Assembly: GCA_030692565.1 (NCBI GenBank)
Contig: JAUYAO010000047.1
Coordinates: 1 to 64,000, forward strand
Direction of reading: 5' to 3'
Length of the DNA: 64,000 nucleotides
Source: Nitrospira sp.
Lineage (GTDB): Bacteria; Nitrospirota; Nitrospiria; Nitrospirales; Nitrospiraceae
In this document: one piece after another, positions 1 to 64,000 of the stretch
Layout of the letters: each line of letters starts with the position of its first letter
Numbering within the stretch: position 1 is the first letter of the stretch
Position numbers and translations under genes: made by a program
Notes under the pieces: generated by a model
What the model was told of the DNA's origin: nothing
Databases searched by the model: none
The model's input: only the letters and a program-made list of their open reading frames with translations

Positions 1-108
1 TGCTGCAAGGTCTCTCGTTCAGTTGTCGTCAAGGTCAGCGGAGCTGTCGGTCGTCCCGTTCGCAGGGCGTCCTCCCTTCGATACCTGAGGACACCAGCGA
101 GGCACAAC

Positions 109-336
109 TTATTCCACGGACTTCAGAGACAGGACACTAGCTCTCTGTTGTGTAACTAATACCTCTCCCGCGTTTATCACCAAGCGACTATTTTCTCCTC
201 TTATACGTTGCAGCAGCAGGGCTCCCAGCCCAGCTGCTGCACGAATCTCAATAGGACCCTGAGATCCTAACGGGACAATACCAATCAAACCCAAATCGAA
301 GGTCACTGACACCGACTGATTTGTGGAGAATCCCAT
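109..336 (-). CDS. Hypothetical 75-aa protein, doubtful
   Basis: Open frame of 75 codons starting MGFSTNQSVSVTF. I recognise no family. The composition (hydrophobic, Gly-rich, no strong charge bias) could be real or could be the tail of a decayed larger gene. The region before the start has only a weak purine stretch and no clear ribosome binding site. Nothing else is seen in the first 480 bases. Confidence is low. Confidence 0.3.
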   Translation of the reverse strand: MGFSTNQSVSVTFDLGLIGIVPLGSQGPIEIRAAAGLGALLLQRIRGENSRLVINAGEVLVTQQRASVLSLKSVE

Positions 337-482
337 GATACCTGGATGCCCAGTAGATAAGAGGGCTTCGCGACACCCATCACGTCTGCCGAAAAACCAT
401 CCGTATGAAAAACGGGGCTGGCGATATTCGAATGGTTGTGCGCTGATTAAACCCTGCAGACTGGGATGAGATGAAGATGGAC

Positions 483-1373
483 TTATTGCATCGTTGCAGT
501 AGATTTCAGCCCGAAATCAATGAGACTCACGGCGGTGTTCCAGCGACGATTGGAGTTTAAGATCACGACCAACAAATCGCTGCCGTTCTGTGAAACTTTC
601 GCAATGAGGCATCGGCCCGCTTTTGAGGTGAACCCGGTTTTGACGCCTTCCACGCCGGGGATGCGTCCCAACAGCCGATTGGTGCTGTGCAAAACATACG
701 CACGGTGACCACTAATCGGGGTGATAATCTCACGTTCCTCGCGCACGAGCGCACGGAAGATCGGATTCTGTAGCGCGACCTCACTGAGCTTCGCCAGATC
801 CTCGGCCGTTGAATAGTGCTCAGGACCATCGAATCCACAGCCGTTGCTGAAGTGGGTATCGGTCAACCCGAGTGCGGCAGCTTTCGCGTTCATGAGCATG
901 ACAAACTGCTCTTCATCGCCGCCGACATGTTCCACCGCGGCCAGACAGGCGTCATTGGCCGACACGATCAGCATCGCTTTGAGCAAGTCCTCGAGTTTGA
1001 ACACTTCACCTGGACGGAGCCGAAGATGCGTTTTGGGCGCCCGCGCGGCATTGCGGCTGATGGTCGCCTGATCATCCAGCTTCCCCTTTTCCAAAATCAC
1101 CAGCGCAGACATGATTTTCGTGAGACTTGCAGGCGAGAGTCGCTTGAGAGATTCATGCTGGTAGAGCACACGGCCGGATCGAAGCTCTTTCATGAAAATG
1201 CTATGAGCGGGAGCCACTCGCCAAGGAAGGCGGTCGCCCGTTGTACTCACAGCTCGGACCTGGCGCTTATGTTTATGGCTATACTCGGCCTGGGCGTCGA
1301 GAGGACTTCCCAAGACCAAGGTCCCCAATACCGCAGCCAGAACCGTTGACGTGAGGACAAATGACTTAACCAA
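483..1373 (-). CDS. dacA: D-alanyl-D-alanine carboxypeptidase (penicillin-binding protein, S11 family)
   Basis: Removes the terminal D-Ala from peptidoglycan stem peptides in the periplasm. An N-terminal signal peptide (hydrophobic to about residue 28, then AQAEYSH) precedes the catalytic domain. The three active-site motifs are all present: SLTK at 83-86 (nucleophile Ser and Lys), SAN at 138-140 and KTG at 245-247. At 296 aa it lacks most of the C-terminal beta domain and amphipathic anchor of PBP5, so it may be soluble in the periplasm. The start is TTG: an AAGGAG stands about 8 bases before it, and no ATG gives a signal peptide. Family sure; the exact paralogue (dacA, dacD or dacF type) is not certain. 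Confidence 0.88.
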   Translation of the reverse strand: MVKSFVLTSTVLAAVLGTLVLGSPLDAQAEYSHKHKRQVRAVSTTGDRLPWRVAPAHSIFMKELRSGRVLYQHESLKRLSPASLTKIMSALVILEKGKLDDQATISRNAARAPKTHLRLRPGEVFKLEDLLKAMLIVSANDACLAAVEHVGGDEEQFVMLMNAKAAALGLTDTHFSNGCGFDGPEHYSTAEDLAKLSEVALQNPIFRALVREEREIITPISGHRAYVLHSTNRLLGRIPGVEGVKTGFTSKAGRCLIAKVSQNGSDLLVVILNSNRRWNTAVSLIDFGLKSTATMQ

Positions 1374-1413
1374 TGAGGTGCTCCTTACCCGGACGGTGAG
1401 CTACAGGGACACA

Positions 1414-1602
1414 TTACAGCGGGTAGGATTCCCGCACTTTCCCGCCACGAACACCGCTATCAATCACCTTATGAAAGAACCGCAGGACATCCGCGAGATC
1501 AATCCAGAATCCGCAGTTCAGACAGCGCGCAAAGAGCCGCCGATTCATGAGCGTATAGTGACGCTCGACCATCATAAACCCTTTGCATTTCAAGCAACGC
1601 AT
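1414..1602 (-). CDS. Small zinc-ribbon-like protein
   Basis: Sixty-two residues with two CxxC knuckles, CLKC near residue 3 and CLNC near residue 28, separated by a basic/aromatic stretch. This spacing is typical of a single zinc ribbon. The rest is a short amphipathic tail. Function unknown; nucleic-acid or protein binding would be usual for such mini-ribbons, but that is inference. It lies just behind dacA on the same strand. The Shine-Dalgarno is poor, so the main support is the Cys pattern. Confidence 0.55.
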   Translation of the reverse strand: MRCLKCKGFMMVERHYTLMNRRLFARCLNCGFWIDLADVLRFFHKVIDSGVRGGKVRESYPL

Positions 1603-1623
1603 ACCATCGCGTCTATAGGATCA

Positions 1624-1839
1624 TTACCGAATTCGATTGAGAACAACCGCTAAGCATCCGGCCAGAAGGCCTCCACCAAGAATGGTTGTGCCGAAGGAGA
1701 CTACCGCGGTGGCGCCTGAAGCAGGCTGGGTACCTTCCAATAGATCGCGTATTCCCCCCTGCACCATGAGGACAGCAAGGGTCAGGACTGAACCCATTGC
1801 AAACCACCAGGTAAATGTTCTCAGGGGCATTACACTCAC
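1624..1839 (-). CDS. Small two-helix membrane protein
   Basis: Seventy-one residues starting at GTG (MSVMPLRTF). Two hydrophobic stretches (about residues 10-28 and 45-65), the second Gly-rich, suggest two membrane helices joined by a short loop. No recognised family. It is co-directional with the zinc-ribbon gene and the FG-GAP protein, but there is no clear ribosome binding site. A real small membrane protein is likely but not proven. Confidence 0.45.
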   Translation of the reverse strand: MSVMPLRTFTWWFAMGSVLTLAVLMVQGGIRDLLEGTQPASGATAVVSFGTTILGGGLLAGCLAVVLNRIR

Positions 1840-1938
1840 ACGGACAACAATGTGTCACGGACTCACACCTGTCGGCCACTCTAACGGAGGGTCCAAGACC
1901 TGTCAAGAAGTGCCGGCATTGCGTGTCTCGCAGAGGAG

Positions 1939-3141
1939 TCAATGCTCATTTGAAGCAATTGGCGCTGGCTTTACCGCTTTCAGTCCACGATGAAGAAAAA
2001 TTGAAACCGTCCCATTTCCATTGTCGGCCGTTACCAATCCCGGCTCTTCGACGGCATTGGTGGTTACCCAGAATGTCGCCAGTGCAAACGGGCCCGCCTT
2101 TGTAGGATAGTTCCTGGGTGGATAGTGAAAGGTTCCGTCACCGTTACCGAAGAGGATCGACAGATCGTTGGATTGCAAATTTGCAATGGCGACATCGAGG
2201 ATCCGGTCGCCATCGAAATCACGAGTAACACCTGCGATAGGACCGGCATCGGCACCTGAATCCTTGCCCGGCAAAAATGTGCCAGTGCCATTGCCGAGGT
2301 ATGTCGTGAAGCTATCTCGCTCTCCATTGATCACGAGCAGGTCGCGGTGGCGATCGTTATTAAAGTCGGCAAACGTCGCGGAGAGCGGACGTTTGCCGGT
2401 CCGATAGTCTTTAGGGTCGCGAAACGTCCCGTCTCCGTTGCCCAGCCAGATCGAGACGGCATTGGACATGGGTCCGCCGTTGGTGACGACCATGTCGATC
2501 TTCCCATCGCCATTGAGGTCCGACAGTGCCACAGACGTGGGGGTATCACCATAGGTATATTGCGCCCCATGGTGAAACTCTGGGGTTCCGGTTCCAAGAA
2601 ATATTTGGATCTTATCGTTTCGCAGCGCAACAACGACATCGGGGTGACCGTCACCATTCAGATCCTCGGTGGCCAGGGCCACTGGCGTTCGATGGACAGG
2701 GTAGTGTGGTCCCTCTTCAAACTTGCCGTTTCCTCGACCCATCAGGAACGCGACTTCATCACCTCCCGAGCAGGCCAGCACGATGTCCGCATGGGTGTCG
2801 TGGTTAAAGTCCGCCATAACCAAAGTCCGTGGCTCGACACACACTTTGATTTGAGTTTGGTCTCTAAAGCTACCATCACCATTGCCCAGCAGGATCGAGA
2901 GGGTGTTACTGGAAATATTGGTTGTGATGAGATCCGTAAACGTATCGTGATTGAAATCGCCAGTCGTAATCGTCGTGGGGTTCTTCCCGACTTTGTAGCT
3001 CGCGTAGTAGTAAAACAGATCGGGCGGGTGGTATGGATCGGCCTTGGTGCAGGACCACATCCCGATAGCCAAGAGCCAGCACAGGGCGACTTTCATGGCG
3101 TCAACCGCTCGATGAGCGGCACGAGGCGAGACAAGCTTCAC
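1939..3141 (-). CDS. FG-GAP/VCBS repeat protein, probably exported lipoprotein
   Basis: About 400 residues. An N-terminal hydrophobic segment ends in a Cys near residue 31 (IGMWSC), resembling a lipobox, though with Trp at an unusual place. Six FG-GAP units follow at intervals of about 50 residues, each with a calcium-loop-like core such as DLNGDGHPD or DFNHDTFTD. Together they form an integrin-type beta-propeller. Such proteins usually sit on the cell surface or in the periplasm and bind carbohydrate or protein; no enzymatic domain is visible. The GTG start has a GAGGGAAG just before it. An ATG 15 codons later gives a more normal signal peptide and is the alternative. Confidence 0.75.
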   Translation of the reverse strand: MKLVSPRAAHRAVDAMKVALCWLLAIGMWSCTKADPYHPPDLFYYYASYKVGKNPTTITTGDFNHDTFTDLITTNISSNTLSILLGNGDGSFRDQTQIKVCVEPRTLVMADFNHDTHADIVLACSGGDEVAFLMGRGNGKFEEGPHYPVHRTPVALATEDLNGDGHPDVVVALRNDKIQIFLGTGTPEFHHGAQYTYGDTPTSVALSDLNGDGKIDMVVTNGGPMSNAVSIWLGNGDGTFRDPKDYRTGKRPLSATFADFNNDRHRDLLVINGERDSFTTYLGNGTGTFLPGKDSGADAGPIAGVTRDFDGDRILDVAIANLQSNDLSILFGNGDGTFHYPPRNYPTKAGPFALATFWVTTNAVEEPGLVTADNGNGTVSIFLHRGLKAVKPAPIASNEH

Positions 3142-3346
3142 AACTTCCCTCTTCGCAAGATATAGGCCTATCGGCCTATTGATTCACGCCCTATTGCCCT
3201 ATGCAACGCACGCGTGGTCCCGCCGGAGTATACAGAGGGCTTGTTTCACCATGCAATCAACCTGATTTCTTCTTTTGGGGTAAAAATCAGCCTTGTTGAT
3301 GTCACGAGACTTGCGCTAGAATGAGGCTCACTTTGAGGAGGACGCA

Positions 3347-3667
3347 ATGAGCAAACATGTGAAAGTGGACATCACCATGTACGGGATCGCGGAGGTCCTG
3401 AGCTGGTGTCACGACCGAAACAAAGGCCGCATCGGTGGCGTCGATACCGAGGGCTTCCAGAAAATGAAGACGTTACTGGCGGAGAAACCGCAATCGGCGG
3501 ACTACTTCACCCTCGATCAGTTCTGGAAGAAGAAGGTCGCGCTCGATTTGACAGAAGATGAAGTGGCAACGATCGATCGGTGTCTGTACGATATTCCCAA
3601 TCTCGACAACGAACCGCTTCCGCAGATCCGCCATAAATTCTGGCCGCAAGCGGTCGGCGCGATCTAG
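3347..3667 (+). CDS. Conserved-looking hypothetical protein, 106 aa
   Basis: A good GAGGAGG lies about 6 bases before the ATG, and codon use is like the neighbours. The protein is soluble, mixed alpha, with aromatic and acidic residues (for example LDQFWKKK). No known domain is recognised and there is no signal peptide. It is a lone plus-strand gene between two minus-strand blocks, followed by a GC-rich hairpin, so it probably forms its own transcript. Confidence 0.7.
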   Translation: MSKHVKVDITMYGIAEVLSWCHDRNKGRIGGVDTEGFQKMKTLLAEKPQSADYFTLDQFWKKKVALDLTEDEVATIDRCLYDIPNLDNEPLPQIRHKFWPQAVGAI

Positions 3668-3684
3668 CCAAGAGACTTCTCCCT

Positions 3685-3708
3685 CCGGAATTGCTCACGC
3701 GATTCCGG
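3685..3708 (+). terminator. Hairpin after the 106-aa gene
   Basis: Inverted repeat CCGGAAT/ATTCCGG with a 10-base loop, starting 17 bases after the stop codon at 3667. The following bases are only moderately T-rich, so this is a probable but not textbook intrinsic terminator. Confidence 0.45.
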
Positions 3709-3822
3709 GGATTCTCACTTATCAGACGCAGTGCCGTTGCTCGCTGACACAAAAGTCAGTAGTGCTGTATGTGTATGACTAGCACAGGAGTACGGTGAAG
3801 GTTGATGAAGGCTACAGGAGCG

Positions 3823-4824
3823 CTAGAGCGCCCCTTCGCCCTTGAGATACCGGCGGAATCGACCCATGAGATCGGCCCCAAGCGTCCCCCCCTCGGGCTT
3901 TTTCGCGTTGGGATCGGAAAAATGCCCACGGATTTCCTGTAAACGCTTTTCAGCTTGATCGTTCCCCTGAAGCCGCTTCGTCTTGGTTAGCGCCGTATCA
4001 AACGCGTCAAACGTCAGCTCGTTATAGCCGAACGATCGAATACGTTTCACCGCTTTCATCATCGCCTGATTGCGAAACGTCGTCAGGGAGTCCGAGTCGA
4101 TCTCGGACAAGCCCAGCTTCCTCGCACGCCGTTCCGCCGCCTTTCGGATACCGCTCCTGACGAAATCAGGCGAGGTCTGGAGTCGCTTCCAGGCTTCATC
4201 CGACCAGGCCACCTTCTGCTGGGGCGCCTCCCACAATTGCACGACATTCGTCTCATCGATGGTCGTGAACCCTTTTTCCCGGGCCACCTCTTCCGTGTCG
4301 TGTCGGATCATGTCACTGACAAATTCCAGCGCGATCGGCGGCGAGTCTTTGATCTTCTGTTGCAGGAGCGCCAACGCACCCTCGCTCCACGTGAGCGGGG
4401 GCAACTCGCGCTCACGGGCATCGGCCATCGATTCGACCCGATCGAGTAAATCGATATTGACTTCCATATGCCCGCCTTCGCGAGCCATCTCTTCCGCAAT
4501 CTGCTTGATCATCCCGCGCATGAACTCGGGAACGGCATCGAGCCGTGCTTTGGCAGCAGCGGTCCAGGGCAACTGCCCTTTCTCCATGGCCTCCGCCGCC
4601 GACGCCATACCGGTCGCGCCCCCCATCGACCCCATCATCTGGCCCTTGAACTGGTCCAGCTTAACTTCGTCGATCTCCTCGTAACCGAGTTCCCGCGCTT
4701 TCTTTTCAGCCAGTCGCCGGACCATGCCGCGAAGGAAGACCGGAGCACGTTCCATGCGCTGCAACGCACCATCGGTCCAGCGAATCTCGGCGCCGGCAGA
4801 CTCAAGAGAATCTGAGGATGACAT
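3823..4824 (-). CDS. Tandem PCP_red-domain protein (four copies)
   Basis: Four repeats of a roughly 45-residue domain, starting near residues 15, 85, 142 and 205. Each opens with W(T/S)xxA, continues with P-x-F/A-x-R-G/F-M-x-R/K and ends ARE-x-G-(F/Y/H). The pattern matches PCP_red, the small C-terminal domain of the light-independent protochlorophyllide reductase B subunit. No catalytic reductase domain and no chlorophyll genes are in sight, so the name 'protochlorophyllide reductase' would mislead. Function unknown. A second PCP_red protein lies at 28.3 kb. The start has GAAGGAG just before it. It is the last gene of the supraoperon, after the HU/IHF gene. Confidence 0.8.
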   Translation of the reverse strand: MSSSDSLESAGAEIRWTDGALQRMERAPVFLRGMVRRLAEKKARELGYEEIDEVKLDQFKGQMMGSMGGATGMASAAEAMEKGQLPWTAAAKARLDAVPEFMRGMIKQIAEEMAREGGHMEVNIDLLDRVESMADARERELPPLTWSEGALALLQQKIKDSPPIALEFVSDMIRHDTEEVAREKGFTTIDETNVVQLWEAPQQKVAWSDEAWKRLQTSPDFVRSGIRKAAERRARKLGLSEIDSDSLTTFRNQAMMKAVKRIRSFGYNELTFDAFDTALTKTKRLQGNDQAEKRLQEIRGHFSDPNAKKPEGGTLGADLMGRFRRYLKGEGAL

Positions 4825-4843
4825 GGGAACTCCTTCTCGCTCG

Positions 4844-5122
4844 CTATTGGTTCAGTAACTCTTTGAGTTCTTTGCCGGCCTTAAAAAACGGGACGCGTTT
4901 CGCCGGCACCGCGACAGTCGCACCGGTCTTCGGATTGCGCCCTTCTTTCATCCGCCGCGCACGCAACCGGAAACTTCCGAACCCGCGGATCTCGGTCTTA
5001 TCCCCGTTCTTCAGAGAGTCTCGAATACAATCAAAAATGGTATTCACGACGACTTCGGCCTGCCGCTTAGTCAACGTGGTGACTTTCTCCGACATCTGCT
5101 CGATGATCTGCGCTTTCGTCAT
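4844..5122 (-). CDS. HU/IHF-family DNA-binding protein
   Basis: Ninety-two residues with the whole HU/IHF fold: N-terminal helices, then FGSFRLRARR and the arm-tip motif GRNPKTG, where the conserved Pro intercalates into DNA. It bends DNA in the nucleoid. Its place behind rpsA (with sppA between) matches ihfB in the rpsA-ihfB order of many bacteria, so an IHF-beta role is likely, but HU and IHF cannot be separated by eye. GGGAGGA precedes the ATG. A second, different HU gene is at 38.8 kb. Confidence 0.88.
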   Translation of the reverse strand: MTKAQIIEQMSEKVTTLTKRQAEVVVNTIFDCIRDSLKNGDKTEIRGFGSFRLRARRMKEGRNPKTGATVAVPAKRVPFFKAGKELKELLNQ

Positions 5123-5181
5123 GTCCGTCCTCCCTTCGCACCGTTGATGGACAAGTGCCCTTGCACGCCATTGCCGCGCGA

Positions 5182-6081
5182 TTAATAGGCCATGAGATAT
5201 TTCAGATTCACCCCTGAATGGAAATCGAATTTAGGCAAGACCGACGAGAGCTTCGACTCCAGCAGCTCGCGAATCGAAAACCGACGGCGCTGCTCAATGA
5301 CCTTCGGCTCACCTTCGATTCCCACGACATCGGCCGCCAACTGAATCGCATCATCCAGGTTACCAAGCTCATCGACCAGCTTCGCGGCTTTCGCCTGGCG
5401 CCCGGTAAAAATCCGGCCATCGGCCAACGCCTGAACCTCGGTCACCTCGAGCGAGCGGCCTTCGGCGACGGCTTCAATGAACTGCTTATGGACATCGTCC
5501 ATAACGGTTTGCAGCAACCCCCGCTCTTCCTCGCTCATCTTTCTCAGCGGAGAGCCGACGTCTTTGTACTTCCCGCTTTTCACAACCACGCCTTCGACGC
5601 CGATCTTCTGGAGAAGGCCCTCGACATTGGCCATCTCCATGATTACCCCGATACTTCCGGTCAGGGTTCCGGGGTTCGCCACGATACGGTCGGTCGCGGC
5701 GGCAATATAGTAGCCGCCCGACGCCGCCACGCTTCCCATCGACGCAATCACGGCTTTGTTGCTCTTGGTCCGCACCCGGCGCACCGCGTCGTAAATCTCT
5801 TGCGAGGGGACCACCCCTCCGCCCGGGCTATCGATTCGAAGCACGATCGCCTTGACGGAGGGATTCTCACTGAATTTCTTCAGCTCGCCGAGCGTTTCCT
5901 GGGCGTCAAGAATGACGCCCTCGATGCGGATCAGCGCAATGCGATCCTCGCCCGAGAGATCAAGATCGGGCAACAATACATTGACCAGGAACAGCAACCC
6001 CAAACCACCCCCCACGACCCAAAGAAACTTGCGCAGCAGAGAGCGTTTGGGGCTGCGTTCTGTTGGTTGGTCGTCAGCCAT
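5182..6081 (-). CDS. sppA: Signal peptide peptidase SppA (S49 family)
   Basis: Membrane-anchored serine protease that degrades cleaved signal peptides. One N-terminal transmembrane helix (about residues 18-38) precedes the protease domain. The nucleophile lies in ASGGYY (Ser near 121) and the catalytic Lys in VVVKSGKYKD (near 168-173), giving the Ser/Lys dyad. At 299 aa it is the short single-domain form, not the 600-aa E. coli form. It follows rpsA by 39 bases on the same strand and is probably co-transcribed. Confidence 0.9.
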   Translation of the reverse strand: MADDQPTERSPKRSLLRKFLWVVGGGLGLLFLVNVLLPDLDLSGEDRIALIRIEGVILDAQETLGELKKFSENPSVKAIVLRIDSPGGGVVPSQEIYDAVRRVRTKSNKAVIASMGSVAASGGYYIAAATDRIVANPGTLTGSIGVIMEMANVEGLLQKIGVEGVVVKSGKYKDVGSPLRKMSEEERGLLQTVMDDVHKQFIEAVAEGRSLEVTEVQALADGRIFTGRQAKAAKLVDELGNLDDAIQLAADVVGIEGEPKVIEQRRRFSIRELLESKLSSVLPKFDFHSGVNLKYLMAY

Positions 6082-6120
6082 GATGACTCATGTTTGTGTC
6101 AGACAACCGTTGGCCTCGCA

Positions 6121-7830
6121 TTAGTCTTCCGCCTGCGACTTTTTACGGCTCTGCTTCGCGGCTCGTCCGAGGCTTTGATCGAGCGCGCCTTGCGTTGAAT
6201 GATATTCATCGACCTGTCGGCGATCGGAGTCGGATTGATGTTCGCGCAAGCTGAGCGCAATCTTCCGCTCTTCACGATCGACCTTGATAATCTTCGCGGC
6301 CACGTCATCTAACAGCTTGAACTTCTCTTCGAGCTTCGCCGCACCGTCCAGTCCGGCTTCGCTGATGTGAATCAACCCTTCGACGCCGCCTTCCAGCTCG
6401 ATGAAGATCCCAAAGTCGGCCACCTTGCTGACCTTCCCAGTGACCGAATCGCCGACATGGTAGCGCGCCGGAATTTCATCATCCCACGGATCGCGTGAGA
6501 GCTGCTTGAACCCGAGTGACAGCCGTTCCTTTTCTTTGTCGATCCGCAACACGACCGCGTCGACCTTCTGCGCCTTCTTGAACAGCTCTGACGGATGCTT
6601 GATGTGCTTGGTCCACGACATATCGGAGATGTGAATCAAACCATCGATGCCCTCTTCCAGTCCAATGAAGGCCCCGAAATCGGTCAAGCTCTTCACTTTC
6701 CCTTCGATCTTCGTCCCGATCGGATACTTGCTCTCGATCATGTCCCAGGGATTGGGCGCGGTCTGCTTCATGCCCAGCGAAATCTTCCGGCTGGCGGGAT
6801 CCACGTTCAACACGGCAGCTTCCACCTGATCGCCCACGGTCACGACACGCGAAGGATGACGCACTTCATGAGTCCATGACATTTCCGAGACATGGACCAA
6901 TCCTTCAACGCCCGGCTCGAGCTCGATGAATGCTCCATAATCCGTCAAGCTCACTACCCGCCCGCGCACCCGCGTGCCGATCGGATACTTCCCGGCCACA
7001 TTGGTCCAGGGATCGGCGGACTTCTGCTTCAGTCCGAGCGAGATACGGCCGGTCTCCCGATCGTATTTCAACACGTTGACTTCCACACGATCGCCGACGG
7101 TGAACATTTCCGACGGATGGCCGACACGACCCCACGACATATCCGTGATATGGAGCAAGCCGTCGATTCCGCCGAGGTCGATAAACGCCCCGTAATCGGT
7201 GATGTTCTTGACCATACCCTGAATCAGCTGGCCTTCTTTGAGATTGGCGAGCGTGGTCTTCCGCTTCGTATCGCGAGTCTCCTCAAGAAGGACACGACGG
7301 GACACCACCACATTGCCTCGCCGATGGTTGATCTTGATGATCTTCAGCGGGAAGGTCTTGCCGACGAGACCGTCCAAATCGCGCACGGGGTGCAGGTCGA
7401 TCTGGGAGCCCGGCAAAAACGCTTTGACGCCGATATCGACCATCATGCCGCCCTTGATCCGCGAAATGATTTTCCCGTCGATGCTCTTTTCCTCATTGAA
7501 GAGCTTTTCGAGCTCTTCCCAGATCTTCATCTTGTCGGCTTTTTCTTTGGAAAGAACCAAGTTGCCGTCGTCATCTTCACATTCTTCGATGTAGACCTGG
7601 AGGCTGTCGCCCACCTTGAGGGCCTGGAGATCATCCGGCGAGAATTGATCGCTCGGGATCATGCCCTCGGACTTGTAGCCGATATCGACGACGACTTTAT
7701 CCTTCGTCAATGCCACTACGCGGCCTTCGGTGATCGTGCCCTCCTCAAGATTACGGAAGGTCTCCTCATAGAGGGCGGCCAACGCGGCGCGGTCTAACTT
7801 CGGTTCATTCCCTGTTGATGCGGTACTCAT
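6121..7830 (-). CDS. rpsA: 30S ribosomal protein S1
   Basis: 569 residues carrying six S1 RNA-binding domains in a row, each with the G-x-V-x-x-x-x-x-[YF]-G-[AV]-F-[IV] pattern (for example GMVKNITDYGAFIDLGG and GKVKSLTDFGAFIGLEE). It binds mRNA leaders on the small subunit and brings them to the decoding channel. Length and domain count are those of full bacterial S1. It sits after cmk and plsC, the usual cmk-rpsA linkage with one gene inserted. Confidence 0.96.
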   Translation of the reverse strand: MSTASTGNEPKLDRAALAALYEETFRNLEEGTITEGRVVALTKDKVVVDIGYKSEGMIPSDQFSPDDLQALKVGDSLQVYIEECEDDDGNLVLSKEKADKMKIWEELEKLFNEEKSIDGKIISRIKGGMMVDIGVKAFLPGSQIDLHPVRDLDGLVGKTFPLKIIKINHRRGNVVVSRRVLLEETRDTKRKTTLANLKEGQLIQGMVKNITDYGAFIDLGGIDGLLHITDMSWGRVGHPSEMFTVGDRVEVNVLKYDRETGRISLGLKQKSADPWTNVAGKYPIGTRVRGRVVSLTDYGAFIELEPGVEGLVHVSEMSWTHEVRHPSRVVTVGDQVEAAVLNVDPASRKISLGMKQTAPNPWDMIESKYPIGTKIEGKVKSLTDFGAFIGLEEGIDGLIHISDMSWTKHIKHPSELFKKAQKVDAVVLRIDKEKERLSLGFKQLSRDPWDDEIPARYHVGDSVTGKVSKVADFGIFIELEGGVEGLIHISEAGLDGAAKLEEKFKLLDDVAAKIIKVDREERKIALSLREHQSDSDRRQVDEYHSTQGALDQSLGRAAKQSRKKSQAED

Positions 7831-7885
7831 GGACAGATCCTAATCCTCCGGCATGGGCCGGGTGCTGATGGTGAAGAAACCGGGC

Positions 7886-8584
7886 TCACTCAGCGTTGCG
7901 AGCTCCGGTAGTCGGCGGCTCCGGTGACACTCGCTCGCCTTCATGTCCCACCATGGGAGGAGGAACATTTCCGAGGGCGGCGATATGCGTGATCACCGTG
8001 CGGCTGACCTGTTGGTAAAATCGCTTGGCATCTCCCTTATCGTGTTCTTTGGGATGCCCGCTCTCGAAAGTCAGCGGGTCTCCCAGCTTCACCGTCACCT
8101 GCCGAAACCTTGGCCACCTGGCACCGGTCGGCAAGACGTCGAATGTCCCTTTCAAATAGGCTGGCACCACCGGACAACCGGTCTGCGAAACGATCACCCC
8201 AATGCCTGATTTCGGCTGCCGCAAATGGCCATCGTGACTGCGTCCGCCTTCCGGAAAGATCACCACGACCTTACCGGCCTGAATCAGGCTGATCGCTTTC
8301 CCGAATGCCTCCCGGTCTAACCGGCCCGGTCGGAGCGGGATCCAGCCAAGCCGCTGCAAAATCCCGTTAAGCACCGGCACAGGAAACAAGTCGTTGCGTC
8401 CGAGATACCAGGCCCGCCGCTTCATCCCGCAACCCAGAAGCGGAATATCGACGTAACTGGCGTGATTGGCCGCAATGAGTATTCCGCCGGTCCGCGGCAA
8501 CGTCCCTTCCACTTTGTACCGAAACAAGACCGCTGCGGAGACTCGCACCAAGACCCAGAGGATCCCGTAGACCAACCCGCTCAC
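7886..8584 (-). CDS. plsC: 1-acyl-sn-glycerol-3-phosphate acyltransferase
   Basis: Transfers the second acyl chain to lysophosphatidate in membrane lipid synthesis. It has an N-terminal hydrophobic helix, the catalytic NHASYVD box (H-x4-D, residues 40-46) and the substrate-binding FPEGGRS box near residue 120. The start is GTG, overlapping the cmk stop by four bases (GTGA), which indicates translational coupling. The last 35 residues are a charged, Pro-rich tail outside the domain. Confidence 0.9.
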   Translation of the reverse strand: MSGLVYGILWVLVRVSAAVLFRYKVEGTLPRTGGILIAANHASYVDIPLLGCGMKRRAWYLGRNDLFPVPVLNGILQRLGWIPLRPGRLDREAFGKAISLIQAGKVVVIFPEGGRSHDGHLRQPKSGIGVIVSQTGCPVVPAYLKGTFDVLPTGARWPRFRQVTVKLGDPLTFESGHPKEHDKGDAKRFYQQVSRTVITHIAALGNVPPPMVGHEGERVSPEPPTTGARNAE

Positions 8585-9240
8585 GAGACCGCCGCAACCA
8601 CCGCCAGCATCTGCTCCACCACATCTTCAATCCGCAACGACGAGGTATCGATCAATCGCGCATCGGCTGCGGGCACGAGCGGCGCGACCGCGCGCGTTCG
8701 ATCCCGTTCGTCGCGACCGGACAAATCCTGATAGGTCTTCTCCATCGGCCCGCCATGGCCGGCAGCCACCAGCTCGCGATGGCGACGCTCGGCCCGCACG
8801 GTCGCGTCTGCCTCAAGAAAGAATTTCACCGGCGCTGAGGGAAACACTTTGGTCCCGATGTCACGGCCTTCAGCCACGACCGAGCCGCGCTGCCCGATTT
8901 GGCGTTGCACCGGCAAGAGCCATTCGCGGACGGCAGGGATCGCCGAGACGATAGAGGCCGCTGCCGTCACGTCGGGCGTACGCAATTCATTCGTGACATC
9001 CACATCGTTGACCAATACCAGCATCGCACCGTTTTGAAACAACATCTGAATCGAGAGGGATGGAAGCAGGGCCGTCACCTGCTCCTGATGCGACGGATCG
9101 ATTCCGCTCCGCAGCGTCTTCCAGGCCACCGCCCGATAGAGCGCTCCCGTATCAAGATAGAGATAGCCCAGCCTCGCCGCCAGCTGTCGAGCAACCGTAC
9201 TTTTCCCCACGCCGGCTGGTCCATCAATCGCGATGATCAC
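8581..9240 (-). CDS. cmk: Cytidylate kinase
   Basis: Phosphorylates CMP and dCMP to the diphosphates. The P-loop GPAGVGKST lies at the N-terminus, followed by the CMP-binding region (DTGALYRAVAW) and the lid with DxxGRDxRD character (LSGRDERDRTR). I place the start at the GTG before IIAIDGPAG, giving 219 aa as in the family; a TTG seven codons upstream is possible but lies inside the Shine-Dalgarno area. The stop overlaps the plsC start. Confidence 0.93.
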   Translation of the reverse strand: MIIAIDGPAGVGKSTVARQLAARLGYLYLDTGALYRAVAWKTLRSGIDPSHQEQVTALLPSLSIQMLFQNGAMLVLVNDVDVTNELRTPDVTAAASIVSAIPAVREWLLPVQRQIGQRGSVVAEGRDIGTKVFPSAPVKFFLEADATVRAERRHRELVAAGHGGPMEKTYQDLSGRDERDRTRAVAPLVPAADARLIDTSSLRIEDVVEQMLAVVAAVS

Positions 9241-9291
9241 TGCCGCTACCTGCCTCCTCAAGCAAAAAGAGCCGTATTATAGCCCCCGGGC

Positions 9292-10608
9292 CTATGCCGT
9301 CAACAAGCTCGCCAGGGTGCGCTCGAAATTCGGGAACGAGGTATCCACGCAGCCCGTATCCGCAACTGCTGTGGGAGTACTCGCCGTTAACCCACCGATG
9401 GCCAGCGACATCGCCACGCGATGGTCGCCATGGCCTTGCCCCTTCATCGTGCCGACCAACCGGCCATTCTTTCCCGCCTGTCCCAGCCCTCGGATCACCA
9501 TACCGTCAGGCTGTTCTGTGATCTGAGCTCCCATGGCTTTCAGCTCGGCACTCATCGTGGCAATACGGTCGCTTTCCTTCACACGGAGCTCTTCGGCGCC
9601 GGAGATCGTCGTCTCACCTTCCGCAACCGCCGCTGCCACACAGAGGATCGGGAATTCGTCGATCGTCTGCGGGATGAGTTCAGGACCAACCGCCACACCC
9701 TTCAACGTCGCCGACCTGACACGAAGATCCGCCACCGGTTCACCGGCTTGATCGCGCCGATTGAGCACGTCGATCTTGGCTCCCATGGCCGTCAATACAT
9801 CAATCAGTCCTGTTCTGGTCGGATTGATCCCGACATTCTGAATCGTCACGTCAGAACCTGGAATAATGCTCGCTCCGACCAGAAAGAATGCCGCAGCGGA
9901 AAAATCTCCGGGGATCACGATCGCGCGGCCGGTCCAGCCGGACGATGGCCGCCCTTGCAGCACCAAGGTCCCGGCATCCTGCCGCAACGGAATCCCGAAC
10001 GACTGGAACATCCGCTCCGTATGATCGCGGGACAGGCGCGGTTCGCGAAACCGCATAGTGCCTTCGGCGAAGAGCCCTGCAAACAGCAGCGACGACTTGA
10101 TCTGCGCACTGGCCACCGGCGAGGTGTAATCAATCCCGTGCAACCGCGTGCCGGTAATGGCCAGCGGAGCCAGTTCGCCGCCTTTACGCCCGGCAATCAC
10201 CGCGCCCATCTCCCGCAGGGGCTTCACCACACGCCCCATCGGCCTCCGACGAATCGACTCGTCTCCGGTCAAAATCGTGAAGAAATCCTGACCGGCCAAC
10301 AGCCCGGTCAATAAACGGGTCCCGGTCCCGGAATTGCCGCAATCGATCGGGGCATCGGCTTCCCGCAAACCCCACATCCCTTTTCCATGTACGCACAGCA
10401 CGTCCGGCTGTTCATCAATGTGAATGCCGAGTGCCTGAAATGCACGCATTGTGTTTAAGCAGTCTTCCCCGCGACAGTAGCTGGACAATCGGCTTTCGCC
10501 CTCCGCCAATGACGTGAGGATGATCGCGCGATGCGTCACAGACTTATCCCCGGGCACCGTAATGGTCCCTGTGAGCGCGCGGCCTGGGGTGATCGTCAAT
10601 GAAGCCAT
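9292..10608 (-). CDS. aroA: 3-phosphoshikimate 1-carboxyvinyltransferase (EPSP synthase)
   Basis: Sixth step of the shikimate pathway: joins phosphoenolpyruvate to shikimate-3-phosphate. 438 residues with the N-terminal VPGDKSVTHRA substrate loop, the GNSGTGTRLL motif near residue 93 and the C-terminal KESDRI motif. The Gly-rich motif has GTG where class I enzymes have GTA; this is seen in some glyphosate-tolerant class II enzymes and is only a hint. It starts 7 bases after tyrA ends. Confidence 0.95.
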   Translation of the reverse strand: MASLTITPGRALTGTITVPGDKSVTHRAIILTSLAEGESRLSSYCRGEDCLNTMRAFQALGIHIDEQPDVLCVHGKGMWGLREADAPIDCGNSGTGTRLLTGLLAGQDFFTILTGDESIRRRPMGRVVKPLREMGAVIAGRKGGELAPLAITGTRLHGIDYTSPVASAQIKSSLLFAGLFAEGTMRFREPRLSRDHTERMFQSFGIPLRQDAGTLVLQGRPSSGWTGRAIVIPGDFSAAAFFLVGASIIPGSDVTIQNVGINPTRTGLIDVLTAMGAKIDVLNRRDQAGEPVADLRVRSATLKGVAVGPELIPQTIDEFPILCVAAAVAEGETTISGAEELRVKESDRIATMSAELKAMGAQITEQPDGMVIRGLGQAGKNGRLVGTMKGQGHGDHRVAMSLAIGGLTASTPTAVADTGCVDTSFPNFERTLASLLTA

Positions 10609-10615
10609 GGTTCAG

Positions 10616-11509
10616 TTACACCGGTACAGAAGGACGAACGTTCAATTTCTCGCGCTCGGATTTGGCACGCTCAAGCGCCTTTTCGATCCCGGCCCCGTCA
10701 CCCGCATGAACTAAGCGCCGGAACTCCTGGAGCGATTCCTGATAGGCATCGATGAAGTGCACCACGTTCTCGCGATTCCAGAGGAAGATATCCCGCCACA
10801 TCTCAGGAGAACTCGCCGCAATCCTCGTCGTATCCCGCAGCCCGCCTCCGGAGTGGGCGGCCAAGTCGAGGGTTGTAATTTCACGGTCGCGAAGATTTGC
10901 CAACGCTGTGATCAGCGCGAAGGCCGCAACGTGCGGCAAATGACTCACGGCGCCTAGAATCTGATCGTGCACATGCGGATCCATGGTCAGCACGATCGAG
11001 CCCGTCTCCTGCCATAACGCCCGCACTCGCTCCAAGGCTTCCGCATTGGTTTTGGAGGTAGGCGTCACGATGCAGCGCGCCCCTTGAAACAGCTGATCGG
11101 TTCCTGCCGCCACACCGGTTTTTTCTTTTCCGGCAATCGGATGCGCGCCGACGAAATGGACGCCGTCCGGCATGCTGGCTTCGGACTGTTCGACCAATAG
11201 GCCCTTCACACTCCCGACGTCGCTCACAATGGCCCCCGGGGAGAGGCACGAGGCCCAGTCCTTCAGGTGTCGGTCGTAGGTATCGACCGGGGTGGCCAGA
11301 ATTATGAGATCTGCGCCACGCACACCTTCTTGAGGGTCGGCGACATAGCGATCGATTGCGCCCAACTCGACGGCCGTCTTCAGATTCTCCACCCGTCGGC
11401 CGATGCCGACCACCTGATCGGCCAACCCCTTGCGGCGCAGAATCATCCCGAGCGACCCGCCGATCAGCCCCACTCCGATAATCGCGACCTGTTTGAAATG
11501 AACTGTCAT
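10616..11509 (-). CDS. tyrA: Prephenate dehydrogenase
   Basis: NAD(P)-dependent oxidative decarboxylation of prephenate (or arogenate) on the way to tyrosine. The Rossmann motif GVGLIGGSLG lies at the N-terminus, the prephenate-binding HPIAGKE near residue 121, and the helical dimerisation domain follows. The 297-aa length is that of a stand-alone enzyme with no fused mutase or ACT domain. It lies between the DAHP synthase and aroA in the aromatic operon. Confidence 0.93.
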   Translation of the reverse strand: MTVHFKQVAIIGVGLIGGSLGMILRRKGLADQVVGIGRRVENLKTAVELGAIDRYVADPQEGVRGADLIILATPVDTYDRHLKDWASCLSPGAIVSDVGSVKGLLVEQSEASMPDGVHFVGAHPIAGKEKTGVAAGTDQLFQGARCIVTPTSKTNAEALERVRALWQETGSIVLTMDPHVHDQILGAVSHLPHVAAFALITALANLRDREITTLDLAAHSGGGLRDTTRIAASSPEMWRDIFLWNRENVVHFIDAYQESLQEFRRLVHAGDGAGIEKALERAKSEREKLNVRPSVPV

Positions 11510-11550
11510 AAGCTATCGCGGCCTATTCCCCTGAGAGAATTTGTGACAGA

Positions 11551-12564
11551 CTAAATTTCTCGCCCGACCGCTCTGCCAATATTGCCAAGATCGTGCATCA
11601 GCTCTTTGAACTTTGACGGCTTGATCGATTCCTCTCCGTCACACAAGGCACATTCCGGATTGGAATGGACTTCGATCAACAGACCATCAGCCCCAGCCGC
11701 AATCGCCGCCTTGGACATGGGCGCCACCAGCTGCCATTTCCCCGTGGCATGGCTGGGATCGACAATGACGGGAAGATGCGACAGTTCTTTCAGCGTCGGA
11801 ATCGCCGCCAGATCCAGCGTATTGCGATACTGGGTTTCAAATGTCCGGATGCCGCGTTCACACAGCATCACGTTGCGATTGCCGCGCGACATGATGTACT
11901 CCGCCGACAGGAGAAACTCCTTGATGGTCGCCGACAATCCGCGCTTCAACAGCACCGGCTTGTCGTAGGCTCCGACCTCCTTCAGGAGTTCGAAATTCTG
12001 CATATTGCGGGCGCCAATCTGAATGATATCGGCCTTCTCCAGAAACAGCTCAATGTCTCTCGTGTCCAAAATCTCGCTGACGACCGGCAGCCCCGTTTGC
12101 TTCTTGGCCTCAAGCAGATAGTCCAGCCCTTCACGGCCCAAGCCTTGGAAGGAATAGGGCGACGTTCTTGGTTTATAGGCTCCGCCACGCAGCACCGAAG
12201 CTCCGGCGGCCTTCACTTCATGGGCAATCCCGACCGTGAGTTCGAGGCGCTCCACCGCACAGGGGCCCGCCATGATGACGAGCTTCTTCCCGCCAATCTT
12301 CACCCCGCCCACATCGATGATGGTCGGTTCCTTCTTGAATTCCCGGCTCACCAGTTTCCAGGGAGCGAGAATCGGCAACACGCTTTCCACCCCGGGCAAC
12401 GCGGTCAGAGGCTGATTGTGCAATATCCGATCGTCGCCGATCACTCCGATGATGGTGCGCTCCTGACCGGTGGAGATTTGCGACTTCAGTCCCAACTCTC
12501 GCAGCCGATCGATAATGTGATCGACTTCGCGTTCAGATGCGTCAGGTCTCAAGACGATAATCAT
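11551..12564 (-). CDS. aroF: 3-deoxy-7-phosphoheptulonate synthase (type I-beta, with N-terminal ACT/ferredoxin-like domain)
   Basis: First step of the shikimate pathway, from phosphoenolpyruvate and erythrose-4-phosphate. Residues 1-70 form the ferredoxin-like regulatory domain of the Thermotoga/Bacillus type. The TIM barrel follows with AGPCAVE, RGGAYKPRTSPYSFQG, KRGLSAT and VDPSHATG, where active-site Arg, Lys, Cys and His lie. The small N-terminal domain suggests feedback control by tyrosine or phenylalanine. The symbol follows common usage for this form; aroG is used in some genomes. Confidence 0.94.
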   Translation of the reverse strand: MIIVLRPDASEREVDHIIDRLRELGLKSQISTGQERTIIGVIGDDRILHNQPLTALPGVESVLPILAPWKLVSREFKKEPTIIDVGGVKIGGKKLVIMAGPCAVERLELTVGIAHEVKAAGASVLRGGAYKPRTSPYSFQGLGREGLDYLLEAKKQTGLPVVSEILDTRDIELFLEKADIIQIGARNMQNFELLKEVGAYDKPVLLKRGLSATIKEFLLSAEYIMSRGNRNVMLCERGIRTFETQYRNTLDLAAIPTLKELSHLPVIVDPSHATGKWQLVAPMSKAAIAAGADGLLIEVHSNPECALCDGEESIKPSKFKELMHDLGNIGRAVGREI

Positions 12565-12582
12565 GGTGCCCTCTCTATTGCT

Positions 12583-13665
12583 TCACTTCGACTGCAAGAC
12601 CTTCTTCAACGAGGTCAGGAATGCGTCATTCTCGTCCGTCTGCCCGATCGTGACACGCAGCATCGTGCCTTCAATATGCCGCACAATCACGCCCTCGCGC
12701 AGCAAGGCATCGAACAGAGCCCGACCATCGCGCTTGACGTCGAAATACACGAAATTCGCCTGGCTGGGAATCACGGCAAATCCCAGCGCTCGTAAACCGC
12801 TTTCGAGTTGCTGCATGCCCGCCGCGTTCACGGCTCGACTCTTCGCCACATGTTCGTCGTCGCCCAGCGCGGCCAAAGCCGCACGCTGCGCCAGCGTGTT
12901 GGCATTGAACGGCGGCCGCACGCGGTTCAGACAGTTCGTGATTTCCGGGGTCGTAATCCCGTACCCGATCCGCAACCCGGCCAGACCGTAAATTTTCGAG
13001 AACGTTCTCAGCACAATCGCATTCCGCCCCTGCATCACATACTGCAGGCTGTCCGGGAAATGCGGATCGCGCACATATTCGAGATAGGCCTCATCAAAGA
13101 CCACGATCACATTTTCAGGAACCTGCGCCATGAACCGGGCAACGGCATCGGCGGCAACCATGGTGCCGGTGGGGTTATTGGGGTTGCAGAGAAAGACGAG
13201 CCTGGTCTTGGACGTGATCGCTTTGGCCATGCCGTCGAGATCATGCGTCCAATTGACCAACGGAACGAGCACCGCTTTTCCGTGAGCCGCCGTGACTTCC
13301 ATCTTGTAGATGACGAAAGTGTGATCGGCCATCACCGCTTCATCGCCCGGCGCCAGGAACGTCCGGGCCAGCAGGCCGAGGACTTCGTCTGATCCATTGC
13401 CGAGAATAATGTGATCGAGGCTGACCTTCCATCGATCGGCCAACGCTTGACGCAATCGATACGCGCCACCGTCCGGATACCGATGCAAACTGTCATGCCC
13501 CCCGACAAGTGCGGCCAGGGCTTTCGGCGATGGTCCAAGCGGATTCTCATTCGAGGCGAGCTTGATCACGCGAGCCAGGCCCAGCTCACGCTGCAATTCC
13601 TCAATCGGCTTCCCCGGGACATAGGGGCTGAGCGAGGCAATGTCTGGATGAATTCGCAGTGTCAT
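12583..13665 (-). CDS. hisC: Histidinol-phosphate/aromatic aminotransferase
   Basis: PLP enzyme of fold type I, 360 aa, with the N-terminal LASNENPLGPSP signature, NPNNPTG, the DEAYLEY aspartate and the lysine motif RTFSKIYGLAGLRIGYG that forms the Schiff base. HisC-type enzymes also transaminate prephenate-derived keto acids. Between pheA and DAHP synthase in an aromatic operon, its main role is probably phenylalanine/tyrosine transamination, with histidine as a possible second job (inference from context). Only 4 bases separate it from pheA. Confidence 0.92.
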   Translation of the reverse strand: MTLRIHPDIASLSPYVPGKPIEELQRELGLARVIKLASNENPLGPSPKALAALVGGHDSLHRYPDGGAYRLRQALADRWKVSLDHIILGNGSDEVLGLLARTFLAPGDEAVMADHTFVIYKMEVTAAHGKAVLVPLVNWTHDLDGMAKAITSKTRLVFLCNPNNPTGTMVAADAVARFMAQVPENVIVVFDEAYLEYVRDPHFPDSLQYVMQGRNAIVLRTFSKIYGLAGLRIGYGITTPEITNCLNRVRPPFNANTLAQRAALAALGDDEHVAKSRAVNAAGMQQLESGLRALGFAVIPSQANFVYFDVKRDGRALFDALLREGVIVRHIEGTMLRVTIGQTDENDAFLTSLKKVLQSK

Positions 13666-13669
13666 AGAT

Positions 13670-14746
13670 CTAAGTGTGGGCCGGATACGAACCCAGGATC
13701 TTCATAAAAAGGCAGCGGCCTTTGATCTCTTCGATCGCTCGATTCACACGCTCTTCTTCCATGTGGCCTTCCACATCGACGAAGAAGATATACTCCCATG
13801 CCTTCCGCCTGGATGGACGTGATTCAATCTTCGTCATACTGATGCCATTTGAGGCAAAGGGCCGGAGCAGATCATAGAGCGCACCGACCTTGTCTTTAAT
13901 CGACAGCATCAACGAGGTCTTATCCTTGCCAGTGCGTTGCGGTGGCTTCTGCGACAGTACAAGGAACCGGGTGAAGTTATTCAGATTATCTTCGATCCGC
14001 GCCTTGATGACTTTGAGACCATACAGCTGAGCTGCCAGTTCTGATGCGATGGCAGCAATGGTGGTATCTTCCTGACACATCTCCGCGGCGCGGGCCGTAC
14101 TGGCGACTTCCGACACCAGCACATGCGGCATATGGGTTTCGATCCAGTTGCGGCATTGTGCAATGGCCTGCGGATGCGAACAGATTTTCTTGACCTCTTC
14201 CACGACCCCGGACTTAGACATCAGATGGTGGGAGACCTCTTGGAGCACTTCTCCATAGATCAGGAGGTTCGAATCGATGAACATATCGAGCGTGTGGTTC
14301 ACCACGCCTTCGGTCGTGTTCTCGATCGGCACGACGCCGAAATTCGCGCGGCCTCGCTCCACTTCGTTGAACACTTCCTTGATACTGTGGACCGGAATGT
14401 ATTGGGCCGACGATCCGAATTTCTGCATGCAGGCCATGTGCGTGAACGTCGCGCGGGGGCCCAGATAGGCCACCTTCTGCGGACCTTCCAGCGAGAGGGA
14501 CGCCGACATGATCTCCCGGTACACGGGACGGATGGCTTCCGATGGGAACGGACCGGTATTTTGACCGACTAATCGCTCAATAATGGCGGCTTCGCGAGCA
14601 GGGGTATGCAGATTGGCGTCCGCATCCTGGGCTTTCTTGATATGACCGATCTCGATGACGCTCTTCGACCGCTCATTGAGCAGACGGAGAATCTCATCGT
14701 CGATACGATCAATCTCCTTCCGATATCCGGAAAGGTCACCAGACAT
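13670..14746 (-). CDS. pheA: Bifunctional chorismate mutase/prephenate dehydratase (P-protein)
   Basis: Converts chorismate to prephenate and then to phenylpyruvate. Domain order: AroQ-type chorismate mutase (about 5-85), prephenate dehydratase (about 90-270, with the TTEGVVNHTLD motif), and a C-terminal ACT domain (about 285-358, with the ESRPSRRKAWEYIFFVD pattern) for phenylalanine feedback. The ATG chosen has GGAGGGGG about 7 bases upstream; a frame 7 codons longer would put that site inside the gene. First gene of the supraoperon. Confidence 0.95.
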   Translation of the reverse strand: MSGDLSGYRKEIDRIDDEILRLLNERSKSVIEIGHIKKAQDADANLHTPAREAAIIERLVGQNTGPFPSEAIRPVYREIMSASLSLEGPQKVAYLGPRATFTHMACMQKFGSSAQYIPVHSIKEVFNEVERGRANFGVVPIENTTEGVVNHTLDMFIDSNLLIYGEVLQEVSHHLMSKSGVVEEVKKICSHPQAIAQCRNWIETHMPHVLVSEVASTARAAEMCQEDTTIAAIASELAAQLYGLKVIKARIEDNLNNFTRFLVLSQKPPQRTGKDKTSLMLSIKDKVGALYDLLRPFASNGISMTKIESRPSRRKAWEYIFFVDVEGHMEEERVNRAIEEIKGRCLFMKILGSYPAHT

Positions 14747-14946
14747 GCACGAACCCCCTCCACCCATGCCTCATGAGTTGGACGACTGTCCAGAGGCAGA
14801 TCGAGTGCGAGTAAGCAAGGGATGATACAGGATTCGAATCGCCTATTGCAAGGAGACTCCCTAGTCTTTCAAGAACTTGCGTCTGCGTTTTGGACGCAGC
14901 CTGTCTACCATTGACTGTCCCCATATCACTTTGAGACCATGGCACT

Positions 14947-15177
14947 GTGGATTTCGAATTACTCGGCCCCGTGACTCAAATTGAAACGTTTGCGGTCGGG
15001 TCGCGAATCCATGAGATCGCCCGACTTCGAAAGTTCTATGGCAAGGGACGCTGGCGAAAGCGGAAAGGCGTCGCGAGCATCCGGCTCTCGGATGGCTCAA
15101 TTCATCTTGCTGAACTTCATTGGTACGAAGCAACGGGGATAGGCCGGAAGGAATACAAAATCAAGCGATTACTCTGA
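14947..15177 (+). CDS. Hypothetical protein, 76 aa
   Basis: Small basic protein starting at GTG, ending in YKIKRLL. The C-terminal half (SIRLSDGSIHLAELHWYEA) has a beta-hairpin look seen in small SH3-like proteins, but I recognise no family. It is 10 bases from the next plus-strand gene, which suggests a two-gene unit. It is divergent from pheA. Confidence 0.55.
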   Translation: MDFELLGPVTQIETFAVGSRIHEIARLRKFYGKGRWRKRKGVASIRLSDGSIHLAELHWYEATGIGRKEYKIKRLL

Positions 15178-15187
15178 GGCAACCACC

Positions 15188-15424
15188 ATGCACAAGCTCA
15201 CACCTGTGGCTTCCCGACTTCTGATCTGTGTAGAGAACGAGGGGTACCTCGTTTCTCTTGAAAAGCGAAAGATCTACGTGGCGCTTCCCGATGCCATTGC
15301 CCTCAAACGTGGGCAAGTTCGTGTTATCGATGAATCCGGCGAGGACTATCTCTATCCCAAGAGCCTCTTCCTGCCGATCACCCTCCCGGCATCGCTCCGT
15401 AAAGCCATCTTGAATGCCGCCTGA
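15188..15424 (+). CDS. Hypothetical protein, 78 aa
   Basis: Beta-rich small protein (MHKLTPVASRLL...), without signal peptide or membrane segment. The pattern 'hydrophobic strand, short turn, GxVRVIDESGEDYLYP' suggests an SH3-like barrel, but no family is recognised. Part of its 3' end, together with the bases after it, is repeated about 1.6 kb downstream at 16988, which marks a duplication or insertion junction. Confidence 0.6.
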   Translation: MHKLTPVASRLLICVENEGYLVSLEKRKIYVALPDAIALKRGQVRVIDESGEDYLYPKSLFLPITLPASLRKAILNAA

Positions 15425-15625
15425 CACCGTCGCCGTAGCGGCTCCATGACCACCTCCGGAGAGAAGTGGGACATTGATAGATTCCCGGGTGAATTCCCGA
15501 TTGGCTATGCCGACAAAAGGTTGAGGTGTTGGTTATTTCGGGTCCACCTCAACCTGGCGCCATCTTCGATCAGTTGATGACGGGAGGACAGCATAAGGTC
15601 AAGCAACAACCCCCGTCATTTCCGT
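15398..15625. repeat. Direct repeat copy 1 (gene 3' end plus structured intergenic DNA)
   Basis: Two blocks of this stretch recur, diverged, at 16988-17165. The first block begins CTCCGTAAAGCCATCTTGAA (3' end of the 78-aa gene). The second contains CATCTTCGATCAG and a hairpin with arms ATGACGGG (15577-15584) and CCCGTCAT (15612-15619). This copy has an extra inverted repeat, GGTTGAGGTG/CACCTCAACC, at 15519-15554. The copies bracket the DUF5674/HigA-like genes. From here to 15843 no gene is seen. Confidence 0.75.
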
Positions 15626-15843
15626 CCGCATCAAGACAGCCAGAAGACTCCTTAGTTTCCCCATCCAGCCATGCTCGGCCTATCCATCCGCTGATAGAAC
15701 GGACGCTCCCTGCCCGTCTTTCGTTCCTGCCCCTACGCACAGGAGAGCAGCGGACATGACTCTTGACAGGGGCAGGCATAATCCGCAATCGTGCCTCCGT
15801 ACTAAGTATCGGAATACTGACACGTTGACAGGGCTGGAAGACT

Positions 15844-16191
15844 ATGGAAATCAAGATCGTCCGTGACGCCATCACCAAGGCTGAGCTGAACGAGATGGCC
15901 AAACAGCAGTTTGGCGATATGGTCAAGGCCGTCGTCGACGTGGAACAGCGCATTATGGCGATCGGCGGAGAACTGCATTCGGACGAAGAGGCGATGCTCC
16001 TCGATCAGGGGTCTGCACAGAAAAACCTCTGGGGAATCAATCTCTACCCCGAACAGCCGATAGCAGAATGGATCGAGTTCGATTCCATGATCAATGTGCG
16101 CCCCTCAGGCGGAAATCGTTCCCGAGACGTCGAACGGACCGAGATCCGCGAAACCATCACCGCGATCGTCAATCGATTGGCTAAGGAGTAA
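15844..16191 (+). CDS. DUF5674-family protein
   Basis: 115 residues. The sequence matches my memory of the DUF5674 family: an N-terminal helix with LNEMAKQQFGDMVKAVVD, a central GGELHSDEEAMLLDQGS stretch and NLYPE. No catalytic motif is known to me. It is followed after 5 bases by a small helical protein and then a HigA-like regulator, the layout of an addiction-type module. That role is inference from neighbours only. Confidence 0.7.
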   Translation: MEIKIVRDAITKAELNEMAKQQFGDMVKAVVDVEQRIMAIGGELHSDEEAMLLDQGSAQKNLWGINLYPEQPIAEWIEFDSMINVRPSGGNRSRDVERTEIRETITAIVNRLAKE

Positions 16192-16196
16192 GCGGC

Positions 16197-16526
16197 ATGT
16201 CACACGTCCATGCGAATCTCGCGACAGGCCGATGGCAAACCTTGTCTCTCATGGAACAGCTGGCGAATGTCGGGAGCGATGTGGCACGTGCGCGTCGCTG
16301 GCAAGAGAAAGATCCCCGGCTTTCCGAACAAGCGTTCATCCGCGCATTAGAGCTACTCGACTTGTCGATAGGGGATCACCGCTGGAAAGGTCGCAGGAAA
16401 GAACTCACACGTGTGCGCGAGCTGCTCTGCGATGCGATGGCAGGGGGCGCCGCATATGGTAGCGACCTAGCCAGCCTAGACCGCTACTTCCTCCACTTCG
16501 CCGTCGCGGCACGAGCCGGCCATTAA
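16197..16526 (+). CDS. Hypothetical helical protein, 109 aa, partner of DUF5674 gene
   Basis: All-helical small protein with the repeated pattern LARxW... and ALELLDLSIGDHRWKGRRKEL. No family recognised with certainty; proteins with this look often stand beside DUF5674 genes. The gap of 5 bases to the preceding gene suggests translational coupling. Function unknown. Confidence 0.65.
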   Translation: MSHVHANLATGRWQTLSLMEQLANVGSDVARARRWQEKDPRLSEQAFIRALELLDLSIGDHRWKGRRKELTRVRELLCDAMAGGAAYGSDLASLDRYFLHFAVAARAGH

Positions 16527-16537
16527 GAAGCCCAACG

Positions 16538-16837
16538 ATGCGCATGAAGAGCCCTCTTTATCCAGGATTGTCGGTGCGGCATGACGGCCTCGACCCGCTG
16601 GGACTTTCCGTAGCGAAAGGGGCACAGGTGCTGGGTGTTACGCGGCAGGCCATGAATAACCTGGTCAGCGGCAAGGCCTGGATTTCCACCCAAATGGCAT
16701 TCCGTCTGAAAAAGGCATTCGAGGGCGGCGCGGAAACCTGGCGGCGCATGCAGGCCGCTTATGACCTGGCACAAGTGGAGAAGTACGCTGGAAAGATCAA
16801 AGTCCAACGCGTAAAAGACGCATTAGCATCGGCCTAA
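16538..16837 (+). CDS. HigA-family antitoxin/XRE regulator without a HigB partner
   Basis: 99 residues. The N-terminal PLYPGLSVRHDGLDPLGLSV and the helix-turn-helix KGAQVLGVTRQAMNNLVSGK are typical of HigA antitoxins of the VapI/HigA group, which bind their own promoter. The usual HigB toxin (about 92 aa, directly upstream) is not found; the two genes before it are the DUF5674 protein and the 109-aa helical protein. It is therefore an orphan or has a different partner. Confidence 0.82.
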   Translation: MRMKSPLYPGLSVRHDGLDPLGLSVAKGAQVLGVTRQAMNNLVSGKAWISTQMAFRLKKAFEGGAETWRRMQAAYDLAQVEKYAGKIKVQRVKDALASA

Positions 16838-16987
16838 CCCCGATCGGAGCACGGATTGCGCAGCGCCATGTAAGCCCGAGAATGGGCGGCTACGAGAACT
16901 ATATGATTGCAAGACCTCCTCTGAAAGACGGCCTGGGTATCGCTAGCAAGTCAATAGTCATGCCTGACCCCCGAATCCCCAATCCTC

Positions 16988-17165
16988 GCTCCGTAAAGCC
17001 ATCTTGAATGCCGCGTGACATCGCCGCTTCAATTTCTCCACAACCTCAGCCGGCAGAGAAGAAGCGTGCGTTATTTCGGATCCACCTCGCTCTGGCCCCA
17101 TCTTCGATCAGCTGATGACGGGATGACGGTACGAGGTCAAGCAACGACCCCCGTCATTTTTTCCG
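16988..17165. repeat. Direct repeat copy 2
   Basis: Diverged second copy of the segment at 15398-15625. It begins CTCCGTAAAGCCATCTTGAA and keeps the hairpin ATGACGGG (17115-17122)/CCCGTCAT (17150-17157), here followed by a run of T. It joins directly onto an ISL3-type transposase remnant at about 17166. From 16838 to here nothing coding is seen. Confidence 0.75.
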
Positions 17166-17326
17166 AACACAAGGTCAGCCTCGGCCTGGTGGAGGGACTC
17201 AACAACAAGATCCGTATCCTCCAGCGGCGGACCTACGGCTACCGTGATGCGGACTACCTGAAACTTAAACTCGTCGCGGCGTTCCTGCCTCCGTTAACAC
17301 GGAGTGCAGAAAAGCACCCACTGTGA
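17166..17326 (+). pseudogene. ISL3-family transposase, C-terminal remnant
   Basis: About 50 codons encode LGLVEGLNNKIRILQRRTYG followed by YRDADYLKLKL. This is the conserved C-terminus of ISL3-family DDE transposases (usual consensus GLNNKIRVIQRRAYG). The N-terminal 350 or so residues and both ends of the element are missing. It follows repeat copy 2, so an ISL3 element may have taken part in the local duplication. Confidence 0.75.
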
Positions 17327-17664
17327 CCCACGGAGATCCTATTTATAGTTTGTCGGCGCATGTATGATTTCTACATTTAGTTAGGATTATGAACGCTAGA
17401 GCAGTAGTGTTTAGCTAAATTCGAGGTTAGCTCTCTCGAATCCGATTGGCGCTGTTTGAGGAAAGCTTGTTCAATGGGGTGAGAGCGGCGAAGTCGTACT
17501 GCTCAATGAGGAAAATGGTGACGTCGTCGCTTAGTAAGGACATGTTTTACTTGACTAAACACACGGCCCCGTATCTGCGATACGATTTGCGAAAAACAGG
17601 CGTGACATCGGCTTGCCGCATGACAGTCCGTAAATTATTTTGAAGAAACTCTAGGGAGGGGAAA
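17327..17664. other. Intergenic, AT-richer, no gene seen
   Basis: Between the ISL3 remnant and the next gene. Base composition is clearly lower in GC than the flanks. A short open frame (17446-17643) has no ribosome binding site and no family likeness and is not called. Probably residue of past insertions. Confidence 0.5.
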
Positions 17665-17991
17665 ATGGCTGATAAGAAAACGGTGATATTTGTGCCTAAG
17701 AAAGGGAAAGCGGCTGAGTGGGCCTTTCATCCCTCGGCTCAAGTGAGGAAGAACTATCCGGATGCGGAAGTCGAGTTTCTGGGGATGGATGTTCAAGAAG
17801 GTGAAATTCTCTCGCTTATCCCAGTGAGCCAGGAAACCCTGAAGCAAATGAAGGTCGTGACTATCGGCGAAGGACGAGTGGAGCTTTTAAATTTCGATCG
17901 CGACTGGCAAGAAGGGAAGACAGGTTCCAGCAATGCTGAGAATGTCTGGGACATTGATCAGATGATTTCTGCGTGGTCCAGTGCCGACTAA
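17665..17991 (+). CDS. Hypothetical protein, 108 aa, upstream partner of a HEPN-like gene
   Basis: A strong AGGGAGGGG stands before the ATG. The protein is soluble, alpha/beta, starting MADKKTVIFVPKKGKAAEW. No known domain recognised. It overlaps the next gene by 11 bases, so the two form a tightly coupled pair. In such pairs with a HEPN-like second gene the small first protein can be an antitoxin; that is only an analogy. Confidence 0.65.
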   Translation: MADKKTVIFVPKKGKAAEWAFHPSAQVRKNYPDAEVEFLGMDVQEGEILSLIPVSQETLKQMKVVTIGEGRVELLNFDRDWQEGKTGSSNAENVWDIDQMISAWSSAD

Positions 17992-18759
17992 GAGTAAACC
18001 AACAACCACTCGAACAGCGGTTGCGCCGGTTGTTAATGAAACCGACTGCAAAAGGATTCTGCGCTCCTTAGGGGTGGCATCTAGCGCGGAATGGTTGCGT
18101 TGGTGCAAATCATACCCGCTTAAGCAAAGACGACTTTACCTCCCCTCTCGGCCTGAGAAATCGTATGACAATCCAGCATTCTGGCGTGAGTATTCAGGGA
18201 ATTATCCGTTCCATTGGCACGAGTTTCACGGCCTGCGGCGCAACCGCCCTGAGAAATTGCCGCGTGAAGAACTTGCGAACTGGGCGAGATATGCTGCGCG
18301 GTATAAAGCCGCTTCGGCTTACCGGGGAATTCGGTTCTGCGGAATGAAAGAAGAGACCGGACGCGGCTACAGCGCGGCACTCGGTGTCTTTTTAGCCTAC
18401 ACGGCACTTGAGGCATACTGGACGGCGAGTGGTGAAGAACAATCAAAGGGATTCATAGACCCACAGCTGGCAGGTTTAATCCGGACCGCTTTAAAGTCAG
18501 GTGCCGACCTTGCCGACGGCCTAACAAACCAAGGTTTAAAAAGCGCGTTGTCAGTTTTCTGAACGGTGACGTAGATGATGTGCTCGTAATCGCTCGTGCT
18601 CTGCGGAATCTCGTCGCACACGGGATATTCACTCCCTGGGGAGCGCACTCAGTGAGTTTGAAGGCGGCAATGGCGTTCGATGATCTAGCGCAATGCCTGT
18701 TGCGCTACTCCGAAAGTCGGTTTCGACGGCACTGTCTTCAAACACGAGCAACAACATGA
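17981..18759 (+). pseudogene. HEPN-like protein gene with a frameshift at 18558
   Basis: The first frame (GTG start, 193 codons) stops at 18560-18562 directly after GTTTTCTGA. Reading CTG from 18559 instead gives 66 more codons with no stop until 18757. These contain ALRNLVAHGIFTPWGA, whose RNLVAH fits the R-x4-H motif of HEPN ribonucleases. One extra T in the TTTT run (18555-18558) would restore one protein of about 259 aa. The first part has GYSAALGVFLAYTALEAYW, a helix typical of the HEPN bundle. Either a real single-base loss, a sequencing error or, less likely, programmed slippage. It overlaps the 108-aa gene. Confidence 0.65.
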
Positions 18760-18844
18760 CCTTGATCTACCTCGCCTATGCCAATGGGCGCAGCACGTCG
18801 GTTGGTCTGACTGCGGCACCGGATGGAGACAGGAGAAGGAACTC

Positions 18845-19231
18845 ATGAAAGAGCGCTCTATTCCACAATGTGCAGAAATCACGCTCCCCATCGGATGCGA
18901 ACCGCCAATCGTTCACTGTCCTATTTGTGGAAAACCGACTCTTGAGCCAGAAGGTGGTGGAGCCACTCCGTGTCGTCACGTCGCATTCATATACGTGGGC
19001 ATAGCCGGAGAATTTGAATACGAATCTGACGAGTTCAAAAGTAAAACCCAAAGTATCGAAGACGAAGAATTTACATTATTTACCTTCAGGGAATTCCTGC
19101 AAAAGTCCGACTATGGAAATGAGTTGCTCGTGCTGGAATTCACGTCTGGAGGAATGGCCTGTGGGCCAGTTCGACGTACGGATGTTTTTGGTTTTGACTA
19201 CGGCACACTGGAGCAACCTCATGATTCCTAA
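18845..19231 (+). CDS. Hypothetical protein with zinc-finger-like CPxCGK motif
   Basis: 128 residues, with HCPICGKPTLEPEGGGATPC near residue 25 as a likely zinc knuckle (third and fourth ligand from the later Cys/His). The rest is alpha/beta and acidic (SIEDEEFTLF). No family recognised. It lies between the HEPN-like gene and the DUF2779 nuclease on the same strand, in AT-richer DNA. Start uncertain; the ATG has AGGAG about 9 bases upstream. Confidence 0.6.
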   Translation: MKERSIPQCAEITLPIGCEPPIVHCPICGKPTLEPEGGGATPCRHVAFIYVGIAGEFEYESDEFKSKTQSIEDEEFTLFTFREFLQKSDYGNELLVLEFTSGGMACGPVRRTDVFGFDYGTLEQPHDS

Positions 19232-19262
19232 AAAGAACTCTCTTCTGAAGGAAGGTTCCTCT

Positions 19263-19303
19263 GCTGAGTTGCAGTCACTAAGGGTTCCGGTAAGCAACTC
19301 AGC
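19263..19303. other. Long-armed hairpin
   Basis: Perfect 10-base arms GCTGAGTTGC (19263-19272) and GCAACTCAGC (19294-19303) with a 21-base loop, 31 bases after the 128-aa gene. No T run follows, so it may be a terminator without tail or a recombination site. The rest of 19232-19484 holds nothing I can name. Confidence 0.5.
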
Positions 19304-19484
19304 TTGGGCGAGCTCTTATTAGTTTAAGCGGTTGGTTCATTCCTTCCATAGGGTAAAAATGATGCGCACGATTCCCTCGAAAGCATCTGGGTGGGTAATC
19401 AGGCTCTCAACGGGTCCCTAGGTTGCAGACCTCTTTCCGTACCGGCTTCCATTATGAACTTCTTAACGAATACGCCGCCTTGAG

Positions 19485-21434
19485 ATGCCACTCCGATACC
19501 TTACAAAATCCCGCTTTACGCTTGCCACTGAATGTCCGACAAAACTGTATTTCACGGGCAAGGACACTGAATATCAGAATCTCAAAAAGGACGATTCGTT
19601 TCTGGAGATGCTGGCTGACGGAGGATTTCAAGTCGGAGCCTTAGCCAAGCTCATGTACCCCAACGGGCAAGGCATTACCGCGAAGGATCATGCCGCTGCT
19701 GAGGAGGAAACGAAAGAACTCCTGAAGCGCGACGAAGTCATCTTATTCGAGCCAGCCCTTCGTCACGGAGACCTCTTCGTCCGGATCGACATCCTGGCTA
19801 AACGGAAGGACGCGTTTGATCTCATCGAGGTTAAGGCGAAGTCGTATAAATCCTCCGCCCCCGAGATCGAAGGCAAGCGGGGTGGAATCACCTCGGGGAT
19901 GCTCCCGTACATCCATGACCTCGCATTCCAGACCCATGTGCTCCGTTCCGTCTATCCCAACTCCCGTATTACCAGCTCTCTGTTGATGCCTGATAAGTCA
20001 AAGAAAACCACCATTAATGGGTTGAACCAACTATTCAAAATCGAACGCCAAGCTGGAGCAGTAAAGGTTGACGTAGCCTCTCGTGCCTTGAGTGAAGGAT
20101 GTGGCGACGATGTCCTGACTCTGGTGAATGTTGATCGGTATATCGCAATGGTGATGAGGGAAGGGATTACGTATCCGGGCGGACACGGATTGTTGCCGGA
20201 ATTGGCCGCTCAATGGGCTCAGGCCTATAAAGCCGATTTGCGGATCGCGCCTTCGATTGGGTCTCAGTGCGCCCACTGCGAATTCCGAACTGAGTCGAAC
20301 AATGGCCTCAAGAGCGGATTCAAGGAGTGCTGGACGCGTACCAATAATTGGACAGATGAAGATCTAGAACAGGGGATGGTTCTGGATCTCTGGAATTTTC
20401 GAGGCAAAGATAAGCTGATCGGCAAGGGAGTAGTCAAGCTGAGCCAGGTTCGCCAGGAAGACCTCAACTATCAGAAGGGTGATCGAGGGCTCAGTAACTC
20501 GCAGCGGCAATGGATGCAAGTCGCCGGCATACCTCAAGCGGTGGACAAGGGCGGCTTTTATCTCGATGCAGATTTCATGAAAGCGGAGATGCACCAGTGG
20601 ACGTACCCCTACCACTTCATCGACTTCGAGACCTCCGCTGTGGCGTTGCCCTTCTATAAAGGCATGCATCCCTACGAACAGGTTGCTTTCCAGTTTTCGC
20701 ACCATGCGATGGAGTCCGACGGCAGTGTGCGCCATTCCCATGAATTCCTGCTGGCGAAGCCCGGGATTTTCCCGAACTACGAGTTTGTCAGAAAATTGAA
20801 GGCGGCGTTAGAAGGAAATACCGGCACGGTCTTTATGTGGAGCCATCATGAGAACACCATCCTCGAACGAATAGCCACACAGTTGAATGACGATATAGAT
20901 CCGCCCATCGACAAGAAGAAGCTGGTGGAGTTCATAGGCAATTTAACCAAGGAGGGTGCGCGGGCGATGGTCGATCTGAGGGTCCTGGCTCAGAAGGCCT
21001 ACTTTCATCCAGACACCAAAGGGAGCAATTCCATCAAGAAGGTGTTGCCAGCGGTTTTGAACACATCGGACTATCTGCGTGCGAAGTACAGTCAGCCGAC
21101 TTACGGGGCTGCAAATGGTATCCCGAGTTTGAATTACAAGGATCAAGCCTGGTGGGTTCAAGATGCCAACGGAAGGGTGGTTGACCCGTATGACTCGCTC
21201 AAAGTCTATGCTCAAGATTTATTGGGCGTTGATGCTGGTGATGCAATCACGTCAGAGGAGTTTGGCATTGCAGAAGGCGGCGCAGCCGCGTCAGCTTACG
21301 CAAGGCTCCAATTCGAGAGCTTAGATGAGGCAAGTCGTCAACTGATCGAGAAAGCGCTACTGCGTTATTGCGAACTCGACTCTCTGGCAATGGTGATGAT
21401 TGTGGAAGCCTGGAAAGGTGTAATCGATGCTTAA
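19485..21434 (+). CDS. DUF2779 protein: Cas4/RecB-like nuclease plus DEDD exonuclease-like domain
   Basis: 649 residues in two parts. The N-terminal half looks like a PD-(D/E)XK nuclease of Cas4 type: RIDIL (Asp 102), IEVKAK (Glu 115, Lys 117), one Cys at 17, and CAHC (262, 265) with ECW (282). These four Cys are placed as for the iron-sulfur cluster of Cas4/AddB. The C-terminal half is DUF2779, with HFIDFET (Asp 380, Glu 382) and a late YCELDS as in DnaQ-like exonucleases. The family name is from memory; the nuclease reading is from the visible motifs. Predicted substrate is DNA. It stands beside another PD-(D/E)XK gene in an accessory region. Confidence 0.8.
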   Translation: MPLRYLTKSRFTLATECPTKLYFTGKDTEYQNLKKDDSFLEMLADGGFQVGALAKLMYPNGQGITAKDHAAAEEETKELLKRDEVILFEPALRHGDLFVRIDILAKRKDAFDLIEVKAKSYKSSAPEIEGKRGGITSGMLPYIHDLAFQTHVLRSVYPNSRITSSLLMPDKSKKTTINGLNQLFKIERQAGAVKVDVASRALSEGCGDDVLTLVNVDRYIAMVMREGITYPGGHGLLPELAAQWAQAYKADLRIAPSIGSQCAHCEFRTESNNGLKSGFKECWTRTNNWTDEDLEQGMVLDLWNFRGKDKLIGKGVVKLSQVRQEDLNYQKGDRGLSNSQRQWMQVAGIPQAVDKGGFYLDADFMKAEMHQWTYPYHFIDFETSAVALPFYKGMHPYEQVAFQFSHHAMESDGSVRHSHEFLLAKPGIFPNYEFVRKLKAALEGNTGTVFMWSHHENTILERIATQLNDDIDPPIDKKKLVEFIGNLTKEGARAMVDLRVLAQKAYFHPDTKGSNSIKKVLPAVLNTSDYLRAKYSQPTYGAANGIPSLNYKDQAWWVQDANGRVVDPYDSLKVYAQDLLGVDAGDAITSEEFGIAEGGAAASAYARLQFESLDEASRQLIEKALLRYCELDSLAMVMIVEAWKGVIDA

Positions 21435-21598
21435 ATCGAGTCGATGATGGCGTTCTCAAGTGCAAGAACCTTGGGCACTGAGGAGGAACATCGTGGCGGT
21501 GACAGATAAGTGTTAGGCAAGGGGTCGCACCTCGGTGTATCGCATTTCATTTCGGTTGGATCGGTCGCAACAATTTTATGCTGGAGGCCTGACATACA

Positions 21599-22681
21599 AT
21601 GGGAGCTATGTTTATTACGCAGCCAACCGGCGAACTGATGAGATTGAATAAGACGGAGTACGACTCTGAAAAAATGCTTCAATCGTTGTTAGCCAACTAT
21701 CCAGACATATTGGCTAGCGAGGCGCAGAGTGGAGCCTCTCGAAAGTGGATGTTAGTCAAACAAGAACTGGGTATTCCAGATAGCCGTGATGGTAAGGACC
21801 GGTGGTTTCTTGATCATCTGTTTCTCGATCAAGAGGGGATTCCTACCTTCGTTGAAGTGAAACGCGAAGCGGATAGTCGTATATACCGAGAAATAGTCGG
21901 TCAAATGCTCGAATATGTGGCGAACGCAGACGCGTACTGGCAACCGGATCATATAAAGCAGGTTTTTCAGGCACAATGCCAAGCCAAAGGGTTAGACGAA
22001 TCTGACGAACTTGAAACGAAACTGGGTGTGGAGGATCCACATGAGTTTTGGAACAACGTAGAAAAAAACCGACGCGCAGGGCAGGTACGGCTGGTTTTTG
22101 TTGCGGATGTCATCCCTCAAAGATTACAGAGAGTTGTTGAGTTTTTGAATGGCCAGACCGATCCCGCCGAGATATTCGCGATAGAGGTTGGACAATATAC
22201 CGACGAGCATCAAAAGATACGCATTCTCGCTCCAAAAATAATCGGCAATACACCCAAGGCGCAATCTGTAAAGAACCATGACGATCGACCCAATACTTGG
22301 CCGGAAGCATTGGCTCAAATTCAAAATGAAGATGTCAGGAAATTCTTTCTAGAGGAGTCGGAGAGATGTAAGAATAACCCTGCCATCAAGGGTGCCCCAG
22401 CCCTCAAGAAAATTTACTATGAATGTCAAAGGCTACGTCGCTGGAGAATACTCGCTAATCAATCTGATGTGAACGTGTACCAGCAAATGCGTTTTGAAGA
22501 CGATCTGTCTTTTTGGAAGCGCCGATTCCCAAACATCCAAATCAGGACAACGGATGACCATAAGCAACTCTCATTCAATTTGTCTCGTCGCGAAGAATTG
22601 GACCTCTTTAGGCGGGTGATTGAGAAGGAAGGTCCAAAGCTAAACTTTCTTCCCCGTAGTAAGGCGGGTGATCCCGCTTGA
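21599..22681 (+). CDS. PD-(D/E)XK nuclease-like protein
   Basis: 360 residues. The core motif is visible: WFLDHLFLDQEG with the first acidic residue (Asp 72), then FVEVKRE (Glu 86, Lys 88), then REIVGQMLEYVANA as the helix carrying the conserved Gln. The arrangement is that of NucS/DUF91-like and restriction-endonuclease-like folds. The remaining 200 residues have no recognised domain. GGAGG lies about 10 bases before the ATG. Probably a DNA nuclease, perhaps in phage defence with its DUF2779 neighbour (inference). Confidence 0.75.
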   Translation: MGAMFITQPTGELMRLNKTEYDSEKMLQSLLANYPDILASEAQSGASRKWMLVKQELGIPDSRDGKDRWFLDHLFLDQEGIPTFVEVKREADSRIYREIVGQMLEYVANADAYWQPDHIKQVFQAQCQAKGLDESDELETKLGVEDPHEFWNNVEKNRRAGQVRLVFVADVIPQRLQRVVEFLNGQTDPAEIFAIEVGQYTDEHQKIRILAPKIIGNTPKAQSVKNHDDRPNTWPEALAQIQNEDVRKFFLEESERCKNNPAIKGAPALKKIYYECQRLRRWRILANQSDVNVYQQMRFEDDLSFWKRRFPNIQIRTTDDHKQLSFNLSRREELDLFRRVIEKEGPKLNFLPRSKAGDPA

Positions 22682-22771
22682 ATTACCGTGTCCTCAACGG
22701 ACGGCGGAATAGTCAGCGTGGAAAGAGATGTGGTCGTTGCTTGACTTTGCACTTCGATAAACGATGCCCCA

Positions 22772-22841
22772 GTGAGATCCGCGCCAATGCCGCGACGGCT
22801 TAGTCCCGCGACCTTAGGCCTGCAACCGTCGCTTACTAGGA
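22772..22841. repeat. Outer direct repeat, left copy
   Basis: Contains GCGCCAATGCCGCGACGGCT and CCCGCGACCTT. A diverged copy lies at 24290-24344. Together the copies bracket the IS fragment, the 165-bp repeats and the damaged toxin-antitoxin pair. Directly after it comes TAGGAGCCTGTCCGACATTG, which looks like the end of an IS element. Confidence 0.6.
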
Positions 22842-22934
22842 GCCTGTCCGACATTGACCCTAGGCCCCCTTGCCAGGAGCCTTCGACTCGTGTAATGAGC
22901 AGAATACACTAGCTATTCTATAGGAGTCCCTGCG

Positions 22935-23166
22935 ATGCCTGGACGAACGTTTCGCCCCTACGATCAGGAGCAGATCTTCTTGTTGCCGCCCTCGCTTCGG
23001 GAGTGGCTGCCGGCAGACCACCGGGCCTCCGTCGTGGCGGACCTGGTCGAGGACTTGGACCTGAAGCCCATCCTGACGACCTATGGCGGCGTGACGCGGG
23101 GCAGCGTTCCGTATGATCCCCGGATGCTGGTGGCCGTCTTGCTCTATGCCTATGCGGTGGGCGGAG
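22935..23166 (+). pseudogene. IS1182-type transposase, N-terminal fragment
   Basis: The first 77 codons encode MPGRTFRPYDQEQIFLLPPS, then LREWLPADHRASVVADLVEDLDL and YDPRMLVAVLLYAYAVG. This is the conserved N-terminus of IS1182-group transposases (usually about 450 aa). The ATG has a good TAGGAGT. At 23163 the homology ends abruptly where a 165-bp repeat begins, and the catalytic DDE part is gone. Confidence 0.82.
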
Positions 23167-23329
23167 GAAACAACGGGGACATTCTGAATTTCCCGGCGCG
23201 TGGCGGTCCGGCGCCTTTCTCGCTGCCTCACCGCTCATCCAACCCATTCAACCGTTCCCCTTTCCCCAACTCCCTCTCGAACCTCACGTTCATACAATTA
23301 CTATCCCCCCCCCCAACCGCAGTGGTAAC
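23163..23329. repeat. 165-bp direct repeat, copy 1
   Basis: Nearly identical to 24063-24225 (a handful of base differences seen by eye). It begins GGAGGAAACAACGGGGACAT and ends CAGTGGTAAC. It contains a C run of 10, against 6 in the other copy. It interrupts the IS1182 fragment. No coding function seen, and from here to 23507 there is no gene. Confidence 0.88.
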
Positions 23330-23513
23330 CATGTCTGAGGGAAAACAAAGGTGCCGGCAACCATTCCAAGTCTCAAATTCGTTGGACGGTTGGCGAGGCC
23401 AGGATGGCGGTATTACTTGAAGCAGTTTCTTGCACTCAGCCCTTGCCTTTTGTGTCAGACGCAACTAGTCTTTCGGCCCAAAAGGACAAAGCCAAGGCCT
23501 AGAGAACTTGAGC

Positions 23514-23839
23514 ATGACCCTTGATGAGATTAGACAGCTTGTTCGGGCAGGTCGGTATGAGGTCAGTATTCATGCACAGCAGGAGCGGCTGGAAGATGAC
23601 CTGGATATCGGTGAGATTGAAGCGGCGTTACTCCAGGGAGATCTCATTGAGGAGTACCCAAACGATCCACGAGGCCCAAGCTGTCTCGTTGGCGCCTGGC
23701 GGGAGCCAAACCGATTCATGCTGTGCTAGGATGGGCTACGACAAAACAACAGGCTGGGCGTACCCTCAGAGTGATCACCGTGTATATTCCCAAGCCGCCA
23801 CGATGGAAGGACCTTCGCACAAGAGGAGCCAGGCCATGA
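23514..23839 (+). pseudogene. DUF4258 toxin-like gene with a frameshift near 23690
   Basis: Reading from ATG 23514 gives MTLDEIRQLVRAGRYEVSIH and then GPSCLV, typical of DUF4258, an MqsR/RelE-like RNase fold. It then runs out of frame to a stop at 23727-23729. Switching frame near 23685-23692 continues with GAKPIHAVLGWATT and RVITVYIPKPPRW, the normal C-terminus, ending at TGA 23837-23839. The restored gene would overlap the antitoxin start by 4 bases. One lost base explains it. The toxin is probably inactive, or the base is a sequencing error. Confidence 0.75.
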
Positions 23840-24087
23840 CGACCTATGCAGACTGTACCTTTTGCGGCGGTGAGGTAGAGGAACGGCAAATCAACTACGA
23901 TTACCGTCGTCGCGACCACCTGCTTGTACTGCAGAACGTGCCGGCCGGCGTCTGTCGGCAGTGTGGAGAAAAATATTTCACCCCCGATGCGCTCAAGCGG
24001 ATGGACCAAAGCTTCCATAATATCTTCGAGCGAGACCAACAGCCTGATCAGGTCTTAGACGGGGAAGAAACAACGGGGACATTCTGA
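23836..24087 (+). CDS. YgiT/MqsA-type zinc-finger antitoxin
   Basis: 83 residues. CTFCGG and CRQCGEKYFTPDAL form the four-Cys zinc site of YgiT-type antitoxin N-terminal domains, which neutralise the adjacent DUF4258/MqsR-like toxin. No DNA-binding HTH domain follows, unlike full MqsA. The last codons (EETTGTF) lie inside copy 2 of the 165-bp repeat, so the original C-terminus may have been replaced. Confidence 0.8.
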   Translation: MTTYADCTFCGGEVEERQINYDYRRRDHLLVLQNVPAGVCRQCGEKYFTPDALKRMDQSFHNIFERDQQPDQVLDGEETTGTF

Positions 24088-24225
24088 ATTTCCCGGCGCG
24101 TGGCGGTCCGGCGCTTTTCTCGCTGCCTCACCGCTCATCCAACCCATTCAACCGTTCCCCTTTCCCCAATTCCCTCTCGAACCTCACGTTCATACAATTG
24201 CTATCCCCCCAACCGCAGTGGTAAC
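24063..24225. repeat. 165-bp direct repeat, copy 2
   Basis: Second copy of 23163-23329, exactly 900 bases downstream until the C run (6 here). It provides the stop codon of the antitoxin gene (CATTCTGA). After it and up to ruvB there is only the outer repeat copy. Confidence 0.88.
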
Positions 24226-24289
24226 GCATTAGTTACCATATCTGCGTCGGAGATCCGGCCAGCTGAAGGTTGCAATCGTATATGTTCCG

Positions 24290-24344
24290 GTGAGGCTTGC
24301 GCCAATGCGGCGGCAGCTTAGGCCCGCGACCTTCGTTCACTAGA
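24290..24344. repeat. Outer direct repeat, right copy
   Basis: Diverged copy of 22772-22841, with GCGCCAATGCGGCGGCAGCT and CCCGCGACCTT followed by CACTAGAAG. It overlaps the last bases of ruvB, so the accessory block joins the conserved chromosome exactly here. Confidence 0.55.
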
Positions 24345-25344
24345 AGAGCTGATCGGTCGGCTTGCTGAAGTGATCGAAGGCAAGCTTTGTCGCTTGGCGG
24401 CCGCGGCCGGTGCGGTCGAGGTAGCCGGCTTGAATGAGGTAGGGCTCGTACACATCTTCCAGCGTCCCTTTCTCTTCTTGCACCGCTGCGGCCAGGGATT
24501 CCACTCCGACCGGTCCGCCGTTGAACTTTTCGATGATGGTCATTAGGATCTTCCGATCCATATCATCAAACCCGGCACTATCGACTCCCAACCAGGCCAG
24601 AGCATCTTGAGCCACCTGTCTGGTGATATGCCCTTCGGCCTTAATCTGTGCATAGTCCCGAACACGCCGGATCAAGCGATTCACGATGCGAGGCGTGCCA
24701 CGGGCTCTTCTCGCAATCTCTGCGGCACCGGCATGATCGATCGATGTGCCTAACACACCGGCCGACCGCGTCACGATGCGCTCCAGATCGGTCGGTGAGT
24801 AGAAGTCGAGCCGATAGACGAGTCCAAACCGGTCACGGAGCGGAGAGGTCAGCGCGCCGGCTTTCGTCGTGGCTCCGATCAACGTGAATTGCGGGAGATC
24901 CAGCTTGACCGTTCTGGCCGCAGGCCCCTGCCCGACGACCAGATCGAGTTGGTAGTCCTCCATCGCCGGATAAAGCGCCTCTTCGACCGAAGCCGGCAAC
25001 CGGTGAATTTCATCGATGAAGAGGACATCGTGCTCTTGGAGATTCGTGAGGATCGCCGCCAGATCGCCGGCATGAGTCAGCACGAGCCCGGAGGTTGAAC
25101 GGAGCGACGCTCCCATTTCCTTGGCGATGATGTGCGCGATCGTCGTCTTCCCAAGACCGGGAGGGCCGTAGAAAATCGTGTGGTCCAACGCCTCACCCCG
25201 CTGCAGGGCCGCATCGATGCAGATACGCAGCGACTCTTTCATCCGCTCTTGCCCGACGTAGTCGTTGAAGGACTGGGGCCGCAGCACGTTTTCCATGCTG
25301 CGGTCATCGTCGGTGGTCCGCTGTGCGAGCAGCCGTTCAGTCAT
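24340..25344 (-). CDS. ruvB: Holliday junction DNA helicase RuvB
   Basis: AAA+ motor that drives branch migration with RuvA. Walker [10 protein letters not shown], Walker B (LFIDEIHRL), sensor and Arg finger (the GTPRIVNRL region) and a C-terminal winged helix ([20 protein letters not shown]) are all present. The start is the ATG of [14 protein letters not shown], giving 334 aa; the open frame reaches 115 codons further upstream, but that part lies antisense-like across the neighbouring gene and is not RuvB. Order ruvA, secreted protein, ruvB on the same strand. Confidence 0.96.
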
Positions 25345-25363
25345 ACAATCTCTTGCGACAGTG

Positions 25364-25843
25364 CTACTTGTTGTCCGGGGCCTGCTGAAAACGCGGGACT
25401 GGCGGCAAGGCTCCCTGCCCAGGTTGACCTGCGCTCCCGCAATAAGGAGGACAGGTCTTTGCGCCTTGAGTGGGATCGGGAAGATTCTGTTCCATCTTCT
25501 GCAACTGACATTGCGACAACCGTCCCCCATCCTTATTCCCGCAACGGGAGGGGACCGACGAACTGCCGATCTCCGAATAACCCTCGGGGCAGGAACCGCA
25601 CACAGGAAGCATGTTGGCCCCAAGTGGCACACACTGGACCAGCGTTGGATCCCCATCTTTACAGACTGACGGAGCCTGCGTGGTGCCGGTGGTCGCGTAC
25701 CCATCGGGGCACGTTCCACAGGTCATGCGAATGCTCTTCTGCTCGCCAGCCTCCTGCGCCCATCCGGCAAACGAGACCCCTAAGAGAATTCCCGCCACCA
25801 AACTGCACTGGACCATCGCTCGTGCGCGCATAGATATACTCAT
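25364..25843 (-). CDS. Secreted Cys-rich protein with a duplicated motif
   Basis: 159 residues with a signal peptide (hydrophobic 12-28, cut near GWAQ). Two copies of a roughly 45-residue unit follow, each CG(T/S)CP(D/E)GY...SxCxxxD/G...QC, then CPPYCG. About ten Cys suggest disulfides or a metal site in the periplasm. No family recognised. It sits between ruvA (3 bases away) and ruvB (19 bases away), an odd place for an exported protein. The spacing suggests co-transcription. Confidence 0.7.
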
Positions 25844-25846
25844 CGT

Positions 25847-26455
25847 TTACCCCCTCGCAAGTTCTTTCAAACCCTCACGAATCAATTCCTTGAGACCAGC
25901 CTGACTCTCGACCGTCTTAGAGACTCTCTTCAGGGCGTCTTTGACATCTTGAGGGCGATACCCAAGATTGACAAGAGCCGAAAGCGCATCATCGTAGGGA
26001 CCTGCCGGGACCGCTGGTTCCTCGATCGTTGCGGAAGTCAGACCGGAATGAATCTTCACGATCTTCTCTTTGAGTTCGAGGGCGATGCGAGCGGCCGTCT
26101 TCTTCCCGATCCCCGGAATCGTAGCGAGCTTCTCGACATCCTCGGATTGAATAGCACGGACGAGCTCGGCGAGTGGAAGCCCAGACAAGACACCGAGCGC
26201 GAGTTTCGGGCCAATACCGGAGACAGTCGTTAACAGTAGAAAGGCTTCTTTCTCGCTCAGTGAAAGAAAGCCAAACAACTGGATCGCGTCTTCGCGCAGA
26301 TGGGTGTGAATATTGAGCGCGGCGACTTCGTCGAGATTCGGCAGGGCGTAGTAGGTACTCAGCGGAATATGGACTTCGTAGCCCACACCCTGCACATCCA
26401 ACGTGAGGTGGGTCGGCGCCTTAAAAGCCAGCCGCCCCGTTAGAAAGGCGATCAT
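25847..26455 (-). CDS. ruvA: Holliday junction DNA helicase subunit RuvA
   Basis: 202 residues: N-terminal OB fold (MIAFLTGRLAFKAPTHLTLD), two helix-hairpin-helix motifs in the middle (VSGIGPKLALGVLSG and IPGIGKKTAARIALEL) and the C-terminal domain III that touches RuvB (LGYRPQDVKDAL). It binds four-way junctions as a tetramer. No ruvC is found next to it; yebC follows upstream at 47 bases. Confidence 0.95.
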   Translation of the reverse strand: MIAFLTGRLAFKAPTHLTLDVQGVGYEVHIPLSTYYALPNLDEVAALNIHTHLREDAIQLFGFLSLSEKEAFLLLTTVSGIGPKLALGVLSGLPLAELVRAIQSEDVEKLATIPGIGKKTAARIALELKEKIVKIHSGLTSATIEEPAVPAGPYDDALSALVNLGYRPQDVKDALKRVSKTVESQAGLKELIREGLKELARG

Positions 26456-26502
26456 CGTGGCTCACGTCTCGTATGGCAGATAACGGCTGAACAAGTCGGC
26501 AC

Positions 26503-27261
26503 TTATCCCGCCGCGGCGGCGGCCACCTTCTCCATCACTTCCTCTGAGATGTCGAAATTAGCATGGACCTTCTGGACGTCATCATGTTCGTCCATAGCTT
26601 CCATCAGCTTGAGCATCTGCTCGGCGGCTTTTTCTTCAAGGCGGATTGTATTCTGGGGAATAAAGGTGACTTCAGCGAGCGTCGTCTCGATCTTGGCGTC
26701 CGCCAAAGCCTTTTTCACGGCTTCAAATTCGTGGGTGCCGCAAATCACTTCGAAGGTCTTGTCGCCCACCTTCACATCCTCTGCGCCGGCTTCGAGTGCC
26801 AGCGTGAGTAACTGGTCTTCGTCGGCCTTCCCCTTGTCGATCGTCAGGAGGCCCTTCTTGTGGAACTGCCAGGCCACCGCCCCGGCTTCCGCCATATTGC
26901 CATGATTCTTCGTGAAAATATTGCGGATCTCCGCCACGGTACGATTGCGGTTGTCGCTGGTGATTTCGAGCAAGACCGCGGTGCCACCGGGGCCGTAGCC
27001 TTCCAACGCATACTCCTCGTACGCCACACCGGGAAGTTCTCCCGTTCCGCGCTGGATGGCTTTCTTAATCGTGTCGCCGGGCATGTTGGCTTCTTTGGCC
27101 TTTGCGATCGACAGGCGCAGGCGCGGATTGCTGTCGGGGTCACCACCGGTGCGAGCGGCAATGGCGATTTCGCGGATAATTCTTGTAAAAACCTTTCCGC
27201 GCTTGACGTCCTGCGCGCCCTTATACCGCTTGATCGTCGCCCAATGGCTATGTCCACCCAT
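26503..27261 (-). CDS. yebC: YebC/PmpR-family regulator (TACO1-like)
   Basis: 252 residues beginning MGGHSHWATIKRYKGAQDVK, the invariant family start. The conserved GxxxPGDTIKKAI and YEGYGPGG-like (ALEGYGPGGTAVL) motifs are present. Members act as transcription regulators or help ribosomes through difficult peptides. The ATG is the conserved start; an upstream extension of 23 codons in the open frame is not family sequence. Usually linked to ruvC-ruvA-ruvB; ruvC is absent here. Confidence 0.94.
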   Translation of the reverse strand: MGGHSHWATIKRYKGAQDVKRGKVFTRIIREIAIAARTGGDPDSNPRLRLSIAKAKEANMPGDTIKKAIQRGTGELPGVAYEEYALEGYGPGGTAVLLEITSDNRNRTVAEIRNIFTKNHGNMAEAGAVAWQFHKKGLLTIDKGKADEDQLLTLALEAGAEDVKVGDKTFEVICGTHEFEAVKKALADAKIETTLAEVTFIPQNTIRLEEKAAEQMLKLMEAMDEHDDVQKVHANFDISEEVMEKVAAAAAG

Positions 27262-27398
27262 GTGTCCCTCGTCTATGTCTTTGAAGCTCTCAACTGATGT
27301 GAGACCACAGCCCACGACTGTATGCCCCACCGTCGTAGACGTAGCATAGGCCTTTGAAAGGTGTCAATCAATCGGGAACCGCGCAGAAATGGCCCAGG

Positions 27399-28151
27399 CT
27401 ATTCAGAGTAAACCAGAAGCTGGAGACCGATGAGAAGGATGAGACCCGCCCAGATCGTCTCCCAACGGGAACGAGACCATCCCATGAAGACGCCTCTCCA
27501 CGCGGAAGCGAGCTTGCTGGAACCGGCCAACACCGCCAGTGTACCCATGACGGCATGATGCATCGCAATCTTTTGGGCGGCGGGATGAGCACCGTGGGAA
27601 TGGGCAAACAGCATGATCCCGCCGATCATGGCAAACAGCGGAAGCGGGATCATCCAGCTGACGTGGGCCAACCGATCAAGACGCCGATACAGTTCAATCA
27701 GGCCCACGGTCAGGGCAAGGAGGCCATAGGTCTTATGCTGGAGAATTTCATGATCGTTGCCGAAAAATGTCTCGGAGAAACTCAGCGGTCCGATGGGCCA
27801 AGCTTGATGATCGCTCCAAATCAGCAGAAAGGTAGCCATTCCCAGCAAGGCCACCGGCAGGAGCATTCTCGCCCAGCCAAGCGAGGAAGACCGCAGCGCC
27901 TGCGCCATCTCAGTAAAGCCGATCAGGAGCACGAAGAGTCCGGCGAGATGATGATTGAACTCCGAATAGGCCACGCCGGCCTGAGACCCTTCCCAGCCGT
28001 CCGACGTAGAAATGGACCCGTGATGATCATGGCCATGCTCCAGAGACAGCCCAGCAGCCACGTCATGACCCGACTCACCATGCTGAGCAAAGATCGGCGC
28101 ACCGTCCAGGCCTAACAGCAGGACGACGAGCGAGCAACACAGCGCCCACAA
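27399..28151 (-). CDS. His-rich integral membrane protein of unknown function
   Basis: About 250 residues with a probable signal peptide (LWALCCSLVVLLLGLDG..., cut near FAQ), a His-rich stretch HGHDHH near residue 40 and five or six membrane helices with further His pairs (NHHLAG, HSHGAH, MHHAVMG). The His content suggests metal or haem handling, but I recognise no family. I choose the TTG at 28151: the longer open frame to 28247 would run through the terminator at 28203-28228. Start remains uncertain. Confidence 0.6.
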   Translation of the reverse strand: MWALCCSLVVLLLGLDGAPIFAQHGESGHDVAAGLSLEHGHDHHGSISTSDGWEGSQAGVAYSEFNHHLAGLFVLLIGFTEMAQALRSSSLGWARMLLPVALLGMATFLLIWSDHQAWPIGPLSFSETFFGNDHEILQHKTYGLLALTVGLIELYRRLDRLAHVSWMIPLPLFAMIGGIMLFAHSHGAHPAAQKIAMHHAVMGTLAVLAGSSKLASAWRGVFMGWSRSRWETIWAGLILLIGLQLLVYSE

Positions 28152-28202
28152 TCCGGCAGGATTTGACCGGAGGGACGCTCCAAAGGCGGACGCTAAAGGA
28201 AA

Positions 28203-28228
28203 GGCCCATCCGATATTCCGGATGGGCC
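28203..28228 (-). terminator. Intrinsic terminator of the PCP_red/zinc-ribbon gene
   Basis: Perfect 10-base arms GGCCCATCCG/CGGATGGGCC with a 6-base loop, followed on the minus strand by TTTCCTTT. It lies about 30 bases after the stop of the 251-aa gene. Confidence 0.8.
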
Positions 28229-28258
28229 TCTGGTGACCCTGGGGCATGAAGCTCCTGT

Positions 28259-29014
28259 TTACATAAACTTCATAAACTTGTCTTTGGTCTCATCCATGAC
28301 TTGCGCGGTGATCGTCACCAGGCCGCGCTCTTTGGCCACACGTTCAATCTCTTTTCTCGCCATAGGCCGAATGAAGTCGGGGATGTTCTCCAGCCGCTGC
28401 TCGGCTTCCCGTGACCAGGTCATCCCATTCGGCGAGTCGGTCTTTGAATCATCCATGACTTGCAACGTGATGGATTTGAATCCGTTCTTCCGCGCATAGG
28501 CCTCGACGCTGCTCTGCACCATCGGTTTCACGAAAGCCGGCAGCCGATCGAGCTTTTCTTTGGCATCGGCCGTCCATGTGAAGTCTGAGGATGCGGGAGC
28601 AGTTCCATTGCCCGGCTTCCCGGTGCCCGTCAAGCCCATTTCCGCAACCATCGCGGAGAAGGGACAACCGCCGCTCGCTTTTTCTCCGGCTTTTTCCGGT
28701 GTCGCCGCTGACGCCGCCACCGGCTGCCCGCCCTGGATCTTTTCGTTCAGATAGGCGCCCATCTGCCCGGCGCCGGCCTGGGCCTCATCCTTGAGCGTGC
28801 CCCGCGTCATTTCAAATGGCTCAGCCGCCACCGTGCGACCGCCTAATTTGACTCCGAGGGAGCTGACCATCTGCGTTTCGCCGGGATTGGTCACCATCGA
28901 GAACTTGGCGTTGCAGGATGGGCAACCGAAAAAGACGCCCAGCGATCCCTCGCCGGGCTTTTCAACTTTTTCGAAATTCATATAGGTTTCGCAATTGAGA
29001 CAAACAAATTTCAT
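28259..29014 (-). CDS. Zinc-ribbon protein with two PCP_red domains
   Basis: 251 residues. The N-terminus is a zinc ribbon (CLNCETY at 5-11 and CPSCNAKF near 31). A long Gly/Ala-rich linker follows with CPFSAM near residue 133. Two PCP_red repeats come at about 160-200 (FTWTADAKEKLDRLPAFVKP) and 205-245 (MTWSREAEQRLENIPDFIRP). It is related in its C-terminal part to the four-repeat protein at 3.8-4.8 kb. Function unknown; the Mrp iron-sulfur carrier gene lies 25 bases upstream on the same strand, which may hint at an iron-sulfur or redox role. Confidence 0.78.
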   Translation of the reverse strand: MKFVCLNCETYMNFEKVEKPGEGSLGVFFGCPSCNAKFSMVTNPGETQMVSSLGVKLGGRTVAAEPFEMTRGTLKDEAQAGAGQMGAYLNEKIQGGQPVAASAATPEKAGEKASGGCPFSAMVAEMGLTGTGKPGNGTAPASSDFTWTADAKEKLDRLPAFVKPMVQSSVEAYARKNGFKSITLQVMDDSKTDSPNGMTWSREAEQRLENIPDFIRPMARKEIERVAKERGLVTITAQVMDETKDKFMKFM

Positions 29015-29039
29015 AGGAACTCCTCTCGCATCTCTCGGA

Positions 29040-29960
29040 TCACAGCTTATCCGCCAACACCTTCTTGTAATCGAGCAACGTGCGGATCCGCCCGGCTATT
29101 TCCTGGTACCGCTGAATGGTCGGATAAGTTTCGTCGAGCAACGGCTGGCCCTTATCGAATGTTCGGGCGAGTTTTCGATCAAACGGAACCCTCCCGAGGA
29201 GCGGAAGATCGAGCGCTTCGCACATCGCTTCGGTGTTACCTTCAAACAACTCATTGACTTCACCGCAGGACGGACACCGGTACTCGCTCATATTTTCGAC
29301 GATGCCCAAGACTTTGATGCCCATGTCTCGCGCGTAGGTCACCGATTTCTGCACCACATCCGACGCCACTTCGGAAGGTGTCGTCACGACAATGGCTCCG
29401 GCCAGGTCGGGGATAAACCCGGCGATCACCGGCGGCTTATCGGCTGCCGCCCCGGGAGGCAGATCGGCAAGCAGATAGTCCAGCTCGCCCCATATCACAT
29501 CGGAAAGGAATTCCCGAATCACATTCATTTCCATCAAGCCGAGCCAGACCGGACTCACATCCATCGGCCCCTTCCACCGAACCGGCGACGCATCGTCGAG
29601 AAAGAAGTCCATCGACGCTACTTTCACGCCAAGCGGGCCAACCGGAGGGATGGCCCCCTGTGGAGTCATCTTCAATGATTGCCCATGCAGACCGAGCATG
29701 CGCGGCACGCAGGGCCCGTTCAAATCGACATCGAGCAACCCGACCGTCGCACCCTGACGGGCAAAGGCCAACGCCAAGTTGACCGTCGTCATGCTCTTCC
29801 CGACGCCGCCCTTCCCGCTCATGACCGCCAGCTTGTACTTGATGCCGACCATGCGGGCATGGACCTGTTTGGTCTGCTCGGTAATTTGCTGGAGGACCTT
29901 GGCATCATCGGAATACTTCAGTTTGCCAAGAATGGTCTTGAGGTCTTTGTCAGCCGCCAT
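29040..29960 (-). CDS. mrp: Mrp/NBP35-family iron-sulfur cluster carrier ATPase
   Basis: Scaffold that carries [4Fe-4S] clusters to apoproteins. The deviant Walker A SGKGGVGKS lies near residue 48, followed by the DxD switch (GLLDVDLNGP). A C-terminal CPSC (YRCPSCGE) is the cluster-binding pair of the dimer. The N-terminal DUF59 domain of longer Mrp proteins is missing. The ATG at 29960 has a GAAAG before it; a GTG six codons upstream is the alternative. Confidence 0.92.
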   Translation of the reverse strand: MAADKDLKTILGKLKYSDDAKVLQQITEQTKQVHARMVGIKYKLAVMSGKGGVGKSMTTVNLALAFARQGATVGLLDVDLNGPCVPRMLGLHGQSLKMTPQGAIPPVGPLGVKVASMDFFLDDASPVRWKGPMDVSPVWLGLMEMNVIREFLSDVIWGELDYLLADLPPGAAADKPPVIAGFIPDLAGAIVVTTPSEVASDVVQKSVTYARDMGIKVLGIVENMSEYRCPSCGEVNELFEGNTEAMCEALDLPLLGRVPFDRKLARTFDKGQPLLDETYPTIQRYQEIAGRIRTLLDYKKVLADKL

Positions 29961-30100
29961 ACAAGTCTTTCTATCCACAGGCTAAACGATGCAGGGCGGT
30001 ACGGTAACACAGCGGTTTCTGGGGAGTCAAACCAAGCGAAAGGTGGGGGTCCTATAAGAAAATGAACTTTGCGGAACCCTCTTTCTTTCGACCTCGCGCA

Positions 30101-31945
30101 CTAAATCGAATACTGAAAGGTCGGCTTGGCCCCGATCGCCTGAGCCAGTACACCCCGTTTCTTGAGCTCGTCCATAATTTGCTTGGAGGCTTTATCCAGA
30201 TCCGTCGGTCCGCTCAAGACAATGTCCGTATTCGGCGGCGGCTCTTCACTGGTCTTGCTCATGTGGACCGCGATCACCGGGGCAGGATGGACGAGCGTCC
30301 GGATCGCCTGCACGGCCTCTTTATAGTGCATGCCGAATGGATTGGTGGTGGAGACCACGATCAACCCGGTATCGATGAGCAACCGAGCGACTTCACCATA
30401 CCGCCTGGCCATTTCATCGGTCTGCCCTCGTTCCTCGTCAGTCAAATCTGCATCGAGTCCACGGCGAAGATTCTCTCCGTCCAGCAGATAGGCATGCCGC
30501 CCGTCAGCCACAAGCCGTCCCTCTAACTGCCTGGCGAGCAGGGACTTGCCCGTATGTCGCCCACCGGTAAACAGAACGATGGCGGCACGATGCCCGTACT
30601 GCCGCGCACGGTCCTCGACGCCGACTTCGCCTTTGACCCAGGCGAAATCTCTGCGCCGGGCTTCCTCCCGCAAAATCTCTTGATCATCGTGAATCAGTTC
30701 CGTGACGATGCCGCCGCCGGCGATATCATATTCATCGACGAGGACAAACCGTCCGGTCGCTTCAAACGAGGCCGAGAGATCGAACGCGACCGGCGTCTTC
30801 GTCCGCAATGTCAGTTCAGCCACCTGATTCTTGTTGACCGTCGTGCTCCCCTGTTGCTGCGCTAGATCCATCGTGTCGATAATCCGGTGAATGGTCGCCA
30901 CTTCGCAGTCGACTTCTTTATTGGCCACCCGCAGCTGATATTTGCGGCCGCGCTCCAGCGGACGCTTCCCCAGCCAAAACAGATTGGCGCGAAACGCCGT
31001 CGAGACAGACGGCAGATGGTCCTGATGCGTGGCAATCTCTCCGCGCTCCACGAAGATCTGCTCGTCGAGCGTAATGCCGATCGATTGACCGGCATAGCCT
31101 TCCGTCAGCGGCGGATCGATGTTGAAGGCTTCGACCGACCGGATATTGGCCCGCTTGTTCGACGGGGAGAACACCAGGTGATCGCCGACTTTCAACTTCC
31201 CGGCGGTAATGCGACCGGCGACGATGCGGCGAGCATCGAATTTATATACGTCCTGGACAGGGAACCGCAGCGGCTGTTCCGATCGTGCCGCTTCCTTCTT
31301 GAAACGACTCAGCTGATCCAATACCGTCGGCCCGGTGTACCACGCCATGTGGGTGCTGCGATTCGCGATATTATCGCCGAGCTTGGCGCTCACCGGAATA
31401 ATGCATTCCGGCACGGCCTTAAACTGGCCAAGAAACTCGCGATACTCTTTCTCGATACCGTCGAACACATCCTGCCGATACCCGACCAAGTCCATCTTAT
31501 TGACGACCACGGCGAACTGCCGGACACCCAGCAGCGATAGCAGATAGCCATGCTTCTTGGATTGCTCCTTCACACCCTCCAACGCATCGATCAGCAGCAG
31601 CGCCGCCTCCGCCCGCGCAGCGCCCGAGATCATATTCTTGAGAAATTCCTTGTGGCCCGGAGCATCGATGATGATGTACTGGCGCCCCTTCCAGATGAAG
31701 AAGGTGCGCGCCGTATCGATCGTGATTCCTTGCTCTTGCTCTTCCAGGAAGGCATCGAACAGGAAGGCATACTCAAACTCCTTGCCCTGCTGGCGGCAGA
31801 TCGCCTGCACCTTCTCGAGCTTGCCATCGGGCAATGACCCGGTGTCGGCATAAAGCCGTCCCAGCAAGGTAGACTTGCCGTGATCGACATGCCCGACAAT
31901 GACGATATTCAGACTCTCCGAGGGCTTCTGTGTTTGATTATCCAT
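30101..31945 (-). CDS. cysN: Sulfate adenylyltransferase GTPase subunit fused to an APS-kinase-like domain
   Basis: 614 residues. The N-terminal part is the EF-Tu-like GTPase of ATP sulfurylase: G1 GHVDHGKS (18-25), [12 protein letters not shown], then two beta-barrel domains. It couples GTP hydrolysis to APS synthesis by CysD. From about residue 450 follows an APS-kinase-like (CysC) domain with GRHTGKS as P-loop and [15 protein letters not shown]. The usual FISP motif after the DTG is replaced by TTNPF, so PAPS formation is doubtful. Since CysH here is of APS-reductase type, PAPS may not be needed. Confidence 0.93.
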
Positions 31946-31962
31946 AGTTACCTTCTCTTATA

Positions 31963-32083
31963 GAGGATGATCAAAAAGGCCATCCAACAAGGCCCGAGGC
32001 GAATCGAAACCGGACGCGTACCCTTGCGGTACGTTGAGGATTTCGATGAGCCGAGAACGAAGTTGGGGACCTTTTTCATCCTC
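31963..32083. repeat. Palindromic element of about 121 bp between cysD and cysN (type A)
   Basis: Ends are GAGGATGA (31963-31970) and TCATCCTC (32076-32083), perfect inverted repeats. The inner parts also pair (AAAAAGGCC-CCAAC against GTTGG-CCTTTTT), with the loop around TACCCTTGCGGTACG. The whole folds as a long imperfect hairpin. It fills the gap between the cysD stop (32088) and the cysN start (31945). Likely a miniature mobile element or dispersed repeat. No protein coded. Confidence 0.75.
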
Positions 32084-32087
32084 CTCG

Positions 32088-32903
32088 TTACATGTACCCG
32101 TCTTTTCGGAGCAGCTCCATGCCTCGCCCCTCATCCTGGGCGCGGCCGGCCCGTTCGGCCACCGTCGTGTGACGCAATTCGTCAATGATCTCGTCGACCG
32201 TCTTCGCGGTCGACTTGATGGGCGTCGTGCAGGGCGCGCAACCGAGGCTCCGGTAGCGAGTACCCTCGCCCTTGTCGAGATACAAATCCATGAAGGGAAT
32301 ATTTTCGTACTTGATGTACTCCCAGATATTGATCTCCGTCCAATCCAGCAACGGATGGATGCGAATATGGGTGCCGGGTGGGAAGGTCGTCTTGAACTGA
32401 TTCCACAATTCGGGCGGCTGATCGCGGAAATCCCAGTCGCCATGCTTATCGCGGGGCGAAAAATACCGCTCCTTCGCTCTCGTCCCCTCTTCGTCCGCCC
32501 GCACACCGAGAATAATACCGGTGTACCCCTTCTGCTCGATCAGTTGCTTCAACCCGTTCGTCTTGAGGGCGGTACAACAGGCGACACGGCCCATTGTATG
32601 ATTCATGCCCGCCGCCAAGGCTTCTTTGTTTTGCCCCACCACCAAATCCAAACGCCATTCCCGCGCAATCCGATCGCGGTATTCGATCATGGCGGGAATT
32701 TTGTAACTCGTATCGACGTGGAGCAATGGGAAAGGCACCTGCCCAAAGAAAGCCTTGCGGGCGAGCCAGAGCAGCACCGTCGAATCTTTGCCCATCGACC
32801 AGAGCATGCCCAGATTGTCGAAATTCTTGTAGGCCTCGCGAAGAATGTAGACGCTTTGATCTTCCAACTGACGAAGATGGTTCACGACCGACGACCTTTC
32901 CAT
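32088..32903 (-). CDS. cysD: Sulfate adenylyltransferase subunit 2 (CysD)
   Basis: Adenylyl-transferring subunit of ATP sulfurylase, PP-loop family. The N-terminus [20 protein letters not shown] and the PP-loop [13 protein letters not shown] match the family; the C-terminal RSLGCAPCT is present. 271 aa with the ATG at MERSSVV, which aligns with known CysD starts. The frame extends 22 codons upstream but into a palindromic element. No Shine-Dalgarno is visible, because that element ends three bases before the ATG. Confidence 0.93.
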
Positions 32904-32906
32904 TAG

Positions 32907-33029
32907 CAGGCTGTTGATAAAGTCCACCGGCAGCGTTCTCTCGGCGCTCAGAGACTCCACGTACCACAAGAGTACGCCTCGCCTCTTCGCTCGCTGCGGC
33001 CTTGCTGGACAGCCTTCCTGAACAGCCTG
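32907..33029. repeat. Palindromic element of about 123 bp upstream of cysD (type B)
   Basis: Terminal inverted repeats CAGGCTGTT (32907-32915) and AACAGCCTG (33021-33029). It is flanked on both sides by TTAG (32903-32906 and 33030-33033), which looks like a 4-base target duplication. The interior has GATAAAGTCCACCGGCAGCG and CTCGCTGCGGCCTTGCTGGA. I recall similar palindromes scattered between genes of Nitrospira genomes. Different in sequence from the element at 31963. Confidence 0.8.
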
Positions 33030-33033
33030 TTAG

Positions 33034-34086
33034 TTATCCCCGCTTACCCGCCGCAAGAGGCGTCTGCACCAGTTCATCCAGCTTGCGTCCGGCTGCGCCG
33101 CTTTCGAGAGCGACGCGTGCCATCGGCAGACAGGCCGGTAACGTAGCCCCTTTGCCGGCGGCATACAGCAGCAACGCCGCATTCATCAAGACCCAATCTT
33201 TCGGACCGCCCGGAATCTGATTCTGAATAATTCGTCGCAACAGCTCCGCTTCCTTATCCTGCTGGCCCGGAGGGAACCCGGCCATGTCGCGAGAGGTGCC
33301 CAGCGCCAATCCGAAATCCTTCGGCGAAATCCCTAACGGAGTGATCCGCTCATCCCGCAACTCCAATACCCGGGTCGCCGCCGTGACGGAGAGCTCCGGA
33401 TCGCCTTCGACGCCCCGAATGACCAGCGCCCGCGGACAGCCCAACATCCGCAACACTTCCGCCGTTTTTTCGAAATGAGGCGGATGCGATAACCCGATCA
33501 CTTGCGCGGCTGCCCGCGAAGGATTCAGTAAACGGGCAATCGGATGGAAGAGATTGCGCACCCCGATTTCCTGGCGCATCTCCAGAAACCGATAGAGCGG
33601 CGGATGGTACATCCCGATATCGAGATAGACGAATCCTTTTTTTGTGACTGCCTCGCCGGCCATCTTCGGGTCGAGATCGATCGGAACTCCGAGTGCCTTC
33701 AAGACACCCGCAGCACCCGGACGCCCGGGAATGCCGTCATACCCATGCATCACGATCGCCGCGCCCGCGGACGCCGCCACGATCGCTCCGGCAATCAAGC
33801 CATGGAAGGTCTCTGACTTGCCTGCATAGCTCGGCACATCCACCACGGCCAACTCTTTGGGAATCGACAGCGGAGCGACATAGGCGCGCGCCGCCGCCGT
33901 AAAGGCCGCCAGCTCCGAGACCGATTCCATCTTGAATCGCATCGCCATGAGAAAGGCGCCGATCTGCGCCTGCGTCGCCTGGCCTTCGATCAAGAGCTTC
34001 ATGACCTGTTTGGATTCATCCCACGTCAAGTCTTTGGAGGCTCTGGGCCCCTTGGCAATTTTTGCAATAAAATCTTGAATAGGCAT
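33034..34086 (-). CDS. TrpD2/YbiB-like protein (anthranilate phosphoribosyltransferase fold)
   Basis: 350 residues from the ATG of MPIQDFIAKIAKG. It has the N-terminal helical domain of TrpD-like proteins (QAQIGAFLMAMRFK) and the glycosyltransferase-3 core (AGKSETFHGLIAGAIVAASA, HGYDGIPGRPG). The phosphate-binding GTGGD of true TrpD is changed to PSYAGK, as in YbiB/TrpD2 proteins, which bind nucleic acid rather than make tryptophan. It starts one base after the cysH stop, inside the sulfate operon. Its role there is unknown. Confidence 0.82.
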   Translation of the reverse strand: MPIQDFIAKIAKGPRASKDLTWDESKQVMKLLIEGQATQAQIGAFLMAMRFKMESVSELAAFTAAARAYVAPLSIPKELAVVDVPSYAGKSETFHGLIAGAIVAASAGAAIVMHGYDGIPGRPGAAGVLKALGVPIDLDPKMAGEAVTKKGFVYLDIGMYHPPLYRFLEMRQEIGVRNLFHPIARLLNPSRAAAQVIGLSHPPHFEKTAEVLRMLGCPRALVIRGVEGDPELSVTAATRVLELRDERITPLGISPKDFGLALGTSRDMAGFPPGQQDKEAELLRRIIQNQIPGGPKDWVLMNAALLLYAAGKGATLPACLPMARVALESGAAGRKLDELVQTPLAAGKRG

Positions 34087-34087
34087 A

Positions 34088-34804
34088 TTAGGTCTTGTGG
34101 AGCCCACACTCGGTCTTGGTAAATGTTTTCCAACGTCCGGCACGCGGATCTTCTCCCGGCGCGACCGGCGCAGTGCAATGGGTGCACCCGATACTCGGAT
34201 AATTCTGATCATGCAGCGGGTTGTAGGGCACCTCATAGACCTTGATGTAAGTCCAGACGTCGGCCCAGGTCCAGCGAGCCAGCGGATTCACTTTGACCAA
34301 TTGGAACTTGCTGTCCCATTCGATCAACCCCGCATTGGCTCTCGTCGGCGACTGATCCCGCCGGATTCCGGTGATCCAGGCCTCATACCCCTTCAATACA
34401 CGCGTCAGCGGTTCCACCTTCCGTAACTGGCAGCAGCGATCCGGCTCCGTCGACCAGAGCGACGGCCCATGTTGCGCCGCCTGCTGATCCGGAGTCAGCA
34501 ACGACTGCACCTGAATGACCTGTGTCGGCTTCAGCGCATACTGCTGAATGATGCGATCGCGGGTCGCATAGGTTTCGGGAAACAAAAAATCCGTGTCCAA
34601 GTAGAACAGCGGAATCGAAGGATCGACGCGATGCACCATGTCGACCAGCACGACATCTTCCGCACCAAAACTGCAGGCCAAGACGATTTTCGGCGTGTAC
34701 TGCTTGATCGCTTCCCGCAATACATCTTGCGGCTGCTGAGATTCGAACGCGTCACTCGCGCGTTTCAACTCCTCCACCATCTCTGGACTTCCGCTGCCAG
34801 TCAT
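34088..34804 (-). CDS. cysH: Assimilatory adenylylsulfate (APS) reductase, CysH family
   Basis: Reduces activated sulfate to sulfite with thioredoxin. The PP-loop-like core (LACSFGAEDVVL) and the Cys pair DRCCQLRK plus GCTHC give the four ligands of a [4Fe-4S] cluster, the mark of APS rather than PAPS reductases. The catalytic Cys is in TKTECGLH at the C-terminus. 238 aa. It lies between the sulfite reductase and the trpD2-like gene on the minus strand. Confidence 0.93.
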   Translation of the reverse strand: MTGSGSPEMVEELKRASDAFESQQPQDVLREAIKQYTPKIVLACSFGAEDVVLVDMVHRVDPSIPLFYLDTDFLFPETYATRDRIIQQYALKPTQVIQVQSLLTPDQQAAQHGPSLWSTEPDRCCQLRKVEPLTRVLKGYEAWITGIRRDQSPTRANAGLIEWDSKFQLVKVNPLARWTWADVWTYIKVYEVPYNPLHDQNYPSIGCTHCTAPVAPGEDPRAGRWKTFTKTECGLHKT

Positions 34805-34829
34805 AGCCGTGCCCTGACTCCCTTAGCCG

Positions 34830-37322
34830 TTAGCCTTCAACTTTTTCCACGAGAATGCGATAGTGCGCGGCCTCCGGCTCCAGCGCTTCCTGGAGGAGCA
34901 GGAGATGCCCGTCGTTCTTCAAACTCATCGGCACATTCTTGATCGGCTCACCGGCGTCCAGCCAGACTTCGAGCTTTTCGCCCGCGTCCATCATTTCGAG
35001 CTTGAGCTTCGTCTTCACATAATTCAGCGGACAGGCGACCCCGCGGAGATCGTACACCGGCGCCCCGGTTGGTGCAGGAGCGGCCGACACGACCGGCGCC
35101 GCCGCAACCGCTTCTTTCACAGATGCTACGGTTTCTTGGGCCGGCGCAAGCTTCAAATCTTTCCCCATCTGGTCTGTCGCCGCGCGACAGGCATCGACGA
35201 ACCCCTTCGCGAAGACCATCTTGTCACGCGCCGACTCCGCGGTCGTATCCTTCGGGCCGAGATCGCCTACTTTCTTATTGAGCTCGCGATATTGCGCAGG
35301 AATGGCGCCCCTCTGCGCGATCCGGCGATCGAACTCAATGAACGTTTCCGAGTCGGTCGAGGGCTCGAGTCCCTCCGTGACCAACATGGCTTTGGCCGCC
35401 GCCAACACCGCACGATACGACTTATTCACCGACACGGAATACTGATGATTCTCGACCAGCAGCTTGGCCTGATACAGCTCCTGGTCTGCCTCAAGAATCC
35501 CGTTCTCAATCATCTCCAGCGCACCGCCGGCGCATTCGCCGGGACCGAGATCCTCCAGGATGAACTCTGCTTCTCCTTCCCAGTCGTAGTAGAAGGTGGG
35601 ATCGTCCTTATACGCAGGAACGATGGTGTAGGGGATCAGTTCGTCCTTGAGTTTATTTTTTCCGGCGCGCGCGATGAAGGCGGAGAGGGTTTCCTTCGGC
35701 AGGCGATCCCGCCGATACACGGTGACAAGATGCGACAGGGCCGCCGGCACAGACTTCGCCGGCAGCTTGACCGTCATCTGCCCGATCTTCGGAGTACCAT
35801 CTACTTGCCCGCCGAGGTGCAGCTCATAATGCGGCGCCACGTGCTCCCCCAACCGCTTCCCGACGCCATGCAACCCGATCGTCGAGATGTGGTGTTGGGC
35901 GCAGGAGTTGTGACAGCCGCTAATCTTGATACTGACGTCCGAGAGATCTTCGGGCACCCGGCCGGCCGGGAACACTTCGCCCAATGCGCGCGCGAGCCCT
36001 TTGGATGAGGTAATGCCCAGACCGCACGTATCGGTTCCGGGGCAAGCGATGATGTCTTCGACAAGTTCGGCGCCCGGATCGGCCAGCCCCTGCGCGACAA
36101 GATCCGCATGCAGCGATTCGATCTGCGATTCCGGGATCCACCGAATCACCATGTTCTGATTGATGGTGGTCCGGATGTTCCCGTTGGCGTACCGCTCCGC
36201 GAGGTCCGCCACGCCAAGCATTTGCTCAGATGTCAGATCGCCCATGAAGAGCTTGATCGCCGCCGTAACATACCCGGGCTGCTTCTGTTTGACGACATTC
36301 GTCCGCTTCCACATTTCAAAAGGCGTTTCGTGCCCGATGCCAGAACCAGACCCATTCCCATTCGACGACGAGGGGCCGGATCCATTCCGCGTCGGCATGA
36401 TGAGCGGCACAGGCTCGTCCGCATAGGTAAGCAGCTTGATCGGCTCATGCGATGGTGTGGCGTACCCCATCGATTCGTAGGCAGCTTCCCAGCGCCGCTT
36501 AAATTCATCGAATCCCAGCTTTTCGATGACGAATTTCATGCGGGCCTTGTTGCGGTTCTTGCGGTTTCCGAGCGTATCGAACACCTTAATGACGGCTTCG
36601 ATGCTTGGCAGCAATTCTTCCATCGGAGTAAATTCTCGCAGCACTTGGGCGATGCGTGGAGCCGACCCCAAGCCGCCGCCTGCGACCATGCGAAACCCGA
36701 TCGTCCCGTCGGCACGTTTGGCGGCCAGCAAACCGACGTCATGAATCGGCGTCAGGGCGCAGTCCTGCTTGCAGCCGGACAGCGCGATCTTGAACTTTCT
36801 CGGCAGACTTTGATTCAACGGATTGCGCAACAGATGATAGGCGATGGTCTTCGCGTAGGGCGTCACATCGAAGACTTCCCCCTGGCAGACCCCGGCCAAA
36901 TGGCAAGCCGTGACGTTACGAACCGTATTGGCGCACGCTTCACGCGTCGTCAGCCCCACCTCGGCCAGGCCGCGCATGATGGTCGGCACGTCCTTCAACT
37001 CGACAAAGTGCATCTGAATGTCCTGGCGCGTCGTGACATGCCCGACGGCGGTGGCATGGCGATCGGCCAGCTCAGCAACTCGTCGGAGCTGATTCGCCGA
37101 GATCCCCCCGAACGGAATTTTGATGCGGACCATCTGCACGCCAGGCTGACGCTGCCCATAAATCCCGTACTGCAACCGAAACGGCTTGAAGAGATCGTTC
37201 GAGACTTCCCCCGCCATGGTGCGAAGGGCTTCCGCCTCAAATGTTTCGATTTCCTCCAGCAGGGCGGGAGGAATCGGAGAGGTCTTGATCTCCGGTATGA
37301 TCAGCTGATCTTGGGGGCTCAT
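34830..37322 (-). CDS. Ferredoxin-type sulfite/nitrite reductase with C-terminal TusA-like domain
   Basis: 830 residues. Two sulfite-reductase repeats fill about 45-590. The second half carries the siroheme-[4Fe-4S] ligands ACPGTDTC and SGCHNSC; the first half also has ACHLAGVC and SGCKQDC. A Ser/Asn/Gly linker (about 335-350) lies between the halves. A helical region follows, then a TusA/SirA-like domain (about 755-830) with YDLRGVACPLNYVKTKLKLE; its Cys-Pro is the sulfur-carrier site of TusA proteins. It makes sulfide from sulfite in assimilation and may pass sulfur on through the fused domain (inference). Confidence 0.9.
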   Translation of the reverse strand: MSPQDQLIIPEIKTSPIPPALLEEIETFEAEALRTMAGEVSNDLFKPFRLQYGIYGQRQPGVQMVRIKIPFGGISANQLRRVAELADRHATAVGHVTTRQDIQMHFVELKDVPTIMRGLAEVGLTTREACANTVRNVTACHLAGVCQGEVFDVTPYAKTIAYHLLRNPLNQSLPRKFKIALSGCKQDCALTPIHDVGLLAAKRADGTIGFRMVAGGGLGSAPRIAQVLREFTPMEELLPSIEAVIKVFDTLGNRKNRNKARMKFVIEKLGFDEFKRRWEAAYESMGYATPSHEPIKLLTYADEPVPLIMPTRNGSGPSSSNGNGSGSGIGHETPFEMWKRTNVVKQKQPGYVTAAIKLFMGDLTSEQMLGVADLAERYANGNIRTTINQNMVIRWIPESQIESLHADLVAQGLADPGAELVEDIIACPGTDTCGLGITSSKGLARALGEVFPAGRVPEDLSDVSIKISGCHNSCAQHHISTIGLHGVGKRLGEHVAPHYELHLGGQVDGTPKIGQMTVKLPAKSVPAALSHLVTVYRRDRLPKETLSAFIARAGKNKLKDELIPYTIVPAYKDDPTFYYDWEGEAEFILEDLGPGECAGGALEMIENGILEADQELYQAKLLVENHQYSVSVNKSYRAVLAAAKAMLVTEGLEPSTDSETFIEFDRRIAQRGAIPAQYRELNKKVGDLGPKDTTAESARDKMVFAKGFVDACRAATDQMGKDLKLAPAQETVASVKEAVAAAPVVSAAPAPTGAPVYDLRGVACPLNYVKTKLKLEMMDAGEKLEVWLDAGEPIKNVPMSLKNDGHLLLLQEALEPEAAHYRILVEKVEG

Positions 37323-37382
37323 AAATATTTCTCCCTTGCCGCGACTAACACACCACGGTGCCGCCGGAACCAGCCTGCCGAA

Positions 37383-37832
37383 TCAGATGTGATACATCGG
37401 ATTCTGTTGCTGATCGAGCACCCGCTGGCGTTCAACCAATTGATCGATCGTGATAGCAGAGAGGACTCCGCGTTCCGCTCGATGCACTTTTTCCCACACC
37501 GCCCCGAGTAACAGCTGTTCTCTCGTATCACGGCGATTCTGCCCGGTCGCATTCTGTGATGCGTCGTGAAACACCGGTCCATCAAGCGCCTCAAGCAAAT
37601 CGGCCACTGACAGCTCTGAGGGAGCACGCAAGAGGAGATAGCCCCCCTGTGCACCCCGCGTACTATCGACGAGACCGGCCTTCTTCATCGCATGCAGCAC
37701 TTGCTCAAGAAATCGCACAGGGATTGATTGCCGCCTGGCGATGGCCCGTGCTTGAATGGGGACTTCTTTCCCATTCATGGCAAGGTCAACGGCAGCCAAG
37801 ATTCCATACGTTGCGCGATGCGAAACTTTCAT
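37383..37832 (-). CDS. Rrf2-family regulator, CymR-like, without cysteines
   Basis: 149 residues. N-terminal winged helix-turn-helix (MKVSHRATYGILAAVDLAMN, then RFLEQVLHAMKKAGLV and RGAQGGYLL) as in IscR/CymR/NsrR. The protein has no Cys at all, so it cannot hold the iron-sulfur cluster of IscR or NsrR. This points to a CymR-like sensor of sulfur/cysteine status acting with partner proteins. It is the first gene of the sulfate operon (60 bases to the reductase), and a perfect 7-base dyad lies just before its start. Confidence 0.9.
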   Translation of the reverse strand: MKVSHRATYGILAAVDLAMNGKEVPIQARAIARRQSIPVRFLEQVLHAMKKAGLVDSTRGAQGGYLLLRAPSELSVADLLEALDGPVFHDASQNATGQNRRDTREQLLLGAVWEKVHRAERGVLSAITIDQLVERQRVLDQQQNPMYHI

Positions 37833-37838
37833 TCTTGA

Positions 37839-37856
37839 TAATTCCGGTAGGAATTA
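37839..37856 (-). promoter_or_regulatory. Operator-like palindrome in front of the Rrf2 gene
   Basis: TAATTCC-GGTA-GGAATTA, perfect 7-base arms with a 4-base centre, ending 6 bases before the start codon. AT-rich dyads of this size are typical of Rrf2 regulators. Its position over the ribosome-binding area suggests autoregulation of the whole cys operon. Confidence 0.65.
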
Positions 37857-37907
37857 ATCTTTCCACGATATACAGCTCCCCGATCCCAACTGTCAAGCAA
37901 CCAATTT

Positions 37908-37939
37908 CCCCGTTGAGAGAATTTCGATTCTCGCAGGGG
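37908..37939. other. UUCG hairpin in the rrf2/regulator divergent gap
   Basis: GAGAAT-TTCG-ATTCTC, extended by CCCC/GGGG outside. It would be stable in RNA of either strand. It lies about 75 bases upstream of the Rrf2 start, so could be part of its leader or the far end of its promoter. The remaining gap to 38164 holds nothing clear. Confidence 0.45.
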
Positions 37940-38164
37940 AAGGCTCGACAATATTTCAGCCCGTGAGCCGCTTCCCGAGACTCTTCCATGGCGACGCCGA
38001 CTTTCTGAAAATCGTACGCTCAGCTTTCCCATGACACACGAGGGGACACAGACTCTTCTCTCTACCCGATTTGCTCACGGCCGAGCCCCTACCAGAGAAA
38101 TATCCATTTGACATCATGTCCACCCTGGGCAATAATCCCGCCCTCTTCTTCTCATGGTGCCCGC

Positions 38165-38755
38165 ATGTCGGTTCCCACATCGGTTTTTTCCATTCTATTA
38201 CTGACGGCGGATGCCGACATCCATGCTCAATTCAAAGCCGTTTTTGGAAACGCCTCCGTCACGATGGTTCGCGATGCAGCCTCGCTCCCCAAAGATCTCC
38301 CCAGACGCCCATATGATGCGGTGGTTGTAGAGGCTCGCCCAGGGCAAGGCCACTCCGAGGTGCTTCCTCCACGGATAGATCCCGCCCAAACTTTGGTCAT
38401 TGTGGGATCACGAACTGTTCTGAAGCGGGCTCCGGCTATGCTCCAACTGATGAGCCAGCACCGCGAGGAAACCCAGAAGAGCAAGGGACACGATCTCTCG
38501 CTGGAAGATTTCCTCGACCAAAAAATGGGAGACTTCGTCAAGGGGATGCATCACGGCGCCGCCAAGAACCTTCATCCGATGCTGATTTCAGCCGTCGAAC
38601 GCCCTCTGATCTCGTCAGCTCTGCGAGAAACCCAAGGCAATCAAATCCAAGCGGCGGAATTATTGGGCCTGAATCGCAATACGTTGAGAAAGAAGATTAC
38701 GAATCTCCATATTCCATTGAAGCGGGGTCGCGTAAAGGCCACTGGCTCCTCCTAG
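38165..38755 (+). CDS. Fis-type regulator with receiver-like N-terminus
   Basis: About 196 residues from the ATG of [20 protein letters not shown]. Residues 8-85 look like a response-regulator fold ([18 protein letters not shown], then [11 protein letters not shown]), but a clear phosphorylatable Asp/Lys set is not visible. The C-terminus is a Fis-type helix-turn-helix ([20 protein letters not shown] then [10 protein letters not shown]), as in NtrC-family activators, but no AAA+ domain is present. Target unknown; it is divergent from rrf2. A frame 19 codons longer exists; start choice is uncertain. Confidence 0.75.
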
Positions 38756-38846
38756 TGCTGCGGTGCAGCAGGAGACTCTGTCTGGACAATGGGAAAGGCT
38801 TCAGGCGTTCGGCATCCTCATTCATTCATAACCAAGGAGGGGACTG

Positions 38847-39119
38847 ATGACGAAGGAAGAGCTGATTGCGAAAATGGCAGCCTCGGCAGGAATCACAAAA
38901 GTTGCCGCGGGCACGGCCCTGGAGGCCTTCACCGGAGCCGTCACGACGTCGCTAAGGAAGGGACAGCGGGTTTCTCTGGTGAATTTCGGTACCTTTACGA
39001 TTTCAAAGCGGAAAGCGCGGATGGGCAGAAACCCACGCACCGGGGAATCACTCAAAATCCCAGCCGCCAAGGTCCCGAAGTTCTCTGCGGGAAAGGAACT
39101 GCGTTCGGCGGTCAAGTAA
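38847..39119 (+). CDS. hup: HU-family DNA-binding protein
   Basis: 90 residues, complete HU fold: MTKEELIAKMAASAGITKVA, NFGTFTISKRKARMGRNPRTG and the C-terminal AAKVPKFSAGKELRSAVK. The intercalating Pro is in GRNPRTG. Preceded by AAGGAGGGG. It packs DNA in the nucleoid. Clearly distinct from the HU/IHF gene at 4.8-5.1 kb, so this organism has at least two paralogues. A terminator follows. Confidence 0.93.
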   Translation: MTKEELIAKMAASAGITKVAAGTALEAFTGAVTTSLRKGQRVSLVNFGTFTISKRKARMGRNPRTGESLKIPAAKVPKFSAGKELRSAVK

Positions 39120-39148
39120 CGACCCCGCGGCATTTTCAGTAACACAAA

Positions 39149-39198
39149 GAGAAGGCGGTGCCTTCCAGAACCTCCGGAAGAAGGCTGCCTTCTCTTTT
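39149..39198 (+). terminator. Terminator after the HU gene
   Basis: GAGAAGGC (39149-39156) pairs with GCCTTCTC (39187-39194), followed by TTTT. An inner imperfect stem (CCTTCC/GGAAG) shortens the loop. Confidence 0.75.
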
Positions 39199-39250
39199 GC
39201 ATTTCTTGACAGTATGGGCAGGGCTATATTAGCATGCCCACCCGGACAAT

Positions 39251-39325
39251 AGGCGCGTAGCTCAGGGGGAGAGCGTTACCTTGACACGGTAAAGGTCGAC
39301 GGTTCAAGACCGTCCGCGCCTACCA
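39251..39325 (+). tRNA. tRNA-Val (anticodon GAC)
   Basis: Cloverleaf read by eye: acceptor AGGCGCG/CGCGCCT, D arm with CTC...GAG, anticodon stem TTACC/GGTAA enclosing TTGACAC (anticodon GAC), T arm GACGG-TTCAAGA-CCGTC, discriminator A and encoded CCA (39323-39325). 75 bases. Confidence 0.93.
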
Positions 39326-39383
39326 TTCCGGCTAGGGGCATCCGTTTGCCTTGAGGCGGCGGAATGCCTTTGTTGTTTTTGTT
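39324..39383 (+). terminator. Terminator/attenuator between tRNA-Val and thrS
   Basis: CATTCCG (39324-39330) pairs with CGGAATG (39360-39366) and is followed by a T-rich tract (TTTGTTGTTTTTGTTT). It can end the tRNA transcript, or attenuate thrS, whose start is 40 bases on. The 5' arm uses the tRNA CCA end, so processing of the tRNA would open it. Confidence 0.6.
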
Positions 39384-39407
39384 TGAATAAGAAAAGCACT
39401 GGGACGG

Positions 39408-41339
39408 ATGAAGATCACTCTCAAAGGCGGGAATAGCCAGGTCCTGGAAACCGGACAGACCGTGGGAGCGGCCTTGAAGGCTTGCGGCCTGTCGATCGGA
39501 TCCGATGTCCTCGCCGCCAAAGTCAACGGAGTCGTGGTCGATCTGTCACGGCCGCTGACTGAAGACGCTGTCGTGGAACCCGTCCGGTTCGATACGGCAG
39601 AAGGGCGAGAGGTTTATCGCCATAGCAGCACCCACATCATGGCGCAGGCGGTAAAAGAAGTATTTCCAACCGCACAGGTCACCATCGGTCCTGCGCTTGA
39701 AGATAGCTTCTTTTACGACTTCGCCTTCGAGCGGCCTTTCACGCCGGAGGATCTCGAGAAAATCGAAGCTCGCGTCCGCGAGATTATCAAGCGGAACCTG
39801 CCGGTCACGCGGAAGGAGCTGTCGAAACAAGAAGCTATTCAGCTTTTCCAATCTCGCGGTGAAGCCTATAAAGTCGAATTGATCCAAGGATTCCCTGAGC
39901 ATGAGCCGATCTCGGCCTATAGCCAGGGCGAGTTTATCGATCTCTGTCGTGGGCCCCACCTCCCCGCCACCGGCCACATCGGCGCATTTAAGCTCCTGAC
40001 CACCGCCGGCGCCTACTGGCGCGGAGATGAGCGTAATCCGATGTTGCAACGGATCTACGGAACATCCTTCCCAACCCAGGCCGAACTCGACGCCTATCTG
40101 GCGCGCCTTGAAGAGATTAAGCGGCGTGATCATCGTAAGGTAGGGAAAGAACTCGATCTCTTTACGATACAGGATGAAACCGGTCCTGGATTGGTCCTCT
40201 GGCATCCCAAAGGCGCACTGGTTCGGCTCTTGATCGAGAACTTCTGGCGCGAACAGCACATTAAGGATGGATACGATCTGGTGTATTCGCCCCATGTAGC
40301 CAGGCTCGACCTTTGGAAAACGAGCGGCCACGTTGACTATTATCGGGAGAATATGTTCGCGCCGATGAAGCTGGAAGGCAGCGAATACCAGCTCAAGCCG
40401 ATGAACTGCCCCTACCACATCATGATTTACAAATCGCACTTGCGGAGTTATCGGGATCTCCCCATCCGCTACGGCGAGCTCGGTACAGTGTATCGGTATG
40501 AACGCACGGGCGTCCTGCATGGCCTCTTGCGCGTGCGCGGATTCACGCAAGACGATGCGCACCTCTTTTGCCGACCCGATCAGATTCAGGATGAGGTCAG
40601 CCGGGTATTGGACTTCACCTTCTTTATTTTGAAATCGTTCGGCTTTGTCGACTTTGAGATCTTTCTGTCGACCAGACCGGAAAAGTCGGTCGGCTCTGAT
40701 GACAAGTGGGTCCTCGCGACAGATTCGCTGGAGGGAGCGCTCAAGAGCCGTGGGATCGCCTTTCATTTGGATGAAGGGGGCGGGGCCTTCTACGGACCGA
40801 AAATCGACATTAAAATCAAGGACGCTCTTGGCCGATCCTGGCAATGCTCCACCATTCAGGTGGACTTCAACAATCCGGAACGGTTTGAGCTCAGTTATAT
40901 CGGGGAAGATGGAAAATCTCACGAGCCGATCATGATTCATCGGGCCTTGATGGGGTCCATTGAGCGATTCTTCGGGATTCTCATCGAACATTATGGCGGC
41001 GCATTCCCAACCTGGCTGGCGCCGGTCCAAGTCGTGGTCATGGCGATCACCGACAATCAGCGGGAGTATGTGAATACCGTCGTCGCGCAGTTGAAAGCCG
41101 CAGGGTTTCGGGCTGATGCCGACCTGCGCAACGAAAAAATCGGCTTTAAAATTCGCGAGGCGGAAAAAGCCAAAATCCCCTACATGCTCGTGGCGGGGGA
41201 TCGGGAAGTCCAGAGCGGCACGCTCTCCGTCAGAGGACGGAGCGGGGCAAATCTTGGCAGTATGACAGGGGCTGCAGTGATCGATCTTCTCAGGAACGAC
41301 GTCACGCGCGCGCAGCCGGAGCTACAACCAACACACTAA
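39408..41339 (+). CDS. thrS: Threonyl-tRNA synthetase
   Basis: 643 residues with the standard layout: N-terminal TGS-like domain (1-60), editing domain (about 65-225, with HSSTHIMAQAV and the RGPHLPATG zinc/editing motif), class II catalytic core (about 240-535, with MNCPYHIMIYKS and RYERTGVLHGLLRVRGFTQDDAH) and a C-terminal anticodon-binding domain. Zinc ligands Cys and two His are in place. It charges tRNA-Thr and leads the thrS-infC-rpmI-rplT operon. Confidence 0.97.
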   Translation: MKITLKGGNSQVLETGQTVGAALKACGLSIGSDVLAAKVNGVVVDLSRPLTEDAVVEPVRFDTAEGREVYRHSSTHIMAQAVKEVFPTAQVTIGPALEDSFFYDFAFERPFTPEDLEKIEARVREIIKRNLPVTRKELSKQEAIQLFQSRGEAYKVELIQGFPEHEPISAYSQGEFIDLCRGPHLPATGHIGAFKLLTTAGAYWRGDERNPMLQRIYGTSFPTQAELDAYLARLEEIKRRDHRKVGKELDLFTIQDETGPGLVLWHPKGALVRLLIENFWREQHIKDGYDLVYSPHVARLDLWKTSGHVDYYRENMFAPMKLEGSEYQLKPMNCPYHIMIYKSHLRSYRDLPIRYGELGTVYRYERTGVLHGLLRVRGFTQDDAHLFCRPDQIQDEVSRVLDFTFFILKSFGFVDFEIFLSTRPEKSVGSDDKWVLATDSLEGALKSRGIAFHLDEGGGAFYGPKIDIKIKDALGRSWQCSTIQVDFNNPERFELSYIGEDGKSHEPIMIHRALMGSIERFFGILIEHYGGAFPTWLAPVQVVVMAITDNQREYVNTVVAQLKAAGFRADADLRNEKIGFKIREAEKAKIPYMLVAGDREVQSGTLSVRGRSGANLGSMTGAAVIDLLRNDVTRAQPELQPTH

Positions 41340-41349
41340 GAGGTGGGTT

Positions 41350-41859
41350 ATCGTCCCCAAACTGCGCGTGAACCGCGAAATTCGAGTGCGAGAGGTTCGA
41401 GTCATCGGTCCGGAAGGAGAGCAACTGGGGATCCTCCCCACGCCAGACGCGTTGCGCCAGGCTCAGGAGGGCGGCTACGACCTCGTGGAAGTCGCTCCCA
41501 CTGCAGCGCCGCCGGTTTGCCGAATCATGGATTACGGCAAATACAAATTCGAGCTCAGCAAGAAGGACCATCAGAATCGACGTCACCAAAAGTCGACCCA
41601 GGTCAAGGAAATCAAGCTTCGGCCACGCACCGATAAGCACGACCTAGGCATCAAGATCCGTCAGATCAAGGAATTTTTGGCTGACGGGAACAAGACCAAG
41701 GTCACGTTGACGTTTCGTGGCCGGGAAATGGCCAATCAAGAGATGGGCCGATCACTCATGAGCTCAGTCATCGCCGAAATGACCGAGATTGGAACGATAG
41801 AGTACGCCCCGCGCATGGAAGGCCGCAGCCTGATCATGATCGTGGCACCCAAGAATTAG
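41350..41859 (+). CDS. infC: Translation initiation factor IF-3, probable ATC start
   Basis: Binds the 30S subunit and checks the start codon. N-domain (LRVNREIRVREVRVIGPEGE), lysine-rich linker and C-domain (RGREMANQEMGRSLM) are complete. No ATG exists upstream in frame. The GTG at 41368 has no Shine-Dalgarno, while ATC at 41350 has GAGGTGG just before it and yields IVPKLRVNREIR, as in many IF-3 proteins. Non-AUG starts of infC are known from other bacteria and serve autoregulation, since IF-3 rejects such codons. Confidence 0.93.
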   Translation: MVPKLRVNREIRVREVRVIGPEGEQLGILPTPDALRQAQEGGYDLVEVAPTAAPPVCRIMDYGKYKFELSKKDHQNRRHQKSTQVKEIKLRPRTDKHDLGIKIRQIKEFLADGNKTKVTLTFRGREMANQEMGRSLMSSVIAEMTEIGTIEYAPRMEGRSLIMIVAPKN

Positions 41860-41898
41860 GGATACATTTGCAGCCTACAAACGGAGAGGATGGATTCG

Positions 41899-42099
41899 AT
41901 GAAAACGAAAGCCAAGACACACAAAGGGGCTAAAAAGCGGTTTTCCCGCACCGGAAGCGGCAAGCTTGTCCGACGGAAAGCCGGGAAGCGCCACTTGTTA
42001 AGCCATAAGAAAAGCGATCAAAAGCGCCGGTTAAGCGGAACCGCCGTGGTGGATGCGACTTCCACCTTGTCTTTGAACCGCCTCTTGCCGTATAATTAA
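41899..42099 (+). CDS. rpmI: 50S ribosomal protein bL35
   Basis: 66 residues, very basic: MKTKAKTHKGAKKRFSRTGS, then RRKAGKRHLLSHKKSDQKRR. The ATG at 41899 has GGAGAGGA at normal distance; the one at 41890 lies too close to it. Between infC and rplT as usual. Confidence 0.95.
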   Translation: MKTKAKTHKGAKKRFSRTGSGKLVRRKAGKRHLLSHKKSDQKRRLSGTAVVDATSTLSLNRLLPYN

Positions 42100-42142
42100 G
42101 CCCTTAAAGAGCGACCCTCACGGATAAAAGGAGTATTGAGTC

Positions 42143-42511
42143 ATGCCCCGCGCAAAAGGTGGACCGAAAACAAGAGCGAGACGGAAAAAGCGGCTGAAGC
42201 TAGCAAAGGGACAGTACGGCGCGAAGAGCCGGTTGTTCCGCTCAGCCACGGAATCAGTTGATAAGGGACAGCAGTACGCCTATGACGGAAGAAAGAACCG
42301 GAAGCGGGACTTTCGGCGGTTATGGATTGCACGCATCAGCGCCGCCGTCCGGGCACAAGGACTGACCTACGGCCGGTTCATCAACGCCCTCAAGAAAGCG
42401 GAAATCCTACTGGATCGCAAAGTTCTCTCAGACATGGCGATCAAGGATGCCGCAGGCTTTGAAAAGTTGGTCGGATTGGCCAAGCAACACTTGACTCCTG
42501 TCGCTGCATAA
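42143..42511 (+). CDS. rplT: 50S ribosomal protein bL20
   Basis: 122 residues, basic N-terminal helix ([20 protein letters not shown]) and globular C-terminus ([20 protein letters not shown]). AAGGAG lies before the ATG. It organises 23S rRNA early in 50S assembly and in other bacteria represses the rpmI-rplT mRNA. Last gene of the operon. Confidence 0.96.
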
Positions 42512-42556
42512 CGACACCGCCTCTGAACCACGGTTTCAAGTAGCTTCTCTGATCTT

Positions 42557-42581
42557 GGAGGGCGACAAGCTGTCGCCCTCC
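42557..42581 (+). terminator. Hairpin after rplT
   Basis: GGAGGGCGACA-AGC-TGTCGCCCTCC, perfect 11-base arms, 45 bases after rplT. Only a weak T tail on either strand. Most likely the operon terminator. Confidence 0.7.
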
Positions 42582-42887
42582 ATCAACTTACCAGCCTCAG
42601 CACCCCATCCCCCAACGCATCTCAGACCTGATACTTGTCGGCTCCGGTATTTTGAATTCGCCCGTTCGTCTGCATTCACATCTCTGCAATAAGAAAATAT
42701 CGTCGGTTCCTCACCGTGACCTCAAATCATGGGCAACCGCAAGACCAATAGTCGGATGGAGATAATATAGCGCTAGCTAACGCAGCTCATCGCTCACGCC
42801 AGGTCCGCGCCATGAGGTGGCAAAAATGTGATGACCGCCGTGAGAAATTCCAGGGACGCAAGATGAGATGGCAAGGCGAAAAAACAA
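42582..42887. other. Gap between the convergent thrS and pheST blocks
   Basis: About 300 bases without gene. No repeat or promoter stands out; the short open frames here are shadows of the pheT end. In most bacteria pheS would start here on the plus strand. Confidence 0.6.
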
Positions 42888-44606
42888 CTAGCTCAGATCG
42901 AGCAGTTGAGAGAGATTCACGTCGAACGAAACGACCGGCACGGTGATCTGCCAGCGCTCGAGGACTTCGGGATGGACTTCGCCGATGACGCCGATGGGTT
43001 TTCCTGCGACGACGATGCGCCCTGCGCGGCCTTCCAGGAAGGACGGATGCTGGACCGGCTCCAGGCTGTAGTCTTTCCCCAGATGATAAAACAGGATATC
43101 GAGACACGAGTGGATTTCCGAGAAGTGCGCGGTCGCATGGGCAATGACGGCGCCCAACACCGTTTCCGTGCGTGAGCCTAGCTCATGCGTGGGATCGGGG
43201 ATCGCCACATCGCCGGCCTCGAACAAACGGTGCGGATAGAACGCCCGGCTCGACGCTGTTTCGACACGCAGCAACGAAGGAAGCAGCCACTGTCGCAGGC
43301 AGGAGAAGGTCAGCGTCATGGCATTCTCCACTTCGACCATCCTCCCCCACTCTGTATCAGCCAGACGCATCGTATCGCGATAGCTCTCCGGCGATCCCAT
43401 AATGTTGGAGATGATTTCCTGGAATCCCAGCCCGACCATGAGCTCACGCGCTCGATCCGACCTCTGCTCAATCCGCGAGAGCCCTCCTACCGTAAATTGC
43501 GCCGGCATGACCGGAGCGAACTCTCCGTAGCCACGGCTGATCGCGACATCTTCAACCACGTCCATCGCATGCATAAGGTCCTGCCGATAAGGCGGCAACG
43601 TTGCCTTCACCGCCCCCTTCCCAGCTGAGACCTCGTACCCGTACACTTCGAGCGCCTGCTTCACAACCTTCACACCGAGTTCTTGACCTAGTGCTTGTTC
43701 AATGGTCTTGAGTTGAATCGTCTTGGAATTCCCGAGATCCTGCGGCGTGACCACCCGTTTACCCAACGGGGTGCTCTTGGGGTAGTGCACTTCAACCGGT
43801 TCGATCACGGCGCCGCGATCGGCAAGGTTGGCAGCAAAGATATTCAGCGTAAGGACAACCATCAACTGATCGGTCCCGGTCACTTCGACAAACAGTTCGT
43901 CGTCCCCGACGCGCACTTCCCCCACTTCTCGACTGTTGATGATCGGCGGGAACGACAAGGGTTGATTCTTCGCATCACGGAGAATCGGGAGACGACTCTG
44001 CCCGGCCAGGATATGCCCATGCTCCAGCCCTTTCGGATGGACCATGAGAATTTCCGCCAGCGTCATCACCGTCTCCATACCCAGCGGGGTAAACTTCGCC
44101 TGATCCGGCTTGACCAACTCATAGGTGACCGGGAAGGCAATCTTCGCCAGCTGGTAGATCCCGATCGAGACGGTCTTTCGCTTATGCCCGAAGATATCCG
44201 CCAGCTTCTCCTGCGTCTGAATGAGCTGGGCTAAGCCTTCCTCAGTAACCCGATACCCCCTGGCTGTGCAAGCAGCGACATAGGGACGCACCTGTTCGAG
44301 CCCCGGTGCGACAATGAGCACGTGTCCCTTCTTCGCCTTCTTGGCGAAGAACGGATACGGCTTGAGCTTCCCCTGTTGCTTGATACGAATTTGCCGCGCG
44401 ATGCCTTCGCAACACCAGAGGTCGGGCCGATTGCTGTCTTGCAATTCGATGCGCAACTCTCCGGTTTCAGTATTGTGCCCCTTGAGCTCACCCTTCACGA
44501 GCATGAGCCAGTCTTCCAACTGCTCGATCGAGACCGGGCGCTTGGCGCGACCGCCGAGAGCCAGCAGCGATTCGAAGTCGTCTTTGAAAATAGAAATCGT
44601 GGGCAT
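42888..44606 (-). CDS. pheT: Phenylalanyl-tRNA synthetase beta subunit, archaeal/eukaryotic type
   Basis: 572 residues; ordinary bacterial PheT has about 800 with an EMAP/tRNA-binding N-domain and a C-terminal anticodon domain, both missing here. The N-terminus MPTISIFKDDFESLL, the DSNRPDLWCCEGIARQIR motif, the B3/B4 editing region (GMETVMTLAEI) and B5 fit the short archaeal/eukaryotic form, also known in spirochaetes. It pairs with the long alpha subunit 8 bases upstream. Charges tRNA-Phe. Probably acquired by horizontal transfer long ago. Confidence 0.9.
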   Translation of the reverse strand: MPTISIFKDDFESLLALGGRAKRPVSIEQLEDWLMLVKGELKGHNTETGELRIELQDSNRPDLWCCEGIARQIRIKQQGKLKPYPFFAKKAKKGHVLIVAPGLEQVRPYVAACTARGYRVTEEGLAQLIQTQEKLADIFGHKRKTVSIGIYQLAKIAFPVTYELVKPDQAKFTPLGMETVMTLAEILMVHPKGLEHGHILAGQSRLPILRDAKNQPLSFPPIINSREVGEVRVGDDELFVEVTGTDQLMVVLTLNIFAANLADRGAVIEPVEVHYPKSTPLGKRVVTPQDLGNSKTIQLKTIEQALGQELGVKVVKQALEVYGYEVSAGKGAVKATLPPYRQDLMHAMDVVEDVAISRGYGEFAPVMPAQFTVGGLSRIEQRSDRARELMVGLGFQEIISNIMGSPESYRDTMRLADTEWGRMVEVENAMTLTFSCLRQWLLPSLLRVETASSRAFYPHRLFEAGDVAIPDPTHELGSRTETVLGAVIAHATAHFSEIHSCLDILFYHLGKDYSLEPVQHPSFLEGRAGRIVVAGKPIGVIGEVHPEVLERWQITVPVVSFDVNLSQLLDLS

Positions 44607-44614
44607 GGCGTGCG

Positions 44615-46180
44615 CTAGAAGATCCCTCTGGTAGTCCGGATCAAGTCCAGATTGTCGGTGAACAATTCGCGAATGTCGTGAATGCCGAGCGCCACCATCG
44701 CCATGCGATCCAGGCCCAGTCCCCAGGCGATGACGGGCACGGCGACACCCAATGGCAAGGTGACTTCAGCGCGGAATAGCCCCGCTCCGCCCAGCTCCAT
44801 CCACCCCAGGCGCGGATGCCGCACATGCATTTCGACCGACGGTTCGGTAAAGGGGAAATAGGCCGGCAGGAATTTCACTTCCTTCGCCTGGGCCACTTCA
44901 CGCGCAAAGAGATTCAGGAGGCCGAGCAGCGTACGGAAGTTAATATCCTCACCCAGCACAATGCCTTCGACCTGGAAAAAATCGGTGGCATGCGTGGCGT
45001 CGACCTGGTCATAGCGGAAGCAGCGAGCGATCGAGAAATACTTTCCCGGCACGGCCGGCGCCGACGCCAACGTCCTTGCGGAAACGGCGGTCCCCTGACT
45101 CCGCAATACCAGCCGCTTGGCTCGTTCGGCATTGAAAGCGTACTTCCACCCTGTGGAACCGGTCTTGCCGCCATCCTGATGTGCCTTCGTCACCCGTGAC
45201 AGGAACGGCTCGACGATCTTCGCGGCATGCGTGGGTTGCTTCACGAAGTAGACGTCGTGAATATCGCGGGCCGGATGGAACTGCGGCATGAAGAGCGCGT
45301 CCATGTTCCAGAATTCGGTTTCCACCAGCGAGCCGCGCATTTCCTGAAAACCCATACTCACGAGCTTTGTCTTAACGGTATCGAGAAACTCGCGATAGGG
45401 ATGCTTCTTCCCCGTTCCGATGCGGGGCGCACGCAAACTGATGGTGTATTTGCGGAATCGCTTATTCCGCCAACTGCCGTCCTTCAACAGTTCGGGGGTG
45501 AGTTGAGAGACTTCCTCCGCCACTCCTTCCTTGGCGAGGTGCTCTGCCGCCTCGACTCCGGACGGAGAGAGCGTAAAGGATCGCGTGACCCGATCATCCA
45601 CCCGGAATGGCTCTTTGGCGTTCCCGCGCTTGACAGCGTAATCCTCGATCACTTGGCGATGGGGTTCAGGAAAGCTCTTTAGTTCTCGAGCCGCCTCGCT
45701 GACCTGTTGCAGCAAGACCCTCATGGCCTCGACGGTCGGACTGGGACGGCCAGTGGATTCGATACAGCCGCCCTGGACGATCAGCAACACTCCTTCTTTT
45801 TTCAAACGTCCGACCGCTTTGCTGACATCGGATGGATCCAATCCATCCTGCGCCTGCAGATCGGGGATGGTCAGCCGCTTCCCCGTGCTGGCCACTTCTC
45901 GCGCGGCTGAGAAGACCCGTTCGATCGGTGAAGCGCCACTGACATACTGTTCGCCCACCTTCGTCAGGGACACCATCGGCGTCACCGTCTCGGCAGGCAC
46001 CACCAGCAGAGACTTTGCGAGTAACCACTCGATCGCCATGCTGAGCTGGGACGGCTCCAATTCAGCCGCAGCGGCCAATGGCTCGGTCTCGAGCACGGTG
46101 CCTGCAGGACGTGACCCGAGGGCCATGAGGACCTTGATTTCGAGGGGATGCAGACTGTCGATGAGTGCGGAAGTATCCAC
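44615..46180 (-). CDS. pheS: Phenylalanyl-tRNA synthetase alpha subunit, archaeal/eukaryotic type
   Basis: About 521 residues against about 340 in normal bacterial PheS. Winged-helix domains fill the first 230 residues (HPLEIKVLMALGSRPAGTVL and a second at QAQDGLDPSDVSKAVGRL). The class II core follows with HPYREFLDTVKTKLVSMGF, FHPARDIHDVYF, FFQVEGIVLG and WGLGLDRMAM. This layout is that of archaeal/eukaryotic PheS. Start: the GTG before DTSALIDSLHPLE, 10 bases after rpe; the open frame goes 54 codons further into rpe but is not family sequence. Confidence 0.9.
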   Translation of the reverse strand: MDTSALIDSLHPLEIKVLMALGSRPAGTVLETEPLAAAAELEPSQLSMAIEWLLAKSLLVVPAETVTPMVSLTKVGEQYVSGASPIERVFSAAREVASTGKRLTIPDLQAQDGLDPSDVSKAVGRLKKEGVLLIVQGGCIESTGRPSPTVEAMRVLLQQVSEAARELKSFPEPHRQVIEDYAVKRGNAKEPFRVDDRVTRSFTLSPSGVEAAEHLAKEGVAEEVSQLTPELLKDGSWRNKRFRKYTISLRAPRIGTGKKHPYREFLDTVKTKLVSMGFQEMRGSLVETEFWNMDALFMPQFHPARDIHDVYFVKQPTHAAKIVEPFLSRVTKAHQDGGKTGSTGWKYAFNAERAKRLVLRSQGTAVSARTLASAPAVPGKYFSIARCFRYDQVDATHATDFFQVEGIVLGEDINFRTLLGLLNLFAREVAQAKEVKFLPAYFPFTEPSVEMHVRHPRLGWMELGGAGLFRAEVTLPLGVAVPVIAWGLGLDRMAMVALGIHDIRELFTDNLDLIRTTRGIF

Positions 46181-46190
46181 CCTGAATGGC

Positions 46191-46892
46191 CTATCGATGG
46201 GAAGCGGCGTGAGAGGTGATTGTGGCGGCCGGCTGCCCCGCGGTCCGCAGCGCTGCAATGGTGCCGGCATAGTCTCGGCTCGCAAAAATCGCCGAGCCGG
46301 CGACCAGGACGTCGGCTCCCGCCGCGATGATCTGCGCGGCATTGTCCGGTTTCACTCCGCCGTCGACTTCGAGCAACGCCCGGCTTTGGAGACGATCCAA
46401 CATCTCCCGAATTGAGGCAATCTTCTTCAATACGGACGGAATGAACTTCTGCCCGCCGAATCCTGGATTGACCGACATGACGAGCACCAGATCGACGTCG
46501 GCTAAAATCTCCTGCAGGACACTGACCGGCGTCGCAGGATTGAGCGTCACGCCCGCCTTGACGCCACGCTCCTTGATCGATTGAATTGTCCGATGGAGAT
46601 GAGGGCAGGCTTCGACGTGCACCGTGATGTAATCGGCTCCGGCCGTCACAAACTCCGGAATGAACGCATCGGCATTGGTAATCATCAGATGCACATCGAG
46701 CGGCACTTTAGCGACCTTCTTGATCGACTCGACGACCGGAGGACCGATCGTGAGGTTCGGCACAAAGTGTCCGTCCATCACATCGATATGAAGGAGATCC
46801 GCGCCGGCTCGTTCCACAGCCGCAATCTCATCAGCCAGACGCACGAAATCAGCTGCGAGAATCGAGGGGGCAATCAATACCGGACTACTCAT
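46191..46892 (-). CDS. rpe: Ribulose-phosphate 3-epimerase
   Basis: Interconverts ribulose-5-phosphate and xylulose-5-phosphate. 233 residues, TIM barrel, starting MSSPVLIAPSILAADF. LLHIDVMDGHFVPN, DVHLMI, MSVNPGFGGQKF and EVDGGVKPDN carry the metal His/Asp ligands and phosphate site. The start overlaps the rsmB stop by 4 bases. Confidence 0.95.
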   Translation of the reverse strand: MSSPVLIAPSILAADFVRLADEIAAVERAGADLLHIDVMDGHFVPNLTIGPPVVESIKKVAKVPLDVHLMITNADAFIPEFVTAGADYITVHVEACPHLHRTIQSIKERGVKAGVTLNPATPVSVLQEILADVDLVLVMSVNPGFGGQKFIPSVLKKIASIREMLDRLQSRALLEVDGGVKPDNAAQIIAAGADVLVAGSAIFASRDYAGTIAALRTAGQPAATITSHAASHR

Positions 46893-48331
46893 AGCGACCC
46901 TTGCGTCTTTCTCAACCGGACGGCATAGAACCCGTCCATCCCGAGGGTATTTCCCATCGTGGACAACGCGCCCTGTGCCGTCACAAACGGACTGGCAGGA
47001 GCGGGAATCCACGGCACGACGGACTCGCGAGCACAATCGGCGTGGTCCTGGCAAAACCGGATGATGACGGCTTCAGTCTCTTCCGGTTCTGTCGAGCAGG
47101 TACTATAGACCAGCACCCCGCCAGGCCGCAAGACAGTGAACGCCCGTTCGAGAATCTCTCCCTGTAAAACTTGATGGCGGGCGAACATTCCGACATCTTT
47201 TTTCCCCTTCGCATCAGGGTGTCGACGCAGTACGCCAATGCCACTGCAAGGAGCATCGACCAGGATGCGATCAAACAGGCCCATCGGCGGGAGCTGTGTC
47301 TCTATCTTCTGGCGAGGGGCAATCATGCCAAGCTCTCTCGCATCCCCCACAACCGGAGAAATGATCGCCGCACCAAGCCGCTGGCAGTTCTCTTTCAATA
47401 CCTGTAATCGCACGGCGTGACGGTCCATTGCTACGATCTGACCACGATTCGACATCAGCTCGGCCAGATGCGTCGCCTTTCCTCCAGGGGCCGCACAAAC
47501 ATCGAGAAGACGCTCGTCCGGATGTGGATCCAATAGAGGTGGAACGAGTTGCGCGGCTTCGTCTTCGACATAGAACAATCCGTCTTGAAACCCCGGGATC
47601 GTAGTGACGGCCCGTCCCTCTTCGAGCATCACCCCGACGGGGCTGACAGTTGTCGGACGGGCGGCAATCCCCGCGCCGACGAGCTGCGCAAGAAACGCGT
47701 CACGGGTCACTCGCTGACGATTCACCCGCAGCGTCAGAACTGGAACGGCACTCACGCTCTGACAGGCAGCTTCCGCCCTTTCAATCCCCATGTGTTCGAC
47801 CCATCGAGTACAGAGCCACTGGGGTACCGCGTAGCGGATCGAGAGTGCCAAAGCCGGCTCTGGGTGGAGCCCGGGGAACGGCCGTTCCGGCAAACGGATC
47901 ACGGTTCGTAACACGGCATTCACGAGGCCGCTCCAATCCCTCCCAAGCTGGGCCTTGTTGACCTTGGCCAGATTCACGGATTCATTCACGGCTGCAGAGG
48001 CCGGCACACGATCCATGTAAGCCAACTGGTACATCCCCATGCGCAGAAGCATCTGCACCATCAGCGGGAGTCGCGGCAAGGGTTTCTTCAGTGCGGGCTC
48101 CAAACGCCAATCAAGCGTCTCCTGGCGGCGCAACACTCCATAGACTAATTCCATGGCAAAGGCGCGATCACGCCCATCCATCGCTTGTCGATCCCACAAG
48201 CGATTGCAGACCTCATCGAGTGGGTCGCCTGATTTGGACTGGGTCAACAAGGCCACCAGCGCGCGGGCCCTGGCGGAAGAAGAGGCGGACTGCATTGAGA
48301 CAGGAGGAGAAGACATGGCGTGTCCGATCAC
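46889..48331 (-). CDS. rsmB: 16S rRNA m5C967 methyltransferase RsmB
   Basis: 480 residues. N-terminal NusB-like domain (about 15-160, with DRAFAMELVYGVLRRQ) and C-terminal SAM methyltransferase with DVCAAPGGKATHLAEL, the catalytic VDAPCSGIGVLRRHPD and a second Cys in YSTCSTEPEE. It methylates C967 of 16S rRNA. The GTG start overlaps the fmt stop (GTGA); an ATG five codons later is possible. Confidence 0.94.
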   Translation of the reverse strand: MIGHAMSSPPVSMQSASSSARARALVALLTQSKSGDPLDEVCNRLWDRQAMDGRDRAFAMELVYGVLRRQETLDWRLEPALKKPLPRLPLMVQMLLRMGMYQLAYMDRVPASAAVNESVNLAKVNKAQLGRDWSGLVNAVLRTVIRLPERPFPGLHPEPALALSIRYAVPQWLCTRWVEHMGIERAEAACQSVSAVPVLTLRVNRQRVTRDAFLAQLVGAGIAARPTTVSPVGVMLEEGRAVTTIPGFQDGLFYVEDEAAQLVPPLLDPHPDERLLDVCAAPGGKATHLAELMSNRGQIVAMDRHAVRLQVLKENCQRLGAAIISPVVGDARELGMIAPRQKIETQLPPMGLFDRILVDAPCSGIGVLRRHPDAKGKKDVGMFARHQVLQGEILERAFTVLRPGGVLVYSTCSTEPEETEAVIIRFCQDHADCARESVVPWIPAPASPFVTAQGALSTMGNTLGMDGFYAVRLRKTQGSL

Positions 48332-49287
48332 GCCGGTGATTCTGACGGCGGCGGCTCTGCACCGAAACGTTGGCCGGCGCTCACGCGATGCCCCGCCAAA
48401 TACTGCGCCACAGTGAGTCGTTTACTATTGGACGGTTGAATCTCTCTCAGGACTACCACCCCGTCTCCCGTCGCGATTTGGATAGACTGCTTCGTCACCT
48501 CGATGATGGTGCCGGGGGCAACATCAGGCTTCCCCGGACTCTGAGTTACGGTCCACACCATCCATCGTTCACCACCGATATACGTATAGGCACCGGGCCA
48601 GGGAGAAAGACCGCGGACACGATTGGCAATGTTGCTCGCACTCGTTGCCCAGTCAATCACCCCGTCTTCTTTCTTCAAGGGCGGGGCCAAGGTGGCCAAA
48701 GCATGATTCTGCGGCTGCGGCGTAATCGTTCCCGCCTTGAGCCTCGCAATGGTCTTCGCCAGCAAACTTCCTCCGAGTACGGCGAGGCGCGGCGCCAGCG
48801 TTCCCGATGTGTCTTCAGGGAGAATCGGCAGTGACTCCTGCAAGAGCATGGCGCCTGTATCCATCCCCTCATCCATCAGCATGGTAGTGATGCCGGTCTC
48901 GGTCTCACCGTTGATCACCGCCCATTGCACTGGCGCCGCTCCACGATATTTCGGCAGCAGCGAACCATGTACATTCACGCAACCCATCGGCGGCAAGGTA
49001 AGGATCGGGCTATGGAGAATTCGTCCATAGGCCGTGACAGCGATCAGATCGGGCTTCCAGGCTGCGAGGGCCGTGAGAAACTCAGGCACTCTGATTTTCA
49101 CAGGCTGGAGAAAAGGTATGCCTTCTCGTTGCGCAAGGAGCTTGATCGGAGGCGGAGTCAAGACTTGGCCGCGCCCTTTAGGACGATCAGGTTGCGTAAC
49201 AATGCCTACGACCTGGTCATCAGACTTCAGCAGCGCCTCAAGTGAAGGGACGGCGAATTCCGGCGTGCCCATAAAGACAATCCGCAT
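48328..49287 (-). CDS. fmt: Methionyl-tRNA formyltransferase
   Basis: Formylates Met on initiator tRNA. 319 residues: MRIVFMGTPEFAVPSLEALL at the N-terminus and the formyl-THF site with NVHGSLLPKYRGAAPVQWA, where catalytic Asn/His lie. A C-terminal OB-like domain follows. No def gene beside it, but the initiator tRNA gene lies 85 bases upstream on the other strand. Confidence 0.95.
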   Translation of the reverse strand: MRIVFMGTPEFAVPSLEALLKSDDQVVGIVTQPDRPKGRGQVLTPPPIKLLAQREGIPFLQPVKIRVPEFLTALAAWKPDLIAVTAYGRILHSPILTLPPMGCVNVHGSLLPKYRGAAPVQWAVINGETETGITTMLMDEGMDTGAMLLQESLPILPEDTSGTLAPRLAVLGGSLLAKTIARLKAGTITPQPQNHALATLAPPLKKEDGVIDWATSASNIANRVRGLSPWPGAYTYIGGERWMVWTVTQSPGKPDVAPGTIIEVTKQSIQIATGDGVVVLREIQPSNSKRLTVAQYLAGHRVSAGQRFGAEPPPSESPA

Positions 49288-49372
49288 GCTATGCCTTTAA
49301 CATCGCCCTGCACTGAATGCAACGGGTGCAACTCAGCTTGACTTGCCGTTCAACGCTTTGTTAGTCTCCATC

Positions 49373-51130
<1,758 letters not shown>

Positions 51131-51132
51131 GA

Positions 51133-51354
51133 TTACCCCTTTCCGTCACCAATTACCGTCACGGTGCACACGCGTCGCTGGCCCACTTGTCGAGTCTGCC
51201 GCTGAAACTTCTCTGGATGAGCAGCGACGTATAAGCGGAGACATTGTATCAGAGCCGGAATTCCTCTCGGAACCGCAGTTATTCGGGCAGATCCCATTGA
51301 ATGGGGCGTTGTCATGTGGGTATGGACTTTCTGTACTGCCCGACCTTTTCTCAT
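51133..51354 (-). CDS. Small ORF upstream of the recombinase, doubtful
   Basis: About 55-73 residues, ending QRRVCTVTVIGDGKG two bases before the recombinase start; codon periodicity looks fair and the spacing would suit coupling. No family recognised and no clear Shine-Dalgarno. The stretch 51355-51465 holds nothing else. Confidence 0.3.
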   Translation of the reverse strand: MRKGRAVQKVHTHMTTPHSMGSARITAVPRGIPALIQCLRLYVAAHPEKFQRQTRQVGQRRVCTVTVIGDGKG

Positions 51355-51465
51355 TTCTTTCCTATGGCTACCGCGATCAAACCCACTTCCATCTCATGAA
51401 TGTGCAGGTGCTGGCTCAGATGGCCCGCAGGCGCTCCCGTTCCCCCGTAGGCAACTCTTGTCCCT

Positions 51466-51879
51466 TCACGGAGTGAAGAAAGAGCTCTTCCATGGTTCGC
51501 TCAACGAGTGATGCCAGCCGGGAGGGAGGGGCAGGGCGTGGTATGCCACGGTGTGGATCTGGCCATATTCTCCAGCACTCTGAACCGCCCACTGAATAGA
51601 ATCAGGATCGGATGATGGCCAAAAGTAGATTCCCATCGCGTAGCCATCCAGGCTGATTGCCACATGTGGGAGATCCACATCCAATTCAATAATTGGCGAG
51701 GCTGGCACGCCTTCCAGCCAGAGAACATTGGCCACATGGCGGAGCATCAGCCCAAGCACCGTCTCGGCCACCGCACGAAAGCGCGGTTTCGCGAGGGCCG
51801 GCGCCGTCACCACGTGGCCTTGGGTACGAGCCTCACGAATACAGGCACGAAGCGCGTCGAACGGGGGATAGGTTGTCAT
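51466..51879 (-). CDS. Hypothetical protein, 137 aa
   Basis: GAGGTGG stands before the ATG. Alpha/beta protein (MTTYPPFDALRACIREARTQ) with LELDVDLPHVAISLDGYAMG-like strands in the middle and a Trp/Pro-rich C-terminus. No family recognised. It lies between the recombinase and the SSB-like gene, typical for mobile-element cargo. Confidence 0.6.
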   Translation of the reverse strand: MTTYPPFDALRACIREARTQGHVVTAPALAKPRFRAVAETVLGLMLRHVANVLWLEGVPASPIIELDVDLPHVAISLDGYAMGIYFWPSSDPDSIQWAVQSAGEYGQIHTVAYHALPLPPGWHHSLSEPWKSSFFTP

Positions 51880-51982
51880 CGACCACCTCAGATATAGGGT
51901 TCAACAAGTCTTGAGTGATGGCCCAGGCCTTCCTTGGCCCGAGCAGGTAAGGACACTGATGAAACGGAACGGACTGTCGAGC

Positions 51983-52354
51983 TCAGGCATGCAGCGCGAG
52001 TTCCTCGATGCGAATCGAGAGGACCACCCGTTCGGCAACCGTCGGAGCGTCGGCGCGGCATAGATAGTCCAGAGACCCGAGAATCCGCAGGCGGGTTCCG
52101 ACCCGCATCGTGGCCAGCCAGTCTGCGACAGGGCTCATGGCAAAGGCATGGACGAAGTAGGTGTGCCGGATCATCGTGCCGGAAGCGTTCGCTTGCAACT
52201 TGCCTTCAATCGCGAGTACCGCCACGGCTACTAATTCGCCCGTGGCTCCCACCAGTAAGTCAGGTTCCTGGACAAGCGTACCGGTCACTGAGAGCGCATT
52301 GAGATCGGTGAGGGGCCAGGTGTTGGCAGGGTCAAAACTCCGCTGTGTACCCAT
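51983..52354 (-). CDS. Single-stranded DNA-binding protein-like (OB fold)
   Basis: 123 residues. The strand pattern NALSVTGTLVQEPDLLVGAT, HTYFVHAFAMSPVADWLATM, GTRLRILGSLDYLC and IRIEELALHA matches the SSB OB fold, though diverged and without the acidic C-terminal tail of housekeeping SSB. GGAGG precedes the ATG. Such short SSB-like genes are common on integrating elements; beside the recombinase this fits. Confidence 0.72.
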   Translation of the reverse strand: MGTQRSFDPANTWPLTDLNALSVTGTLVQEPDLLVGATGELVAVAVLAIEGKLQANASGTMIRHTYFVHAFAMSPVADWLATMRVGTRLRILGSLDYLCRADAPTVAERVVLSIRIEELALHA

Positions 52355-52428
52355 AAGAACCTCCAGTGGAAAAGGGTTAACGATGGTCAGCGAGCCGGAG
52401 TTGGCCCGCGTTGGGAGTGAGGAGCGGG

Positions 52429-53640
52429 TTATCGTCCTGAGGGGATTGCGTGATTCGGTAGGTGTCGAAGCAGATCCTGAAAACGTATCGCGAGGACATC
52501 CAAGGCGCCGGACAGCCCCTCTGGGCCTGCTGCCACATCAATGCGCGTAAGCAGTTCTCGCGTCTGGATGTTGAGACAAGACAAGCTCACGCCTGATTGG
52601 TTCGCGTCACCATAGCCACTGAGGATGACCAGGAGGGTGGCCGCGCGCCAATGGCCCAGTCCGATGGCCGGGTCATCTTCGACGAGGCCATTGAGGTTCC
52701 GTTCAAGTTCCCGCCGGACGAGGGGTTGTTGGGCCTCCGAAGCCACGACGGTCAAACCCTGCTGCACGAGCACGTCTTGCACGGTGCTGAGGGGATCGGG
52801 TCGCGCCGCAGGCAGAGATTCGATCGCGATCTTGAACACCAGTGAGCGGGGCCACCGGCTGCGGGGAGCCACGACGGGCATCTCCATCCGCACCGCCGCC
52901 TCGAGCTGGTCGGCGGTGACATCGACGGGCCATCGACGGAGCACCTGATCGCGGTGCCACGCGACCAGTTCCATCCGGCCATGCGCCACCGCCGTGAACG
53001 AGACCTCGTGCTGCTGTAACGCCGTGGCCAGATGACTCACCCGAACGATGGCTCGTCCGTCTGCCGTGACGGGATATGGCACGCTGACGTCACGTGTCCC
53101 CTGCCAAGAGAGGGTGACGCGCCCTTCCGTGAGAGGACGCGAATCCGGTTCCTGCTTGTGCTCGACGACCGTTTCGACATCCTTTACCTTTCGCTCAGTG
53201 CGGACGATCGACAACGCCATCAGGCAACTCGTGAAGGTGAAGTCCACCAACGCCTTCCGTTGTTCAAGTTGGCGCGTGGGATCTGGGATGGTCGCGACAA
53301 CGCCCCAGAACCAGCCCCACACGGAAGATGGGCAGGCGAACACCCCCGCTGGAATTGCGAAAGGATTCGGGTAATACGAATGCTCCTCTTTTCGTTCGGT
53401 TCGCAGGATCTCGACCTGACGGAGCAAGGGCTGCGTCAGCCTGATGGTCCATCCCTGATGGTCCGGATGGATCAGGAGCTGAGCATCAGGCACCCCCTGT
53501 GACGTGACTGCGGTTTCTTGCCGAACGGTTGAACCAGGGATCACCCGATCGGTGACCGTGAGGCAGGCGGTCTGATTAAAGAGGAGCCAGATCAGGAAGA
53601 GATAGTAAGGAGCGCGCGTAAGATGCGATGCGTGATGCAT
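52429..53640 (-). CDS. Hypothetical lipoprotein, 403 aa
   Basis: N-terminal hydrophobic segment followed by NQTAC (Cys near 26), a probable lipobox. No known domain recognised. The middle contains VTLSWQGTRDVSVPYPVTAD, a beta-sandwich-like stretch. The C-terminal part (about 270-400) repeats alpha/beta pattern with VLVQQGLTVVASEAQQPLV and LVILSGYGDANQSG, reminiscent of proteins that assemble at the outer membrane. Function unknown. Confidence 0.6.
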   Translation of the reverse strand: MHHASHLTRAPYYLFLIWLLFNQTACLTVTDRVIPGSTVRQETAVTSQGVPDAQLLIHPDHQGWTIRLTQPLLRQVEILRTERKEEHSYYPNPFAIPAGVFACPSSVWGWFWGVVATIPDPTRQLEQRKALVDFTFTSCLMALSIVRTERKVKDVETVVEHKQEPDSRPLTEGRVTLSWQGTRDVSVPYPVTADGRAIVRVSHLATALQQHEVSFTAVAHGRMELVAWHRDQVLRRWPVDVTADQLEAAVRMEMPVVAPRSRWPRSLVFKIAIESLPAARPDPLSTVQDVLVQQGLTVVASEAQQPLVRRELERNLNGLVEDDPAIGLGHWRAATLLVILSGYGDANQSGVSLSCLNIQTRELLTRIDVAAGPEGLSGALDVLAIRFQDLLRHLPNHAIPSGR

Positions 53641-53840
53641 GATGGGTTTGTCCCTGTGAGAATGGTCGGATTATCGGAATGGATTGTAGAGATGCATCTG
53701 GATCAACCTTCACTGTGAGCCGCGATGGCTCGCAGCGTTTGGAGCGCAGCTATCGACATGCTTTCGGGATGGTCGGTGAGGCTGTTCTCAGGGCTCGACC
53801 CGGTATCCGAATCAGGAGCAGGCGAGAAGCAGCACCACTA

Positions 53841-53862
53841 GGAGGGTCGTCACTGACCCTCC
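53841..53862. terminator. Hairpin in the gap after the lipoprotein operon
   Basis: GGAGGGTC/GACCCTCC, 8-base arms, 6-base loop, no T run. It lies about 170 bases after the lipoprotein stop (54035) and just beyond the alternative frame's stop at 53850-53852. The gap 53641-54034 holds this and a possible shifted gene tail (see findings). Confidence 0.45.
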
Positions 53863-54034
53863 CACAGAATCGGTTGCTGCTGGCTCAAGGCAAGGGGTAG
53901 CACGGAGAGCACTCCGAGGGAATTGAAGCCATGACGCCTTCCGACGTTGATGCCATTGCCATCAGTCCGCCAGGGGAGACTGTCCTGTTTCAGCTTAGCA
54001 ATGCGTGCCTTCAGTTCGGCCGCAGCCTGGTCTT

Positions 54035-54742
54035 CTACCGTTCCAATGGACGCTCGTCTGATTGCGCCTTCGAGGTCTCCCGAGAGAGTTGAATCAGATC
54101 GATCACGACGACGCGCCCTTCATCGATATAGGGCCATGACTCACGTTCATCGGCGGGAACGACAGCCAACGCAGGTGTGAACGTGACACGGAAGTCTGAT
54201 CGATCGATCGGCAGCAACGGGCTGTCGATGGGATCAATCTCCGCCACGATGTTCTGATTCATCCCTGCGGACGGCAGCGTACGCTGATTGGCCAACACGA
54301 CATAGAGATGAGTCTGGCGGACAAAGAACCCTCCGGAGGTGATCGCCAGCCCGACGCTCGCATCAGCGACGCGACGGTAAAACGTGACAAGTTCCTCCGG
54401 CCTCGCCTGCTCGATGGCACGGCTGAGTTGGGGCGCGAGGCGCTGGATTTCTATCGTGGAGAACGCAGGAGACTCCTGGGTGTTCCCCATGGTGATCGGC
54501 GACATGACGCCTCGTCTCGGGACGACGCGTAGGCCGGAGAGGACCTGCGTGATCTGCTCCGTCGTGATGCGTGCCGGGTGGCTATGGCCATTTCTTGCCC
54601 GTTTGTCGACATGCAAACGGACGGAGGTGATCGGATCCTGATAAACCTGGCGGGACTGCGGCAATCCGGCACAGCCAGGCAAGAGAAGAAGACCCACGCC
54701 ACACAAAGCGAATAGCCGGTATCGGAAGGGATTTGTCCTCAC
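54035..54742 (-). CDS. Hypothetical lipoprotein, last gene of the arsenic-phosphate operon
   Basis: 235 residues from the GTG at 54742, whose GTGA overlaps the stop of the PstS-like gene. Signal peptide VRTNPFRYRLFALCGVGLLL with lipobox LLPGC. The body has QRTLPSAGMNQNIVAEIDPI and other beta-rich stretches; no family recognised. Its coding frame ends at ...DERPLER, but another frame stays open with a coding look for about 80 more codons, so the present end may be a frameshift. Probably anchored to the outer membrane, perhaps assisting the porin or binding protein. Confidence 0.65.
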   Translation of the reverse strand: MRTNPFRYRLFALCGVGLLLLPGCAGLPQSRQVYQDPITSVRLHVDKRARNGHSHPARITTEQITQVLSGLRVVPRRGVMSPITMGNTQESPAFSTIEIQRLAPQLSRAIEQARPEELVTFYRRVADASVGLAITSGGFFVRQTHLYVVLANQRTLPSAGMNQNIVAEIDPIDSPLLPIDRSDFRVTFTPALAVVPADERESWPYIDEGRVVVIDLIQLSRETSKAQSDERPLER

Positions 54743-55974
54743 AGAGCTTTTTCCCTCTGCATTCCCTTTTGATCGGTCAGTCGGTGCCGGGTCTCTCCAG
54801 AGTCTTGCAGTGGCGGCCGCCATGCCCCACCTACCTCCGCGGCGCGTTGCATCTCAAGTGATGGTTCTGGGCTTGCCATCATGGCGCCATGGCTCAATCT
54901 CAACGCCTGCCGGTTCCTCGTCACATGAACGCCTGTCAGCGGATACAAACCTGCCCGGCCGACCATCTCTTGCCCTTCCCAGCTATTGATGAACGATAGA
55001 AACTCGCTGACGACTTGATCAAGCTCCTCCTTCAGACTCTTCTTCACGTAAAGATAGAGGGGCCGACTTAGAGGATACACTTCGGACAGCACGTTGTCCT
55101 GCGACGGCAACAAGGCCGGCTCACCGGGCTTGCTTGCGATCGGCACCAGGCGAACCGATGGCATCTGAAACCCGACCCCGGCATAGCCGATCGCCAAGGA
55201 ATCTTGTGCGATGGCGAGAACCGTGGAGGCGGAACCCGGTTGCTCGATCACCTCCTCGTTGAGTTCACCGTCAAGCAGCGCCAGATGCTTGAACACGGCG
55301 CGGGTGCCCGAGCGTTTGTCGCGCCCGTACAGACGAAGCGGCTGCTGCGCCAGCGCCCCTTCAAGGAGACCGGCCTGCTTCCACGTCACAACGGGGGCAT
55401 GGCCTCGCTTGCGCTCTTTCCCAAAGATGCCATCCAGCTGCGCCAAGGTCAGTTGCGGCAGGGGATTATCTTTGTGGACGTAGATTGCCAGGGCGTCCAT
55501 TGCGATCGGAATGCCGATGGGACGATAGCCATGATTGCTTTCGAATCCGGCGAGTTCATCCTCGGTTAACCCACGAGACGAAGCGAGTAGCTCGACCCGA
55601 GTGGCGCCTTCATTGCCTTTCCCTCGAGCTTTGTCCCCACGTCGCTGGTAGGAATGGCCTAATTGAAACTCCCGGATTGCGGCATGTGTGCCGACACCGT
55701 CCACGGCGATCTTTATGCCAGGATGACTGCTCATGAACCGGGCGGCCAACTTCGAGACGAGCGGATTCATCGTGTCTGATCCCGCGATGCTGAGTCGGCC
55801 CGTCAGGCCATCATGATCAGGGATGTAGCGCTCAATGGTGGAATCCAGCGCAAGTCCTCCGGGCTGAGTAATTCCCCCTTGTTCAGCCAAGCCGTGCAGC
55901 GGGAAAAGGGGTAAGCAGAGCAGACTCGTGAGGAAGAGCATCCGGACTCCTGTCTTATCCGCGCGTCGTGGCAT
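54739..55974 (-). CDS. pstS: PstS-like phosphate-binding protein
   Basis: 411 residues with a signal peptide (hydrophobic about 12-28). The PstS signature region LTGRLSIAGSDTMNPLVSKL, the FMSSHPGIKIAVDGVGTHAA stretch and IGYAGVGFQ fit the phosphate-binding family (SBP_like). About 60 residues extend beyond the fold at the C-terminus. GGAGGA precedes the ATG. No pstC, pstA or pstB is near, so it does not serve a normal ABC importer here; it may bind phosphate or arsenate in the periplasm for the porin/PiT pair. Confidence 0.85.
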   Translation of the reverse strand: MPRRADKTGVRMLFLTSLLCLPLFPLHGLAEQGGITQPGGLALDSTIERYIPDHDGLTGRLSIAGSDTMNPLVSKLAARFMSSHPGIKIAVDGVGTHAAIREFQLGHSYQRRGDKARGKGNEGATRVELLASSRGLTEDELAGFESNHGYRPIGIPIAMDALAIYVHKDNPLPQLTLAQLDGIFGKERKRGHAPVVTWKQAGLLEGALAQQPLRLYGRDKRSGTRAVFKHLALLDGELNEEVIEQPGSASTVLAIAQDSLAIGYAGVGFQMPSVRLVPIASKPGEPALLPSQDNVLSEVYPLSRPLYLYVKKSLKEELDQVVSEFLSFINSWEGQEMVGRAGLYPLTGVHVTRNRQALRLSHGAMMASPEPSLEMQRAAEVGGAWRPPLQDSGETRHRLTDQKGMQREKAL

Positions 55975-56047
55975 TCACTGTCCTCCTACGAATGGATGCG
56001 AGGTCATTCAAGTCATTTCAATTCGAGCGTCCGCCTGGGTGAGGTGA

Positions 56048-57505
56048 TCAATTCCAAAACCATTGCGCTTGAAATCGCAGTTGTGAGGCGTCGAAATCGT
56101 CTTGAGGGCGCCCGACGACCAACTGCGAATTCAACCCGTTCTTGATGACATAATCGGCCATCAATCGGAGGTGCGTATCCGGCTCCCACACCAAACCGAA
56201 GTTCCAAGTCCGTGATTGGCCGTCGGGCGCGCCATTGAGCGATTTGAACCCGCCGTAGTACTCGCCCCAGCGAATATAGGGCGTCAGCATGCCGACATCG
56301 GAATAGCGCCAAGTGTAGTATCCCTGTACATAGCCGCCGTGCAGGCTGGCTTCATCGATGAAGCCTGTTTGGGCGTTCCGCTTGGGACCACGACCGACGG
56401 TAAATTCGGCCAGGAAGCCCCAGGGCTGCGGTGGGGTCCACAGATAGGCGGTCACACGCTGGTCCTTAACATCACAGCCTCCTTCCTTGTTCAAACTATT
56501 GTGACATCGCGCCGCGCTCGCTACCGCTGGTTGACTGGCCCCTTGCACCGAGAACGTGCCATGAAATGCCATGACGCCGGTTTCCAGCAGCCGCCCGTTT
56601 TGAAACTCAAACGGATAGGCCAGCTTCGCCCCGACGTGCTTGTCCTTGTTCAATTCGTCACGGTTTCGAGCCTGACCGTTGTAGACCATGATCCCGAACA
56701 CTCCGTAATCTCCCGGACCATTGTGATAAGCAGCCAGCTCGGTGAACCGTTCCTGCGCGATCTTTGGGCTCCAATAGTAGGCGATGCCTAGGTCTCGCTC
56801 GCCGGGAGCCCCACTCTGGATTGATTCGTGCCGATCCAGCTCTTGCCGGTTTGTGCTGGAGCGGTAGGTATCGAAGGCGTTCGGCACGCGATGCAGCCCG
56901 AGTCGCACACGGTGCACGCGGTCAGTCGTGAGATAGTAGTCCATGTAGGCGTCGATGATTTCTCGATTCGACAATTGCTGCTGCCCTCCCTCCAGCGCGA
57001 ACTGGGTGAAGAAGGCGATTCGCTCTGATACCTGGCCTTGCAACACTAGCCGCAAGCGCCTCACGAAAAATTCGTTGCCCTGCTGGTCTCCGAAAGGGTC
57101 GTTCAAAGGGAGATCGAACTTGCCGTCGCTCGCGCCAAGGTTATAGCGAAACTGGCCGTACCCGTTGATGCGAATCCGCTCGTACCAGCGGGGATTCCCG
57201 GCCATTTGCATCTCGGCCGACTGCTCGAAGACGCGGCGTTCTTCTTCCGCCTTCAACCGAACCCAGTCATCCTGCGTAATGACCCCCCTTCCCAGCAGAA
57301 GATTTTCGAGCGTGGCGCTCTGGATCGTCACACGCTGGCCGGAACCAGCGCGGCCGCCGTCGGAAGCCTGAGGACCACTCGACTCCGGCTGGAGACCAGC
57401 GACAGGCGGTTCGGACGCTGCAGCAGCAGTAGCGCTGAGCATTCCCACGATGAACACCAGACAACACGCGTAGGGAATTTCAAACCTCCAAGACGACAAC
57501 GCCAC
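56048..57505 (-). CDS. Phosphate-selective porin OprO/OprP-like
   Basis: 485 residues from a GTG with AGGAGGA before it; the open frame is 89 codons longer but not porin-like. Signal peptide (CCLVFIVGMLSATAAA). A short helical segment follows, then a 16-strand-type barrel: many alternating strands such as WYERIRINGYGQFRYNLG, FFVRRLRLVLQGQ, and the last strand QLRFQAQWFWN ending in an aromatic. OprP-type porins let phosphate (and arsenate) cross the outer membrane. Between pit and the pstS-like gene. Confidence 0.82.
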   Translation of the reverse strand: MALSSWRFEIPYACCLVFIVGMLSATAAAASEPPVAGLQPESSGPQASDGGRAGSGQRVTIQSATLENLLLGRGVITQDDWVRLKAEEERRVFEQSAEMQMAGNPRWYERIRINGYGQFRYNLGASDGKFDLPLNDPFGDQQGNEFFVRRLRLVLQGQVSERIAFFTQFALEGGQQQLSNREIIDAYMDYYLTTDRVHRVRLGLHRVPNAFDTYRSSTNRQELDRHESIQSGAPGERDLGIAYYWSPKIAQERFTELAAYHNGPGDYGVFGIMVYNGQARNRDELNKDKHVGAKLAYPFEFQNGRLLETGVMAFHGTFSVQGASQPAVASAARCHNSLNKEGGCDVKDQRVTAYLWTPPQPWGFLAEFTVGRGPKRNAQTGFIDEASLHGGYVQGYYTWRYSDVGMLTPYIRWGEYYGGFKSLNGAPDGQSRTWNFGLVWEPDTHLRLMADYVIKNGLNSQLVVGRPQDDFDASQLRFQAQWFWN

Positions 57506-57666
57506 AGAATCCTCCTCGATTGACCACAAGCCATTCCCCGCAGAAGCTCTATGAGAAGAGTCTGCGTAGCTGCATAGAAGTATGTTGATGAGTCCATGTA
57601 TGAACGCGATCAAGCCAGGTTCAATCCCGTGTATCACGTTATATTGGAGGGAAACTGTGAGACCGC

Positions 57667-58803
57667 TTACAATAGCCCTCGGACGAAGAAAACGTAGGCG
57701 AGTGCGGAAAGAAGCGCGGAAGCAGGGAGCGTGACGACCCACGCGAGGACCATGTCCCGGACGGTCGTCCAACGTACGGCGCTCATGCCTTTCAACAACC
57801 CGATTCCAATAATGGCCGAGCTGCTGACGTGCGTCGTTGAGACAGGCAGCCCCATCAAGGCCGAGACGAACACGAGAGACGAGGTTGTGAGATTTGCGGA
57901 CAATCCTTCGCTGTGATTCATCTGAGTAACCTTTTCAGCCAGAACTTTTGTAACGCGGAGTCCTCCGAGGTAGCTGCCGAGCCCCATGGCCACCGCGACG
58001 CCGATGATCGCGGCACTCTGCGCTGCTACGCTGGGCCATGATGCGATGGCGCTCCCGAGCAATAACATCGCGGCAATCTTGGGCGCGTCATTCGTCCCAC
58101 GCGCCAAGGAGGCCAACCCGCTCGAACACCAATGAATGCTGTCCATTCCAACCATGAGCCCGTTCAGTCCAGCCCGGTCGCACTGAGCAGGAACAGCCAT
58201 CACAGGTCGCCCCAGCGTCATCGTTTGAAACAGGGTTCGTGTTGCACCCTGTCCATCGATCATGACCAGCGCCCGAGCCGTCGGCATCACACACAGACAC
58301 GTTCCCTCCCAACGAGCCGCGAGCCTTCGTGTGAGTGGATGCAGCACGAGAGAGAGCGCCAACGCCAGCAGAGGGCTCAGAATGAGCGGCAGCACAATTT
58401 TCTTTCCAATCCCCTCCCAGAGCAGTCCCTCTCTCCCAAATGCGATGAGGCCCGCCCCGACGATCGCCCCAGTCAGCGCATGAGTGGTCGAAACGGGCAG
58501 TCCGGTCCACGAAGCGACGAGGACCCAGAGCATGGCGCCAACGAGCACGGCCACAACGAGTTTGGGCGAAGCAGAGACGCCAGGTGCCAGCAATCCTTGA
58601 CTGAAGGTCTTGACCATTGCCGTGGCGATCACTCCTGAGAGCACAGCACCAAGGACCGTCCATGCTGTCCCCCAGAGAATGGCCGTGCGATACCCCGTCA
58701 CCCCGCTTCCAACAAGGGTGGCGATGGCCTTGGAGACATCATTGGCTCCATTGGCAAACGCCAATGCCAGCAGCAGCACGAATGCGACGACCGAGACATC
58801 CAT
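57667..58803 (-). CDS. pit: Low-affinity inorganic phosphate transporter, PiT family
   Basis: 378 residues, about ten membrane helices. The duplicated PiT signatures are present: FANGANDVSKAIATLVGSG near residue 17 and ARGTNDAPKIAAMLLLGS near 235, plus two PVSTTH motifs. Imports phosphate (with metal, by proton symport) and also arsenate in other bacteria. It begins 9 bases after arsS ends. Confidence 0.93.
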   Translation of the reverse strand: MDVSVVAFVLLLALAFANGANDVSKAIATLVGSGVTGYRTAILWGTAWTVLGAVLSGVIATAMVKTFSQGLLAPGVSASPKLVVAVLVGAMLWVLVASWTGLPVSTTHALTGAIVGAGLIAFGREGLLWEGIGKKIVLPLILSPLLALALSLVLHPLTRRLAARWEGTCLCVMPTARALVMIDGQGATRTLFQTMTLGRPVMAVPAQCDRAGLNGLMVGMDSIHWCSSGLASLARGTNDAPKIAAMLLLGSAIASWPSVAAQSAAIIGVAVAMGLGSYLGGLRVTKVLAEKVTQMNHSEGLSANLTTSSLVFVSALMGLPVSTTHVSSSAIIGIGLLKGMSAVRWTTVRDMVLAWVVTLPASALLSALAYVFFVRGLL

Positions 58804-58812
58804 GGATTCGTC

Positions 58813-59868
58813 CTATCCTCTCGATGCTGTTCCAGCGACCGCCCCGCCGCAGGAGGAGCCTGAGCCGGCTGTACAGCCATAGCAGTGGTTGCGCATGACG
58901 ATCTGGCGTTGATTCAGTTGAGCCGGATCAAAGTCGCGGATATGGGCAGGCGCGCCCTGGCTCACTGGCAGTTCGAGCATCTGATTGAAGTCGCAGTCAT
59001 AGAGCGTGCCATCCCACCCGATGGAAATCATTGATCGGCACATCACACCGGCGGCCGCTGTGGGATTGAATGCAGTAGCCAACCGCTCCATATACTGCTC
59101 GTAGTTGCCGCTTTCCACGAGAAACTCGAGATATCGACTCACGGGCATGTTGGTGATCGTATAGAGATGGGTGAACTCGACGCCATGGCGAGTCTGGAGT
59201 TCCTTATGAAACTGCGCTTCGATGGCCTCTTGCTTGGGAGGGAGAAAGGCGCCGACCGGATTGTGCACGAGATTCAAGAGCAGGCCGCTGTCGGGGCGGC
59301 CGTATCCCAGCCCGTTCAACAAGCGCAGAGCCTCGATCGACTTCTCGAAAATGCCGTCGCCGCGCTGCGCGTCGGTCTGGCTGGCGCGGTAGGAGGGCAG
59401 CGAGGCGATGATTTCGACCCGATGCGTCGCCAAAAACTCGGCCAAGTCTGCCTGTGAGGGGATCAGGAGCACGGATAAATTACAGCGATCCATCACATGC
59501 CGGCCAAGCGCACGAGCCTGTTCAACCAGCCAGCGAAAGTTTGGATTCAGTTCCGGCGCGCCCCCCGTCAGATCGACCGTGGGAATGTCGGTCTTAGCGA
59601 GCGCCTGCATGCACAGCTCGGCTGTGTCGCGCGACATGCGTTCGGTCCGATCCGGGCCTGCATCTACATGACAGTGCTTGCAGGTCTGGTTGCAGAGCTT
59701 GCCCACGTTGATTTGGAAGACGGTTATCCCAGTGGCTCGAAGCGGGAAGAGGCCGGCTTGTTCGAGCCGAGTCTTAAACGACGCCTGGCCGTGCGTATCG
59801 GCCAACAGTTTGAGCTGTTCGGCTGCAGAGGCTAGTGGATGGTGTTCTCCCAATAGGGTCAGCGGCAT
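58813..59868 (-). CDS. arsS: Arsenosugar biosynthesis-type radical SAM protein ArsS
   Basis: 351 residues. Radical SAM cluster CNQTCKHCHVDAGP near residue 55, and the Cys-rich C-terminus CYGCTAGSGSSCGG typical of the DUF3641/ArsS family. These proteins attach a deoxyadenosyl group to dimethylarsenite on the way to arsenosugars and usually stand beside arsM. The ATG at MPLTLLGEHHPLAS has GAGGG before it. Located between arsR and pit. Confidence 0.9.
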   Translation of the reverse strand: MPLTLLGEHHPLASAAEQLKLLADTHGQASFKTRLEQAGLFPLRATGITVFQINVGKLCNQTCKHCHVDAGPDRTERMSRDTAELCMQALAKTDIPTVDLTGGAPELNPNFRWLVEQARALGRHVMDRCNLSVLLIPSQADLAEFLATHRVEIIASLPSYRASQTDAQRGDGIFEKSIEALRLLNGLGYGRPDSGLLLNLVHNPVGAFLPPKQEAIEAQFHKELQTRHGVEFTHLYTITNMPVSRYLEFLVESGNYEQYMERLATAFNPTAAAGVMCRSMISIGWDGTLYDCDFNQMLELPVSQGAPAHIRDFDPAQLNQRQIVMRNHCYGCTAGSGSSCGGAVAGTASRG

Positions 59869-59916
59869 GTCGAGGCCCTCACAAACACAACAGTCCCTCT
59901 CACGAGCCAAGCCACC

Positions 59917-60276
59917 TCAGCGTACATGCGTCACCGCGGTCAAAACAGTTTCAGGGAAGCGCACCTCGCAACACCCAAAATTCAGGGCCTGCCCTTGCCG
60001 ATTCGCTAACGCCCGTTGGACGGTCGGAGCGATGCGATAGCAGACCTGCTTGCCGTCCCGGAGCCCTTCGACTAACCCGGCATCGCGAAGAATGCGAAGA
60101 TGATGGGAGATGTGCGGCTGCGGACAGCGCAATTCTCGCACAAGCTCCGTCACGCATTTCTCCTCGACCAGCAGGGACTCCAGAAGACGCAGCCGGGTCT
60201 TATCTGCCAACGCTTTCAGCACCGTGGCACATTGGCCCACGGTGAGGGTGTCGCTTGTTGAGGCACACTTCATCAA
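59917..60276 (-). CDS. arsR: ArsR-family regulator
   Basis: 119 residues, winged helix (ALADKTRLRLLESLL and CPQPHISHHLRILRDAGLV). Several Cys: one at KCVTELVRELRC near the recognition helix and FGCCEV near the C-terminus, so metal or As(III) binding by a Cys set is likely, though not the plain ELCVCDL of E. coli ArsR. It overlaps the end of arsM (4 bases) and should control the operon it sits in. Confidence 0.9.
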   Translation of the reverse strand: MMKCASTSDTLTVGQCATVLKALADKTRLRLLESLLVEEKCVTELVRELRCPQPHISHHLRILRDAGLVEGLRDGKQVCYRIAPTVQRALANRQGQALNFGCCEVRFPETVLTAVTHVR

Positions 60277-61460
60277 CAGCAGGCTCCCTCAGGTGAACAG
60301 GTGACGGCCCCCCCAGTCACGCGTTGACCGGCGCGATTGAGGATCGCAAAATGCGGGGCATAGCCTTCCGATTCAAGGACCTTGAGGCTCTTAGAGCAAA
60401 TTTCCAGTGGCTCGCCGCGCCGAAAGACATGATGATCGTCATCCTGCGCTTCCATGAATGGCCCTGCCAGCAAGGCAAAATCGCCTCGCCAGACGCAGGG
60501 GGTCTGTTCGGGAAACACCGCGGTCCAGCGTGGATCTGTCTGGTCGAGCGTCACCGGATCTTGTGACAAGACAAACTGTGCGGCAAATGGCGGCTGGCTC
60601 AGAAGCCGCGCCGCTTCTGTGGTGAGTGCTTGTGGAATCCCGCGCCGATACGTTGTCCCGAGTTCATCCACCACCCGGCTGAAGGGGCCGCGCAATGTCG
60701 CGTAGCGTGGGCCGGATGCCGGGGCATGCGCAGGGAGTTTGTAGCCGGTTAAGGTCACCGAGAAGAAATGGATGCCGTCGATCCGTTGCCAGGGTGACGA
60801 CTTGATCAGATGGATGCCGGCAAACCCCGCCTCCGTCGTGCCAGCCATATAGTCGGTGAGAGTCAAGGCGCCCGACAGGCAGTCGCCCCATTTCTCCGCA
60901 TCGTGAACCAGATACTGAGGCACGGGCTGGTCGGCGACAATATCTGAAATCGTGAAACGTCCACCTAATTTGGCGATGCGGAACATTTCGCGGAAGACCT
61001 TGCGCTTGTCCGGGGCCAGATTGATCACGCAATTGGAAATAATCAAATCAACCGTGTCATCCTCCACTGGCATGGCATCAGCCAGACCTTTTCTGAACTC
61101 AACATTGGAGAACGGATAGCCGAGATTGCCGGCCACGATCACGGCGTTCCTGCGTGCGATCGCCAGCATTGTATCCGTCATGTCGATCCCGATCACACGG
61201 CCAGTCGGGCCGACAAGGCGCGAGGCCTCGAAGCAGTCGATACCGCCACCTGATCCGATGTCCAGAACGGTTTCCCCGGCGCGCACGGTTTTCAGACCGG
61301 CGGGCGTGCCGCAGCCATAGGAGATCTTGAGGACCTCCTCCGGGATGAAAGTCTTGAGGTGGCTCATGTCATAGCTGGTCGGGCAACACATTTGCTCGCC
61401 CGAGCTGGCCGCCCGGGCGTATCGATCACTGACGGCCTGGGCAATGTTCTCTCCTGACAT
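60273..61460 (-). CDS. arsM: Arsenite methyltransferase ArsM, extended form
   Basis: 395 residues. Class I SAM domain with LDIGSGGGIDCFEAS. The Cys set of ArsM is present: CCPTSYD (25-26), GCGTP (50), SNCVINL (about 143) and WGDCLSGAL. It methylates As(III) to mono- and dimethyl forms. The last 150 residues form a second domain (RWTAVFPEQTPCVWRGDFALLAGP) ending in CSPEGACC, a Cys pair plus one that may hold arsenic. First gene of the operon. Confidence 0.88.
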   Translation of the reverse strand: MSGENIAQAVSDRYARAASSGEQMCCPTSYDMSHLKTFIPEEVLKISYGCGTPAGLKTVRAGETVLDIGSGGGIDCFEASRLVGPTGRVIGIDMTDTMLAIARRNAVIVAGNLGYPFSNVEFRKGLADAMPVEDDTVDLIISNCVINLAPDKRKVFREMFRIAKLGGRFTISDIVADQPVPQYLVHDAEKWGDCLSGALTLTDYMAGTTEAGFAGIHLIKSSPWQRIDGIHFFSVTLTGYKLPAHAPASGPRYATLRGPFSRVVDELGTTYRRGIPQALTTEAARLLSQPPFAAQFVLSQDPVTLDQTDPRWTAVFPEQTPCVWRGDFALLAGPFMEAQDDDHHVFRRGEPLEICSKSLKVLESEGYAPHFAILNRAGQRVTGGAVTCSPEGACC

Positions 61461-61481
61461 GACTCCCCCGCTAAGTTATGA

Positions 61482-61503
61482 ACATATGGAGATACGTCTA
61501 TGT
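61482..61503 (-). promoter_or_regulatory. Candidate ArsR operator upstream of arsM
   Basis: Imperfect dyad ACATA-(12 bases)-TATGT, 22 bases before the arsM start, where a promoter-overlapping site of an ArsR dimer would lie. Sequence-only suggestion. Confidence 0.4.
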
Positions 61504-61589
61504 ATTAACCATTCCTATTCAAGATCAAACCTGCTCTTGTAATAGGTGGATATCTCGATAGGAGCATACAGCGAGAGACACGAGGCTTC

Positions 61590-61605
61590 TGTAAGCTGGC
61601 TTACA
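61590..61605. promoter_or_regulatory. Perfect 16-base palindrome in the arsM-merR gap
   Basis: TGTAAGC-TG-GCTTACA, immediately followed by AATGTTGACG, which holds a -35-like TTGACG. It may be an operator for one of the divergent units. No matching repeat elsewhere in the window was noticed. Confidence 0.5.
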
Positions 61606-61709
61606 ATGTTGACGCACCCGGTCTCTTGGCCGTCGAAGCGGTAGAGAAGAGACGCTTGTTCAAGAGAAGGCTTACGGGAGGAAGAATGAAAAAAAGAACG
61701 CGTGCCCTC

Positions 61710-61741
61710 TTGACTCAGTACTATGGTACAGGGTGTAGCGT
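61710..61741 (+). promoter_or_regulatory. MerR-type promoter/operator of the mer operon
   Basis: -35 TTGACT (61710-61715), then the dyad GTAC-TATG-GTAC (61718-61729) within the spacer, and a -10-like TAGCGT about 19-20 bases from the -35. This long spacer with GTAC arms is the classic MerR-activated arrangement. merR starts 19 bases on. Confidence 0.7.
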
Positions 61742-61759
61742 CTTATCGGAGGTGAGAAG

Positions 61760-62203
61760 ATGACAGTTGAGTGCACTATCGGGCAACTCGCGAAAGCGGT
61801 CGGCGTCAACATCCAGACAGTGCGGTACTACGAACGGCTCAGGCTGCTTGGTCCGTCTGCGCGCCGACCATCGGGATACCGGATCTATGGCGAAGACGAG
61901 GAACGGAGGCTTCGGTTCATCAAGAACGCTCAAGCACTGGGATTCACGCTGCAAGAAATCGCCGAACTGCTCAAGCTCAGTGTCACGTCGACCGCGCGCT
62001 GCGGTGATGTACAACGACGAGCGCAAACCAAGCTGACGCACGTAGAGGCGAAAGTGCGGGATCTGCAAGCGCTCGCCCGGGCGCTTCGGAACCTGATTCG
62101 AGACTGCCGGGCCGGGCAGCCGACGGATCGCTGTCCGATTTTGCAGAGTCTGGAGAAGACAGAAAGGAAGGTCAACGATGACAACCGAAAAACGACGCGT
62201 TGA
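61760..62203 (+). CDS. merR: Mercury-responsive MerR regulator
   Basis: 147 residues. N-terminal winged helix (IGQLAKAVGVNIQTVRYYER and PSGYRIYGEDEERRLRFI), dimer helix and the three mercury ligands Cys 81, 116 and 125, the spacing of true MerR. GGAGGTGAG precedes the ATG. It is read in the same direction as the other mer genes, unlike the divergent Tn21/Tn501 order, so the operon induces its own regulator. Confidence 0.92.
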   Translation: MTVECTIGQLAKAVGVNIQTVRYYERLRLLGPSARRPSGYRIYGEDEERRLRFIKNAQALGFTLQEIAELLKLSVTSTARCGDVQRRAQTKLTHVEAKVRDLQALARALRNLIRDCRAGQPTDRCPILQSLEKTERKVNDDNRKTTR

Positions 62204-62456
62204 TGTGTTTACGGCCGGCTGTCCGCTTTGCGAGGAGACCGTCAATTTGGTGCAGTCGCTGGCCTGCCCGAGTTGTGGCATACGAGTTTATGACCTACGA
62301 GCGGGCTGCGATACGAACGAATGCCGAGAGAAAGCCAGACGCTACGGAATTACCGCGGTCCGCGCGATTGCAGTCGATGGCGTGCTCTTGGACTGTTACC
62401 GACGGGAGCCACTCTCGGCTCACACCTTGAGGGCGGCTGGCATCGGTCAGCCATGA
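62178..62456 (+). CDS. Thioredoxin/glutaredoxin-like protein in the mer operon
   Basis: 92 residues. FTAGCPLCEE at the N-terminus (CxxC) and CPSCG further on, then GITAVRAIAVDGVLLDC, a thioredoxin-type strand pattern. It overlaps merR by 26 bases. No MerP is present, so this small Cys protein may shuttle mercury or reduce thiols (inference). Confidence 0.7.
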   Translation: MTTEKRRVDVFTAGCPLCEETVNLVQSLACPSCGIRVYDLRAGCDTNECREKARRYGITAVRAIAVDGVLLDCYRREPLSAHTLRAAGIGQP

Positions 62457-62467
62457 AAAGGGGTCGG

Positions 62468-62755
62468 ATGGAAGAGAATCAGCGTAAGCGACTGCTGTGG
62501 ACAGGGTTGATTGGCTCAGGGGTTGTTGCCTTGTGTTGTGTGACGCCGATCTTGGTGGTGCTGTTAGGAGTGGTTGGGCTCGGGAGCATCACCGGCTATC
62601 TGGACGCAGTACTCCTTCCGGCACTGGTCCTGTTCCTGGGTCTTGCCCTGTATGCAGGAACTCGCCAGCAGCACGCCACGGGGAGGGCCTGCTGCACGCA
62701 CCATGCATCCGAGAGTCGGGAGGAACGAGGTGTTGAGACAAGGAGAAACGGATGA
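62468..62755 (+). CDS. merF: Mercury transporter MerF
   Basis: 95 residues from the ATG of MEENQRKRL (GGGG just before). Two membrane helices with the vicinal Cys pair GVVALCCVTPILVVLLG and a second CC at RACCTHH; LDAVLLPALVLFLGLALYAG is the usual second helix. It moves Hg(II) into the cytoplasm. A start five codons upstream, overlapping the previous stop, is the alternative. Confidence 0.88.
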   Translation: MEENQRKRLLWTGLIGSGVVALCCVTPILVVLLGVVGLGSITGYLDAVLLPALVLFLGLALYAGTRQQHATGRACCTHHASESREERGVETRRNG

Positions 62756-63222
62756 CTGACTGCTGCAAGGCGCCTGCGGAGCCAACGCAACTAGGAGATC
62801 GAGTCCTGTGTCCCCAATGCGGCCGCGAAGGCCAGCCGGTCGATCGGACCACCGTTCAGGCTCTGCTCAAGCCTGAGGCACTGGGTGAGGTGAATGGCAG
62901 CCAGTATGTGTTCTGTGAGACTCCGCACTGCCCGGTCGTGTACTACGCCGCCGATGGAACTGAGTTCGAGAAGAATCAGGTCCGGGTGCGGGTGGGCCTG
63001 AAGGAGACGGAGGATCCGGTTCCGATCTGTTATTGCTTCGGCGTGACGGAGCGGATGATCCACGAGGACATTCAGCGGACCGGACGGTCCTCGGCGTTCG
63101 CCCGCATTCGGGCCGAGGTCAAGGCGGGGAACTGCCGCTGCGAGGTGGAGAATCCGTCAGGTCGGTGCTGCCTCGGCGACGTCATCAAGACAGAAAAACT
63201 GGCGGCTCAAGTCACTCGATAG
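62752..63222 (+). CDS. Iron-sulfur metallochaperone-like protein (CopZ-N/BFD type)
   Basis: 156 residues with about twelve Cys: TDCCKAP, VLCPQCGREG, a central CETPHCPV, then ICYCFGVTERMIHEDI and NCRCEVENPSGRCCLGDV, the latter like BFD [2Fe-2S] domains. It matches the N-terminal zinc and [2Fe-2S] domain of Archaeoglobus CopZ, here without the HMA domain. Commonly seen in mer and cop clusters. It starts 4 bases inside merF. Confidence 0.8.
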   Translation: MTDCCKAPAEPTQLGDRVLCPQCGREGQPVDRTTVQALLKPEALGEVNGSQYVFCETPHCPVVYYAADGTEFEKNQVRVRVGLKETEDPVPICYCFGVTERMIHEDIQRTGRSSAFARIRAEVKAGNCRCEVENPSGRCCLGDVIKTEKLAAQVTR

Positions 63223-63303
63223 GCCAGCGGCCAAGTAGGTTCGGATACCATGATTTCTATCGGTTGCGGCATTCAACCAAGCGGTAACAGATCGGAGGGC
63301 AAC

Positions 63304-64000
63304 ATGGAAGGTCGACGCCACATTCTCTTGCGAATCGAGGGGATGACCTGCGAAAGCTGCGCGCGCCACGTCACGCAGGCGCTGAAGACCGTTCCTGGAG
63401 TGGAAGACGCCCAAGTCGGCGCCTGGCGTGGGGGGCTGGCCACAGTCGTGGCCGGATCAGACGTGACGGATCGCGCGCTCCTGGAAGCTGTACAGCGTTC
63501 CGGCTACCACGGGGTGGTCGCTGAGCGGCGCGAACTGGAACCGACTCGTACCGTTCCCTCATCGAAACATCGGGACTACGATCTGATGACGATCGGCGGC
63601 GGGTCGGCGGCCTTTGCCGCGGCGATCAAAGCCGCCGAGTCAGGAGCTCGGGTGGCCATTGTGGAAAAAGGCACAATCGGGGGGACCTGTGTCAATATCG
63701 GCTGTGTGCCATCGAAGACGCTCATCAAAGCCGCGGAACTCTGCTATCACTCAGCCTACCCACAATTTGAAGGGCTCACCGCTTGTCCCCCGCCTTCGGA
63801 CTGGCAGCGTGTTGTTCAGCAAAAGGACGAACTAGTCGCCGCGTTGCGCCAAGGCAAGTATGTGGACGTGGCGGCTGTGTACCCCACCATCACCATTCTG
63901 AAGGGGGAAGCGAAGCTCATGGGCGGGCGCCAGGTACGGGTCAACGGCACCGTGTATGAGCCTGAGAAAATCGTAGTCGCGACGGGCTCTTCGCCTTGGG
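63304..64000 (+). CDS. merA: Mercuric reductase, N-terminal part (cut by window end)
   Basis: FAD/NADPH enzyme that reduces Hg(II) to Hg(0). The visible 232 residues hold an HMA domain with GMTCESCARHV, the FAD-binding GGGSAAFAAAIKAAESGA and the redox pair GGTCVNIGCVPSK. The catalytic centre and C-terminal Cys pair lie beyond the window. CGGAGGGC precedes the ATG. Confidence 0.93.
   Translation, partial: MEGRRHILLRIEGMTCESCARHVTQALKTVPGVEDAQVGAWRGGLATVVAGSDVTDRALLEAVQRSGYHGVVAERRELEPTRTVPSSKHRDYDLMTIGGGSAAFAAAIKAAESGARVAIVEKGTIGGTCVNIGCVPSKTLIKAAELCYHSAYPQFEGLTACPPPSDWQRVVQQKDELVAALRQGKYVDVAAVYPTITILKGEAKLMGGRQVRVNGTVYEPEKIVVATGSSPW

Follow-up and report, generated by a model that had tools for sequence, protein, structure and literature searches.

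The genomic island between pheA and ruvB of a Nitrospira chromosome harbours two adjacent genes for predicted nucleases, which are probably best explained as accessory genes that were acquired separately and came to lie side by side. The first, termed ORF A, would be a stand-alone accessory exonuclease of defence islands, and the second, ORF B, reads as an independent restriction-like endonuclease; this joint explanation is the one we favour. ORF A belongs to a long form of the DUF2779 family and, judged from its sequence, represents a credible but unproven candidate for a single-gene defence. An earlier note on this DNA had placed two nuclease genes at positions 19485-22681, and both open reading frames are indeed present there, intact and adjacent.

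The window, i.e., the whole stretch of DNA that was analysed, comprises 64,000 nt of Nitrospira sp. (assembly GCA_030692565.1, contig JAUYAO010000047.1, positions 1-64,000, forward strand). Within the window, an island of 9.57 kb (14768-24339) separates pheA from ruvB; the gap between the two genes amounts to 9572 bases, compared to approximately 0.1-0.2 kb in 10 of 10 relatives, where the genes adjoin. The G+C content of the island is 52.8% versus 57.7% for the remainder of the window, and the two-nuclease stretch (3.2 kb) drops to 50.1%, a value that none of 962 equal-sized windows outside the island reaches. The island contains the remnants of two transposase genes on the forward strand: only the C-terminal end of an ISL3-family transposase (17015-17326; PF01610, E 6e-8, profile positions 203-239 of 240), and only the N-terminal end of an IS1182-family transposase (22935-23420; NF033551, E 6.8e-13, profile positions 1-67 of 488). 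A HigA-type antitoxin gene (16538-16837, forward strand) scores 77.0 bits against a TIGR02607 cut-off of 47.7. Since the open reading frame in front of it (16197-16526) lacks a Pfam match to the HigB toxin, the antitoxin is possibly an orphan, or else it is paired with an unusual partner. Downstream of the nuclease genes, a DUF4258 gene (PF14076, E 5.7e-12) is followed by an MqsA-antitoxin-like gene that starts at around 23836 (23508-24087 for both, forward strand); the MqsA-like match is weak and lies under the curated cut-off (PF15731, E 8.8e-4), and the two genes probably form a toxin-antitoxin pair. The island also carries a DUF5674 gene. Because the pheA-ruvB junction is empty in relatives, and in view of the lower G+C content, the transposase remnants and the toxin-antitoxin-like genes, the block is an acquired, foreign island in a Nitrospira-type chromosome. 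The AT-richer DNA, the mobile-element remnants and the toxin-antitoxin genes that the earlier note had described are thus all borne out. No exact direct or inverted repeats of at least 11 bases were found at the island edges. The pheA-ruvB junction itself is a possible integration spot.

ORF A (19485-21434, forward strand) encodes a protein of 649 amino acids, which matches PF11074/DUF2779 with an E value of 2.6e-24 and 86.3 bits versus a curated cut-off of 23.3, and which stays below the cut-off of the NCBIfam family UU173 (19.7 versus 225 bits). A structure model was built from 18 homologues and reached a mean pLDDT of 80. In this predicted model, residues 1-297 (19485-20375) align with the Cas4 structure 7mi4 (Z 11.7, rmsd 4.8, 202 residues aligned), and residues 373-649 (20601-21431) align with the exonuclease domains of B-family polymerases (Z up to 12.8, rmsd 2.6, 175 residues). 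A Foldseek search with the model returned no match at E <0.001, and therefore the fold assignment rests on the second aligner and on residue conservation. Searches of the PDB with single sequences and with profiles gave nothing significant. ORF A likewise had no significant match in PADLOC-DB 2.0.0, where the best hit was a weak one to Cas4 (E 0.012).

The conservation of the presumptive catalytic residues is strict. In the N-terminal domain, the PD-(D/E)XK residues D102, E115 and K117, as well as the cysteines C17, C262, C265 and C282, are invariant in the alignment of all 18 long-form sequences. The cysteines, one N-terminal and three C-terminal, follow the pattern of a predicted Cas4-type Fe-S cluster; the cysteine loop is poorly modelled (pLDDT <50 at residues 263-278). 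The description of a DUF2779 protein with a Cas4-like nuclease and Fe-S cysteines is hence upheld by the family match, the fold match and the four invariant cysteines. In the C-terminal domain, D380, E382 and D632 are invariant in 18 of 18 long forms and agree with a DEDD-type exonuclease, as does the polymerase-exonuclease fold. The usual ExoII place of ORF A holds no plain aspartate for the fourth residue of the DEDD set. E456 and D497 are conserved even in short-form DUF2779 proteins, and either of them could provide the remaining site.

The same pair of domains in the same order characterizes the DUF2779/PF11074 family at large (RNase H-like family F.17; UU173 family): an RNase H-like superfamily survey describes DUF2779 as a PD-(D/E)XK (DUF83/Cas4-like) domain joined to a predicted 3'-5' exonuclease domain (PMC3985635). 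With solo-Cas4 and other Cas4-family nucleases, ORF A shares the RecB-type fold and the four-cysteine Fe-S motif, but differs from them by the fusion to a DEDD-type exonuclease domain. CRISPR-associated Cas4 is encoded next to cas1 and cas2, whereas a PADLOC scan of the nine other proteins neighbouring ORF A yielded no matches to Cas proteins.

DUF2779 proteins occur in two forms. Almost every Nitrospirales genome searched, that of the window among them (L058:9569-11092, contig C15), encodes a form of approximately 510 amino acids, which is likely a core-like gene in this order. The form of approximately 650 amino acids, to which ORF A belongs, makes up a separate clade in the tree and is distributed sporadically: it is present in 2 of 296 Nitrospirota genomes, in 8/399, 3/158 and 3/250 genomes of beta-proteobacterial groups, and on a Prosthecochloris conjugative plasmid and a Comamonas plasmid. 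The possibility that DUF2779 resides mainly among housekeeping genes therefore applies to the near-universal short form, but not to the island form, which represents a different, sporadic clade. A purely housekeeping function was rejected for the long form, because it is rare and partly located on plasmids. As the two Nitrospira sequences branch within the beta-proteobacterial long forms at moderate support (86/81), the phylogeny fits an arrival of the long form in Nitrospira by horizontal transfer. The short-form paralogue merits attention of its own as a candidate core gene.

Viral sequence collections were also considered. Neither ORF A nor ORF B matched any of 50,697 phage records, and on these grounds a phage-encoded counter-defence was rejected. 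Five IMG/VR contigs carry long-form DUF2779 genes. These contigs may be misassigned, since at least one of them (L072) resembles a BREX island. ORF B retrieved nothing from IMG/VR.

The neighbourhoods of long-form DUF2779 genes, taken as the sequence within 10 kb, contain a variety of unrelated defence genes. These comprise the BREX genes for PglZ and BrxL (L012), BrxL (L010), DrmD together with a type III restriction-modification system (L014), and type I restriction-modification systems (L020, L051 and L114). Moreover, a cassette encoding ThiF-JAB, multiubiquitin-E2, DUF6527 and WYL proteins adjoins the long form in two different lineages and in different arrangements (L112:11014-14559, identical in location to L019, and L113:5285-8840). 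At four loci (L007, L011, L013 and L018), no recognised defence neighbours were found. PADLOC scans combined with profile searches identified defence genes at 8 of 26 loci versus 2 of 20 control stretches from five same or similar genomes under a strict rule (one-sided p=0.09), and at 10 of 26 versus 2 of 20 if NERD-helicases are counted too (p=0.03), figures for which the counting rule and the hallmark list were fixed after looking and to which some closely related loci contribute. Because the rule was set after the loci had been seen and some of the loci are related, the enrichment is suggestive only, a lead rather than proof. The part of the open-access literature naming DUF2779 that was available to us yielded no link of this family to phage defence.

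Genes for a WYL regulator, a NERD-UvrD helicase, a macro-domain protein and DUF2130 also recur near the long form (L004, L012, L014, L017, L020, L021 and L078), in Burkholderiales and in varied order. We do not claim a module of these genes with DUF2779, because their spacing, order and orientation differ between loci that are themselves related.

For ORF A, we infer a nuclease activity, a polarity, a substrate and a role in defence along the following lines. The protein would stand for a sporadic, horizontally moving subfamily with two predicted nuclease active sites per chain. The Cas4-like Fe-S domain might resect one DNA strand, probably in the 5'-3' direction; this polarity is proposed by analogy, because 5'-3' resection on single strands has been reported for Cas4 enzymes (PMC5704561). 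The DEDD domain, in turn, would digest 3' ends, and a single protein could thereby erase both strands from a break. Foreign DNA with free ends, such as the products of neighbouring restriction enzymes, would be a possible target and would thus be destroyed. Put more ambitiously, the entire ~650-aa clade might constitute an unrecognised single-gene anti-phage system, which degrades both strands starting at DNA ends with its Cas4-like nuclease and its proofreading-type polymerase exonuclease domain and is disseminated in beta-proteobacteria, Nitrospira and Chlorobi via plasmids and islands; this broader proposal is tentative, and we grant it clearly less than an even chance. Should phage protection by the long form hold true, a function would be assigned to a widespread family that has been obscure so far, and the single-gene defences would come to include a nuclease with two active sites.

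The strongest competing explanation holds that the long DUF2779 proteins are mobile exonucleases for DNA repair or plasmid accessory functions, devoid of an immune role, and that the defence genes are mere hitch-hikers in the same islands. The long form adjoins SbcCD-like genes on a viral-type contig (L075; identified from reading the sequence rather than through a family search), resides on a conjugative plasmid and is flanked by ordinary genes in several genomes, and the short form related to it has a core-like, almost universal occurrence. Furthermore, a survey of the Cas4 family places solo-Cas4 between repair and defence (PMC5704561). Yet, the repeated association with unrelated systems (BREX, DISARM/type III, type I restriction-modification, ubiquitin-like) in different lineages exceeds what would be expected for a plain repair gene, though statistically this excess is not firm. 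We regard a role confined to repair or plasmid accessory functions as rather unlikely; the present evidence makes the case for a mobile repair exonuclease almost as good as that for an enzyme that cleans up foreign DNA.

ORF B (21599-22681, forward strand) encodes a protein of 360 amino acids with homologues that are 38-43% identical over the nuclease part. In an alignment with four homologues the PD-(D/E)XK pattern D72, D77, E86-V-K88 and Q102 is invariant, in keeping with the PD-(D/E)XK protein announced for this position, and the C-terminal ~115 amino acids align poorly. ORF B has no Pfam match. Its N-terminal part matches the PADLOC profile PDC-S11 (E 2.5e-10) at profile positions 12-191 of 358, a coverage of only half of the profile. 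PDC-S11 is an uncharacterised phage defence candidate, known only from a correlation with resistance to phage across 10 strains of P. aeruginosa (PMC10855318). A fold derived from a single-sequence model was discarded as too poor for use (pLDDT 41).

Homologues of ORF B occur elsewhere without ORF A. One adjoins BREX genes on a Sinorhizobium plasmid, another is accompanied by RloB and an AAA ATPase on one small Lichenicola plasmid, a third lies by transposition genes on a Methylocalor plasmid, and a fourth comes from a different genome of the window's genus (L056).

The question whether the two genes form a unit is answered by their distribution. ORF A and ORF B are located on the same strand at a distance of 164 bases, both are intact, and the sequence between them shows neither a terminator nor a promoter signal above chance. 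Both are also nucleases by sequence in the context of a mobile island. These features would suit a single two-gene defence system, and the earlier note had put forward such a unit as a candidate and neighbourhood conservation as a check. Each gene alone does keep defence-like company elsewhere, but the pair was found in the window only. In Nitrospira sp. RSF3, whose homologue comes closest to ORF A (79% identity), the gene is flanked by other genes, and the genome lacks ORF B. ORF B was found near none of 19 long-form loci in a scan of a species-genome collection, nor near additional long-form loci collected on plasmids, on viral contigs and by searching whole genomes. It was also absent from all of the 20 genomes with long-form DUF2779 (0/20), searched with a query that does match two other Nitrospirota genomes. 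Conversely, no long-form DUF2779 gene is located near the four ORF B homologues. Among 296 Nitrospirota genomes, ORF B occurs in three (that of the window and two others, one of them a marginal match), and only the window's own genome (1/296) possesses both genes. With zero co-occurrences outside the window, a two-gene system of DUF2779 and PD-(D/E)XK proteins was rejected as a candidate, and we consider it highly improbable. Since the genes do not co-occur elsewhere, their pairing in the window is best explained by chance within a single island. That no second case of the pair turned up also shows that a neighbouring position in a defence island is not enough to make two genes a system. Equally improbable is that both genes are idle passengers in a degenerating island: the truncated state of the flanking transposase remnants would suit this reading, but both open reading frames are open over their full length and retain all catalytic residues.

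Two of the ORF B homologues share a feature that is absent from the window copy, namely a gene for an HD-domain phosphohydrolase, which lies in the same orientation 1.2-1.5 kb upstream (L052:5010-7961 and L056:7391-10638). These two phosphohydrolases are 35% identical to each other.
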